A stretch of 41,196 nt of DNA from a virus. Of the stretch, positions 1 through 41,196 are shown piece by piece. The notes beneath the pieces are model-generated. The model worked only from the letters and a program-made list of their open reading frames with translations, was not told the DNA's origin and did no database searches. Position 1 is the stretch's first letter; each line of letters starts with the position of its first letter. The stretch covers positions 1-41,196 of the IMG/VR virus record IMGVR_UViG_3300005577_000015; one strand, given 5' to 3'. A program made the translations under genes and the position numbers.

Positions 1-100
1 CCCCCACTTTCGTGAAGGTGTCCTTGACTTCGGCGAGGACCTTCGACGGATTGAACTGCAGCACGCGCTCGGCGGCGGCTTGCGCAGGCGTCACGGCGAC
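1..100. repeat. Terminal direct repeat, left copy
   Basis: These 100 bases are identical to the last 100 of the window. A gene reads through the join without a break when the two copies are merged. The simplest reading is a circular assembly cut at random with a 100-bp overlap, not a biological end. The merged circle is 41,096 bp. Confidence 0.95.
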
Positions 101-1054
101 GGCGGGCACATCGTTTAGGTTGCGGAGCGGCGGTGCGGGCGTGTGCGAGGCGACGGGCGCGATCGCGGTGGCCTGTGGGGTGACAGTCGACGCCTGTGGG
201 GTGACAGTGGCCGCGGATTGGGGTGACAATCGCCCACTGGTCGCGGCCGGGGTCACGGCTTCGGTTTCCGCCGCCTTGGCGCCGCCGCCCTTCTTGTAGC
301 CTGAGACCGCAATCGCCGCGACCGTGGCGACGCTGTCGGGCAAGCCGAGCGCGGTCAACGTGTGTTTGGCGATCTCGTATTTCACGACCGGCGCGACGTG
401 CGCAGCGGCTTCGCCCACGCGCCCCGCGAGCGCCAGCCCCGGCTTGAGAATCGCCCGGCCCGCTTGGACCCCCATGAGCGCCGTTTCGGGCGCGAGGCCG
501 ACGTCGCCGACGGTCAGCATGTTCGAATCGGGACGGCCTTCGAGATCGCCGCGGAAGCCCGGCCCCTGGATGAACTTCACCGAGCCGTCGGGATTCCGCA
601 CCGTGCGGTTGCCGTGCGCGTCCACGTTCGGATCGGGCGGCGGCGCCGCGGCGGCGGCGGGCTGCCGCGCCTGTTGCGCGAGGGCGGCATAATCGACCGC
701 GCCCGCGGCTTTCCCCGGGACGAACGTCTCGCCGTCCTTCCCGGTCCAGCGGCCGCCGTCGCCCGGGCCGGTCGAGTACTTCGACTCTTCCGAAAAGGTC
801 GGATGCCCGTGCTGCTTGTACGTGTCGGTGAAATGATCGGTGCCGAACCGGATCGGCTTCGCGCCGTGCTCCTGGAAGTAGCCGCGATAGTCGTAGTGGC
901 TCTCGGGCGCGTCGACGTCGGTGATCTGGTTGCGCGCCGCCCAGCCGCGGAAGGCCTGTTCCTGCGCGGGCGCGAGGGCGGTGATCTCCCGCGGCGGCGC
1001 CGCGGCCGTCTGACGCGCCTGCTCTGCCAGGGCGGCGTAATCAATCCCCGGCAT
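1..1054 (-). CDS. Virion-associated protein, 5' part (gene crosses the junction)
   Basis: The gene starts at ATG 1054-1052, overlapping the stop of the gene before it as ATGA, and runs off the left edge. It continues at 41096 and stops at 40891, giving 419 aa in the closed circle. Residues about 35-90 carry a conserved-looking block, with ITDVDAPESHYDYRGYF followed by KQHGHPTFSEESKYS and a GGRWTG turn. From memory, this pattern recurs in proteins encoded beside tail and ejection genes of podovirus-like phages. The middle is Ala/Pro-rich and low in complexity, with tandem VTPQAS/VTPQAT units. Its place between probable ejection proteins and fibre genes suggests a virion or injection component. 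The biochemical role is unknown. Confidence 0.8.
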   Translation of the reverse strand, partial: MPGIDYAALAEQARQTAAAPPREITALAPAQEQAFRGWAARNQITDVDAPESHYDYRGYFQEHGAKPIRFGTDHFTDTYKQHGHPTFSEESKYSTGPGDGGRWTGKDGETFVPGKAAGAVDYAALAQQARQPAAAAAPPPDPNVDAHGNRTVRNPDGSVKFIQGPGFRGDLEGRPDSNMLTVGDVGLAPETALMGVQAGRAILKPGLALAGRVGEAAAHVAPVVKYEIAKHTLTALGLPDSVATVAAIAVSGYKKGGGAKAAETEAVTPAATSGRLSPQSAATVTPQASTVTPQATAIAPVASHTPAPPLRNLNDVPAVAVTPAQAAAERVLQFNPSKVLAEVKDTFTKVG

Positions 1055-2535
1055 CAGATCCCGGCCAACTTCTTGAAGGCGTCCGCTTCGGCCTGGGTAG
1101 CGAAGTCGTGGGACGATCCGTCCGGCGCTTTGACGGTGATCTTGCCGCCGGTCGCGGCACGCGGCGGGCGCGCCGTAAACTTCGACGTGTCGTAGTTCGC
1201 GTCCGTCAACGCGTCGATCCGGCGTTGGCGCCGCTTCGTGATTGCCGCGTCCAGGCCGTCGAGCTTCGCTTCGACCACGGCGACCGTGTCGGCGATCGTC
1301 GGCAGAATCTTTTCGTACTTGGCTTCGTCCTCTTTGCGGAGCACGCCGCCCTCGAGCGTTTTGCCGATCACTTGCTTGACGCGATCGATGACCGCCTGCT
1401 TCTGTTTCGCGACGGTCCCAATGCCCGTCGCGTCGGTGACCGCATTCGGGAGCCACGCGCCAATCTTCGCGGTCGTCCCCGTCGCGCCGGCTTCGATCAG
1501 GGCGCCCGTCTTGGGATCGCGCGGGGCGATCGTCGAGCGCAGGACTTTCAGATCGTCGAGCGAGGTATCGAAGTCGGCCAGATCGCCCGCGTCGCCCGAG
1601 GTGACTGAGCGCCCTTGCTCGCGCGTCGAGGCCGGCAGATCGCCCTCGCGATACTGCGCCTCGGACACGCGGATCATCTTCCCGCCGCGGTTAACCCAGA
1701 AGGGCGCGCGATTCGATCCCGCGTTCGCCGCGCTGCGCGCCGCCGCCGCTTCCGTCGCGTGGTTGTGGCGTGCGGTTTCCACCGCCGCGGCGTCGGCGCG
1801 CGCATTCGTGGCCTGCTGCTCCGGGGTGATCGCGGGCGGCGCGCTCTCGAACGGCGTCGCCGTCGGTTCGTCCTTGACGATCCGGATCGTCTCGCTGCCG
1901 TCGGCGTTGCGGGTTTTGATCTCGCGCGTGGCGATCTTCGCCTGTTCTTTCCCGTAGGCGACGCGGCTCGCGTACCACTGCGGGTCGTAGACATCGGGCG
2001 CGTCGCCGGGCTGCATCACGCCGGCCTTGATCAATTCGTCTTTGATGTGCGGATACGCCGCTTTCCGCTGCGCGTCGGTCGAAGCGCTGAAGCCCTGGAG
2101 CACTTTCTGCGTCACCGTCTGCACGTTGTCGTAGTCGCCGCGCTGCAGCTTGCGAAAGTTGATCATCCCGTCGGCGATCTTCACGCCGCGCTCCGGGCCG
2201 ACGATGGCGCTCACCTTTTTTAGGTCCGGATCCTTGTCGCCGAGATCGGCGAAATACGATCGCAGCGCCGCGTCCTGCTTCGTGAGTTCCTCTTTGTCGG
2301 CGACGTCCTTGACCCGCTGCGCTTCGAGCGCTTTGTTGCCCGCGATCTGTTGCTGCTGGAGCTCGCGCCGCTGCTGCTGGTCCGCCTGCTGCTCCCGGTG
2401 GGCGATCACCTGCGCGGGGATCTGCCCGAGCTGCTGCGCCATCCCGGCCCAGGCGTTGCCTTTGTCGAGCTCCGCGCGCTGCTCCGCCTCCCCGCGGCGG
2501 AGCAGAATCTGCGTGACGCTGTCGGCATATCCCAT
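1054..2535 (-). CDS. Probable ejection / internal virion protein (493 aa)
   Basis: The start is ATG 2535. The stop overlaps the next start as ATGA. The N-terminal 100 residues are rich in Gln, Arg, Glu and Ala with no Pro, as expected for a long alpha-helical coiled coil (for example REQQADQQQRRELQQQQ near residue 48). A second helical segment lies near residues 225-270, followed by a mixed region ending in a short KITVKAPDG beta turn. Length, helicity and position after the tail-stabilisation genes resemble the P22 ejection proteins gp7, gp16 and gp20, but no direct family match is recognised. The role is inferred from position. Confidence 0.72.
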   Translation of the reverse strand: MGYADSVTQILLRRGEAEQRAELDKGNAWAGMAQQLGQIPAQVIAHREQQADQQQRRELQQQQIAGNKALEAQRVKDVADKEELTKQDAALRSYFADLGDKDPDLKKVSAIVGPERGVKIADGMINFRKLQRGDYDNVQTVTQKVLQGFSASTDAQRKAAYPHIKDELIKAGVMQPGDAPDVYDPQWYASRVAYGKEQAKIATREIKTRNADGSETIRIVKDEPTATPFESAPPAITPEQQATNARADAAAVETARHNHATEAAAARSAANAGSNRAPFWVNRGGKMIRVSEAQYREGDLPASTREQGRSVTSGDAGDLADFDTSLDDLKVLRSTIAPRDPKTGALIEAGATGTTAKIGAWLPNAVTDATGIGTVAKQKQAVIDRVKQVIGKTLEGGVLRKEDEAKYEKILPTIADTVAVVEAKLDGLDAAITKRRQRRIDALTDANYDTSKFTARPPRAATGGKITVKAPDGSSHDFATQAEADAFKKLAGI

Positions 2536-2546
2536 TCGTCAGAGCC

Positions 2547-4385
2547 TCACTGCTGCGGGGCGTTCGGGCGGCCGGCTTGGGCCAGGTCGCGCTCGTGCGC
2601 CCAGGGATCGGTCACCGTCGCCGCGTAGTTGCGGTCGTACAGCGCGGTCGCCTGATCGAACTGCTGCCCTTGGCCGGCGAGCCCGAGTTGGCCCGCGCCG
2701 AGGCGGTAGGCGTTGTTGGAATTCTGATAGCCCAACCCCAACTGCCCTTGCCCCAGGGTGTACGCGTTGTTGCTGTTCTGATACCCGAGGCCCAAGTTCC
2801 CGTAGCCGAGCGCGGCGTTGGTCTGCGCCTGGTACTGGGCGAGCGCGGTGCCGGTGTTGGCCGTGTAGGTGCCGAGCTGCTGGCCGTAGGCCTGCGCCTG
2901 CGCGCCGGTGTTGAGCCCGAAGGTGTTGCTGGCCTGCCCGTAGGCCTGCGCCTGCGCGGCTTGGTTGGCGGCGTTATTGGTGCTGATCGCCTGCGCGGCC
3001 CCCTGGTTGTTGGCCTGGTTGACGGCGAAGCCTTGCTGGAAATTCTGGCCGCCGTAGGCGAGATTCGCCTGGTTGTTCGCCTGCGTCCGCGCCAGCATGG
3101 CGGCGTTCGTCCCCGCGGCGGCGTTCATCCGGCCGGCGTTGTTCTGCTGCTCGACGGCGTTCTGGTTCTGGAAGCCCTGTTGCGCTTCCCCGCTCGCCCG
3201 CGCGTAGTTGTCGCTGTTGGATCGCTCGGCGTTCTGAATATTCGCTTGGCCGAAGTTGAACGCGTTGCTGTTCCGGTCCTGGCCGTACGCCAACCCGGTT
3301 TGCGCGTTGGTCTGGTAGGCCCCGAGCTGCCCGGCGTTGTTCGCGGCGTTGGTCGCGCGGCTGCGCGCGTCGATCGCGGCGTACTCCTGGCTCGCGGCCT
3401 GCTGCCCGTAGTCGATCAGGCCTTTGGCCGCGTTGCCCGTGCGGAGCTGGCCTTTCGCCGCGGCCGAGTTCTGGTAGACGTCGATCCCCTGATCGCGGCG
3501 GAACGTGTACGACGGATCCGCTTCCATCTCGGCCTGCGTCGGCCCGGTGTAGTTCTGATGCGCGTACTCCGCGGGCGTCGGCATCGACTCGTACGACAAC
3601 GTCCCCGGCGCCGCTTGCCGCGATCCCGCAAAGGCCGTCGGCGTCGCGCCAGGCGTGTAGGTGAGCGCCTGCGGCCGGCCGAGCTGCTGCGCGGTGAGCG
3701 CCCCCGGCGCCGTCGCGTGCGTGTAGCTGACCTGCCCGGGCGCCGCGGCCGCCGCGGGACCGCTGAACGTGCCGATCGCCGGCGCGGTCGACGTGAACGG
3801 CGCGGGCGCGTCGAAGCTCGGCATCGTGGTCGGATAGGCCCCGCCCGTCGCGAAGGTCCCGCCGCCGCCGCCGGTCTGCGGGCCGCCGCCTTCGGTCCAG
3901 CCCCGGACGCCGCCGCCGCCGCTCGAGGCGCCGCTGGACCCGCCGGCGCCGCCGCCGGCATCGCCCAGCCAGAAGCCGTTGGTGCCGCCGCCGCTATCCC
4001 GGATGACATCGCGGGCGCCCCCGCCGTCGCCGAAGTCGATCCGGTCCCCCGACGCGACCGTGGCGTGCGTGCCGTATTGCTGGTTGTAGGCGTCGACCGT
4101 GGCCTGCAGGTTGCCCCGCGCCGCCGTCGCCGCCCCGGAGGCCCCGGTGCGCCCCGCGGACGCATCGAACGCGCCGCCCTCGCCGCCGTAGCCGCCCAGC
4201 TTGTTGGTGAATTCGATCCAGTGATCCGCCGCGCCGTTGCTCCCGCCGCCGCCGCCCGTGCCGGGGGTGCCGGCGACTGGCGCGGCGCCGCCGAGCTGCC
4301 CGGCCACGCCGCCGTCGGTCGGCTGGATCGGGGTCGGCGGGGGGAGGGAGATGTCGACGCCGGTGTGGTCCCACCAATCGGCCAT
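2547..4385 (-). CDS. Gly/Ala/Gln/Asn-rich probable ejection protein (612 aa)
   Basis: This is a low-complexity protein. The first 180 residues are Gly/Pro/Thr-rich with glycine runs. The middle contains a short ordered patch around YTFRRDQGIDVYQNSAA. The last 250 residues are Asn/Gln/Ala/Gly-rich, with tandem units such as GLGYQNSNNAY occurring twice about 22 residues apart. Similar N/Q/A-rich proteins sit beside ejection genes in podovirus-like phages; this is family knowledge, not a proven match. ATG 4385 overlaps the stop of the preceding gene by one base. A 604-aa open frame on the opposite strand is a by-product of the GC-rich repeats. Confidence 0.72.
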   Translation of the reverse strand: MADWWDHTGVDISLPPPTPIQPTDGGVAGQLGGAAPVAGTPGTGGGGGSNGAADHWIEFTNKLGGYGGEGGAFDASAGRTGASGAATAARGNLQATVDAYNQQYGTHATVASGDRIDFGDGGGARDVIRDSGGGTNGFWLGDAGGGAGGSSGASSGGGGVRGWTEGGGPQTGGGGGTFATGGAYPTTMPSFDAPAPFTSTAPAIGTFSGPAAAAAPGQVSYTHATAPGALTAQQLGRPQALTYTPGATPTAFAGSRQAAPGTLSYESMPTPAEYAHQNYTGPTQAEMEADPSYTFRRDQGIDVYQNSAAAKGQLRTGNAAKGLIDYGQQAASQEYAAIDARSRATNAANNAGQLGAYQTNAQTGLAYGQDRNSNAFNFGQANIQNAERSNSDNYARASGEAQQGFQNQNAVEQQNNAGRMNAAAGTNAAMLARTQANNQANLAYGGQNFQQGFAVNQANNQGAAQAISTNNAANQAAQAQAYGQASNTFGLNTGAQAQAYGQQLGTYTANTGTALAQYQAQTNAALGYGNLGLGYQNSNNAYTLGQGQLGLGYQNSNNAYRLGAGQLGLAGQGQQFDQATALYDRNYAATVTDPWAHERDLAQAGRPNAPQQ

Positions 4386-4948
4386 CAGTAGCCTCCGGCC
4401 TGCGGCGCCTGCACCACGCGCGCGCCTTTCGCGATCAGTTGTTGCACCAGGTGACTCGGTACCGGCCGCGGCGCCGATCCATCGGGCGCCTGCATCAGCG
4501 TCGTCTCGCCGGTCGGCTGGGTGGCCGGCGCGGCCTCAAACCCGGTCGACGACGCCGTCGGCCCGGCGAGCGCCCCCTGGGCGGATCCGAGGTCCCGCGG
4601 CATCCCCAGTTGCGCCGCCACGGGCGCGCCCCCGTCCCCGGTCGACGGCGCCGGTCCCGACGATCCCCAGCCGGAGGGCTGGAAGGTGGCGGCGTTGGTC
4701 GGGTCGAAGGCCACGGGCGGCCGCGCGGCCCGCTCCTGCATCCGCCCGATCGCCGACCGGCCCGAGGCGGCGTACGGCTCAAAGTCGGCGCGCGCCTGCG
4801 CGTACTGTTCTTTTTGGACGCGCAGCGCTTCCGCGGCCGTGTCCCGCGCGGTCTGTGCGGCGCGATCCGCGGCCGCGCCTTGCGCCTTCGCCGCGATGAC
4901 GGAGCCGGCAATCGCGGCGCCGGCCACGATGATGGTGGCTACACACAT
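4385..4948 (-). CDS. Small probable ejection protein with hydrophobic N-terminus (187 aa)
   Basis: The start is ATG 4948, preceded by a GGGAG ribosome site, with ten bases of overlap with the gene upstream. Residues 4-20 (ATIIVAGAAIAGSVIAA) form one small-residue hydrophobic segment. A predicted helix (residues 25-60, RAAQTARDTAAEALRVQKEQ) with a DFEPYAASGRSA motif follows. That motif resembles a block found, as I recall it, at the N-termini of phage internal virion proteins that cross the membrane during DNA ejection. The C-terminal half is Pro/Gly/Ala-rich and probably flexible. It forms a run of three ejection-like genes with its two downstream neighbours. A longer open frame reaches 5248 but lies inside the oxygenase-like gene and is not supported. 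Confidence 0.75.
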   Translation of the reverse strand: MCVATIIVAGAAIAGSVIAAKAQGAAADRAAQTARDTAAEALRVQKEQYAQARADFEPYAASGRSAIGRMQERAARPPVAFDPTNAATFQPSGWGSSGPAPSTGDGGAPVAAQLGMPRDLGSAQGALAGPTASSTGFEAAPATQPTGETTLMQAPDGSAPRPVPSHLVQQLIAKGARVVQAPQAGGY

Positions 4949-5508
4949 GGGAGACTCCCCGTGCCGAAGCAGAGCTGAATGAGCCGCGCGTCGAGGCCGG
5001 TGCCCCAGTTCGAAAAGATCGCGCGGCTGTGAAAGTACGGCGCCGGGAACAGAATCGCGCGGTTGAAGACGGCCGGGACGGTGTGCCAGGGTTCCCACTG
5101 CGCGGTGTCGCGCCAGTTCACCCACTCGGCATGTTTCGCGTCGTCGGTCTCCGCACTCGAGGCAATGGCGCCCGTGGCGCGGTATTTCCAGAAGGTCGTC
5201 CCGTCGGCGGCGGGCGGATCGGGATTGAGATACAAAATGCAGGTCCAATCGCCCATGTCGCGGTCCGTGTGGACGAAGGACGGCTCGTCCTGCCCTTCGG
5301 GACTGAGCCGGAACGTTTCATACGTCGGCGTCAAGCCGTAGTCGGCTTTCAACCACGCCGACAAGGGCGAGGCGCCGATCGGGGCGAGGCCCTTGAAGGT
5401 GACGCTGCCGCTTTTCAGTTCCCCGAACGGCTGCGCGAGCGCGGCGGCGCGGTAGGTGTGCGGATCGAGGACGACGTCGTCGAAGACGCGGATCGCGTGC
5501 GGGGTCAT
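4939..5508 (-). CDS. 2OG-Fe(II) oxygenase-like protein (189 aa)
   Basis: The start is ATG 5508, ATGA-coupled to the acetyltransferase stop. The protein has the layout of a jelly-roll Fe(II)/2-oxoglutarate oxygenase. H80 and D82 stand in FVHTDRDMG, followed by the strand ILYLNP and a GGT/TFW-like turn (DGTTFWKY). The distal H160 lies in PAPYFHSR, with an Arg two residues later that could bind 2-oxoglutarate. This spacing matches the HxD...H triad, and the overall look is close to the DUF6445 / small phage 2OG group. The likely reaction is hydroxylation of a protein, sugar or nucleotide; the substrate cannot be told. It sits in the late operon with a GNAT enzyme, so modification of virion or host proteins is possible (inference). 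Confidence 0.75.
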   Translation of the reverse strand: MTPHAIRVFDDVVLDPHTYRAAALAQPFGELKSGSVTFKGLAPIGASPLSAWLKADYGLTPTYETFRLSPEGQDEPSFVHTDRDMGDWTCILYLNPDPPAADGTTFWKYRATGAIASSAETDDAKHAEWVNWRDTAQWEPWHTVPAVFNRAILFPAPYFHSRAIFSNWGTGLDARLIQLCFGTGSLPCV

Positions 5509-5963
5509 GCGACCGCCTCCAGATCGAGCTGATAGGCGATCTCGACCGGCGTATACCCGCGCCGGACATACACCCGCGCGACCGCGGGGGCATCGATCGG
5601 CGCAATCATCTGGAGCTTCGCCGCGCCCTGCGCCCGCGCCCACGTCTCGGCGAGCTTCAAGAGCCGCACGCCGTCGAGGCCGCCGCGCGCGGCCGGTTCC
5701 ATCCACCAGAACAGCTCGCTCGCGACCCACTCGCCCGACAGCAGATGGCGAAAACACATCGCGCCCACCATCCCCGTCAGCGTCCCGTCGCCGAGATGCG
5801 CGACGAAGATCACGCCGTCGTCGCTCGTGATCAGGTGGGTCATGATCGCGGCAATCGCGGCCGGGTTCGTCGGCAAGAGCGCCCCGTACGGCGTCTGCGC
5901 GAGAAAGGACGCGCCCAGCGCCACCAGCGCGTCGACGTCCCCGATCACCGCGTCGCGGATCAT
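5505..5963 (-). CDS. GNAT-family N-acetyltransferase (152 aa)
   Basis: ATG 5963 overlaps the previous stop as ATGA. The protein has the GNAT order. An N-terminal strand (IRDAVIGDVDALVAL) comes first, then GVIFVAHLGDGTLTGMVGAM as strands 2-4, then the ELFWWMEPAARGG strand with an acetyl-CoA loop that departs from the canonical Q/RxxGxG/A. The helix LLKLAETWARAQG and the ending AVARVYVRRGYTPVE are the classical C-terminal GNAT signature (here R-R-G-Y). Phages often carry such genes among tail and ejection genes. The substrate is unknown. A longer open frame reaching 6311 is rejected because it overlaps two genes. Confidence 0.85.
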   Translation of the reverse strand: MIRDAVIGDVDALVALGASFLAQTPYGALLPTNPAAIAAIMTHLITSDDGVIFVAHLGDGTLTGMVGAMCFRHLLSGEWVASELFWWMEPAARGGLDGVRLLKLAETWARAQGAAKLQMIAPIDAPAVARVYVRRGYTPVEIAYQLDLEAVA

Positions 5964-6217
5964 TTCGCCACCCAGCCGGTGTTGGTTCCGCTGCCGGATT
6001 CCTTCACATACAGACTCACGTTCGCGCCGCCGCTCTCGTTGCGGTACAGATCGCCGAGCGTCCCCGTGACGACGCCGTTGGGATCGCCGAGCCCGGACTT
6101 CGTGCCGCTGAGCAGCCGGTTCACCGCGACGACGAGATTCGAGAACCACCGCTGCCAGGGCGCATTCCCGATCGCGTCGAGGAGCGGCGTGCCGATCGGC
6201 CACGGGGCGATCGCCAT
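5960..6217 (-). CDS. Small virion-associated protein with GDLYRN motif (85 aa)
   Basis: This short protein begins with a helical, Trp-containing part (PWQRWFSNLVVAVNRLL). It ends in the beta motif GTLGDLYRNESGGANVSL followed by VKESG and TGWVAK. That C-terminal module (GDLY...GG...LYVKESG...GW) is familiar from phage head-fibre and tail-fibre proteins, where it forms a small beta domain on the particle surface. It is one of a string of ATGA-coupled late genes right after the DNA-stabilisation gene. A small structural or decoration role is most likely. Confidence 0.7.
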   Translation of the reverse strand: MAIAPWPIGTPLLDAIGNAPWQRWFSNLVVAVNRLLSGTKSGLGDPNGVVTGTLGDLYRNESGGANVSLYVKESGSGTNTGWVAK

Positions 6218-7642
6218 TTACGCGGCCTCCGCGCGGATCCTGATCGCGGCATCGGTCAGCCGCACCGGCACCGGATCGGTGATCACGAGCTGCGGCACGA
6301 AGCTGCGGCAATTCCCGAGCTGCGTCCAGATCACGCGCGTCCGGTACTGCCCCAGCGCGCCGAGCGTGGTCCAGTGCTCATTGCCAAAGGTCTGCCCGCC
6401 GTCGCGTGAGACGCGCAGCATCGCTTGCGGATCGGCGCCCTGGCCGCTGAGCAGGCCGACGCCGACATCGCAGACCAGCTCGAAGGCATCCACCACGAAG
6501 CGCTTCCGGTCGATCGTCTGCGGCGCCGGTTGCCGCGTGCGGCGGATCAACGCGCCGTCGACGTCGGTGTACGACGTGGGCGTCAGCTCGTAGATCGATC
6601 CGGTCACCCGGTCGCCCACGAGCGTCTTGCCAAAGGCTTCCATCGCGCAGCCCGGGCGGTAGGCTGTTGCGGTGCCCGTGGCGACACTCCAGGCGCTGCG
6701 GCTGTGCCATTTCCCTGTCGCTTCATCGATCGCCCAGGTGGCTTCGTCGCTCGGGAAGGTAAACAGGCAGAACGGATGCCCCTGCGCTTGGTAGCTGAAG
6801 GCGGTCGTGTCGTCGATCGTCGCGTAGCGCAGCACCGTCGCTTCGATGCCGTGATTGCTGACGCGCAGCGGCGTGTAGCCCTGCGCGCGGACGATCTGGC
6901 CGCGCCCCTTGGCGGTTTTCGTGAGCCAGGTGACGGAGGTATCGACGGTGAAGGCATACGGCGCCGCAATGCCGAAGGGCATGAACGCCTCGGGCACGAC
7001 CGCGAACGGAAAGCCCGGCAAGCCCGCATCGACCAGCACTTCGCCCGTCGTTTCGCCGAAGACGCGGATCAGCCGATCGGGCGTCACACACAGGGAGACC
7101 CAGGGATCGCCGGCGGTCGATTGCGCGTAGTGGGTGGCATTCCAGGTCGTGCCGTCGTAGAGCGCGCTGCTGTAAATGGTCCCGGTCGACGCGTCGAGAT
7201 AGACGAAGCGGCCATCGATCGACGCGCCCATCGTGCAGCCCACGGGCTGCACCGTCGTGAAGGCGTGCGTGGTGCGGTCGTAGCAGTAGCCGACATCGCC
7301 GCTCGTGACAAACAACTGATCGCCGGCGTCGCCGTTGGCGCTGATCGTCGCCGGGAAGCTATTCCGCTCGACCGTGCCGCGCTGCGTCGTCGTGCCGTCG
7401 GCATAGAGCTCCCAGAAGGCGTAACCGGCCACGAAGTAGGCTTCCCCGCCGATCGCGAAGACGGCGCGGATCGGCGCCTGGCTGACGGACGCGAAGGCGA
7501 CGAGGCCCGGCGTCGGGAGCAGCGCCCAGGGCGTGACGGCGCCGTCACTCTCGTTCTTTTCGAGGTAGAGGTTGTCGCAGATCGCCCGCGCCTGGTAGGC
7601 CTCGGAGGGGTACGCCTCGCCGAGAAAGGGATAGCGCGGCAT
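6218..7642 (-). CDS. P22 gp10-like packaged-DNA stabilisation / tail hub protein (474 aa)
   Basis: It matches the P22 gp10 family in length (P22 is about 472 aa) and in layout. It opens with PFLGEAYPSEAYQARAICDN and LYLEKNES. A chain of beta-propeller-like blades follows (GEAYFVAGYAFWELY, GDAGDQLFVTSGDVGY, DGRFVYLDASTGTIY). It closes with a block typical of phage stabilisation proteins, VSRDGGQTFGNEHW then YRTRVIWTQLGNCRSFV. In P22 this protein binds below gp4 and plugs the portal after packaging, so DNA does not leak. Its position just after the gp4-like gene agrees. Confidence 0.9.
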   Translation of the reverse strand: MPRYPFLGEAYPSEAYQARAICDNLYLEKNESDGAVTPWALLPTPGLVAFASVSQAPIRAVFAIGGEAYFVAGYAFWELYADGTTTQRGTVERNSFPATISANGDAGDQLFVTSGDVGYCYDRTTHAFTTVQPVGCTMGASIDGRFVYLDASTGTIYSSALYDGTTWNATHYAQSTAGDPWVSLCVTPDRLIRVFGETTGEVLVDAGLPGFPFAVVPEAFMPFGIAAPYAFTVDTSVTWLTKTAKGRGQIVRAQGYTPLRVSNHGIEATVLRYATIDDTTAFSYQAQGHPFCLFTFPSDEATWAIDEATGKWHSRSAWSVATGTATAYRPGCAMEAFGKTLVGDRVTGSIYELTPTSYTDVDGALIRRTRQPAPQTIDRKRFVVDAFELVCDVGVGLLSGQGADPQAMLRVSRDGGQTFGNEHWTTLGALGQYRTRVIWTQLGNCRSFVPQLVITDPVPVRLTDAAIRIRAEAA

Positions 7643-8679
7643 TACGACCAGCCCCCCGTCAGGAAGTTGTACGAGAGCCCGCCGTGCGACCCGCTGGGGA
7701 TCCCACGGTCGCGCGTGTGGAGTTTCGGGGTGGGCTGCCGGTTGTTGCGGCCGATGCGCTCCCGCGCCTGCGCCGCGCGCTGCTCGATCTTCGACGCGAG
7801 GGTGATGCCGAGCGGCGCCGCGATCGCTTCGGCCACGGTCAACGTGACGGCGTTCAGATAGCCCGGCGGCAGCGTGAAGGTCGTCGCCAGCGTGATCGCG
7901 CTGAGCACCAGCCGCGTCATCAGCTCAATCGAGACAATGGCGTTCGGGACCGGGTAGAAGTACAGCGATCCATTCGGCCAGGTCGCGTCGTAGTAGCAGT
8001 CGGTCGGGATGCCCGAGGCGAGCGCGGGGACACTGCGATCGAACCACCAGGCCTTGTCCCGCCCGGTCGTGATCGGCACGCGCACGCCGCCGGCGAGGAT
8101 CAGCGCCGCGCCGTCGATCGTCACCGGCCGCTGCGCGGTGACAAAGGTCCCCGTCGGCCCGATCGTCGTCGGCGTCTGCGCGGCGATCGTGCTGTAGGTC
8201 GTGAACACATCGGCGTACACGGCCTCGCGATCCGCGTTCCAATCATCAAAGAGGCCATTCAGGACCCCGAGGATGAACGCGGCGTCGCCGTCGCTGAGCG
8301 TCTCGAGCGGGTCGAGATGCCCGATCGCGATCGCCGCGGCGCGACAGACGCTCAACCCCGTCGCCGTGCCGGCGGTCGCCGGGGCGCTCAGGGCGGCGGC
8401 GACCGCGGCGGTGATCGTGAACACCTGGATCGTCGCGGGCACCGCGCCCACGCCGATGAACGTAAAGCCGATCAGCGCGCCGTCGGTCTCCGCGGCCGTC
8501 GGCGTGTAGGTGTAATAGCCGTTGCCTTCGAGCGTGCAGAGGCCGGATCCCACACTGCCGATCGCCTGGATCCCGGCGTCCAGGGTGACATACACCGTCA
8601 CGGCGCCGGCGAACGCCGCGCCCGTGGTCGCGCTGACGAGCTGCGCGCCGATCTGTTGGCCGGCGGTGGCGCGGATCAT
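7642..8679 (-). CDS. Tail adaptor: N-terminal beta domain fused to P22 gp4-like tail accessory domain (345 aa)
   Basis: Residues 1-100 form a separate beta domain (GQQIGAQLVSATTG, VYVTLDAGIQAIGSVG, CTLEGNGYYTYTP). Residues about 105-345 look like P22 gp4 / gp4-like head completion proteins: AAAIAIGHLDPLETLSDGD, then LGVLNGLFDDWNADREAVY, then the platform and helices ending in KIEQRAAQARERIGRNN. P22 gp4 is 166 aa, so the fusion accounts for the extra length. gp4 joins the portal to gp10. In P22 it also hydrolyses peptidoglycan, but whether this one does cannot be seen. ATG 8679 overlaps the small gene upstream. Confidence 0.82.
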   Translation of the reverse strand: MIRATAGQQIGAQLVSATTGAAFAGAVTVYVTLDAGIQAIGSVGSGLCTLEGNGYYTYTPTAAETDGALIGFTFIGVGAVPATIQVFTITAAVAAALSAPATAGTATGLSVCRAAAIAIGHLDPLETLSDGDAAFILGVLNGLFDDWNADREAVYADVFTTYSTIAAQTPTTIGPTGTFVTAQRPVTIDGAALILAGGVRVPITTGRDKAWWFDRSVPALASGIPTDCYYDATWPNGSLYFYPVPNAIVSIELMTRLVLSAITLATTFTLPPGYLNAVTLTVAEAIAAPLGITLASKIEQRAAQARERIGRNNRQPTPKLHTRDRGIPSGSHGGLSYNFLTGGWS

Positions 8680-8813
8680 GACTCGCCTCGACTGAGGAGC
8701 ACGTTACTGCCGCGCGTCCAGGCGATCTGGAAGCCGCCCGGATCGGCGCCGACTTTCATCCAGTAGCGTGGGGCAAACATCGCCGCGGCAAAGTAGCGGG
8801 CCGCACCGATCAT
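8676..8813 (-). CDS. Micro-gene, 45-aa aromatic small protein
   Basis: A 45-codon frame fits exactly between two larger genes. Its ATG 8813 overlaps the previous stop as ATGA, and its TGA 8678-8676 overlaps the next start. The peptide opens with MIGAARYFAAAMFAPRYWMK and then has GADPGGFQIAWTRGSN. The repeated RYF/RYW units are like small proteins seen near tail genes of many siphovirus- and podovirus-like phages. No function is known. Exact double coupling is the main evidence that it is translated. Confidence 0.75.
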   Translation of the reverse strand: MIGAARYFAAAMFAPRYWMKVGADPGGFQIAWTRGSNVLLSRGES

Positions 8814-9799
8814 GGCGTCACCGTCACGGCCGAGCGGTTGCCGCTGGCGTCGACCGTCGCCACGACCACGTCGGCCGAATCCGCCAGGTTGCGGATCGTG
8901 ACGGTCGTGGTGGCGGCCCCGGAGAGCTTCCCGGCCATCCCGGCGATCAGGACGCGCAAGGCCTGGCGCATCGTGATCGTGCCGTCGCCGATCGTGTCGT
9001 CGAGGACATCGTCGACGCCGGTCGCCGACAACCGATAGCTGCTCTTGTCGTTATTCGTGGTGACGGTCACGCCGGCCGTGACGCTGCCGACCGCCCCAGT
9101 CACCGACCCCACGGCGCCGGTGACACTGCCGACCGCGCCCGTGACCGACCCCACGGAGCCCGAGAGGTTGCCGGTGAGGTTGCCGACGATGTCCATCGTC
9201 TGATTCGGCAGATCGATATTAGTGAGGCCCGCGCCGGCGGCGCCGATGCGCGCGAAGCTGTCGCCCGTCTGCGGCGTGTTGCCCGTGTAGGTCGTGAGCG
9301 TATCCACGAGCACCACGCCATTCACTTTGTTCGCCGCCGTGACATCGAGCGTCCGGCCCGCCGTCGTCGGGACGAGCGGCAGCGCGACGGTCGTCAGCCC
9401 GTTCCAGAGCTTCGCGTTGACATCCGGCGTGCCCGCGGTGCCCGGCGTCAGCCAGGCGGTGCCGAGCAGGGATTGCACATCGACCTTGATATCCCCGCTC
9501 TCTTGCGGATAGAACACCAGCAGCGTGGACTTCGCGCCCACCGTCGTCGTCTTCACGATCACCGCCGTGCAATCCGCATTCATTTCCGTGGACGTCAGAT
9601 CGAGGTAGTAGATCCCGCTCGCCGTGGCGATCTCGGTGGCTTCATTGGAACAATCCGCAAACGTGCCCTGGTCCTTGGAGACTTCGCTGTCCAACCCGGT
9701 CGCGCCGGTGACAACATCGCCGTCGGCGTCATAGATCGCGAACACCGCCCGGAAGGCCGTGTTCTTGATCGGGACGGGGCGGCTGTCGGTGGACGCCAT
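8810..9799 (-). CDS. Minor tail / fibre-like protein with GSVTGAV repeats (329 aa)
   Basis: The N-terminal part (residues 1-105) is a beta domain that starts VPIKNTAFRAVFAIYDADG, a pattern I associate with phage tail-associated proteins. The middle has a sugar-binding-like stretch. Residues about 215-245 hold four tandem 7-residue units (VGSVTGA), encoded by a 21-bp repeat near 9070-9165. Such glycine/valine heptads form beta-helical rods in fibres. The C-terminus (VTVTIRNLADSADVVVATVD) is another small beta domain. It probably belongs to the tail or decoration; the receptor is unknown. Confidence 0.75.
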   Translation of the reverse strand: MASTDSRPVPIKNTAFRAVFAIYDADGDVVTGATGLDSEVSKDQGTFADCSNEATEIATASGIYYLDLTSTEMNADCTAVIVKTTTVGAKSTLLVFYPQESGDIKVDVQSLLGTAWLTPGTAGTPDVNAKLWNGLTTVALPLVPTTAGRTLDVTAANKVNGVVLVDTLTTYTGNTPQTGDSFARIGAAGAGLTNIDLPNQTMDIVGNLTGNLSGSVGSVTGAVGSVTGAVGSVTGAVGSVTAGVTVTTNNDKSSYRLSATGVDDVLDDTIGDGTITMRQALRVLIAGMAGKLSGAATTTVTIRNLADSADVVVATVDASGNRSAVTVTP

Positions 9800-10093
9800 T
9801 TACCCGACGCGCGCGATCAACAGTTCCGCGTTGTTGTTCTGGAACGTCCCCGCCATCGCGCCGCGCGTCCCGTTGACGTAGTCGTAGACGATCGACCCCT
9901 TCCCCGCTGCCAACCCGAAGAGCGCCTCCAGATCCGTGAACACCGTCCCGTCGTGGTTGTGTTCCATGATCGCTTTCACTTTGTCGAGGTGCTGGACCGC
10001 CGTCCGCACGGCACTGATCGCCGCCACCAGGTCGTTGGCATAGACGGCGGTCGTGGTGGTCCGGTCGACCTTGATGAAATCGCGTGTCGCCAT
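9800..10093 (-). CDS. Small virion-associated protein (97 aa)
   Basis: The start is ATG 10093, and the stop is adjacent to the next start. The first half is mixed (FIKVDRTTTTAVYANDLVAA), with a predicted amphipathic helix around AVRTAVQHLDKVKAIMEHNH. The second half ends in a short beta part. No family is recognised. The setting among tail-like genes, with no spacing, points to a structural role. Confidence 0.65.
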   Translation of the reverse strand: MATRDFIKVDRTTTTAVYANDLVAAISAVRTAVQHLDKVKAIMEHNHDGTVFTDLEALFGLAAGKGSIVYDYVNGTRGAMAGTFQNNNAELLIARVG

Positions 10094-10837
10094 TTAGGCC
10101 GCCTTCCTGTAGCCGAAGATTCGTCCCCCGCCGCGCGGCACCAGCGATCCGCCCTGATCCTGCGCCGGCACCTGGTGGCCGCGGGTCGCCATCGGCTGGC
10201 CCCCGCCCCCGCCGCCGCCCGCCGGCCCGAACGACCAGAACTGGTCGTTCATCCAATCCGCCGGATTCGACGCGTTCATCACGAGACTCTGCGATCCGGC
10301 GGGCGTGCGCGCGCCGTTGCTGTCGGCCAGGAACACGCCGCCATAGCCGCTGCTCGCCCAGCGCAGGGTCGTGCCGGCGCCAGCGGTTTCGCCCGTGCCG
10401 AATTCATCGAGGCCCACCCACGCCAGCCAGCAGTTGTCGAGCACCGTGGTCAGCGTTTCGGTCACGCTCGCCGCTTGCGCCGGCTGCCGGGATCCACTCG
10501 CATCGGGAAAGCCCGTCTGCAGCACGCCCGTATAGGAGCCCGCCAGGGCCATCGTGTCCGACGCGGCGCTCGGCGTGACGACCACCGAGTGCGAGCCCGT
10601 CGCGGGCGCGACCACGTACCACGACGTCAGCCGGTAATTCGCCGCGTTGTTGATCATGTCGGTGCCGATCTGCGTGCAGGCGACCCCGTTGTAGGTCACC
10701 GAGGTGATCGTCTGCACCGCGCCGTTGAGCACGCCGACGAAGAGGATCAGGTCCGCGCCGGTACAGACGTGACTCCACGTCTGCGACGCCGCCGTGGCCC
10801 GCCCGCCGTCGGACGCGGCATCAAAGGCAATCGCCAT
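10094..10837 (-). CDS. Beta-sandwich virion surface protein (247 aa)
   Basis: The sequence opens AIAFDAASDGGRATAASQTW and goes on with TITSVTYNGVACTQIG and a run of alternating hydrophobic strands. This pattern is typical of jelly-roll or Ig-like surface domains found in phage and secreted bacterial proteins (VTYNGVA is a common strand in that group). After residue 205 it turns into a glycine-rich, basic tail with an eight-glycine stretch that is probably flexible. A tail, fibre or decoration role is inferred. Confidence 0.68.
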   Translation of the reverse strand: MAIAFDAASDGGRATAASQTWSHVCTGADLILFVGVLNGAVQTITSVTYNGVACTQIGTDMINNAANYRLTSWYVVAPATGSHSVVVTPSAASDTMALAGSYTGVLQTGFPDASGSRQPAQAASVTETLTTVLDNCWLAWVGLDEFGTGETAGAGTTLRWASSGYGGVFLADSNGARTPAGSQSLVMNASNPADWMNDQFWSFGPAGGGGGGGQPMATRGHQVPAQDQGGSLVPRGGGRIFGYRKAA

Positions 10838-11127
10838 CAGAGCCGCGCGGTCTGGACTTGGCCCGTCGCACTCAGCGTGTTCGCGGTGGCCACGATCGCG
10901 GCTTCCGCCGCGATCAGCGCGACGACGACCGCGTCGATCTGCCCCTGGTTGTAGGACGCCGTGACGGCCGCTTGGAGCGCGATCCGCTGCGTCGTCACGA
11001 GCAGCAGGGCGGCCACCTGGGCCGTCAGCCCGTCGAGGAGCATCCCCCCGACCGCCGTCGCCGGCCGCGCCGCGACCCCGGCCTGCACCGACGCAATCTT
11101 GCCTTGGACGTCGCTCAGTGCGCTCAT
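10837..11127 (-). CDS. Small helical protein (96 aa)
   Basis: It is almost wholly Ala/Val/Leu/Gln with no Pro after residue 22, which predicts two or three long amphipathic helices (LTAQVAALLLVTTQRIALQA and VVVALIAAEAAIVATANTL). Its stop overlaps the next start, and its own ATG 11127 overlaps the stop of the exported protein upstream. It could be a virion component or chaperone. No family is recognised. Confidence 0.62.
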   Translation of the reverse strand: MSALSDVQGKIASVQAGVAARPATAVGGMLLDGLTAQVAALLLVTTQRIALQAAVTASYNQGQIDAVVVALIAAEAAIVATANTLSATGQVQTARL

Positions 11128-11549
11128 GAGGAGAGATACCCCTTAATGACCCAGGCCTTCGAGCCGGCGCTGGTGTTGATCCAGCACAGGTCGACGTTTT
11201 GCGGCAGCCGGATGGGATACGTGCTGTTGTCGATCACCGTGGTTTGGGTGGCCGCCGGCGTCATCGCAAACCAGATCACCGTGGTCCCCGTCCCGCACAC
11301 CGTGCCCGTCCCGTACTTCAGCGTGTTGTACGAGTCGGCGGCGATCCCGGCGGCGTTCGTGACGCTGAGAATGTCGGTGATCACGAGCGCTTGTCCGACT
11401 TTGGCGGCACAGTCCCCGCCGACGGCCTGGACCGTGGTGGCGGTCGCGACCGTGACGACACAGCGGATCGGTTCGAAGCGCGGCTGCGCCTGCAGCGGGA
11501 CCGTGACGAGCGCCGCGAGGGCGAGCAGCGCGAGGGCCGTGCGCCTCAC
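11124..11549 (-). CDS. Exported small protein with signal peptide (141 aa)
   Basis: GTG 11549 overlaps the previous stop as GTGA. The N-terminus RRTALALLALAALVTVPLQA, then Q, is a clear Sec signal peptide with an Ala-X-Ala-like cleavage site near residue 22. The mature part has three or four Cys and beta-rich Thr/Val segments (CVVTVATATTVQAVGGDC), ending LCWINTSAGSKAWVIKGYL. A signal peptide on a gene in the middle of capsid and tail genes is unusual. The protein may act in the periplasm or outside the cell, or the hydrophobic N-terminus may be a membrane anchor. No function is recognised. Confidence 0.7.
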   Translation of the reverse strand: MRRTALALLALAALVTVPLQAQPRFEPIRCVVTVATATTVQAVGGDCAAKVGQALVITDILSVTNAAGIAADSYNTLKYGTGTVCGTGTTVIWFAMTPAATQTTVIDNSTYPIRLPQNVDLCWINTSAGSKAWVIKGYLSS

Positions 11550-11770
11550 GACTTGCCGCCTTTCTTCGAGGGGTGGCCGGTGACCGCGTGGGTCACCGCG
11601 TGGACCGCGTGGACCACGTCGGCGACGACGCCGGCCGGGATCGCGCGATGCGTCCGCCAGCCGTCGTGCAGCGCCACGGCTTCGGCTGCGGCATCGGGGA
11701 CCGCGCAGGCTTCCGCGGTTTCGTCTTCGGCCCCGCGGTACAACATGCGGGGATAGGTCTGTTCCACCAT
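11546..11770 (-). CDS. Small His/Ala-rich protein (74 aa)
   Basis: The start is ATG 11770 with AAGGA about ten bases upstream, and GTGA coupling joins it to the next gene. The start resembles short phage proteins that open MVEQTYPRMLYRG, often found next to the coat gene. The middle is acidic and Ala-rich, and the tail is a His/Val amphipathic repeat (VVHAVHAVTHAVTGH) ending with five basic residues. Role unknown. Longer readings up to 12043 overlap the gene upstream and are rejected. Confidence 0.65.
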   Translation of the reverse strand: MVEQTYPRMLYRGAEDETAEACAVPDAAAEAVALHDGWRTHRAIPAGVVADVVHAVHAVTHAVTGHPSKKGGKS

Positions 11771-11835
11771 AGCGACATCCTTCGTCGAGAAACCGGCCGC
11801 CGCCGATCGCGCCGGCGGCCGGGAGGGTGAACGAG

Positions 11836-12285
11836 TTACGCGACCGCCGCGGCCGTCGAGCCGAAGGCGTAGACTTCGACCGCTTCGGATCCGACGGTGT
11901 TGTTGGTGACGACAAAGCGCAACCGCTTCGCCGTGAGGGTCACCAGCGTGAGGACCGCCGCGACGGTGTGAATCGTCAGCTTCGTGACGCCGGTCCCGAG
12001 GCCGATGGTCAACGTGGTGTCGCCGTAGTTGATGACGTCGCATTCAAACGACGTCCCGACCTGGCAGCCCTGGATCGCCGCGACGATCGCGGCCGCCGTG
12101 GGCGTGGTCAGGGTCTGCGCGTCATCGCAATCGACGCGCAGGAGACCGCCGAGGAGCTCGGCGGTCGTCATCGTGATCACGCCGCCGGCCGTGGTCAACG
12201 TCTTGGTGACGGGGACCGCGGTCGGATAGCTCAGCGTGGAGAATCGGCCGTACTGGACCGAGGGCGAAAATGAGGTGAGAGGCAT
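11836..12285 (-). CDS. Small beta-rich capsid-associated protein (149 aa)
   Basis: It lies 33 bp after the coat gene. The Thr/Val-rich sequence, with LTTPTAAAIVAAIQG, CQVGTSFECDVINYGDTTLT and LRFVVTNNTVGSEAV, is of a kind I know from small proteins next to coat genes in environmental podovirus-like phages. It looks like a beta-sandwich or beta-tulip domain. Head decoration is the most likely role by position; this is an inference. Confidence 0.72.
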   Translation of the reverse strand: MPLTSFSPSVQYGRFSTLSYPTAVPVTKTLTTAGGVITMTTAELLGGLLRVDCDDAQTLTTPTAAAIVAAIQGCQVGTSFECDVINYGDTTLTIGLGTGVTKLTIHTVAAVLTLVTLTAKRLRFVVTNNTVGSEAVEVYAFGSTAAAVA

Positions 12286-12318
12286 GATGAGGGCCCTGAT
12301 TCCTTTCCTGGGTCCGGG

Positions 12319-13584
12319 TTAGGCGGACGCAATGACCACGGCGTCGTGATCGTTGTAGAGGTTGCCGAAGCCGTAGATGCACTCGATGCGGTTGATCCAC
12401 TTGCGCTGGAAGCCGTCGAACATCCGGAGGACCGCGACGCTGATCCCCGTCTCGGGGTCGCGCGCCTGGCTACTGATCTCGACGCTCCCGCCCTGGGCGG
12501 GGTTATCGAGCGGCACCGAGCAGAGCGCGAAGGCGTTGGTGCCCAGCGCGAGCCCCATGCTGCCGGTGTGCGCGCTGGTCGGCGCGGCCGTCCCGGGCCA
12601 CATGGTCAGATCCGCGCCGGCCGCGGGCAGCGCATCGACGTTCTGATACGGCGAGCCCGGCCCGTACATCGGCGGCGTGATCGTGATCGTGGCCGACGTG
12701 CCGCTGATGGTCGACGTGGTCAAGCAGCTGAACTGCTTCAGCGTGCCGGTCGAGCGATAGGTGAGCGGATTGACTTCGTTGACGCCCGCGATGTTGAACT
12801 TGTCGCCGATCTTGAAGGTGTCGCCGTTGGTGCAGGTGAGCGTGAGCGTGGACACGGGCGTCGACCCGGTCTGCGTCACCGCCGCCGTTACTTCGACCGT
12901 GCCGGCCCAGATCGCCGAGGTGTGGCGGTAGAGGGAATTGCTCTGATAGGTGTCGAAGCCGTTGGCTTCCCCGATCAGGCCTTTCTTCCACATCCGGCTG
13001 ATGTCACTCGCCGGGTTGAACTGCGACACGACCGTGGCGCGCAGCGCGCGCGTCACCGCCGGCGCCAGGAACACGCCGTGCTCGCCCGCCGGCGCCGCGA
13101 TCTCCGCGAGCCGCTGCCCCGCCGCGCCGTAGACCGCATCGAAGGTCGTCGGGTTGGTGCCGAGAATGCCGACCACATTCGGCGTGTTCTGGTAGGCCCA
13201 GAGCGCGCAGTCGGATTCGATCTTGTTGCGAATGGTGGTCATCGCCGGCTTGACGATGTCCTTGGCGATCTTCTCGCGGCCCCGGTCCATCTTCAGGGCC
13301 TTCTCGATCGAATCCCACTCGAAGTGCGCCTTCGCGACCTTGTCGATCGTGATGTCCGCGTGCCGATCGACGATCGGCTGCGGCGTGTAGCCCAACGTGT
13401 TGTCGTTGTCGGGCACGAACTGCTTCGGGAACGGGACGTGGACGGTCGCGCCGATCGGGTACGCTTTCTTGAATTCCGAGTTGTAGTCGGTGTTGAAGAA
13501 CGGCGCGATCTCCAGGGGGTTCAGGAGTTGCCGGAGCGACTCCATCGCGAACCAGTCGGAGAATTCAAAACTGTTGCTAGGCAT
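12319..13584 (-). CDS. Major capsid protein, P22 gp5-like (421 aa)
   Basis: The length (P22 coat is 430 aa) and the order of elements fit the P22 coat family of HK97-fold proteins. The N-terminal arm (SLRQLLNPLEIAPFFNTDYN) is followed by FKKAYPIGATVHVPFP, the E-loop-like region with DITIDKVAKAHFEWDS, the long spine helix KDIVKPAMTTIRNKIE, and a beta insert (about residues 225-310, very Thr-rich) where P22 has its I-domain. It ends GISVAVLRMFDGFQRKWINR. It forms the icosahedral shell, with assembly directed by the scaffold encoded just upstream. ATG 13584 follows the scaffold stop by 7 bases. Confidence 0.92.
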   Translation of the reverse strand: MPSNSFEFSDWFAMESLRQLLNPLEIAPFFNTDYNSEFKKAYPIGATVHVPFPKQFVPDNDNTLGYTPQPIVDRHADITIDKVAKAHFEWDSIEKALKMDRGREKIAKDIVKPAMTTIRNKIESDCALWAYQNTPNVVGILGTNPTTFDAVYGAAGQRLAEIAAPAGEHGVFLAPAVTRALRATVVSQFNPASDISRMWKKGLIGEANGFDTYQSNSLYRHTSAIWAGTVEVTAAVTQTGSTPVSTLTLTCTNGDTFKIGDKFNIAGVNEVNPLTYRSTGTLKQFSCLTTSTISGTSATITITPPMYGPGSPYQNVDALPAAGADLTMWPGTAAPTSAHTGSMGLALGTNAFALCSVPLDNPAQGGSVEISSQARDPETGISVAVLRMFDGFQRKWINRIECIYGFGNLYNDHDAVVIASA

Positions 13585-13591
13585 GATGGGG

Positions 13592-14620
13592 TTACCGTCG
13601 GGCGGCTGCTTCGCGGGCGTTCATCGTCCGGATGTAGGCGCCGACATCGCGCCGCGCCCCGGCCCGCTCGACGTCGTCGGCCGGTTCCGCCGGCCGCGAT
13701 CCGAGGGTGACGGGGGGTGCGGGCGCGCGGGTGACGTGTTGCGGGGTGGACGCGGCCGTGGTGGCCGCAGCGGAGGCGGGCGCGGCCGCCTCGAGGCGCG
13801 CCTCGAGCTTGCCGAGGGCCTTGAGCAGCGGGCCCGGCGCGAGCGCGAGGAGCGCGCGGTATTCGTCGAGATGCGTGTTGAGGTGGTAGGCAATCTCGGG
13901 CGCGAGCTCGGAATGCAGGACCGCCTCCGCGAGGAGCGGCGTCGGCATCACCGCAGTCTGCTGGGTGATGACGTCGAGGTAGTCGGGATGCGCGGCGGCG
14001 AAGGCCTCGACGCGGGTGTCATGGGCTTTCGCGACGTCGGAGAGCTGCTGCCGGCCCTGCTGCTGCGCGCGCTCGGCCCGATCGGCCTGCTGCGCGAGAC
14101 GAATGCGGTAGTCGGCGCGGGCGTCGACAAAGTCCCGATAGCTCGCGAAGTCTTCCTCTTGTGGGGCGTCACCATCGGCGCGCGAGGCGGGCGCGGACGG
14201 CGGAGCGACGGGCGGCACTTCAGCGGCGGCCGCGGACCGAGACGAGAGCGAGTCGCGCAGGGACTTCAGTTCCCCTTCGAGGCGGTATTTGTCGCGCGCC
14301 AGATCGTTGATGCGCTGTTGGGCGGTCTGCTTCTGGCGATTGAGGGCTTTGCCGGCGGCCGACGCCGCGGGATCGACGGCGACGGGCGCCGCACTCGACG
14401 CGGGCGGCTCCGCGCTGTGATCCTCGACCACGTCGCCGCCGTCGCCGTCGCCGTGCGCCGAGACGGGCGCCTCCGTGCCAGGCACGGTCCCGCTCTGCCG
14501 CCATTCCGCCGTCTCGGCCGGCGACATGCGCGCCAGGCGATCGGACGGGGTGACGGGCGCGCTGTCGGTGGACGGCGCGGACTCGGGGGCGGCGATCGGG
14601 GCGGTCGTCTGGTCGTCCAT
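13592..14620 (-). CDS. Scaffolding protein (342 aa)
   Basis: The start is ATG 14620, with GGAG eight bases upstream. It is acidic, Ala/Pro/Asp-rich and helical. A disordered N-terminus leads to a coiled coil (QKQTAQQRINDLARDKYRL, then ELKSLRDSL) and a second helix QADRAERAQQQGRQQLSDV. A basic C-terminus ends DVGAYIRTMNAREAAARR. A short basic helix-turn-helix at the C-terminus is what P22 gp8 uses to bind coat protein. Its place directly before the coat gene is the usual one. The frame stays open to 14851 with a different composition, so a longer form cannot be ruled out. Confidence 0.87.
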   Translation of the reverse strand: MDDQTTAPIAAPESAPSTDSAPVTPSDRLARMSPAETAEWRQSGTVPGTEAPVSAHGDGDGGDVVEDHSAEPPASSAAPVAVDPAASAAGKALNRQKQTAQQRINDLARDKYRLEGELKSLRDSLSSRSAAAAEVPPVAPPSAPASRADGDAPQEEDFASYRDFVDARADYRIRLAQQADRAERAQQQGRQQLSDVAKAHDTRVEAFAAAHPDYLDVITQQTAVMPTPLLAEAVLHSELAPEIAYHLNTHLDEYRALLALAPGPLLKALGKLEARLEAAAPASAAATTAASTPQHVTRAPAPPVTLGSRPAEPADDVERAGARRDVGAYIRTMNAREAAARR

Positions 14621-14644
14621 AACACTCCGGGAAAAGTGGGACAC

Positions 14645-14766
14645 ACGACAAAAGGGACGGCGATCCGCGCGGTCAGGCGCGAGTCGCACGTCCCTTTGTC
14701 GTGCGGTCCCTTTGGCGTGAGGTGCGGCTAAGGATGGGCCGGCGTCGGCGACGGAGCTACCGTCGC
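14645..14766 (-). promoter_or_regulatory. Two hairpins in the 176-bp gap before the scaffold gene
   Basis: The gap 14621-14796 is one of the few untranslated stretches of the late operon. It holds an inverted repeat of 14-15 bases (14645-14659 with 14689-14702, one extra A in the left arm) and a perfect 7-bp stem with a 5-base loop (14748-14766, GCGACGG/CCGTCGC). A copy of the right arm repeats at 14705-14718, 12 of 14 bases alike. No U-tract follows either stem, so they may be attenuators or mRNA processing sites rather than simple terminators. No convincing -35/-10 pair was seen. Confidence 0.5.
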
Positions 14767-14796
14767 CCAAGCACTCACGGACAAATTGGTTGACGG

Positions 14797-15027
14797 TCAG
14801 TTCATCGTGTGCGGCGTCTCCACGTCGACGGTGAAGCGAAACTCGCTGCACGCGTCGGTAAATTCGTCGACCGTGCCGTCCTCGTTCAGCGGTTGCAGCA
14901 CGATCTCGTGCGACTCTTCGAACGCCGTCACGCGCCAGCGTTTGAGCGGCTTCCCCGGCACGATCAGCCCGCCGGTCACGCCGCGCAGCGTCAGCACGTC
15001 GCCGATCGAGAGCCGCGCCGGCCTCAC
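14797..15027 (-). CDS. Small conserved-looking protein (76 aa)
   Basis: GTG 15027 overlaps the previous TGA as GTGA. The peptide reads RPARLSIGDVLTLRGVTGGL and then KRWRVTAFEESHEIVLQPL, ending with an acidic region and FRFTVDVETPHTMN. It is well balanced in composition and looks like a small beta-barrel (SH3-like) protein. A 206-aa reading in the same frame runs into the repetitive gene upstream and is a shadow. Role unknown; position suggests head completion or decoration. Confidence 0.7.
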   Translation of the reverse strand: MRPARLSIGDVLTLRGVTGGLIVPGKPLKRWRVTAFEESHEIVLQPLNEDGTVDEFTDACSEFRFTVDVETPHTMN

Positions 15028-15839
15028 GCGGCCTCCAGGAGCAGCCAGATCAGGTCGTCGTCCTCGATGTTCTGCACGCCGGCGGCGATCGGCGATCCGA
15101 CCGCGCTCCAGAGTGTGACGCCGGCCGGCTGCGCGATGGCGCCCCCGTGCCCGTGCCCGAGCCCCACGTCGGCCCGCGTCGCGACGCCGATCGGTCGCGC
15201 CGTCGCGTCGACCCGGCGCCGTCGGCTCGTGCCCCACCAATAGCCCGCGGCCGCCGTCTGATCCGCCGTCCCCGTCGCGGTCACGTCGCCGATCGACGCG
15301 ATCGCCGCCACGCCGGCGGGATTCGCCGTCGCGTCCACACTGCCGCCGCCCGCGTCGCCCGTCGCGATCGGATCGCCGACCGCCGCCAGACTCGCGACGC
15401 CCGCGGGACTCGCCCACGCGTCGCCGGTCGCCGCGGCCGTGCCGATCGCACTGAGGACGCTGACGCCCCCCGGACTCGCGACCGCGTCGCCCGTGCCCGT
15501 CGCACTCCCGATCGCGCTGGTCGCGCTGACGCCGCTCACACTCGCGATCGCCGCCCCCGTGGCGACGGCCGTGCCGATCGCGCTCGTGCTGCTCACGCCC
15601 GCCGGACTCGCCACCGCGGCGCCCGTCGCGACCGCCGTGCCGATCGCGCTCAGCGTGCCGACGCCCGCGGGACTGGCGAGCGCGTCGCCCGTCGCGAGCG
15701 CCGCGCCGATCGCCGCCGTGACACTCACGCCCGCCGGGAGCGCCGTCGCGTCGCCGCTGCTACTCCGGAGGACCGTCGGGTCCGACAGCGTGATGTCGGT
15801 CGGCGTCAGCGCGCCCGGGTAGAGAAAGAGATCCGCCAT
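15024..15839 (-). CDS. Repeat-rich fibre-like protein with 22-residue units (271 aa)
   Basis: Residues 30-165 are built from six tandem units of about 22 residues with the pattern P-A-G-V-x4-A-I-G-x3-A-T-G-x-A-x-A-S. Degenerate units run on to residue 260. The DNA shows the same 66-bp period between 15300 and 15760. Gly/Ala/Val/Ser units of this kind form trimeric beta-helical or collagen-like rods in phage fibres. An insert at 205-220 (GYWWGTSRRRR) breaks the pattern. It ends with an acidic NIEDDDLIWLLLEAA. Possible head fibre or decoration protein. Confidence 0.7.
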   Translation of the reverse strand: MADLFLYPGALTPTDITLSDPTVLRSSSGDATALPAGVSVTAAIGAALATGDALASPAGVGTLSAIGTAVATGAAVASPAGVSSTSAIGTAVATGAAIASVSGVSATSAIGSATGTGDAVASPGGVSVLSAIGTAAATGDAWASPAGVASLAAVGDPIATGDAGGGSVDATANPAGVAAIASIGDVTATGTADQTAAAGYWWGTSRRRRVDATARPIGVATRADVGLGHGHGGAIAQPAGVTLWSAVGSPIAAGVQNIEDDDLIWLLLEAA

Positions 15840-16330
15840 CAGAGGCCGACCAGCGTGTTGACCGTCACGCCCGCCACGTCCGGCGCCCCGGCTTTGTAGG
15901 CGACCAGGTAGTAGGCGTTCGGGGGTTGCCCGGCCGTGCGAAATTCAAAGAGGCCGCTCGCGTCCGACGTCGTCGTATCGAGCCGCACATCGTCACTCGT
16001 CCGGAACCAATCGACCGTGCAACTCCCGAGCGCCGCCCCCGTCGCATCTTTCGTCGTGCCCGTCAGCCGAAACTGCGTCGGCGGGATCGGTAACAGTTGA
16101 TGCACCACACTCGGCGTCAGGGTCGGCGCATCCACGATCCCGAACCGGCTACTACTCACGTTCCATGGGCGGTTGACCGGCACATCGGGCGCCAGGAGCC
16201 GGCCGTACGCCCGCGGCCGTTGCTGCATGAAGGTCGGTTGCAGCAGCTTCAGCGGCCGGAGCGCGGCTTGCAGCGCCTGGACGTCCACCTGCGAGATCCG
16301 ATTCAACGGGAAGAGCAAGGGGCGCGGCAT
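15839..16330 (-). CDS. Virion protein with C-terminal Ig/carboxypeptidase-regulatory-like domain (163 aa)
   Basis: The N-terminal half is Pro/Leu-rich (VQALQAALRPLKLLQPTFMQ). The C-terminal half, residues 88-163, reads like a seven-strand beta sandwich of the carboxypeptidase-regulatory / CNA-B type: FRLTGTTKDATGAALGSCTV, then TTTSDASGLFEFR and YYLVAYKAGAPDVAGVT. These domains decorate phage capsids and bind surfaces. It ends one base before the next gene. Confidence 0.68.
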   Translation of the reverse strand: MPRPLLFPLNRISQVDVQALQAALRPLKLLQPTFMQQRPRAYGRLLAPDVPVNRPWNVSSSRFGIVDAPTLTPSVVHQLLPIPPTQFRLTGTTKDATGAALGSCTVDWFRTSDDVRLDTTTSDASGLFEFRTAGQPPNAYYLVAYKAGAPDVAGVTVNTLVGL

Positions 16331-16333
16331 GGC

Positions 16334-16888
16334 CTAGTTGAGGGCGATCACTTTCAGCTCTTCCACGGTGATCGTCCCGGCCGTGCCCGACTGCAGCGGT
16401 TGAATCGAGACGATATTGGCCGCCGTCAGATCGAGCGCCGCCGAGGCCGCGGCCCCGGTCGTCGGAATCATCATCGGTTGCAGCGTGCTCGCAATGACGA
16501 GCGGATCGAACCACGCGATCCCCGTCGCCTCGAGCGTGCCCGCCGAGCCGGTCGTCAAGCACCGCACGATGACTTCGACCTTCCCGCGTTTCGTTGCGTT
16601 CAAACAGGCGACCGGCGTCCCGGCCGCGCAGATCAGCGTCCCGTTCGCGTCGGCGCCCGTACCCCAGTGGACGTTGAATGAGAAATTCCCCGGCGTCGCC
16701 GGCAGCGTCAGCAGAAACGCGACTTCGATCTTGAGCGCCTTGCCGGGCCGGTTGAAATACTGGCCGCCCAGCACCGGAAAATTCGCCGCGGCGTACATCG
16801 CTTTGGCCGTCGTCGTCATCGTGATCGGCCCGAGGTTCGCCACCAGATGCGGTTCGCGCGTGTCGAGATAAAAGAGGCCGTCAGCCAT
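16334..16888 (-). CDS. Virion-associated beta protein (184 aa)
   Basis: It opens ADGLFYLDTREPHLVANLGP and goes on with strands such as FNVHWGTGADANGTLIC and KRGKVEVIVRCLTTGSAGT. The mix of short polar strands and Gly turns predicts a beta-sandwich. It overlaps the stop of the preceding gene. No family is recognised; a minor capsid or fibre role is inferred from neighbours. Confidence 0.65.
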   Translation of the reverse strand: MADGLFYLDTREPHLVANLGPITMTTTAKAMYAAANFPVLGGQYFNRPGKALKIEVAFLLTLPATPGNFSFNVHWGTGADANGTLICAAGTPVACLNATKRGKVEVIVRCLTTGSAGTLEATGIAWFDPLVIASTLQPMMIPTTGAAASAALDLTAANIVSIQPLQSGTAGTITVEELKVIALN

Positions 16889-17313
16889 TACCCGATCCTC
16901 ACCAGGCCCGCCGCGGCCGTGGCCGCCGGCAAGGCGACGGTAAACGTCCCCGCGGTCGAGGTGATGTCCCCGCCGAAGTCCAGCACCGCGACCGCCTTGT
17001 TACTGCGCGTGCTGTTGTAGATGAGCGCGCCGCGCGCCGTGATCGTCGCCGCGGTCGCGACCGGGTCCGTGGTCCAGTCGAGGATCGCGGTATCGGTGTC
17101 GAGCGTCACGGTGAAGCCCGCCAGGGTGATCCCCCCGGCGCCGTAGCTGCCGCTCGCGGCGACTTCATTGGTCGCACTGTACGCGGTCGTGCTTTTCGAG
17201 AGCGTCGCCGCCGACGTGTAGAGCGCGAGCTTGTAGACGTCGCCCGCGACATGCGGCGTCATCGCGAGCAGCTCTTGCTTGAACGAATTGCAGACAGCCG
17301 CGGTGATCGCCAT
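16888..17313 (-). CDS. Small phage structural protein with CNSFKQELL start (141 aa)
   Basis: The N-terminus AVCNSFKQELLAMTPHVAGD, followed by YKLALYTSAATLSKSTTAYS and ATNEVAASGSYGAGG, is a recognisable pattern of a small virion protein widespread in environmental tailed phages. The C-terminal half is beta-rich and ends ATAAAGLVRIG. Its exact place in the particle is not known to me. It follows the portal gene with a one-base overlap. Confidence 0.75.
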   Translation of the reverse strand: MAITAAVCNSFKQELLAMTPHVAGDVYKLALYTSAATLSKSTTAYSATNEVAASGSYGAGGITLAGFTVTLDTDTAILDWTTDPVATAATITARGALIYNSTRSNKAVAVLDFGGDITSTAGTFTVALPAATAAAGLVRIG

Positions 17314-19652
17314 TACGCGGGCGCTCCGTCCGTCGGGGCCACGTCGGCGGCGGGATCCGGCGGCCCGTCCGTCACGTCTTCGATATGCGCGCCCACGACC
17401 GCGCCATCCGGGCCGCGCTGCATCGTCATCTTGCGCGTGGTGCGCGGGGCGGCTTTCGCCTCGGCGCTGATCTGCGCGAGTTGCACCGCCGACGCGTGGC
17501 TAGCCTGCCGCGCGAGCGCGTTCTCGGCGCTGTCGATTTCCGCCTGCATCTGGAGGCCGCGCAGCTTCATTTCCTCGAGGCGGAGTTTGGTTTCCTGATC
17601 CATCGCGGCGATCTGGAGCTTCACCTCGCCGTCGTGCGCGATCTTTTCGCGCTCGAGGTCGGCCTGCTGCGCGGCGATCTGCGCGGCGGCCTGCTGCGCG
17701 GCGGCGGCGAGCTGGACCTTCGTCTGCTGCTCGAGCTGCGCGATCGCTTGGGCGGCCTGCTGCTTGGCCTGGTCGGTCTGGACCTGGCTCTGCAGCTGCT
17801 GAATGACCTGCTGCGCCTGCTGGAGCTGCTCGCCCTGCTGCGCCGCCTGCTGCGCGAGCTGCTGCGGATCGGGGCCTTCGCCCTCTTTCGGTTTCTTGAA
17901 CTGTTGCGGGGTCAGCCGCTCCGCAATTTCGTCGAGCATCGGGCCGCCGCCTTTGAGTTTCACGGCGAGATCCGCGATCAGCGGCGCGAAGGGTGACTGC
18001 ATCAGCACATCGGCAAACGCGGACTCCGCTTCGCGCTCGCTCTCGTAGGCCGGGCCGGTCGAGACGGTGACGGAGTGATCGCCCTTGGTCGAGACCGAGT
18101 CGGGATCGGTCGGGTCGTTGACGCGCTGCCGGCTGGCGGTGTCATTGGGTTGCCGCACGCCGACGTCCCGGGCGGTGTCGATCACCTTGTCGATCAGGTC
18201 CTCGACGATCACGCCCACGAAGCGGATCATGTCGTCGTAGTGGTCATTGAAGTGAAACGAGCCCATCTGCGAGGTGTCGGCGATCTGCTGGAGCGCGACG
18301 CCGGACTTTTCGTTGCGGCGCTGCGCGCTGGAGGGCAGCGGGCTCGAGCCCATCGCGGACTGGATGCCCCGCCGCGCCGACTCGGCGCCCAGCTCGAGCG
18401 CCTGGATCTGCGGCTCGTAGGGTTGCCGCTGCGGGAGCGGGAGCAGCGTGCCGGGCAAGGTGTCGAGCGTGGCCTTGGCAAAGAGCACGGCGACCGGCTC
18501 GTGCAGCGACTTCTGGACTTCGACCAGCTGATCGGGGGAGAACTGCCCCTCGTACGCCATGTACGGGGTCTTCGGCGTCATCCCCACCAGCTCCGCTTCG
18601 CAGGTCCGGTAGTAGCAGAAGAGCATGTACGGATCGCGCGCCAGCCGCGTCATCGAGAGGATCACGCGCTTCCCCTCGACGTAGAGGACCATGCCGTAAC
18701 AGCTGGCGATGGGGATGTACTTCCCCGGCCACTCGGTCGTCTTGAGGATCTCGATCCCGTTGGTGAGGTACTGGTAGACCGTCGGATAGTCGACGTCGCG
18801 GTCCTTCACAATCGACGCGCCGGCCGGCATCGTCGCCAGGTCGAGCTCGTCCTCGAAGGCTTCGATCGGCTTGGGCGCGGGCGGCGGCGGCTGGCCGAGG
18901 ACCGTGGGCAGCGCCGGCGGCTGAATCAGGAGCAGCTTCCGCTTTTTCGTTTTGATCGTCCAGTATTCGGCGATCAGGACGCGGTGCTCTTTGACCCACT
19001 GCGGAAAGTCGACCATTAGGCTGGCGAAATCGGTGAGCTTCGCCTTGGGGTACTCGCGCTTGAATTCTTCATGGCTGCGCGATTCGATCACGAAGCAGTA
19101 TTTCTGGTCGCTCGAATCCGAGCGGCGCGCGTCCGGGTCCGGGTACACCATGTCGGGGTTCACGAGCGGCTGCAGCGCGATCTGCAGATTGAAGCTCCGG
19201 TCGGATTCGTACTCGGTCGTCACGCGGCAGAACCCGTAGCTGCGGTGGATCGCGTCCTGAAAGGCGGTCGTGTAGACGACCTGGGCGTGGCTGCGGTACT
19301 CGACTTCGCGGGTGTGGTCGGTGTAGAACTGCGCGCTTTGTTCCGTGGCGCCGTTGCCCGTCGCGGAGAACTTGATCGCGCGCTTATTGGCGCGGACGCC
19401 GTTGATGACCTGGTTGAAGTGCTGGCCGAGCTCGTCCTGGGTCAGACAGGGCCGGCCGGCGGCTTCGCGGCTCTTGCGTTCCTGGGGATCCCACGGGTCG
19501 CCGGCGACGTAGCGCATATCGGTCGCCGCTTCGGCGCGGATGTCCGCCCATTCATCGGTGGCGTACTCGAAGCGATCGCGGAGTTCCTCGAGCAGGGCTT
19601 CGTCGTCGTCGGAGTTGTCGCGATGCGTGGGCTTTGTGGGCGACGTCGCCAT
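17313..19652 (-). CDS. Portal protein, P22 gp1-like (779 aa)
   Basis: It has the P22 portal order. The N-terminal helix EELRDRFEYATDEWADIRAE leads to MRYVAGDPWDPQ, then QVINGVRANKRAIKFSATGN (clip/wing), the region TAFQDAIHRSYGFCRV, and PLVNPDMVYPDPDARRSDSS. The central YEGQFSPDQLVEVQKSL fits the stem/crown part. Residues about 590-740 are a long Gln/Ala/Glu coiled coil that would extend the crown into a barrel, as in P22. P22 gp1 is 725 aa. Twelve copies form the DNA channel at one vertex, to which terminase and gp4 bind. Confidence 0.92.
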   Translation of the reverse strand: MATSPTKPTHRDNSDDDEALLEELRDRFEYATDEWADIRAEAATDMRYVAGDPWDPQERKSREAAGRPCLTQDELGQHFNQVINGVRANKRAIKFSATGNGATEQSAQFYTDHTREVEYRSHAQVVYTTAFQDAIHRSYGFCRVTTEYESDRSFNLQIALQPLVNPDMVYPDPDARRSDSSDQKYCFVIESRSHEEFKREYPKAKLTDFASLMVDFPQWVKEHRVLIAEYWTIKTKKRKLLLIQPPALPTVLGQPPPPAPKPIEAFEDELDLATMPAGASIVKDRDVDYPTVYQYLTNGIEILKTTEWPGKYIPIASCYGMVLYVEGKRVILSMTRLARDPYMLFCYYRTCEAELVGMTPKTPYMAYEGQFSPDQLVEVQKSLHEPVAVLFAKATLDTLPGTLLPLPQRQPYEPQIQALELGAESARRGIQSAMGSSPLPSSAQRRNEKSGVALQQIADTSQMGSFHFNDHYDDMIRFVGVIVEDLIDKVIDTARDVGVRQPNDTASRQRVNDPTDPDSVSTKGDHSVTVSTGPAYESEREAESAFADVLMQSPFAPLIADLAVKLKGGGPMLDEIAERLTPQQFKKPKEGEGPDPQQLAQQAAQQGEQLQQAQQVIQQLQSQVQTDQAKQQAAQAIAQLEQQTKVQLAAAAQQAAAQIAAQQADLEREKIAHDGEVKLQIAAMDQETKLRLEEMKLRGLQMQAEIDSAENALARQASHASAVQLAQISAEAKAAPRTTRKMTMQRGPDGAVVGAHIEDVTDGPPDPAADVAPTDGAPA

Positions 19653-19870
19653 CAGGCGCCCGTACTCTCAGCGGGTGGATCCGGGGTGGGTTCCGGCTGG
19701 TGCGTGAGCGCGCGCAAGGTCGTGCCGTGCAGTTGCAGATGCGCGTCGACGATCGGGTGCCACTCGGCCAGGAACCGGCCCATGTGATCGAGGACCACCT
19801 CGAGACTGGCGACGCGCGCCTCGAGCTGGGCCGTTTTCGTGCGATGCGCCTGCTGCTCGGCGGGATTCAT
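19652..19870 (-). CDS. Small coiled-coil protein (72 aa)
   Basis: The start is ATG 19870, and the stop overlaps the portal ATG as TGATG. Residues 1-50 are a predicted coiled coil (AEQQAHRTKTAQLEARVASL, then VVLDHMGRFL) with hydrophobic spacing. The C-terminus is Pro/Thr-rich. Short coiled-coil genes between terminase and portal are common, but no family is recognised here. Confidence 0.65.
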   Translation of the reverse strand: MNPAEQQAHRTKTAQLEARVASLEVVLDHMGRFLAEWHPIVDAHLQLHGTTLRALTHQPEPTPDPPAESTGA

Positions 19871-19933
19871 GCGTCCCGCGAGGGTGACAGGGATCGGCGA
19901 TCGACCGTGAGACCGGGGTGGACCGAGGTGTCG

Positions 19934-20140
19934 TCAGATCGACCGGGTTGTCGTCTGTATTTTCGCGATCGCGGCGGCGGAGACGCGCCATTGGCCGCCG
20001 GGGTAGCGCGTGGCGGGGATCGTGCCGGCATGGATGTAACGCAGGATCGTGCGGCGGCAGACCCCCAGGCGATAGGCCGCGATCGACGTGGTCAGCAAGT
20101 ACTCGGGCGGCGGACGGGGGGCGAGGGCCACTAGCCCCAC
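19934..20140 (-). CDS. Excisionase/MerR-type HTH DNA-binding protein (68 aa)
   Basis: GTG 20140 lies inside the end of terL. An internal GTG nine bases further on is also possible. The domain reads LTTSIAAYRLGVCRRTILRY, then IHAGTIPATRYPGGQWRVS, which is the HTH_17 pattern: recognition helix, then a wing with a G-Q/R-W-R-V strand. Such proteins bind DNA as excisionases or small regulators. Lying between terminase and portal, it may control late genes or assist packaging; neither can be shown. The 63 bp between it and the next gene hold nothing recognisable. Confidence 0.75.
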   Translation of the reverse strand: MGLVALAPRPPPEYLLTTSIAAYRLGVCRRTILRYIHAGTIPATRYPGGQWRVSAAAIAKIQTTTRSI

Positions 20141-21615
20141 TTCCCCTTGGGCACATACGGGGCCGCCGGGGCCTGTTTGATCGCGACGGCCTGCGCAAAG
20201 GTCAACACGAACGCGTCGGCATCGTCGGGCGAGGCCTCGCCGCGTGACTGCAGATCCGCTTTTGATTCGATGACGAGTTGGTTGCGGGCGTTCAGGTGCG
20301 AGCCGGGCACGCAGAGCTGGTCACACAACGTATCCTCGTCCGGCAGCGACCCGAGCAACAGCCAGTCCTTCGCTTTCGCGTACATGAAGGCGCGGTGATT
20401 GGCCTGGTGCGGATCGGGACTGTCGCCGCCGAAGTTGATCTCATAGACGTTCGTGTGGCCGAGCGCCCGCAACCGCACGACGATCGCCGCGCCGTACGCC
20501 GAGTCGACGAACAGCGCCGCGATCTGGTGCCCCGGCCGCCGATCGCTCAAGAGCTCGGAGCACTTGGCGACGCGGGCGTTGCGGTCGGGGTCCTTCTCGC
20601 CGGCCAGGCGCCACGGGGGCAGCACCTCCCCATTGAGCCCTTGCCGGAAGCGAAGGACATTCCAGGCCTTCCCGCCCCCGGACACATCGAAGCCCGCGAT
20701 GATCGGATCATCGGGCAGGGGCACCATCGTCCGGGACCGGGCTAGGGTCACGCGGGCGCGGTCGATGTACTGCAGTTCCGAGGCGGATGGCGGGAATCCG
20801 AGGATCCGGACCTTCACGTAGTCGCTGTCGATCCCGTAGTCGAGAATCTGCTGGGCGATCCGCTGCTGGTTCGGGAACCGCGACGTCCGGCTGTCCACGC
20901 GGCGGTGATTCCAGCGCGCGGTCTGGCTGCCGAAACACACCTTGTAGAATTCGCCGCTGTTGCGGACCATCTGGCCGAGCGCGAACATCATCGGCTCCCC
21001 GTCGAGCAAGCCGTTGTACGCGACCTCCCAGATTTTGTCGGGGACCTCCGAGGCTTCGTCGAACCAGTACCACGACGTCGACCGCTTGGCGTGCTGACCG
21101 GCAAAGCTCTGCGCGTTCTGTTCCTTGCAGCTTTGCATCTGCACTTTCCACGTCGCCGGGTAGGCCTTGCTGTAGATCCCGCCTTCCAGGACGTCGAACC
21201 AGGGCGCCGTCAGACAGAGGCCGGTCCAGAACTGCACCGCGGGCCAGGTGCGCGATTCGAGCTGGAGATAACTGCCGGCGGTGATCGTGCCGTCGGAGTG
21301 CGGGCGCGTCGAGAGAATGAAATCGGTGACCCAGCCGCACATCGCGGTTTTCCCGGTGTCGTGGCCGGACGTCTCGCTCATCTGGATCGGCATCACGGGA
21401 TCGGAACCGTTGAACCGGCGGGCCTTGATCTCGTCGCCGAGGGCGCTCAAAAATTCGCGTTGATTGTCGTCGGGGCCGGGCTCCTCGGCGAGTTCCGTGT
21501 TGGGCTCGCCCCAGGGATACGCGCCGAGCACGAAGCGCAGCGGATCGTCGTAGCAGCTCGCGACGAAGTCGTCGATTTCAGCTTCCACGTTGGCGGCCGT
21601 CAGATCCTCGGTCAC
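20131..21615 (-). CDS. terL: Terminase large subunit (494 aa)
   Basis: This is the ATP-driven DNA packaging motor and headful nuclease. The Walker A-like loop is SGHDTGKT at residues 83-90. The Walker B and catalytic Glu are in WYWFDEASE at 182-190. The RNase-H-like nuclease follows, with Asp310 in IIAGFDVSGGG, Asp371 in ALFVDSAYG, and a late acidic cluster SPDDADAF near 463. The length is normal for the family. ATG 21615 overlaps the terS stop as ATGA. It cuts concatemers and docks on the portal encoded just after. Confidence 0.93.
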   Translation of the reverse strand: MTEDLTAANVEAEIDDFVASCYDDPLRFVLGAYPWGEPNTELAEEPGPDDNQREFLSALGDEIKARRFNGSDPVMPIQMSETSGHDTGKTAMCGWVTDFILSTRPHSDGTITAGSYLQLESRTWPAVQFWTGLCLTAPWFDVLEGGIYSKAYPATWKVQMQSCKEQNAQSFAGQHAKRSTSWYWFDEASEVPDKIWEVAYNGLLDGEPMMFALGQMVRNSGEFYKVCFGSQTARWNHRRVDSRTSRFPNQQRIAQQILDYGIDSDYVKVRILGFPPSASELQYIDRARVTLARSRTMVPLPDDPIIAGFDVSGGGKAWNVLRFRQGLNGEVLPPWRLAGEKDPDRNARVAKCSELLSDRRPGHQIAALFVDSAYGAAIVVRLRALGHTNVYEINFGGDSPDPHQANHRAFMYAKAKDWLLLGSLPDEDTLCDQLCVPGSHLNARNQLVIESKADLQSRGEASPDDADAFVLTFAQAVAIKQAPAAPYVPKGKWG

Positions 21616-22127
21616 TTCTTTGCCAGCCGCTTGCGCGCGGCGACCAGGCGGGCCACGCGCCCGCTGGCGTCGACCACTTCGACCCGCTCCACCAGCAGCC
21701 GGAAGTGTTTCGCGAGGATCTCGAGCGCGTGCACCTTATCCCACAGCCGGAACTTGTGCACGGTGTCCGTCACGCCGTCGCCCGCTTTCGCGTTCTTGAT
21801 CAGGACCTCGAAGCCGGCAAGGCACGCGCCTTCGTCGACGGTCAGATCCTTCGGGTGCTTGGCGTCGCCGTCCGCCTTCCAGTAGTCGCGGCCGTTGACG
21901 AAGGCGACGCGCGCGAGCTCCTGGAGCACGCGGGCGGCGGTCAGCTCGGCGCGATCGAGCTGCTTGGCTTTGCCCGCCATCACGGCTTTGCGGACTGAAG
22001 GATGCTGCAGGAGCTGGTAGCCGAGTTGCTGCGCGGTTTTTCGGGAATAGCCGGCGCGGATCGCCGCGTGGGTGGCGTCCAGATCGATCAGGTACTCGGC
22101 GACGAAGCGGGCTTGTTTCGGGGTCAG
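21612..22127 (-). CDS. terS: Terminase small subunit, apparent CTG start (171 aa)
   Basis: The N-terminal DNA-binding helices are LTPKQARFVAEYLIDLDATH followed by AAIRAGYSRKTAQQLGYQLL, the Terminase_2 pattern. This part lies upstream of the first ATG/GTG (near 21983), which would remove the whole domain. The frame is closed by TAA at 22142-22140, and no ATG, GTG or TTG lies between. CTG 22127-22125 overlaps the previous TGA as CTGA and has AAAGG nine bases upstream, so it is the best start. The C-terminal part (residues 49-171) is helical and ends VARLVAARKRLAKK. TerS recognises the packaging site and feeds TerL. Confidence 0.85.
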   Translation of the reverse strand: MTPKQARFVAEYLIDLDATHAAIRAGYSRKTAQQLGYQLLQHPSVRKAVMAGKAKQLDRAELTAARVLQELARVAFVNGRDYWKADGDAKHPKDLTVDEGACLAGFEVLIKNAKAGDGVTDTVHKFRLWDKVHALEILAKHFRLLVERVEVVDASGRVARLVAARKRLAKK

Positions 22128-22396
22128 GAATTCGAACCTTTAGAAGAAGAAGAGTTGACGCGATCGTCACCGCTCGGGTGATTCACAGAGGGTGCCCTCG
22201 CATCGGCGACGTCGGTGATCCGCGCATCCTCTAGGGCGAGTTCCCGTGCGGCGATCGCGCGCACGCGGGCATACCGCTCGACGGCGTCCCATTCGTTGTC
22301 TTCCTCGCCGAAGGTCGCGATGGTCTGTAACGCGGCGCGGGCGTGGTCGAGGTGTTCACATAACTTGGCGACCGCGCGCATCTCGGCGTCCGTCAT
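22124..22396 (-). CDS. Small acidic helical protein upstream of terS (90 aa)
   Basis: ATG 22396 overlaps the stop of the gene before it as ATGA, and the TGA overlaps the terS CTG. The N-terminal 60 residues are helical (DAEMRAVAKLCEHLDHARAA, then VERYARVRAIAARELALEDA). The end is Ser-rich and polar. It is unlike any family I know. Coupling on both sides suggests it sets terS expression and may work with terminase. Confidence 0.7.
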   Translation of the reverse strand: MTDAEMRAVAKLCEHLDHARAALQTIATFGEEDNEWDAVERYARVRAIAARELALEDARITDVADARAPSVNHPSGDDRVNSSSSKGSNS

Positions 22397-22539
22397 GGCG
22401 TGCCCCGCCGGATCGCGCCCGGCTGTTGGTCGTCTTCGATCAGGTCCGCCCGCTCATCATCGAGCTCGATCCCGTCGACATGCGCGCGGACAGGCGGGTG
22501 CCCGATCCGACCGGCGACGGTCGACGGCGGCGACGGCAT
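22393..22539 (-). CDS. Micro-gene, first gene of the late operon (48 aa)
   Basis: The start is ATG 22539 with GGGAG eight bases upstream, and the stop overlaps the next ATG. The sequence is MPSPPSTVAGRIGHPP, then VDGIELDDERADLIEDDQQ; the acidic second half looks helical. A longer 158-aa reading in this frame has an Arg/Pro-rich shadow-like start and overlaps the divergent gene, so the short form is preferred. Function unknown. Confidence 0.55.
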   Translation of the reverse strand: MPSPPSTVAGRIGHPPVRAHVDGIELDDERADLIEDDQQPGAIRRGTP

Positions 22540-22689
22540 TCCTGGATCTCCCTGGTAAGGCTTGGCGCGGGCGATCGGCGAGAGCTTGAGTCTGCGCGGC
22601 AGGGACGCGCACGGCCTAGGGATTAGTGGGTGTGCGGACGAGTGCGGCGGCGGGCGACGGGCGCCGCGGGCGTATCCTGAAGAACCGCC
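22540..22689. promoter_or_regulatory. Divergent control region between the late operon and the plus-strand block
   Basis: This 150-bp stretch has no gene and separates two outward-reading operons, so promoters for both should lie here or close by. No consensus -35/-10 pair is visible on either strand. The nearest is a weak TATCCT at 22673-22678 on the plus strand, 11 bases before the GTG of the HTH gene. Late transcription may need a phage activator or a non-sigma70 factor (inference). Confidence 0.4.
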
Positions 22690-23007
22690 GTGCAGTCTAC
22701 GCCCAATCAGATCGTGCCGGAAGCCTGGAGTGTCCAGCAGGTCGCCGATCGCCTGCACGTCAGCGAGGACACGGTCCGCCGGTTGATCGCGGCGCACGCC
22801 TTTCCGGGCGCCTTTCGCTTGGGGCGCAAACTGATTCGGATTCCGGTCACGGATCTGGCCGCCTATCAAGCACGCAAGCGCCTGCGCGCGCAGATCGCCG
22901 AGCGCGAGGCCGATCTCGACATCGAGCTCAGCCGGCCGATCGGCGATCCCGAGCGCCCGGACCGGCGCGACGTCAGCCGCCGGCCGTTCGAGACGAGGTC
23001 CGCGTGA
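22690..23007 (+). CDS. Excisionase-family HTH DNA-binding protein (105 aa)
   Basis: The start is GTG 22690. Residues 12-62 match the HTH_17 / excisionase domain: EAWSVQQVADRLHVSEDTVR, then RLIAAHAFPGAFRLGRKLIR and IPVTDLAAY. The charged C-terminal extension (RAQIAEREADLDIEL) may be a dimer helix. It is a likely regulator at the head of the plus-strand block. It is far from int, so a directionality role is less certain. The stop overlaps the next ATG. Confidence 0.82.
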   Translation: MQSTPNQIVPEAWSVQQVADRLHVSEDTVRRLIAAHAFPGAFRLGRKLIRIPVTDLAAYQARKRLRAQIAEREADLDIELSRPIGDPERPDRRDVSRRPFETRSA

Positions 23008-23150
23008 TGAAGCTGACCGGACGCCTCGACAACGTGACGCGGGACCAGGTGCACCTGGTCATCATGCGGCTGCTGGCCGCCTTCTTCTATCCGCCGGCGA
23101 CGCGCACCCCGACGCGGCGGCGGACCCGCGCGAGACAGACACGCCGATGA
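23007..23150 (+). CDS. Micro-gene, basic small protein (47 aa)
   Basis: ATG 23007 overlaps the TGA before it, and the stop overlaps ATG 23147 of the next gene. The first half, MKLTGRLDNVTRDQVHLVIM followed by RLLAAFFYPP, looks like an amphipathic helix. The last 15 residues are almost all Arg and Thr. It may be a small DNA- or RNA-binding protein, but no family is known. Confidence 0.55.
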   Translation: MKLTGRLDNVTRDQVHLVIMRLLAAFFYPPATRTPTRRRTRARQTRR

Positions 23151-23521
23151 GCACCGGCACCTTTGCGAATCACCCGCGCCTGAAGAAAGACTTGCCGCGC
23201 CTGGTCAAGGCCCAGCAAGCGGCGGCCGCCAAGATCGCCGTCGATCCCGCCGACGTGAAGGCCGAAAAGGCGCTGCGCGGCGAGATCGACGCCTTACTGA
23301 TCGCCGACGACTTCGCCAACGGCGACACTGTCACCTGCAACGGCTGCGTGGTGACGCATGTCGAACGCGCCGGGTCCTCGCGGCTCGATCCCGAGCTCGT
23401 GCACGCGTACTTGCTGGCGCGCGAGAGCGCGGCCGCCGCCGACGCCTTGATCACGACCTGGACGATCACCGGCGCCGAGGCCGTCTACTGCACCGTGAAA
23501 GCCGAGCGAGGCGCGGCGTGA
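23147..23521 (+). CDS. Hypothetical protein (124 aa)
   Basis: The protein is balanced in composition. A helical N-terminus (PRLKKDLPRLVKAQQAAAAK, then AEKALRGEIDALLIADDF) precedes a short beta part (GDTVTCNGCVVTHVER), where a C-x2-C pair could bind metal. Helix ELVHAYLLARESAAAADAL follows. No family is recognised. Neighbour starts and stops overlap on both sides, so it is part of the same coupled operon. Confidence 0.68.
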   Translation: MSTGTFANHPRLKKDLPRLVKAQQAAAAKIAVDPADVKAEKALRGEIDALLIADDFANGDTVTCNGCVVTHVERAGSSRLDPELVHAYLLARESAAAADALITTWTITGAEAVYCTVKAERGAA

Positions 23522-23715
23522 GATCGCGCCCCTATCCCCGCGCCGTCGATCGGATCCCCTACTCCGCGATGCTCGAGACGCGCGACGAGATCCAGGCGCC
23601 GCGCGTGTCCCGCTACCGCTTTCCGCTGCGCACCCGCTGGTACATCGTCCAGTTCAAATCGTGGGCGACGTGGCGGGAGTGCTGGCCGAACGTCGTCTAT
23701 CTGGTGCGCGGGTGA
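23518..23715 (+). CDS. Small basic aromatic protein (65 aa)
   Basis: GTG 23518 overlaps the previous stop as GTGA. The sequence is rich in Arg, Tyr and Trp (RYRFPLRTRWYIVQFKSWAT, then WRECWPNVVYLVRG), and looks like a compact beta hairpin domain. Function unknown. Translation is supported by coupling on both ends. Confidence 0.6.
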   Translation: MRSRPYPRAVDRIPYSAMLETRDEIQAPRVSRYRFPLRTRWYIVQFKSWATWRECWPNVVYLVRG

Positions 23716-24110
23716 GTCGCATGAAGGCCAAGCCCAAGGCCGCACGCCGGCCGCCGTCGTCGGTCGATCAGTTCTCCCGGGTCCTCACGTCCCTCGTCAC
23801 TCGCATCCGGCGCCTCGAGGCGCAAGGAGTCCTCCTCATGCCGATCCTGAAAGACGTGCAAGACAAAGTCGCGGCCCTCACCGCCGCCGTCGCCGCCAAC
23901 ACGCAAGTCGACAGCTCGATCGTGACGCTCCTCCAGGGGCTCACCGCGATGATCGCGGCGCTCAAACAACAGCTGGCGGATGCGATCGCGGGCGGGGCCG
24001 ATCCCGCGGCGCTCCAAGCTGTGCTCGACGGCCTGACCGCCGCCGAAACGACGATCACGGCCAACACGCAGAAACTGGCGGACGCGGCGGTGCAGAACAC
24101 GCCCGCGTAG
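23712..24110 (+). CDS. Coiled-coil protein with a possible second internal start (132 aa)
   Basis: GTG 23712 overlaps the previous TGA; ATG 23721 is an alternative. The basic N-terminal part KAKPKAARRPPSS leads into helix QFSRVLTSLVTRIRRLEAQG. From residue 43 the rest is Ala/Leu/Thr-rich helix (DVQDKVAALTAAVAANTQV, then LLQGLTAMIAALKQQLADA). ATG 23838 has a strong AAGGAG eight bases upstream and would give a separate 90-aa protein of only the second part. Such Ala-rich helical proteins are frequent in phages, often of unknown role. Confidence 0.65.
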   Translation: MSRMKAKPKAARRPPSSVDQFSRVLTSLVTRIRRLEAQGVLLMPILKDVQDKVAALTAAVAANTQVDSSIVTLLQGLTAMIAALKQQLADAIAGGADPAALQAVLDGLTAAETTITANTQKLADAAVQNTPA

Positions 24111-24114
24111 TGCC

Positions 24115-24777
24115 ATGCGCCGCGGGCTCTGCGCGCTGCTCGTCGGGCTGCTGGCGGCCGTCGCCCTCGAGGCGGCCCCGCAGACCGGGGTCCGCGCGCT
24201 CGCGAGTGTGGACGGCACCGTCACGGCGATCTGGGATCCGACCCCGGACGCGACGGGCTACCGGCTGTTCTACGGCCTGACGCCGGGCCTCGATGAAACC
24301 GCCACCGCCGTGCGCGTGGACACCACGATGACCTCGGTGCCCGTGCCGGGATTGCTGCCAGGGCGGACGTACTACTTCCACGTCCGCGCCGTGAACGCCG
24401 CCGGCGTCTCCCCGCCGTCCATTGAAGTGTCGTATGCGACGCCGCCCGCGCCCGTCGATCCGTGCGCCTTCCCGCTCGGCGCCACCAGCGTGAGTATCTT
24501 CCCCACCGGCAAGCTGAATCGGACGGGATCCGGCGGCCCGGGGTCGCGCGCCTTCATCACCTTCCAGGCGGCGAGTCCGAATAGTCCGATCACGGTGTTG
24601 TCGATTCGCGCCAACGGCGTCGATGTGCCCGACAGCGTGACAGAAGGGGTCAATCTGCGGGCGCCGGGCAGTCTCTGGTTCACGATCCCGCCGGGGGCCA
24701 TGATCTACACGGTCTACGGGAAGAACGCGGCCGGGTGTGCCCGGGAGCAGCCGACGGGGTTCTCGACGGGGCCGTGA
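24115..24777 (+). CDS. Exported fibronectin type III protein (220 aa)
   Basis: Residues 1-21 (RRGLCALLVGLLAAVALEAA) are a Sec signal peptide. Residues 27-110 are a fibronectin III domain: DGTVTAIWDPTPDATGYRLF, then VPVPGLLPGRTYYFHVRAV and NAAGVSPPS. The second half has beta repeats with VSIFPTGKLNRTGSGGPGSR, two Cys and no known family. Fn3 domains in phages normally bind cell-surface sugars as part of the particle. Here the signal peptide implies a secreted host-altering protein instead, possibly expressed from the prophage (inference). Confidence 0.78.
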   Translation: MRRGLCALLVGLLAAVALEAAPQTGVRALASVDGTVTAIWDPTPDATGYRLFYGLTPGLDETATAVRVDTTMTSVPVPGLLPGRTYYFHVRAVNAAGVSPPSIEVSYATPPAPVDPCAFPLGATSVSIFPTGKLNRTGSGGPGSRAFITFQAASPNSPITVLSIRANGVDVPDSVTEGVNLRAPGSLWFTIPPGAMIYTVYGKNAAGCAREQPTGFSTGP

Positions 24778-24806
24778 CGGGTCGTCGCGCGTACTACTAC
24801 TACTTC

Positions 24807-24813
24807 TAATAAT
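24807..24813 (+). promoter_or_regulatory. AT-rich -10-like element ahead of the cold-shock gene
   Basis: In a very GC-rich genome, 24791-24813 is strikingly AT-rich and ends in TAATAAT ten bases before ATG 24823. No ribosome site precedes that ATG. Together these suggest a promoter making a leaderless or nearly leaderless mRNA. No TTGACA-like -35 is seen, so this is tentative. Confidence 0.4.
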
Positions 24814-24822
24814 CCCAGTCGT

Positions 24823-25041
24823 ATGCCTGAACGCCTCACCGGCACCGTGACCCGCCTCCTCGCCGACAAAGGCTTCGGGTTCATCGAAGCCCCGGACGGA
24901 TCGGAGTACTTCTTTCACCGATCGGCGGCGCCGGCGTTTGCGTTGTTACATGCCGATGCGCTGGTGAGCTTCGATCCGACGATGGGGCCGAAAGGTCCGC
25001 GGGCGGAAGACGTCCGGTTGGAGTTGCCGGGGATCGCGTGA
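24823..25041 (+). CDS. Cold-shock domain protein (72 aa)
   Basis: This is a single OB-fold cold-shock domain of normal length. The RNA-binding motifs are RNP1-like KGFGFIEAPDG (residues 16-26) and RNP2-like EYFFHRSA (28-35). The usual GTVKWFN start is altered to GTVTRLLAD, losing the aromatic Trp that stacks on nucleic acid in CspA. It probably binds single-stranded RNA or DNA as a chaperone or anti-terminator. Phage-coded examples are known, but their roles are mostly unstudied. Confidence 0.88.
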   Translation: MPERLTGTVTRLLADKGFGFIEAPDGSEYFFHRSAAPAFALLHADALVSFDPTMGPKGPRAEDVRLELPGIA

Positions 25042-25517
25042 TCGCGAAGTGCCGCATGGTCAAAGCGGAATACCGACGATCAGAAGACTCTCCCGCGCTC
25101 CGACCTCCCACGCAGACCGGAGCTGAAGGCCACGCAGCGGCGTTCTTCGTGGTCCCGACATCTCGTGACTCCCCGACGACGGACGCCCGCGACGCGGCGC
25201 GCCTGGTGGCGGAGGTGCAGCGGCTCTACCGGGAGCTGATCGCGCTGCCCTGCCAGGACCAGCCCGAACACGGCGGCGGTGGGCGGGCGGGGCGCACGGG
25301 GCGCGGCAGTCTGGCCTACCAGGCCCTGGAAACCCAGATCCGGCACGTCGCCGCGCGCCACTGGCAGATCACCGGCGGCCACACCATCACCCACAGCCCG
25401 AAGTCGACGGTGGCGCCCTCCACGGCGGGGATCCCGCAGCCGCGCCGGTTCGTCGTCCGGTCCGGGCGCAAGCTCAGAACACCCCAGCTGGCCGCTGCGG
25501 GGTCTCCAGTCACCTGA
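25038..25517 (+). CDS. Hypothetical protein (159 aa)
   Basis: GTG 25038 overlaps the cold-shock stop as GTGA. Residues 45-125 look like coding sequence with a predicted helix (DARDAARLVAEVQRLYRELI, then SLAYQALETQIRHVAARHW). The first 40 and last 30 residues are Arg/Pro/Ser-rich and less certain. No family is recognised. It is the last gene of the plus-strand block and meets a minus-strand gene head-on about 160 bp later. Confidence 0.5.
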   Translation: MIAKCRMVKAEYRRSEDSPALRPPTQTGAEGHAAAFFVVPTSRDSPTTDARDAARLVAEVQRLYRELIALPCQDQPEHGGGGRAGRTGRGSLAYQALETQIRHVAARHWQITGGHTITHSPKSTVAPSTAGIPQPRRFVVRSGRKLRTPQLAAAGSPVT

Positions 25518-25520
25518 TCA

Positions 25521-25596
25521 CGTGCGGGATGACCCTGCGCGTCACCACGTCGTCGGGCGTTCCCTAGAGCTCTGCGTGCGGGATGCCCCTGCGCGT
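25521..25596. repeat. Two hairpin-forming 22-bp direct repeats between converging genes
   Basis: CGTGCGGGATGACCCTGCGC plus GT at 25521-25542 recurs at 25575-25596 with one base changed. Each can fold into an 8-bp stem with a 5-base loop (two G-T pairs), and the single difference falls in the loop. They sit between genes that read toward each other (25517 plus, 25678 minus), so a two-way terminator is a natural reading. There is no U-tract. The interval 25518-25677 has no other supported feature. Confidence 0.55.
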
Positions 25597-25677
25597 AGAA
25601 TCGTCGGCGTCGTCGTCGTTCGGGATCTTCTACTCAGGGGGGCGTGGGACTGACACGCCTCTCCCCGGCCTGCTGGT

Positions 25678-26019
25678 TCAGGCTTTGGCCGCCGTCGTAT
25701 TGGCCGCCTTCCCGGTGATCGCCTTCCCCCGGCTGCGCGCCGTCGTCGGCGTGAACGGCTCGAGCCGCCGCCCCAGGACCGACCCGGTCGAGATCCAGGC
25801 CGTCTCCCCCGTCGCAATCTCCGTACAGAGCGTCACCGGACTGAAGCCGGCCATGTTCCCTTCCCCTTGGATGTAGACCGGGTGGCCGTCCACGTCCCCG
25901 TAGCGGGGCGTGGTGTACAGGGCCGGTTGGCCGGTCAGACTCCCGATCGGGAGATCGGGGTTGCTCGAGGCGGCGGCATTCGCGGCGACGAGCTGCTTTT
26001 TGGCGAGGGCTAACAACAT
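25678..26019 (-). CDS. Hypothetical protein, last gene of the left operon (113 aa)
   Basis: The start is ATG 26019 with AAAGG seven bases upstream. A helical start (LLALAKKQLVAANAAASSNP) is followed by beta elements LYTTPRYGDVDGHPVYIQGE and GFSPVTLCTEIATGETAW. The end is basic and Ala-rich. The ordered middle and the ribosome site favour this frame over a 97-aa frame on the other strand. No family is recognised. Confidence 0.65.
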   Translation of the reverse strand: MLLALAKKQLVAANAAASSNPDLPIGSLTGQPALYTTPRYGDVDGHPVYIQGEGNMAGFSPVTLCTEIATGETAWISTGSVLGRRLEPFTPTTARSRGKAITGKAANTTAAKA

Positions 26020-26228
26020 ACAGACGCCTTTCTGTCCCGCGGGATGCGGGACTGAGGCGGAGTCTACACCTCTAGGGAGGGGATCGCGGCCCCGCCTCCC
26101 TCTCCTAATGGTTGTTGGGGATCAGTCATGACGAAGAAAATCCCTTCCCGCGTATTGGACTAGTCCGCTAACCCGGCGTTGGAGACCACGCAGCGGACCA
26201 TTCGGATGTACTCGTCATGCGCGCCGCT
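26020..26228 (-). promoter_or_regulatory. 209-bp untranslated region with a perfect hairpin
   Basis: A perfect 7-bp stem, GTCCCGC with GCGGGAC and a 5-base loop, spans 26034-26052 just before the ribosome site of the 113-aa gene. A 10-bp palindrome GGACTAGTCC is at 26157-26166. A weak -10-like TAGACT lies at about 26060-26065 on the minus strand. It may hold a separate promoter for the 113-aa gene. Nothing else was found. Confidence 0.4.
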
Positions 26229-26693
26229 TCAACCCTTTGGAGGATTTGCCCACGCGTCGCTGCTCAAGCCGTCTGCCGTCCAGTAGCCGAGTAAGCCCAC
26301 CACGAGGTTTTGCAGCAACGCATCCGGATCGAGGTCGGGTTCTTTCCCGCACATCGTGGAGGCGCGGAACGCGTACTTCCCCGCCTCCCGAATAATCTCG
26401 GCGAGTTCCGCCCGCGAGACACGGCGGGTGCGATCGGGATAGCCGGCATTCGGAAACACCGCGATCACCGCGTGCTCGTCCGATCCGATGCGGAACGGCA
26501 TCGGCGGCGGCGCACAGAAGCCGTCCGCGTCCCGCTCATACGACCAATGGTTTTTAGGCAGCGGCATCGACATCGTCGCGAAGCCGGAGCCGTCCGGTAA
26601 GAGCGCACATTCGTCTATCGTGCCGCCGACACTCGCGGCGAGTTCCCGAATCAGGTCGGGCGGGTCGATGGGTTTCGGATACTCGTCGCTCAT
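26229..26693 (-). CDS. Conserved-looking hypothetical protein (154 aa)
   Basis: The start is ATG 26693 with AGGGAG upstream. Composition is normal for a globular acidic protein. It has helix DLIRELAASVGGTIDECALL, strand SGFATMSMPLPKNHWSYE, then DRTRRVSRAELAEIIREAGK and LLQNLVVGLLGYWTADGLS. The LPDGSGFATMSMPLP block recalls small proteins of unknown function in soil phages, from memory only. The 163 bp upstream (26694-26856) have no gene and no clear promoter. Confidence 0.7.
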   Translation of the reverse strand: MSDEYPKPIDPPDLIRELAASVGGTIDECALLPDGSGFATMSMPLPKNHWSYERDADGFCAPPPMPFRIGSDEHAVIAVFPNAGYPDRTRRVSRAELAEIIREAGKYAFRASTMCGKEPDLDPDALLQNLVVGLLGYWTADGLSSDAWANPPKG

Positions 26694-26856
26694 TCGTTCG
26701 TCTCCCTTTTCGTTCCGGCGCGCTCTGTTCGCACGACCCTGATCCCCGTTGCGAGGTCAGACGTCCCGAATCAGCTTGCGAGGTCGAGATCGCGTCACGG
26801 CTTCGTCTCCTGCTTTACAGTTCGACCCGCCTCGGTCACCCCGTCAGCCTCCCGCG

Positions 26857-27219
26857 TCAACCCTTTGAAAACGTGAACCACTCGACCTTGCCGCGCTTCA
26901 CATCGTCCCGGCCGTCGCACGGATGCGCCTCGCACCAATCCGGCGACGACAGGCACACCCAATGTCCCCCTTCGCCGCGACACCACTCGCAGTCCCAGCC
27001 GTCGCCTTCGTCGGCCTGCCAATCGTCATCTTCGATCCAGCCTTCGCCGCCGCAGTTGTCGCAATCCTCGAACGACATCGACGACCCGCACCGCGCACAC
27101 TGACAGTCCCATTCGCGGCCATCGCGCGGACACTTCCCAATGACGCGCGTAATCGTCGGTTCGGGCGCACGCTCAGACTGGCCTGATGGCGGATGCGAGT
27201 TAACTGACCTTGCGCGCAA
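26857..27219 (-). CDS. Cysteine-rich zinc protein (120 aa)
   Basis: Starts at TTG 27219, overlapping the end of the replication gene by 20 bases. It has at least ten Cys: CPRDGREWDCQCARCGSSMS, CDNCGGEGWIEDDD, CEWCRGEGGHWVC and later EWCEAH-like ends. The CxxCxGxG units are as in the zinc domain of DnaJ and in many small phage zinc proteins. It probably binds DNA or a protein near the replication origin. Nucleic-acid binding is inferred only from the family pattern. Confidence 0.68.
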   Translation of the reverse strand: MRARSVNSHPPSGQSERAPEPTITRVIGKCPRDGREWDCQCARCGSSMSFEDCDNCGGEGWIEDDDWQADEGDGWDCEWCRGEGGHWVCLSSPDWCEAHPCDGRDDVKRGKVEWFTFSKG

Positions 27220-28135
27220 TCGTCGCGATGCACTCGTCCCAGTCGTCGTGCGGCGGATCGTGCGGACAGTAGCCGATCCGACGCAGGATGGTTTCCGCGT
27301 CCGCGATCGCCCGGCGACTGAGGCGGGACGCGGGTTGCGCCACCCACGCCTGAAACTTCCCCTTCCAGTAGGTATAGAGGTTGCCGATGGACTCCGTGGC
27401 CGGGAGCTGCGCCTGGTCGGCGGCGTAGAAGGCGATCAGCCGGCCGGCTTTCTCGGCGCGCGTTTCCCCGGGCACGGTCCCCAGCTGATCGAGCAATTCG
27501 AAATGGAGATCCCGCGGCACATGGGCGCGCCCCTCGCACCAGGCGTGCCGGTAGGGATGCTCGCACCGCGGCGGCGCCGGTTGGCCGAGTAGTGGCAGGT
27601 CCGCCTCGCGCGCGCGCGTAGTGTGAGTGTGTACGTTAGATCCGGTACCCAGAATTGGAGGCTCAATTTGAGCCTCTAACCCCCCCCTTTGAGGCTCATT
27701 ATGAGCCTCTACCTTTCCTTGAGGCTCAGAATGAGCCTCTAACTCGGACAGGTCGAGGACGGTGCTGAGGCTCACTTGCTGCTCCTTCGGCGGCGACGCC
27801 GCCAGTAAGTCGACCTGGATGTCATACCCGGTCGCCTGCCGATGCCCGCGGACGCACACGACGATGAGTGGCCCGCCCGATCGCTGGGGATCGCGCAGAT
27901 CCGCTAAGGTTCGCGTCACCGTCGCGCGCGAGACCTTCGCCAGCGCGGCGAGCGTGGCCGTGTACGCCCGACAGTGCCGGCCCGTCTTCCACTCCCCGCG
28001 CGACCAGAGGGCGCTCAGCACTTTGGCTTCCGTCGCCGTCAGCTGGCCGGCCGCGTTCGACCAGGTGATGCGCTCCGCGATCGTGCCGTGATACGCGGTC
28101 ACGGCTCGGCGACGCGACGCAGCGTTCGAAACCAC
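27200..28135 (-). CDS. Replication initiator, lambda-O-like with internal origin (311 aa)
   Basis: Residues 30-110 form a winged-helix domain (LTATEAKVLSALWSRGEWK, then AALAKVSRATVTRTLADLRD). A linker (130-160) is encoded by the iterons and so repeats LEAHSEPQ / VEAHNEPQ / LEAQIEP. The C-terminal half, from EHPYRHAWCEGRAHVPRDLH to IADAETILRRIGYCPHD, is helical and could recruit host helicase or helicase loader. The design of a DNA-binding N-terminus, origin in the middle of the gene and loader-binding C-terminus is that of lambda O and related proteins. No DnaB or DnaC homologue is coded, so the phage must use the host's. Confidence 0.8.
   Translation of the reverse strand: MVSNAASRRRAVTAYHGTIAERITWSNAAGQLTATEAKVLSALWSRGEWKTGRHCRAYTATLAALAKVSRATVTRTLADLRDPQRSGGPLIVVCVRGHRQATGYDIQVDLLAASPPKEQQVSLSTVLDLSELEAHSEPQGKVEAHNEPQRGGLEAQIEPPILGTGSNVHTHTTRAREADLPLLGQPAPPRCEHPYRHAWCEGRAHVPRDLHFELLDQLGTVPGETRAEKAGRLIAFYAADQAQLPATESIGNLYTYWKGKFQAWVAQPASRLSRRAIADAETILRRIGYCPHDPPHDDWDECIATIARKVS
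27658..27774. repeat. Three palindromic iterons and a half-site: probable replication origin
   Basis: The 19-bp palindrome GAGGCTCA-N3-TGAGCCTC occurs at 27658-27676, 27691-27709 and 27721-27739, with perfect 8-bp arms in each and different middle bases. Starts are 33 and 30 bp apart, about three helical turns. A half-site GAGGCTCA lies at 27767-27774. The repeats are inside the initiator gene, in frame with its linker. Pyrimidine- or purine-rich stretches (27680-27690, 27711-27720) separate them. This is the arrangement of a lambda-type origin. Confidence 0.85.
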
Positions 28136-28401
28136 ACCGACAGCGGCTTGATTCTCGGTTTATCGTTCGGGCATCCTGAAGGCAGCACGGTCGTCTTTCT
28201 GGCCCAGCAGAGTTTCTCTTTGATGGCCCGGACGAACTTGCGCGCATCGGCTGCGCGAAATTCCGGCACCGTCTCGGGACCGTCCGGACCATCGACCCAA
28301 CCGACGAACCACGGCACGGGATAGCCGCGCGCATCAACCGGCAGCTTCGCGATGCGCGGCGGCAAGAGGCCGAGTTCAGGCCGCACGTGGGTTGTCAGCA
28401 T
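28099..28401 (-). CDS. Hypothetical protein, possibly truncated (100 aa)
   Basis: The start is ATG 28401 behind a strong GGAGGA site. Residues 12-68 (PPRIAKLPVDARGYPVPWFV, then RAADARKFVRAIKEKLCW) resemble, from memory, a phage family in which the Trp is followed by VCG and a cysteine-bearing second half. Here, after CW, the sequence turns into an unrelated basic tail and stops. It overlaps the start of the replication gene by 37 bases. It may be a shortened gene whose 3' end was replaced. Confidence 0.65.
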   Translation of the reverse strand: MLTTHVRPELGLLPPRIAKLPVDARGYPVPWFVGWVDGPDGPETVPEFRAADARKFVRAIKEKLCWARKTTVLPSGCPNDKPRIKPLSVWFRTLRRVAEP

Positions 28402-28514
28402 GACTGTCCTCCGTTCCTGCGCGAACTTCCGAACTCTCCCCGTCTGCGATGCGAGGCCTTCAACTCCGCGTCACCCACCCTCGCCACGATCGCGCCTCAG
28501 CATCTTCGTCGTGC

Positions 28515-28691
28515 TTACTTCCATTGCCGATCGTCGCCGTCCTTGCTGTAGTCGTGACTGGCGCGCCACGCCTCGCTCAGCGGCGTCTCGACTTTCCGCC
28601 ACCCCACCCACCAGAGGATCCAGCGCCACACCACCAGCACCGCGAGCACGCCGACCACAATCCCGATCGTCACCCCATTGTCAGCGCTCAT
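28515..28691 (-). CDS. Small single-span membrane protein (58 aa)
   Basis: The start is ATG 28691, overlapping the gene upstream by 11 bases. Residues 8-30 (TIGIVVGVLAVLVVWRWILW) are a membrane helix rich in Trp toward one side. The tail RKVETPLSEAWRASHDYSKD is polar. Function unknown. It has its own balanced codon use, and 113 bp without a gene follow (28402-28514). Confidence 0.62.
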   Translation of the reverse strand: MSADNGVTIGIVVGVLAVLVVWRWILWWVGWRKVETPLSEAWRASHDYSKDGDDRQWK

Positions 28692-28857
28692 CCTGTTGCA
28701 TCGAGGGCAACGGCGGATCCCCCCCCACGGTAATCACCCGCACCGCCACCTGCGTCGTCAGGACCTGGACGGCGATCGTCAATTCGGTGACGGCCTGGTG
28801 CAGATCTTCCGTGGCCTGGATGAGGTGGCGCAGCAGCTCGGCGTCAGGGGTGGTCAT
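28681..28857 (-). CDS. Small helical protein (58 aa)
   Basis: ATG 28857 overlaps the previous stop as ATGA. The sequence has one long predicted helix, LLRHLIQATEDLHQAVTELT then IAVQVLTTQVAVRVI, with heptad-like spacing, and a Pro-rich end. Similar short coiled-coil proteins are frequent in early phage operons. No function is recognised. Confidence 0.62.
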   Translation of the reverse strand: MTTPDAELLRHLIQATEDLHQAVTELTIAVQVLTTQVAVRVITVGGDPPLPSMQQDER

Positions 28858-29120
28858 GGGGCAATTCCTGCGATCCGCCAGACTGAAGGATCCTGAAGGT
28901 CCTGCGTCAGCGCGTCGAGCGCCTGGATCTGGCCGACGATCCAGCGGGCCTCGGGGGCGCCGATCGCCTGTCGGCCCCGGGGCGTGATCGAAAAGCGCGG
29001 CATCGGATCATCCTCGGCCCACTCGACGGCCGCTAACCCGTCGCGCAACAAGCGGTTCAAGTCCGCCAACAGGTCGGTCCCCGCGTCCGATCCGCTAGTT
29101 AACATAAGATTCGTTATCAT
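28854..29120 (-). CDS. Small winged-helix-like protein (88 aa)
   Basis: ATG 29120 overlaps the previous stop as ATGA. Residues 18-55 (LLADLNRLLRDGLAAVEWAE, then PRFSITPRGRQAI) match the last helix and wing of a winged-helix domain, where a strand pair with TPRGR is usual. The recognition part seems short, so DNA binding is not certain. A helix (WIVGQIQALDALTQDL) follows. Confidence 0.65.
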   Translation of the reverse strand: MITNLMLTSGSDAGTDLLADLNRLLRDGLAAVEWAEDDPMPRFSITPRGRQAIGAPEARWIVGQIQALDALTQDLQDPSVWRIAGIAP

Positions 29121-29515
29121 CGGACGCGCCGCCGATTGTCGGCCCGATTCGCCGCGGTTTCGCTTTGCGATCGCAAACCGTACACGGGGGGGCGAAAGCG
29201 GGTCGCCTGGCCCCGTCGCCGGTACAGCCCAAAGAGCGCCAGTTGCCGGGGCTGGCTCCGCGCCTTCAGCATCCGGGGCTTCACCAGCGTCAGGACGGCC
29301 TTCGCGCGCACCGCGGCGAGCTCGAGGACGTCGTCCTGCCGGAACAGGTACGCGCCCCGCAGCGTCCGCTCGGCGACGAGCGTGCCCGCGCGCACGAGGT
29401 TCCGGACGGCCTGCCCGGTGAGGTGCAGCACGCGTCGGGCGTCGGTCGTCGTGAGCTTGGGGGGATCCGCACTGCGCGGCCAGGAGAACGCCTCTGGTAG
29501 ACTCTGGTTTTGCAT
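29117..29515 (-). CDS. HTH DNA-binding protein (132 aa)
   Basis: Residues 20-70 have the MerR/excisionase helix-turn-helix pattern: KLTTTDARRVLHLTGQAVRN, then LVRAGTLVAERTLRGAYLFR and QDDVLELAAVRA. The C-terminal third is strongly basic (RYRRRG-like, many Arg) and could add DNA contacts. Start is ATG 29515. It may be an early regulator or act in excision. The 87 bp after its start side, 29516-29602, hold no gene. Confidence 0.72.
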   Translation of the reverse strand: MQNQSLPEAFSWPRSADPPKLTTTDARRVLHLTGQAVRNLVRAGTLVAERTLRGAYLFRQDDVLELAAVRAKAVLTLVKPRMLKARSQPRQLALFGLYRRRGQATRFRPPVYGLRSQSETAANRADNRRRVR

Positions 29516-29602
29516 GGCCGACCGGCCCCTTGTCTCCGGTCGCGTCGTGTTGGAAGCCGCGGCGGCCTGCTGACCCCTCGCTGCCGCGGTCCTTCCGTCA
29601 GG

Positions 29603-29734
29603 TCATCGTTCGTGGTCGTGGTGCCGCAACATCGCCCCCGCCAGCACCATCAACCCGAGAATGGGAATCGCCAGGACCACCAGAATCAGGATCCCCACGC
29701 CGATCGTCTGGAACGCGGTGACGGCGGCGTGCAT
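29603..29734 (-). CDS. Micro-gene, single-span membrane protein (43 aa)
   Basis: A short frame from ATG 29734 encodes mainly one membrane helix, TIGVGILILVVLAIPILGLM then VLAGAM, followed by a His/Arg tail (LRHHDHER). Its start lies 5 bases after the stop of the HTH gene. Hydrophobic codon choice kept throughout argues for a real gene. Possible roles include superinfection exclusion; none is proven. Confidence 0.55.
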   Translation of the reverse strand: MHAAVTAFQTIGVGILILVVLAIPILGLMVLAGAMLRHHDHER

Positions 29735-29739
29735 GGGCC

Positions 29740-29982
29740 CTACCCCGCGACTTTCAAGCCCCGCGACGCCGACCGCCCGCGAATCACGCGCGCCACGGAC
29801 TCCCCGGTAAAGCGGCGCTTGCGATCGAACCGGTCTAACTCCACGAGCGCGAGGACGCGGCGGGCCATCAGGTAATTGAATTGGCGCTCCGAAATCCGGA
29901 GCAGCCGGCAGACGTCCGCGATCAGACAGACCTGCGGGATCGGCTCGAACTGCAGCGCGCGATCCGACACGGGATCACTCAT
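29740..29982 (-). CDS. Small HTH-like protein (80 aa)
   Basis: ATG 29982 overlaps the previous stop as ATGA. The pattern FEPIPQVCLIADVCRLLRIS followed by ERQFNYLMARRVLALVELDR and FTGESVARVIRG is that of a short excisionase-like domain: two helices, a turn, and a last helix after a basic wing. It is a likely DNA-binding regulator of the early operon. A longer reading to 30081 covers the zinc-ribbon gene and is rejected. Confidence 0.68.
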   Translation of the reverse strand: MSDPVSDRALQFEPIPQVCLIADVCRLLRISERQFNYLMARRVLALVELDRFDRKRRFTGESVARVIRGRSASRGLKVAG

Positions 29983-30146
29983 GCCGTCCGTCCTTCGAAC
30001 GCCGCGGCACACGCCGTGCACAGCGAGTGACTCACAACCGATTCGCGGCTCAATTCGACGAGACGCGCGCGCGGGACGCACCAGGCGCAGACCTTTATCA
30101 GCCCGGGTGGATCGATCACGGTTTTGGTCGGGGTGCGGTCGCTCAT
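29979..30146 (-). CDS. Zinc-ribbon micro-gene (55 aa)
   Basis: ATG 30146 overlaps the repressor stop as ATGA, and the stop overlaps the next ATG. Two C-x2-C pairs are seen: VCAWCVP (Cys20, Cys23) and LCTACAA (Cys43, Cys46), spaced as in small zinc ribbons. The N-terminal part TPTKTVIDPPGLIKV is not remarkable. It probably folds around one zinc ion and binds a nucleic acid or RNA polymerase; the partner is unknown. Confidence 0.68.
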   Translation of the reverse strand: MSDRTPTKTVIDPPGLIKVCAWCVPRARLVELSRESVVSHSLCTACAAAFEGRTA

Positions 30147-30355
30147 GACGCGATGGCTTCGGACGCCGGGAAAATCTGCGCGACCTTCCGCTTCAGGATC
30201 CGGGCGAGGGCCTTCCGTTCGGCGTCGCTCGGTTCGCGATGCCCGTTGACGATGAAGCTCAATTTGGTGTCGTGCATGTCGATGGCCTTCGCGACCTCGA
30301 CCTGCGACAAGCCGCTTTGGAGGATCGCGATTTTGAGCGCGAGGTTTTTAGGCAT
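30143..30355 (-). CDS. Cro/XRE-type repressor, first gene of the left early operon (70 aa)
   Basis: Residues 5-60 are a classical five-helix HTH: ALKIAILQSGLSQVEVAKAI, then DMHDTKLSFIVNGHREPSDA and ERKALARIL. The size and position at the head of the early operon suit a Cro-like regulator. ATG 30355 is only about nine bases after the predicted transcription start, with no ribosome site, so the mRNA is nearly leaderless. It probably binds the dyads between it and the divergent HTH gene. Confidence 0.82.
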   Translation of the reverse strand: MPKNLALKIAILQSGLSQVEVAKAIDMHDTKLSFIVNGHREPSDAERKALARILKRKVAQIFPASEAIAS

Positions 30356-30370
30356 GCGTTTCTGGGGAGA

Positions 30371-30412
30371 AACATATAGTGATGAACATCATCTGTCAAG
30401 AAGTTCATTCAC
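30371..30412 (-). promoter_or_regulatory. Left early promoter with overlapping dyad operators
   Basis: On the minus strand TTGACA (30399-30394) and TATGTT (30376-30371) are 17 bp apart, a good sigma70 promoter. A large imperfect dyad with arms GTGATGAAC (30379-30387) and GTTCATTCAC (30403-30412) is centred near the -35. GATGA-N3-TCATC (30381-30393) lies in the spacer. Another pair, CATTCA-N8-TGAATG, lies at about 30406-30425. The -35 overlap fits repression by an HTH protein. Confidence 0.75.
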
Positions 30413-30422
30413 TATCTGATGA

Positions 30423-30947
30423 ATGCGAGAAAGCGGTCCGGATTTCTCACGCGGCGGCGCGGTCCCGTTGCTACCGTCGTGCGCGGTGGACACGAATGAG
30501 TCGCTCCGGCAACGCGCGTTGCGCCTGGTCACGTTGGGTTTCAGTCACAAAGTCCTGGCGGGCAAAATGGACATGGCGCCGAGCACCTTTAGTAAGTGGC
30601 TGAATCAGAAAGCGGGGATTGGCCCGGCCTCCGTCACCGCGCTCGACGGCTTCAACGCGTACGTCCAGTACCTCCGCGAGGAGATCGCCGAGATCCAACG
30701 CCCGAGCGACGGCCATCCCCTTGCAGTTTCCGTAGCGCCGCATGCCGAAGCTGATCCCGTTTCCGGCGCGTCGCGTGCGGTTAGTCGCCGTACGGCTCTT
30801 GATCTGCTCCGCCTCGCGGACCAGTCTCAGCGCGCCGGCCGTGTGGACCAACCGGCGACATCCGCCGGAACCGCTCGGGAACATGCTGCAGCGCCTCGCG
30901 CTCCAAAATCCCGCCGCCGTGGTCCTCCTGGAAAGCGTCGTCGCTGA
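30423..30947 (+). CDS. Divergent HTH protein, candidate immunity repressor (174 aa, 3' end doubtful)
   Basis: The helix-turn-helix is in residues 25-85: ESLRQRALRLVTLGFSHKVL, then AGKMDMAPSTFSKWLNQKAG and ALDGFNAYVQYLREEIAEI. It is transcribed away from the Cro-like gene across a shared control region, as repressor genes often are. ATG 30423 has no ribosome site; GTG 30486 is an alternative start just before the HTH. After residue 105 the sequence becomes Arg/Ala/Pro-rich and looks out of frame, overlapping 205 bases of the next gene. A lost stop or frameshift is possible. Confidence 0.6.
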   Translation: MRESGPDFSRGGAVPLLPSCAVDTNESLRQRALRLVTLGFSHKVLAGKMDMAPSTFSKWLNQKAGIGPASVTALDGFNAYVQYLREEIAEIQRPSDGHPLAVSVAPHAEADPVSGASRAVSRRTALDLLRLADQSQRAGRVDQPATSAGTAREHAAAPRAPKSRRRGPPGKRRR

Positions 30948-30984
30948 CATGCTCGCGCTGATTGAGCAGGGATCACAGTTCTGA
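30742..30984 (+). CDS. Small protein upstream of the integrase (80 aa)
   Basis: The frame begins MPKLIPFPARRVRLVAVRLL. After a Pro-rich middle it ends with a good helix, EPLGNMLQRLALQNPAAVVL then LESVVADMLALIEQ, ahead of GSQF. This C-terminal helix looks like real coding sequence, unlike the frame of the HTH gene it overlaps. It stops 29 bases before the integrase start. A role with the integrase or repressor is possible by position only. Confidence 0.6.
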   Translation: MPKLIPFPARRVRLVAVRLLICSASRTSLSAPAVWTNRRHPPEPLGNMLQRLALQNPAAVVLLESVVADMLALIEQGSQF

Positions 30985-31013
30985 CCTGACACTCTTTCGC
31001 GCGCTGACACTTC

Positions 31014-32062
31014 GTGGCTGACAGAAAACGGCAGTTCGGCATCGTCCGCACGTCTCGCGACGGGACCTGGGTCGGCTATCGGGCCTTCGTCCGGATCGCG
31101 CCCGGCCCGGGTGGCCTCAAGAGCAAACGCTATCCCCGGACTGCCACGCTCACCGAGATGAAGGCGTGGCGCGAGTCGGTCCGCGTGAGCGCGCGCGAGC
31201 AGCCGAAGCCCGTACCCTCCGCGCGTGGCACGCTCGGCGCCGACATCGATCACTATCTGAAACTCGTCGCCACGATGCCGACCATCAAGGACCGGACGCG
31301 GGATCTGACGGCCTGGAAAGCCGTGCTCGGCATGCGCCCGCGCCCGAAGCTCACCCGCGACGATTACCGGCTCGTGCTCCAGGAGTGGAAGCTGACCGGC
31401 CGCCAGGGGAAACCGTTAGCGGCGTCGACCGTCAATCATCGCCGGACCGCGATGATGCACCTGTACACGACGCTCGACGGCAAGGGCGCGCCGAACCCGT
31501 GGCGCGAGATCAAACCATTCGTCGAGCCGCCCGCCGAACCGCGGGACCTCGGGATTGAGACCGCCCGCGCGATTCTCGCGGCGCTAAAGGTGTCGAAGAC
31601 GCGGGCGCGGATCAACGTGCTCGCGTGGACCGGGTTGCGCGGCAATTCCGAGCTCGGGAAGATGAAACCGGAGTACGTCGACCTGGCGCACGCGGAATGC
31701 TGGGCGCCCACCGGGAAGCAAGGCCAGCCGCGGCTGATCGTGCTCAATGCCGACGGCGTCGAGGCCTGGCGCGAGTTCGCGTACCTGAACGCCTGGGGCA
31801 CCTATTCGAAGGACAGCCTGCGGCGATCGTTCCACCGGGCCGTCGCGATCGTGAACGTGGAGCGCGGCAAGCGCGGCCTGGCCCCCTTGCGCCAGGTCCG
31901 CGTCTACGATCTGCGCCATACGATCGCCACCGCGTTGCGGCGCGCCGGCGCCGACCTCGCAGATATCCAAGCGCACCTCGGCCACACGTCGCCGCGGATG
32001 ACGCAGCGGTACGCGCCGTTCCAATCGGACAAGTTGCGGAAGGCGATCGGGTCGCTGGGGGC

Positions 32063-32078
<16 letters not shown>
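31014..32078 (+). CDS. int: Tyrosine-family phage integrase (354 aa)
   Basis: GTG 31014. Residues 1-65 are an arm-binding-like N-terminus (YRAFVRIAPGPGGLKSKRYP), 75-170 the SAM-like core-binding domain, and 175-354 the catalytic domain. The catalytic set reads Arg209 in AWTGLRGNSELG, Lys235 in PTGKQGQPR, Arg301 in RVYDLRHTIAT, His324 in LGHTSPRMTQRY and the nucleophile Tyr333. The usual His of the H-x-x-R motif is Tyr298 here. It integrates the phage at attP, which lies 85 bp downstream, into a host tRNA-Asp gene. The stop codon is itself part of a palindromic putative arm site. Confidence 0.92.
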
Positions 32079-32290
<212 letters not shown>

Positions 32291-32295
<5 letters not shown>

Positions 32296-32857
32296 GGCAC
32301 GTCGTGTAGACCGACGTCCCCACGAGCTCGGAGGTACACCGCACGGGCGGCCGCGGCAGGACCGGCGGCGCGTCGGGCGTCACCACGGTGACCGCCACGG
32401 GCGGGCGGATCGCACTCAGGGCCGCGATGGCCGTCCGTTCGGACGCGTCTTTGTGACGTTGCGTGATCGCGCGTTCGGCCTGATCGAATCGCGCGAGGTC
32501 CAGCGCGTAGCGCGCATCGGTGTCCAAGCCCGGCACGCCCGACGGCCGGATGAAGGTCAGCGGCTCCTTGTGCGCGCCCGCCTTGCACACGCGCACCGTC
32601 GGGAGCGTGGCTTCGACCCCGCTCACCCAGCGCACGCGGATCGCGTGGGTGTCGACGCACGGCTGGCGCCCGAGCTCCACCTTGATCCGTTGCGGGGTGG
32701 GACCGAACGCGAGTTCGTGCGGATCGACGGGGCCGGGCGAGGTCCAGAAGATCGACGCGCCGGCCGGGTCGCTGGCGATCGTGACCCAGACATCGGCGGC
32801 GGCGACGGGCGCGGCGAGACAGAGACTGCCCGCGAGGACGAACAGCAACGGTTTCAT
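32291..32857 (-). CDS. Exported protein next to attP, candidate lysogenic-conversion gene (188 aa)
   Basis: Residues 1-20 (KPLLFVLAGSLCLAAPVAAA) are a Sec signal peptide. The mature part starts DVWVTIASDPAGASIFWTSP and has strands like a PEGA-type beta domain, with two internal Cys. A helix (TDARYALDLARFDQAERAIT) follows. It ends CTSELVGTSVYTTCR, a C-terminal Cys pair seen in some host envelope proteins. After integration it would be the gene nearest one prophage end. It is probably expressed from the prophage to alter the cell surface (inference). Confidence 0.7.
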
Positions 32858-32900
32858 GACGGGCTTTCAGGCTGGCCGATGGGTGGACGGACGCGGGGTG

Positions 32901-33107
32901 TTAGGCGCGGGCGCGGGTCGTGGGGCGTTTCGTGAGCCGGCGCGCGGCGAGGGACCGGATGGCCTCGAGCACGAACGGATCCGGCTCCGCCCGCCCCTGC
33001 TCCCAGTTCTCGACCGTGCGCCCGGATTTGTGCCAGCGCGCGCCGAAGGTGACGGTGTTTTCCTCGAGCGCCGCGCGGAGCGCGCGGACTTCGTCGGCGA
33101 TCGCCAT
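32901..33107 (-). CDS. XRE-like repressor of the right early promoter (68 aa)
   Basis: This small HTH protein has NTVTFGARWHKSGRTVENWE then QGRAEPDPFVLEAI, with recognition helix and the typical W-E-x-G-R-x-x-P end of the XRE fold. The first HTH helix is short. ATG 33107 coincides with the expected transcription start of its promoter, and no ribosome site precedes it, so the mRNA should be leaderless. It very likely binds the CTACGC-N5-GCGTAG operators on both sides of the region and so represses itself and the recombination operon. Confidence 0.78.
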   Translation of the reverse strand: MAIADEVRALRAALEENTVTFGARWHKSGRTVENWEQGRAEPDPFVLEAIRSLAARRLTKRPTTRARA

Positions 33108-33113
33108 AAGAGG

Positions 33114-33159
33114 ACCCTACGCTCTTTGCGTAGCCATGTCAATGTCGGATTCCCGACAT
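33114..33159 (-). promoter_or_regulatory. Autoregulated promoter of the XRE repressor with operator copy 1
   Basis: On the minus strand TTGACA (33142-33137), a 17-bp spacer and TAGGGT (33119-33114) form the promoter. The palindrome CTACGC-TCTTT-GCGTAG (33117-33133) fills the spacer and reaches the -10. A second palindrome, ATGTCGG-N4-CCGACAT (33142-33159), touches the -35 from upstream and may bind another regulator. Confidence 0.75.
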
Positions 33160-33241
33160 CCCCGACGCGTGGTCTCCGGGTTCGGATGATCCTGATGGTC
33201 AGAGCGCGGGAAAGAATCTTCGTCGGCGTCGTCGTTTGTGG

Positions 33242-33270
33242 TTGACACGCCTACGCAACAAGCGTAGTAT
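33242..33270 (+). promoter_or_regulatory. Right early promoter with operator copy 2
   Basis: TTGACA (33242-33247), a 17-bp spacer and TAGTAT (33265-33270) form the promoter. The palindrome CTACGC-AACAA-GCGTAG at 33251-33267 occupies the spacer and the first part of the -10. It has the same arms as the copy at 33117-33133 and the same distance from TTGACA. It drives the recombination operon, with a leader of about 125 bases. Confidence 0.8.
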
Positions 33271-33276
33271 CTGTAT

Positions 33277-33402
33277 ATCGAAAGCGGCGCTGGCGAGTGT
33301 TACTAGCACCCACCAACGCCTAACCCGCTCACACCTGTTGCATCAGGTTGAACCGGCTGCCGGGATTATATCCGGCGCCCTTCAACCAGGAAGGGTCGCC
33401 CG
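33277..33402 (+). promoter_or_regulatory. Structured 5' leader of the recombination operon
   Basis: Between the promoter and ATG 33403 lie three possible stems. ACCTG with CAGGT is at 33333-33348. GCCGG with CCGGC is at 33359-33376. GGTTGAA (33346-33352) pairs perfectly with TTCAACC (33381-33387). The first and third share bases 33346-33348, so they exclude each other. The ribosome site AGGAAGG begins at 33388, directly after the long stem. It may be a control switch; no known riboswitch class is recognised. Confidence 0.5.
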
Positions 33403-33624
33403 ATGAAGCCCGCACTGCTCGCCCCCGAACTCCTCCCCTACGCCTCCGTCGAGATCGTCCGCGTGGACGGCCGCGTCGAGCTGGTCGTGTCCGCGAAGAG
33501 CACGCCCGCGCCGATCGTCTGCGCCTACTGCCCCACCTTCGATCCGACCGTCGCGCCGGCGCCGGGGACCTCGCACGGGATCTGCCCCGCCTGCATCGTG
33601 ACGTTCGAGAAAGGGGGCCGCTAA
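33403..33624 (+). CDS. Small zinc-ribbon protein (73 aa)
   Basis: The start is ATG 33403 with AGGAAGG nine bases upstream. The first half is a beta hairpin (YASVEIVRVDGRVELVVSAK). The second has C-x2-C pairs in VCAYCPT and GICPACIVTFE, as in zinc ribbons. It is the first gene of the recombination operon and overlaps the next by TAATG. Possibly it binds nucleic acid; no family is known. Confidence 0.72.
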   Translation: MKPALLAPELLPYASVEIVRVDGRVELVVSAKSTPAPIVCAYCPTFDPTVAPAPGTSHGICPACIVTFEKGGR

Positions 33625-33893
33625 TGGGCCGCCGCTTCGTCGACGCGATCTGGATTCGTCAACGCATGGCCCAGAAGGACGCGCGCGTCCAGGCCGCGGC
33701 GCGCACCCAGGCCGCACGCGCGGCGTTTCATCGGCTGCTGACGCACCCGGGCACCGCGGCGCGCCTGGACGCCCTGCTCGCCGACAACGACCGCATCGAC
33801 GCGCAGCTCCGCGAAGACGATCGGCTCGACGATCTGCGCGACGGCGAGGGCTCGTGCTCAGCTAACTGCGGTTTTTGTGGAAGGTGCAGCTGA
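33624..33893 (+). CDS. Small helical protein with Cys-rich end (89 aa)
   Basis: ATG 33624 overlaps the previous stop (TAATG). The sequence is mainly helix (FVDAIWIRQRMAQKDARVQA, then ARAAFHRLLTHPGTAARLDA), then acidic, and it ends SCSANCGFCGRCS with four Cys in 11 residues. The Cys tail may bind metal. The TGA overlaps the erf ATG. Function unknown. Confidence 0.65.
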   Translation: MGRRFVDAIWIRQRMAQKDARVQAAARTQAARAAFHRLLTHPGTAARLDALLADNDRIDAQLREDDRLDDLRDGEGSCSANCGFCGRCS

Positions 33894-34573
33894 TGAAAAC
33901 CTCCGAATCGATCGACAAGATCGCGACCGCCCTCTCGGCCGCGCAAGGCGAGATGGACGGCGCCAAGAAAACCGCGCGCAACCCGTTTTTCGCGAGCCGC
34001 TACGCGGACCTGGCCAGCGTCAAAGAGGCGATTCAGGATCCCTTCGCGAAGCAGGGCCTGAGCTACATCCAGATCCCCACGACGGCCTTCAGCGGCACGC
34101 CCGAGGCCTACGAATGGACCGCTAAGAAATCCGGCGAGGTGCGGCACGGCGTGCGCGTCTTCACCACCGTCGCGGTCCTGACGCGGCTGATGCACACGTC
34201 GGGACAGTGGATCGAAGGCGAGCCCCTCGCGGCGCTCTTGCCGAACGGCGATCCCCAGGCCGTCGGCTCCGCGATCTCCTACCTCAAACGCTACGCGCTG
34301 CAGGCGATCGCCGGCGTGGCCTCCGAAGACGACGACGCCGAAGCCGCGCAAGGCTCCGACCGCCAGTCCGCGCCGGTGCCCTATGCCGAGCTGAAGCACC
34401 CGGACGGCTATCTCGACTGGATCGACAGCTTCCGCGCGACGGCGATGCTCGGGACCGAGGCGCTCGAGCGCGCCTGGAGCGACGCGCCGAAGGCCTTTCA
34501 ACACCATCTGACCACCTACGCCGCCGAGCTGAAGGCGACGCTGAAAGCCATCGCGGCGCGGAAGGTGGCCTAG
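33893..34573 (+). CDS. erf: ERF-family single-strand annealing protein (226 aa)
   Basis: ATG 33893 follows a GGAAGG ribosome site and overlaps the previous TGA (TGATG). The ERF domain fills residues 5-150: SIDKIATALSAAQGEMDGAK, then NPFFASRYADLASVKEAIQD and the core GDPQAVGSAISYLKRYALQA followed by IAGVASEDDDAE, which is the most conserved ERF segment. The family, named after P22 Erf, anneals complementary strands and helps circularise the infecting genome. It works with the exonuclease encoded next. Confidence 0.93.
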   Translation: MKTSESIDKIATALSAAQGEMDGAKKTARNPFFASRYADLASVKEAIQDPFAKQGLSYIQIPTTAFSGTPEAYEWTAKKSGEVRHGVRVFTTVAVLTRLMHTSGQWIEGEPLAALLPNGDPQAVGSAISYLKRYALQAIAGVASEDDDAEAAQGSDRQSAPVPYAELKHPDGYLDWIDSFRATAMLGTEALERAWSDAPKAFQHHLTTYAAELKATLKAIAARKVA

Positions 34574-34574
34574 C

Positions 34575-35255
34575 ATGGCGCTCAGCTTGGTGCCCGTCGG
34601 CCACGCGTTCACGGTGATCGACGCGCCGCAGCGATCGCCGGCGTGGGCGGCGGCGCGGCTCGGGCGGCTCACGAGCTCGCGCGCCAGTGACATGTTGGCG
34701 GTCATCAAATCGGGCGAAGCGGCCGGGCGGCGCAACCTGCGCGTGCAGCTCGCGCTTGAGCGGATCACCGGCCAGGCGCAGGCGCCCACGTTTCAATCCG
34801 CCGCGATGCTGCAGGGGATCGAGCGCGAAGCCGAAGCGGCGGGGCTCTATGAGGCCCTGACCGGCACCCTACTGCGGTCGACGGGCTTTCTGCAGCACGG
34901 CTCGCTGATGGTCGGCGCGTCCTTGGACGGCCACGTCGGCGACTTCGCCGGCGTCGTCGAACTGAAATGCCCGATCGCCGCGACGCATCTCGAATACCTG
35001 ACGACCGGCCAGATCCCCGGCGACTACCGCAAACAAGTCGTGCATCAACTGTTCGTGTCGGGCGCGCGCTGGTGTGATTGGCTGTCCTACTGTCCGGAGT
35101 TTCCGATCGGGCTGCAGGTCAAACTCGTCCGCGTCGAACGGAACGATCAGGAGATCGCGAGCTACGCGTTGGCGGCGGCGTTGTTTCTGAAAGAGGTCGA
35201 CGCGGCCGTCGCGGCGATCACGGGGTTACAGGCGGACGTACGCGAGGTGGCCTAA
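34575..35255 (+). CDS. YqaJ / lambda-exo type recombination exonuclease (226 aa)
   Basis: This PD-(D/E)XK nuclease has the YqaJ order. PAWAAARLGRLTSSRASDM opens it. AMLQGIEREAEAAGLYEALT holds the Glu at about 83. SLMVGASLDGHVGDFAGVVE carries Asp118, followed by Glu129-x-Lys131 (VELKCP). RKQVVHQLFVSGARWCDWLS supplies the later Gln157. It makes 3' single-strand tails for the ERF protein. The gene begins two bases after erf and its stop overlaps the next start. Confidence 0.92.
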   Translation: MALSLVPVGHAFTVIDAPQRSPAWAAARLGRLTSSRASDMLAVIKSGEAAGRRNLRVQLALERITGQAQAPTFQSAAMLQGIEREAEAAGLYEALTGTLLRSTGFLQHGSLMVGASLDGHVGDFAGVVELKCPIAATHLEYLTTGQIPGDYRKQVVHQLFVSGARWCDWLSYCPEFPIGLQVKLVRVERNDQEIASYALAAALFLKEVDAAVAAITGLQADVREVA

Positions 35256-35653
35256 TGCCGATCGACATGACCAGCCCCCAGCTCGCGCACCCAAAAGTCG
35301 GATCCAAGTTGGACCGCGCGATCGCGAACAAAGCCGCGCGCCTGCTCGATGCGAAAAAACTCCGAGAGTGGGCTGCCGCGGTGAAAGAACGCGACTTGTG
35401 GAAAGATCGCAAGACCGGCGTCCGCGTGAGACGCACGCGCGATCTGGATCCGCTCCGGGCCGAAGCGCATCACATCGAATCGAAAGACAACCCCGACACG
35501 CGCTATGACGTGCGCAACGGGATCACGCTCTCGCTGCGCTCACATTTCGAAGTCACCCTCGGGCGGTACCGGATCGAGGGCACCGTGTTCTTCCGAAAGA
35601 ACGGCGCAAGATATATCGACGGCACCTACCCGATCACCTTCGTCCGCACGTAA
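35255..35653 (+). CDS. HNH endonuclease-like protein (132 aa)
   Basis: ATG 35255 overlaps the exonuclease stop (TAATG). The HNH core is in residues 70-100: EAHHIESKDNPDTRYDVRN, then GITLSLRSHFEV, with His72-His73, Asn88 and His97. No zinc-binding Cys pairs are seen. Its place after erf and exo suggests a third recombination enzyme, perhaps acting on branched DNA as NinG/Rap does. A packaging nuclease role is less likely because terminase is far off. Confidence 0.8.
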   Translation: MPIDMTSPQLAHPKVGSKLDRAIANKAARLLDAKKLREWAAAVKERDLWKDRKTGVRVRRTRDLDPLRAEAHHIESKDNPDTRYDVRNGITLSLRSHFEVTLGRYRIEGTVFFRKNGARYIDGTYPITFVRT

Positions 35654-35684
35654 ACCCATCGGTCCGTAGAAAGTCAGTCAGCCC

Positions 35685-36026
35685 ATGAAGTCCGTAATCG
35701 TCCTCGCCCTGCTGGGTGTGTCGGGAATCGTCACCGGCTGCAGCCAGAACCCGCTCGCGCCGTCGGCCGCGCTGGCCTCCACCCAGACCGTCGCGTCGTC
35801 GCAGCCGGTGCAGCCCGCCGGCCTCTGCGGCGACTACCCGTGCGGATCGATCCCGTCGCCCTGTAAAAATGTCGGCTGCGCCCCCGATGCCCCCGTACCC
35901 TGCGTCACGTCGACGTGCGCGCCGCCACCCGAGGATCTGCCCTGCGGCCCGGCCGGGTGTACCGATGATCGCCGCACGCCGGAGGCGCCGCTGCGCCGCG
36001 TGGTCGACCTCCTGCTCGGGCGGTGA
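35685..36026 (+). CDS. Cys-rich lipoprotein (113 aa)
   Basis: Residues 1-18 are a lipoprotein signal (VIVLALLGVSGIVTG, then Cys), with the lipobox VTGC. The mature part is Pro/Cys-rich with about ten more Cys in short loops (CGDYPCGSIPSPCKNVGC). Phage lipoproteins mainly serve in superinfection exclusion or as outer spanins. The Cys-rich loops do not look like a spanin, so exclusion or conversion is favoured. It is the last gene of the operon. Confidence 0.7.
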   Translation: MKSVIVLALLGVSGIVTGCSQNPLAPSAALASTQTVASSQPVQPAGLCGDYPCGSIPSPCKNVGCAPDAPVPCVTSTCAPPPEDLPCGPAGCTDDRRTPEAPLRRVVDLLLGR

Positions 36027-36038
36027 TCGGCGGGGTCG

Positions 36039-36503
36039 TCAGATCGGATCGCGTTCGGTCGCCCAGCGGCGCCAGCTCGTTTGAATGGTGCCGGGTTTGA
36101 GGGCAAACTCGGTCCCGAGGGTCCGCGTCGCCGCCATCAGATCGCCGAAGCCCGCGCCGGCCTCGAACATGCGCGCGACGATCGCCGCTTTCGTGGCGCG
36201 GTCAATCCGGGCATTCGGCTCACTGCGGGGCCGGCCCCGGGGCCAGCCGCCGCGGCGCGGCGCGATCGGGGTCAGGGGCGGGGGCGGCGGCGGGACGGGC
36301 GCCGGGGGCGCCGATGGGGGTGGACGGGACTCGGGCGTCAGGCGGGCGCGGTGCAGGACGGCAATCGCCGCGCGCTGCGCCTGCAGACACGCGTCAATCG
36401 TCGGATGGTAGCCCGCCACGCCGCAGAAGCGGATACAGCGCGGCTGATCCGCGTCGGGCGCGTCGCCCCGGACGCCGGGCCGGGGGCCCGAGGGTTTGAG
36501 CAT
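36039..36503 (-). CDS. Last gene of the late operon, HTH-like C-terminus (154 aa)
   Basis: The start is ATG 36503, and it converges with the lipoprotein gene across 12 bp. A Cys-containing first part (CIRFCGVAGYHPTIDACLQA) precedes a Pro-rich linker with five prolines in a row. The last part is basic and helical, like the recognition end of a DNA-binding domain (DRATKAAIVARMFEAGAGFG, then IQTSWRRWATE). No family is recognised. The Pro-rich middle lowers confidence. Confidence 0.55.
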   Translation of the reverse strand: MLKPSGPRPGVRGDAPDADQPRCIRFCGVAGYHPTIDACLQAQRAAIAVLHRARLTPESRPPPSAPPAPVPPPPPPLTPIAPRRGGWPRGRPRSEPNARIDRATKAAIVARMFEAGAGFGDLMAATRTLGTEFALKPGTIQTSWRRWATERDPI

Positions 36504-36509
36504 CGGCGA

Positions 36510-37658
36510 TCACCGGCGCATCCCCTGTTGCCAGGCCGCGGCACAGGCGCGCGTCGGATCGTCCATCCGCAAGCCGCGCTGCCCGAAGGCGTTGTGAAAG
36601 ACGGCGCCGCCGCACTCGGCCGCGTAGTGCTGGGCAAACCGGCGCGCCATCGGGGGATCTTCAAACCCGCGCGATCCGTGCGTGCCCATTTTGGGCGGCT
36701 CGTCGATGATCAGCGGCCCCGTGAGGCCGTTGGTCTCGTGGATGAACACGGGCGACGCCACGGTATCCATGAGGGACGCCCAGAGATCGCGCCGCGGGTG
36801 ATACTCCGCGACGCGGCCGTAGGGGCGGTACGGCGCGTGCTCGTTGTCGCCGACACTCAGATCGCTGCCCCGACTCCAGATCATCCCGGGATCGGCGAGC
36901 TCGCCGGGATTGAAGCCATTCTTGCGCCACTCGTTCCCGCCGCTCAGGATCGTCACGCTCCCGCGCAACCGATCGGCCACGTCGCGCCAGTGCTGCTGGC
37001 GGCGTGCGAGGTCGGGCATCACGTCTTGCGCGTCGACGAACACCGTCGCGAGCAATGTGATGCCGTTGGCGTTCAGCGTGGCGACGAAGGGCCGGAGTCG
37101 ATCGTAGTAGTCCGGTTCGGACGGCTGCAGGTCCATCACCTGATTCTGCGCTTTCGATCCCATCAGGAAGACGCGCCACAGATCGAAGCCGAGCGTGTGT
37201 GATTCTTCGACGAAGGGGACGAGCGCCGCGGCGCCGCCGTCGAGGAACTGCCGATAGGCCATGAACATGTCGCAGCCGTTCAGCACCCGTCGCGCGCCGG
37301 TCTCATCGACAAAGTCCCGCCCGCTGATCCGCAGCGGCACGAGCGGCGCGACGGGCGGATCGCCGTCGATCGTCAGCGTCACGCCGACCCGGCCGATCGT
37401 CGCGGGCTCCGTCGTCAGCGTGAGCTGTTCCCAGGCGCCGATCGCGCCCGCGTCCCGTGATTCAAACTGCCCGGCGGGCGTGATACAGAGCTGCCGGTTG
37501 GCCTCGAGGAAGAGGACATCCACCCAGCCGTCCGCGTGCGCGGTGATCCGCACCGCTTCCCAGGCCCCGACCACGTCGCGGTTCGTGTAGACCGCGTGCA
37601 GCGGATCGTGCGGGTCGATGCCGATCGCCTGGCCGTGCCAGCGGAGGCCGAGGCTCAC
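36510..37658 (-). CDS. GH-A clan-like glycosidase with N-terminal beta domain (382 aa)
   Basis: GTG 37658 overlaps the previous TGA. Residues 1-100 look like a beta-trefoil or fascin-like binding domain (GAWEAVRITAHADGWVDVLF). Residues 110-380 fit a TIM barrel. Asn242-Glu243 in SGGNEWRKNGFNP would be the acid/base pair, as in GH-A enzymes, and Glu308 in PVFIHETNGLTG the nucleophile. The fold and motif reading is mine, without a family search. Near holin-like genes, it may act as an endolysin or a capsule depolymerase. Confidence 0.72.
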   Translation of the reverse strand: MSLGLRWHGQAIGIDPHDPLHAVYTNRDVVGAWEAVRITAHADGWVDVLFLEANRQLCITPAGQFESRDAGAIGAWEQLTLTTEPATIGRVGVTLTIDGDPPVAPLVPLRISGRDFVDETGARRVLNGCDMFMAYRQFLDGGAAALVPFVEESHTLGFDLWRVFLMGSKAQNQVMDLQPSEPDYYDRLRPFVATLNANGITLLATVFVDAQDVMPDLARRQQHWRDVADRLRGSVTILSGGNEWRKNGFNPGELADPGMIWSRGSDLSVGDNEHAPYRPYGRVAEYHPRRDLWASLMDTVASPVFIHETNGLTGPLIIDEPPKMGTHGSRGFEDPPMARRFAQHYAAECGGAVFHNAFGQRGLRMDDPTRACAAAWQQGMRR

Positions 37659-37819
37659 AGCCGCCCGCTGTGCGGGATCACGCCGAGCACGTAGAGAATC
37701 AGTAGCACGATCAGGATCAGGCCGATCCCGCCGCCGCCCCAGTACGGCCCGCGGTCGCCGCCGTAGTAGAAGCCGCCGCCGCCGAAGACGAGCAGGAGGA
37801 CGATCAGGAGGATCAGCAT
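37655..37819 (-). CDS. Small two-span membrane protein (54 aa), holin candidate
   Basis: ATG 37819, and the stop is GTGA-coupled to the glycosidase-like gene. Two hydrophobic helices (ILLIVLLLVF and GLILIVLLILYVLGVI) enclose a Gly/Tyr/Trp-rich loop (GGGGFYYGGDRGPYWGGGG). This is the pattern of short DUF3309-like membrane proteins. In a phage, directly before a possible lysin, a pinholin or holin role is plausible; it is not shown. Confidence 0.68.
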   Translation of the reverse strand: MLILLIVLLLVFGGGGFYYGGDRGPYWGGGGIGLILIVLLILYVLGVIPHSGRL

Positions 37820-37835
37820 GGCGCAGGCTCCAGGG

Positions 37836-38273
37836 TTAGCGGGTCTCGCCCGTGACCGGGCCGACGCCGCCGGTGCGTTGATGATTGGTACGCCCGAAGT
37901 AAAACCCGGTCACGAGATTCGCGACGCCGAAGAGAAACACGACCGCCGCGAGTTGAATGTCGGCCGTGCCGAGCACCCGCCCGCCGACCGCCAGACTGAT
38001 CCCGACGGTCAGCGCCGAGCCAATCACCCACAAGGCGATCTGCCGCTGCGTCGACTCCCACATCAGATTGACGGCGCGCTGCCCGGCGGTGACCCGATCC
38101 TGTTCTTCGGTCGTGCGCGGCGCGATGGTGCGCAGGGCGAGCCGTTCGCCGGCCGTCTGCCGATCCTGTTCGGCGGTGGTATTCGGCAGGGCGTCGACCT
38201 CGCCGAACGGCTGCGCGATCACCACGGGCAGCGGATCCGGACTGGTGACGATCACCGGGATCGGCTCGGTCAC
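37836..38273 (-). CDS. Membrane protein with two C-terminal spans (145 aa), holin-like
   Basis: A soluble acidic half with repeats (AEQDRQTAGERLALRTIAPR, then EEQDRVTAGQRAVNL) precedes two helices, IALWVIGSALTVGISLAVGG and LAAVVFLFGVANLVTGFYFG. The end is short and polar. The layout fits a holin, which would make a second one here. ATGA-like coupling links it with the next upstream gene. The repeated E-Q-D-R-x-T-A-G unit is unusual. Confidence 0.7.
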   Translation of the reverse strand: MTEPIPVIVTSPDPLPVVIAQPFGEVDALPNTTAEQDRQTAGERLALRTIAPRTTEEQDRVTAGQRAVNLMWESTQRQIALWVIGSALTVGISLAVGGRVLGTADIQLAAVVFLFGVANLVTGFYFGRTNHQRTGGVGPVTGETR

Positions 38274-38599
38274 GGCGCCACGGCTTTCTCCTGCTTCACA
38301 TAGGCCAGCTGGCTCAGATCGATCGTGTAGCCGGGGACCTGCAGATCCTTCACGAGGGCTTCGAGCTCGAGCTGGGCGTTGCGGTAGATCAAGACGCGGA
38401 GCTGGAGCGCGGTGCGTTGCTCGGGCGTCAACGACGGCACGACGGACGACGACGTGGAGGCGCGATCGTCACCGTGTGACGCACGCGGCGATGGTGACCT
38501 CGCGCCGGCGATCGCGGCCGTCCGGGCGTGCACGTCGAACCCAAAGATCACGACGGCGACCGCGAGCGCCCACCCGAGCCAGGCCGAGCGCGCGCTCAC
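38270..38599 (-). CDS. Membrane-anchored helical protein, inner-spanin candidate (109 aa)
   Basis: The start codon at 38599 is GTG. An N-terminal span (WLGWALAVAVVIFGFDVHA) acts as anchor. A Ser/Ala/Arg linker follows, then a periplasmic helix (LTPEQRTALQLRVLIYRNAQ, then LELEALVKDL). N-terminal anchor plus helix is how i-spanins look. It lies among exported and holin-like genes. No outer-spanin partner is clear, so this stays a candidate. Confidence 0.65.
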   Translation of the reverse strand: MSARSAWLGWALAVAVVIFGFDVHARTAAIAGARSPSPRASHGDDRASTSSSVVPSLTPEQRTALQLRVLIYRNAQLELEALVKDLQVPGYTIDLSQLAYVKQEKAVAP

Positions 38600-38943
38600 G
38601 GGACCGACCCCGCGACCGTGCCGACGATCCGCCCATCCGCGATCAGCCGATCGAAGAGGCGTTGATTGAGACTGCGCGTACTCAGGTTCACCTTGTTGAG
38701 TTGCGTGAGCAGCGTCAACGCCGTGGCGCCTTCGTAGACCTGATCGGTGTACTTCCCGTCGTCGCCTTTCAGCGTGACGACGATCTGCGGCGTCGGCTCG
38801 TATTTCAAGAGCAGGCTACTGACCGTGTAGCCGACGACTTGCGCGGGTTGCGGGACCGGCGTCGTGAGGGTGATCCGTTCTTGCGCGGCGGCCCCGGCAA
38901 AGAGCGCACACGCAACGGCGAGCGCGAGCAAGGTGTGTTTCAT
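38596..38943 (-). CDS. Exported protein (115 aa)
   Basis: Residues 1-20 (KHTLLALAVACALFAGAAAQ) are a clean signal peptide. The mature domain is small and beta-rich: VVGYTVSSLLLKYEPTPQIV, then VTLKGDDGKYTDQVYEGATA and a helix LLTQLNKVNLSTRSLNQRLF. Similar short domains appear, as I recall, in other phage fibre cassettes of unknown role. It is coupled to the next gene downstream. Confidence 0.7.
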   Translation of the reverse strand: MKHTLLALAVACALFAGAAAQERITLTTPVPQPAQVVGYTVSSLLLKYEPTPQIVVTLKGDDGKYTDQVYEGATALTLLTQLNKVNLSTRSLNQRLFDRLIADGRIVGTVAGSVP

Positions 38944-38945
38944 GG

Positions 38946-40211
38946 TTAGAATCCCCGACAGATCACCGAAATCAGCGACCCCACGCCCCAGCCCCCGCTC
39001 GGCACGGTCACCGTGACGCCCCCCGTGGTCGGCGTCACGGTGAGATTGCCCGAATCGTAGGAGTTACTCGCAATGCAGGCGGGGACGTTCGCGAACGTGG
39101 CATTGAACGCGACGAGGCCCGTCGTCGGCGAGCCGGTCCCCACCGTCACCACAAACGCGAAGGCTTTCCCCGCGATACTCGGCGAGCCGCCAAACCCGCT
39201 CGTGATCGTTGGCGTCGCGACGGCATCGGTGATGTTGCCCGCCGACCCCAACGACCAACTGCCGGCGGCGAGGATCTGCGCGCGCAAGGTCTGATTCGTG
39301 TACAGCCGGATCGGCCCCGAGGCGTCCGCGGTCACCAGGGACAGCCCGCCGACCCCGTCGGCATAGAGCGTCCCACTGGCCGCGATGTCCCACGTCCCGG
39401 TCGTGTAGCCCTGCGACTGATTGAAGAGCGACACGCGGCTCGAGCCCGCCGTCAAGCGGTACTCCGATCCGCTGGTGCCGTTACTCGTCGAGTTGGCGAC
39501 ACTCAGGACTTGAAACCCGGTCCCGGCCGTACTCAGGGCATAGGTGCCAAAGGTCACCGCCGCGGCGGCGGTGATCCGGCCTTGCTGATCGATCGTGACG
39601 GAGGCCGGGCCACTCAGCCCATATTGCGCGGGCGTCACGGCCGTGTTGTTCAAGCTGATCGTGGTCGCCGCCGCGTTCCCGGTCACGACCGAGGATGTGA
39701 TGCCCGTGCCACTCGCGACGGTCGCGACAAAGTTGCCCGTGATCCCCGTCGTCGGGATCCCGGTCAGGCCCGCCCCGGTGCCGCTGAACGTGCCGCCGCC
39801 AAAGGCCGACGCCGAGAGCGTGCCCGCCATCGTGATCGTGCTGACCCCATTGAACGTCAGGAGGGAATTGCCGATCGAGGTCGCCCCCGTGAACATCCCG
39901 ATCGTATTGAGCGTGCCCGAGACGCTCGCCCCGGTCGCGAGCAGCGCGCCGTTCCAATAGAGCCCGCCGCTGATGTTGTAGAGCTTCTCCGTCGTCACGC
40001 TCGGCGCGGCGGCCGTCGGCAAGGTGATCGTCTGGATCTTGGCGCCGCTATTGGCCGCCGGGACCGCCGACGTCGTCGGACAGCCGACACAGAGCGAGCT
40101 CGCGGAACTATCGGTGCTTTTGATCGTCGTGCCGGTGATCGGCGCGGGCTGCGCGGACGCGCGCGCCGGGACGAGCGCGAGCGCGAGCGCCAGACTGCAC
40201 AGGGTTTTCAT
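38946..40211 (-). CDS. Fibre-like beta-helix protein with a signal peptide (421 aa)
   Basis: ATG 40211 overlaps the previous stop. A Sec-like signal (KTLCSLALALALVPARASA) leads into Thr/Ser/Gly-rich sequence with repeated beta strands: SVTTEKLYNISGGLYWNGA, then FTGATSIGNSLLTFNGVSTI and GNAAATTISLNNTAVTPAQY. This is typical of fibre and adhesin stalks. It ends with a small globular part carrying two Cys. A tail fibre with a signal peptide would be odd; see the matching finding. Confidence 0.75.
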   Translation of the reverse strand: MKTLCSLALALALVPARASAQPAPITGTTIKSTDSSASSLCVGCPTTSAVPAANSGAKIQTITLPTAAAPSVTTEKLYNISGGLYWNGALLATGASVSGTLNTIGMFTGATSIGNSLLTFNGVSTITMAGTLSASAFGGGTFSGTGAGLTGIPTTGITGNFVATVASGTGITSSVVTGNAAATTISLNNTAVTPAQYGLSGPASVTIDQQGRITAAAAVTFGTYALSTAGTGFQVLSVANSTSNGTSGSEYRLTAGSSRVSLFNQSQGYTTGTWDIAASGTLYADGVGGLSLVTADASGPIRLYTNQTLRAQILAAGSWSLGSAGNITDAVATPTITSGFGGSPSIAGKAFAFVVTVGTGSPTTGLVAFNATFANVPACIASNSYDSGNLTVTPTTGGVTVTVPSGGWGVGSLISVICRGF

Positions 40212-40894
40212 CACGCGGTCCTCACCAGCTTGGCGCCCCACGCATACCCGGTATTCGCGGACACCTTCGTCTTGATCCCGTAGTTCTTACTGACGCCCGC
40301 CGCGCCAAACGTGATCGCCGTCGACGTCGCGACGGCCCCCGTGAGACTCGTGATCGTCGCCGTGGCAATCGGCGTATCCGGCGCCCCATCCGAGAGATTC
40401 ACCAGGGCGACGGTCAACGTGCCGCTCGTCACCATCAACCCGGTGACTTGCAGCACATACGTCCCCAGCAGGTTCGCCGAGTCCACCGGATAGACCGCCG
40501 TCCCCGGGTGCAGGAAGTCGAACGTCGCGCCGCTGGGATAGCTCGTCACGCTGATCGGCGACGATCCGAACCCGCCGAACTCGAAGACACTCCCCAAGCC
40601 CGCCGATCCCGCGCCGACCGCCGCGACGACGTCTTGCGTGCCGCCCGGGATCGCGACGCCCGCCGCGTTTTTGACGATGAACTTGTAGGTGAAGGCCGGG
40701 TCGAGATAGATCACCGCGCGGCCTTCCGAGTCGAGCTGGACCGGCCAACTGTTCTGCGTGCCGGTGCTGTTCGAGTAGGTCGTCGCCGGCGTGGCCGTGC
40801 CGGCCAGATAGACGGAGACGGTGCCGAGCGCCAGCGCGACGCCGGTCCCATCGAGTGATTGCCAGAAGACATACGGCGCGAGGGTGTAGCTCAT
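40211..40894 (-). CDS. Tail fibre/spike N-terminal-type protein (227 aa)
   Basis: ATG 40894 overlaps the previous stop as ATGA. The start SYTLAPYVFWQSLDGTGVAL, followed by VSVYLAGTATPATTYSNSTG and PVQLDSEGRAVIYLDPAFTY, is the well known head- or tail-binding domain of podovirus-like fibres. A jelly-roll-like part follows (TYVLQVTGLMVTSGTLTVAL). It is short, so the receptor part may be on the next gene. It attaches to the tail and probably carries the next gene's product. Confidence 0.82.
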   Translation of the reverse strand: MSYTLAPYVFWQSLDGTGVALALGTVSVYLAGTATPATTYSNSTGTQNSWPVQLDSEGRAVIYLDPAFTYKFIVKNAAGVAIPGGTQDVVAAVGAGSAGLGSVFEFGGFGSSPISVTSYPSGATFDFLHPGTAVYPVDSANLLGTYVLQVTGLMVTSGTLTVALVNLSDGAPDTPIATATITSLTGAVATSTAITFGAAGVSKNYGIKTKVSANTGYAWGAKLVRTA

Positions 40895-41196
40895 TCGGTC
40901 CACCGTCCGGAACTGTTGCGACTGGCGACCCGCGCCTTGACGACCGCATCCTTGGGTCCGCCTAACCGCGCGGCTAAATCTTCCACGGCCGACGTCGGCG
41001 TGCGCCGCGCGATCACCCGCGCGACGGCGTCCTCGGCCGGCACGCCCCGCCGCATGTACTCCATCGCGTTGGTCGCTTCCCCGCGCAAGGGCGTCTCCCC
41101 CACTTTCGTGAAGGTGTCCTTGACTTCGGCGAGGACCTTCGACGGATTGAACTGCAGCACGCGCTCGGCGGCGGCTTGCGCAGGCGTCACGGCGAC
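40891..41196 (-). CDS. Virion-associated protein, 3' part (continuation of the gene at 1-1054)
   Basis: This is the C-terminal portion of the 419-aa protein that starts at 1054; bases 41097-41196 repeat 1-100. Residues reading TPAQAAAERVLQFNPSKVLA then EVKDTFTKVGETPLRGEATN and RRGVPAEDAVARVIARR are helical and end SGRWTE. Its stop overlaps the fibre start as ATGA. Read alone in this window, it would look like a complete 99-aa gene from a false start. Confidence 0.85.
   Translation of the reverse strand, partial: VAVTPAQAAAERVLQFNPSKVLAEVKDTFTKVGETPLRGEATNAMEYMRRGVPAEDAVARVIARRTPTSAVEDLAARLGGPKDAVVKARVASRNSSGRWTE
41097..41196. repeat. Terminal direct repeat, right copy
   Basis: It is identical to bases 1-100 and marks the overlap of a circular assembly. 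A reader mapping genes around the circle should drop one copy. Confidence 0.95.

Follow-up and report, generated by a model that had tools for sequence, protein, structure and literature searches.

Palindromic sites inside a winged-helix gene of a temperate phage: a probable replication origin and a likely one-residue recognition code

The window, an IMG/VR record of 41,196 bp, is a temperate tailed phage. It encodes a large terminase, a portal protein (phrog_156), and a coat protein (phrog_283), together with an integrase (31014–32078) and an excisionase-like gene (29117–29515), and no tRNAs were found in it. A YqaJ-type viral recombinase gene is located at 34575–35255 (PF09588, E 1.3e-19). 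The putative initiator gene studied here is an ORF of 311 codons on the minus strand (27200–28135, ORF start GTG 28135). Its true start is probably GTG 28102 (gene 27200–28102), because this codon forms a GTGA overlap with the stop of the upstream ORF and the relatives begin at about this residue (MTYKPSIAERI). The overlapping ORF (28099–28401), to which no function was assigned, is arranged in a way that suggests translational coupling with the initiator.

AlphaFold predicts three parts in the protein (P0001), all encoded on the minus strand. A winged helix-turn-helix domain (residues 19–110, 27806–28081) has MarR-like helices and a wing, with pLDDT mostly about 80–94 within residues 19–126; its recognition helix, SRATVTRTLADL (27896–27931), contains Thr74 (27914–27916), the residue referred to below as X. 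It is followed by a linker predicted to be disordered (residues 121–202, 27530–27775) and by a C-terminal helical domain (residues 208–310, 27204–27514), which is presumably the partner-binding part. Against Pfam HTH_36 (PF13730), the protein scores 15.3 bits, below the cut-off of 25, which the relatives L010 (42.7 bits) and L023 (27.1 bits) pass. Pfam gave no match to Phage_rep_O (PF04492), none to RepA_N (PF06970) up to E 5, and no C-terminal DnaA_N (PF11638), and the PHROG match to 'replication initiation protein' was weak (E 0.009). Among named phages, no close relatives of the window protein, L094, or L055 were found; searches of solved structures by sequence returned nothing useful, and those by fold returned generic MarR-like winged helices only, none below E 0.001.

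Within the linker-coding DNA lie three perfect 19-bp palindromes of the form GAGGCTCA-N3-TGAGCCTC, which in gene order are GAGGCTCATTCTGAGCCTC on the coding strand (27721–27739), GAGGCTCATAATGAGCCTC (27691–27709), and GAGGCTCAAATTGAGCCTC (27658–27676). Their starts are 33 and 30 bp apart, and they are translated from the minus strand as EAHSEPQ, EAHNEPQ, and EAQIEPP. The original prediction had described three perfect palindromes with this spacing inside the gene, each giving a repeated peptide, and they are found exactly where it placed them. With up to three mismatches allowed, three matches were observed versus 0.16 expected, and none of 100 shuffles reached three; no further copy was found elsewhere in the 41,196-bp phage genome. 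The original prediction had extended the region to 27774, which is explained by a lone half-site, GAGGCTCA, on the plus strand (27767–27774). The function of this half-site is doubtful: it is retained in L004 but missing from L023 and L070, and is therefore probably not a working site.

The sites are conserved as DNA and not as peptide. Given the peptide and the codon usage of the phage, the codon choice within the palindromes has a joint probability of 1.5e-15, and in 3000 resamplings of synonymous codons the number of 8-3-8 palindromes was at most one, versus the three observed. In this phage, whose GC content is 68%, GCT accounts for 1.3% of Ala codons and CCT for 1.8% of Pro codons; nevertheless, both are used in all three repeats. 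Sliding codon adaptation falls from about 0.7–0.9 to about 0.11 between roughly 27,745 and 27,620, a dip that spans the three sites, enters the tract that follows them, and occurs only there. The original prediction had proposed selection on both the DNA and the linker. The former part is borne out by the codon choice, the adaptation dip, the concerted changes in relatives, and the use of different reading frames described below, whereas the case for selection at the level of the linker peptide is weaker than had been claimed, with residues 121–202 predicted to be disordered and the peptide varying freely while the palindrome survives.

Beyond the last palindrome, a largely alternating purine/pyrimidine tract, ACGTACACACTCACACTACGCGCGCGCGCG, occupies 27607–27636 and includes the rare codons GTA (0.7%) and ACT (1.0%). 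A CA/CG tract after the sites is kept in seven of the eight clan members, L011 retaining just GTACGTACGTAC, and it is always on the same side of the sites. No AT-rich tract lies beside the sites of the window; the least stable 50-mer lies on the sites themselves, with the conserved CA/CG tract next to it. The tract at 27607–27636 is a possible unwinding or Z-DNA element.

Seven distinct relatives in IMG/VR (L004, L023, L010, L011, L070, L133, and L140; the L138 protein is identical to that of L133) carry three or four tandem palindromes in the same place. In any one gene, every copy is altered, and in both arms alike, so that palindromy is kept. The window, L004, L023, L010, and L011 share the GGCTCA class (peptide EAxxEP in the window), while the palindrome is GTCTCA in L070 (ESxxET), TTGCTCA or ATGCTCA in L133 (DAxxEQ), and GGATCA in L140, where GGATCA-N3-TGATCC occurs four times at positions 485–600 of the initiator ORF (EDxxDP). 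Two of these proteins have a DnaA domain I (PF11638) at the C-terminus, namely the initiators of L010 (8265–9374, E 1.1e-8) and L133 (7701–8909, E 1.7e-7). The presence of this domain, which in DnaA helps recruit DnaB, is a strong pointer to replication initiation. In these two initiators, the end presumed to recruit the helicase has been exchanged as a module.

Viral contigs were scanned for two or three tandem copies of CTCA-N3-TGAG with free or G, T, C, or A flanks, and bacterial and archaeal genomes with the G flank only, the T-, C-, and A-flank scans being confined to viral contigs. The scans repeatedly found genes in which a winged-helix domain is soon followed by the sites: of 191 loci whose ORF bears the repeats, 72 have a winged helix, a count in which some loci are included more than once. 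The remaining loci were mainly coding repeats, REP-like elements, and spurious ORFs. Matches that lack a preceding winged helix, namely single sites in unrelated genes, REP-like CCTCATCCTGAGG elements, and repetitive coding repeats, were set aside as unrelated. Collapsing at 60% identity left 45 winged-helix clusters, 44 of them with an unambiguous flank. In 24 of the 44, the sites of a single gene occupy two different reading frames, and no site uses the remaining frame, in which TGA would be in phase. The phages and prophages with this design are very diverse, with matches in genomes of Proteobacteria, Actinobacteria, Chloroflexi, and Planctomycetes and hosts that include Labrys, Streptomyces, Gemmataceae, and Chloroflexaceae.

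Two further sets of dyads were observed. At L061, L092, L120, and L123, no long ORF covers the CTCA-N3-TGAG dyads (GACACTCAATTTGAGGGTC type), which occur there as three tandem copies and may be operators or a different kind of origin. Among HTH_36 genes of bacterial genomes chosen regardless of repeats, four also bear tandem dyads after the winged helix: L354 (GCAGA-N-TCTGC, five copies), L357 (GGGAA-N5-TTCCC, four), L362 (CGGAA-N5-TTCCG, three), and L327 (GCAAA-N-TTTGC, three). Since their cores differ, these dyads neither test nor break the rule described next.

Residue X of the recognition helix, S-x-A-T-V-X-R, predicts the base just outside CTCA. With a G flank, X is Lys, Arg, or Thr in 21 of 22 clusters; with a T flank, it is aromatic (Phe or Tyr) or His in 13 of 16; and with a C flank, it is Glu, Asp, or Gln in all six. 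The rule holds in 40 of the 44 clusters, whereas the maximum over 200,000 shuffles was 30, with none reaching 40, and X versus this base has the highest mutual information of 42 helix-by-base pairs (z 11.4). Such shuffles ignore phylogeny, a concern that identity-threshold checks lessen without removing: when each single-linkage cluster at 35% identity was represented by one gene, the agreement was 0.93 versus 0.37 expected. The residue classes were defined after the first table, and the rule was noted ahead of the scans with T, C, and A flanks (the T class then being Ala, Tyr, Phe, His, or Asn); of the 16 new clusters that these later scans gave, 14 obey it. The two misses, L157 (Cys) and L206 (Asp), have a T flank. 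Beyond the CTCA core, L140 (GGATCA) and Erwinia phage PEp14 (AGGGCA), in both of which X is Lys, likewise have G at this position. No winged-helix gene with A as its main flank appeared in the scans, and L064 is half A and half G. The chemistry of the presumed contacts would be sensible, with a basic side chain facing G, an acidic or amide one facing C, and an aromatic one facing the thymine methyl. The co-variation of X with the palindrome base is strong evidence, at the level of sequence, that the winged helix binds the sites in its own gene.

We consider it likely that initiators of this winged-helix class carry their own sites in coding DNA, with one residue reading one base pair by rule. 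If so, each gene would be a natural, self-contained protein–DNA pair; since both partners sit in one gene, matched pairs would be obtained from sequence alone, and a recognition code for the winged-helix class, phage origins, and incompatibility groups would become readable in the same manner. Such a code would permit origin prediction in uncultured phages and would explain how origin specificity can change in them without loss of function. We provisionally regard the code as newly described; our search of the open-access literature found lambda/Stx and repABC precedents and no description of this initiator family or code.

We hold with good confidence that the window protein is a lambda-O-like replication initiator whose linker-coding DNA serves as the origin. 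The assignment of a replication function derives from the DnaA domain I fusions in two relatives, the O-like annotation of homologues, and the lambda ori plan. Homologues are annotated as 'DNA replication protein O', and O-like genes adjoin helicase genes in AF, NIIg9.7, and TRS1; among the tested neighboring ORFs of the window gene, no helicase, P-like loader, or primase was recognized. In the proposed mechanism, a winged-helix dimer would occupy each palindromic iteron, the DNA would be bent or opened by it at the adjacent, easily distorted tract, and DnaB helicase of the host (or host DnaA) would be brought in through the C-terminal part. Each of these steps, like origin activity itself, is inferred. 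GC skew over the whole window lends the origin at the palindromes no support: the original prediction had expected a minimum near 27.7 kb, but this is absent, the cumulative skew peaking near 22–23 kb and then declining through the palindrome region without a turning point.

The palindromes might instead be operators, to which a winged-helix repressor binds within its own gene, perhaps blocking transcription, while replication starts elsewhere. The MarR-like fold and the annotation of some homologues as 'transcriptional repressor' (Laroye gp88) fit this explanation, and the helix code supports binding equally in either case. However, the sites lie about 360–445 bp into the gene, away from the position of a promoter, and have no other copy in the phage genome. 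Furthermore, a repressor would account poorly for the DnaA domain I fusions of relatives, for a conserved CA/CG tract that is always on the same side, and for homologues with O-like annotation and helicase neighbors. We therefore consider a repressor unlikely.

It is far less probable that the sites are an origin bound by host DnaA or another protein in place of the winged helix. DnaA domain I in relatives ties the family to DnaA biology, but the sites are unlike DnaA boxes, and they vary in sequence along with the recognition helix encoded by the gene that contains them. Action in the mRNA as three stem-loops, for regulation, stability, or as an antisense target, is disfavored and carries a similarly slight probability. 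Each site can fold into a hairpin whose stem has 8 bp and whose loop has 3 bases (z −6.3 versus shuffles), but any DNA palindrome folds likewise. Just outside the core, G-U pairs are not preferred to mismatches: there are 0 G-U of 163 at the first pair (a result that the scans partly impose) and nine G-U versus 18 mismatches at the second; moreover, the loop bases are not conserved, an Rfam search gave no match, and hairpins would leave the co-variation with a DNA-reading helix unexplained. Finally, that the repeat is a protein feature of which the palindromes are a mere consequence can be dismissed as a sole cause, for although all three window sites share one frame and give similar peptides, it is refuted by the codon choice (p 1.5e-15), the occurrence of the same DNA in two reading frames within 24 of the 44 genes, and the joint changes of residues that keep palindromy, in a linker that is predicted to be disordered.

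An origin inside the initiator gene is the textbook arrangement of lambda. As in the window, the lambda O gene contains tandem dyad iterons distal to the DNA-binding domain, with arms about a 3-bp center and an almost identical core, CTCA-N3-(T/C)GAG (iteron 1 is TCCCTCA-AAA-CGAGGGA); its iterons, too, are spread over different frames (0, 2, 2, 1). The two differ in that the window has perfect palindromes 30–33 bp apart, compared with 20–24 bp in lambda, and GG outside CTCA where lambda has CC; in addition, the tract of the window is CA/CG-rich and not AT-rich, no P-like loader was found, and the winged helix is not detectably homologous to lambda O (hhalign probability 5%). A published lambdoid case is a close precedent: the binding unit of its iterons, which lie inside the O gene, is an imperfect inverted repeat of 19 bp, an AT-rich tract adjoins them, and silent iteron mutations abolish replication of a lambdoid plasmid (PMC7466680). 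In repABC plasmids, the origin likewise lies within an initiator gene, repC, and is abolished by silent mutations (PMC3155836); unlike the window, these are plasmids and not phages, with an A+T-rich region and no reported iterons.

Given that it has neither a PF04492 match nor a convincing profile match, the window protein is placed outside the lambda O family, although by analogy it would work as lambda O and ori do. By homology through its relatives, it belongs to the HTH_36-type O-like phage initiators. The O-like initiators of SfII-type coliphages have a homologous winged helix (SfII profile probability 98.6%; BLAST E 4e-3 from L010). Repeated dyads occur in initiators of this type from Erwinia phage PEp14 (GGGCA-N3-TGCCC, three copies) and Arthrobacter phage Laroye (GGCCCG-N4-CGGGCC, four copies), which differ from the window in palindrome sequence; at the threshold used, repeated perfect dyads were not seen in SfII, AF, TRS1, and others. 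Within the clan, L010 and L133 differ from the window protein in possessing DnaA domain I. The lambda-type plan of an origin within the initiator gene recurs in initiators that are not of the lambda family, here with the site family CTCA-N3-TGAG.
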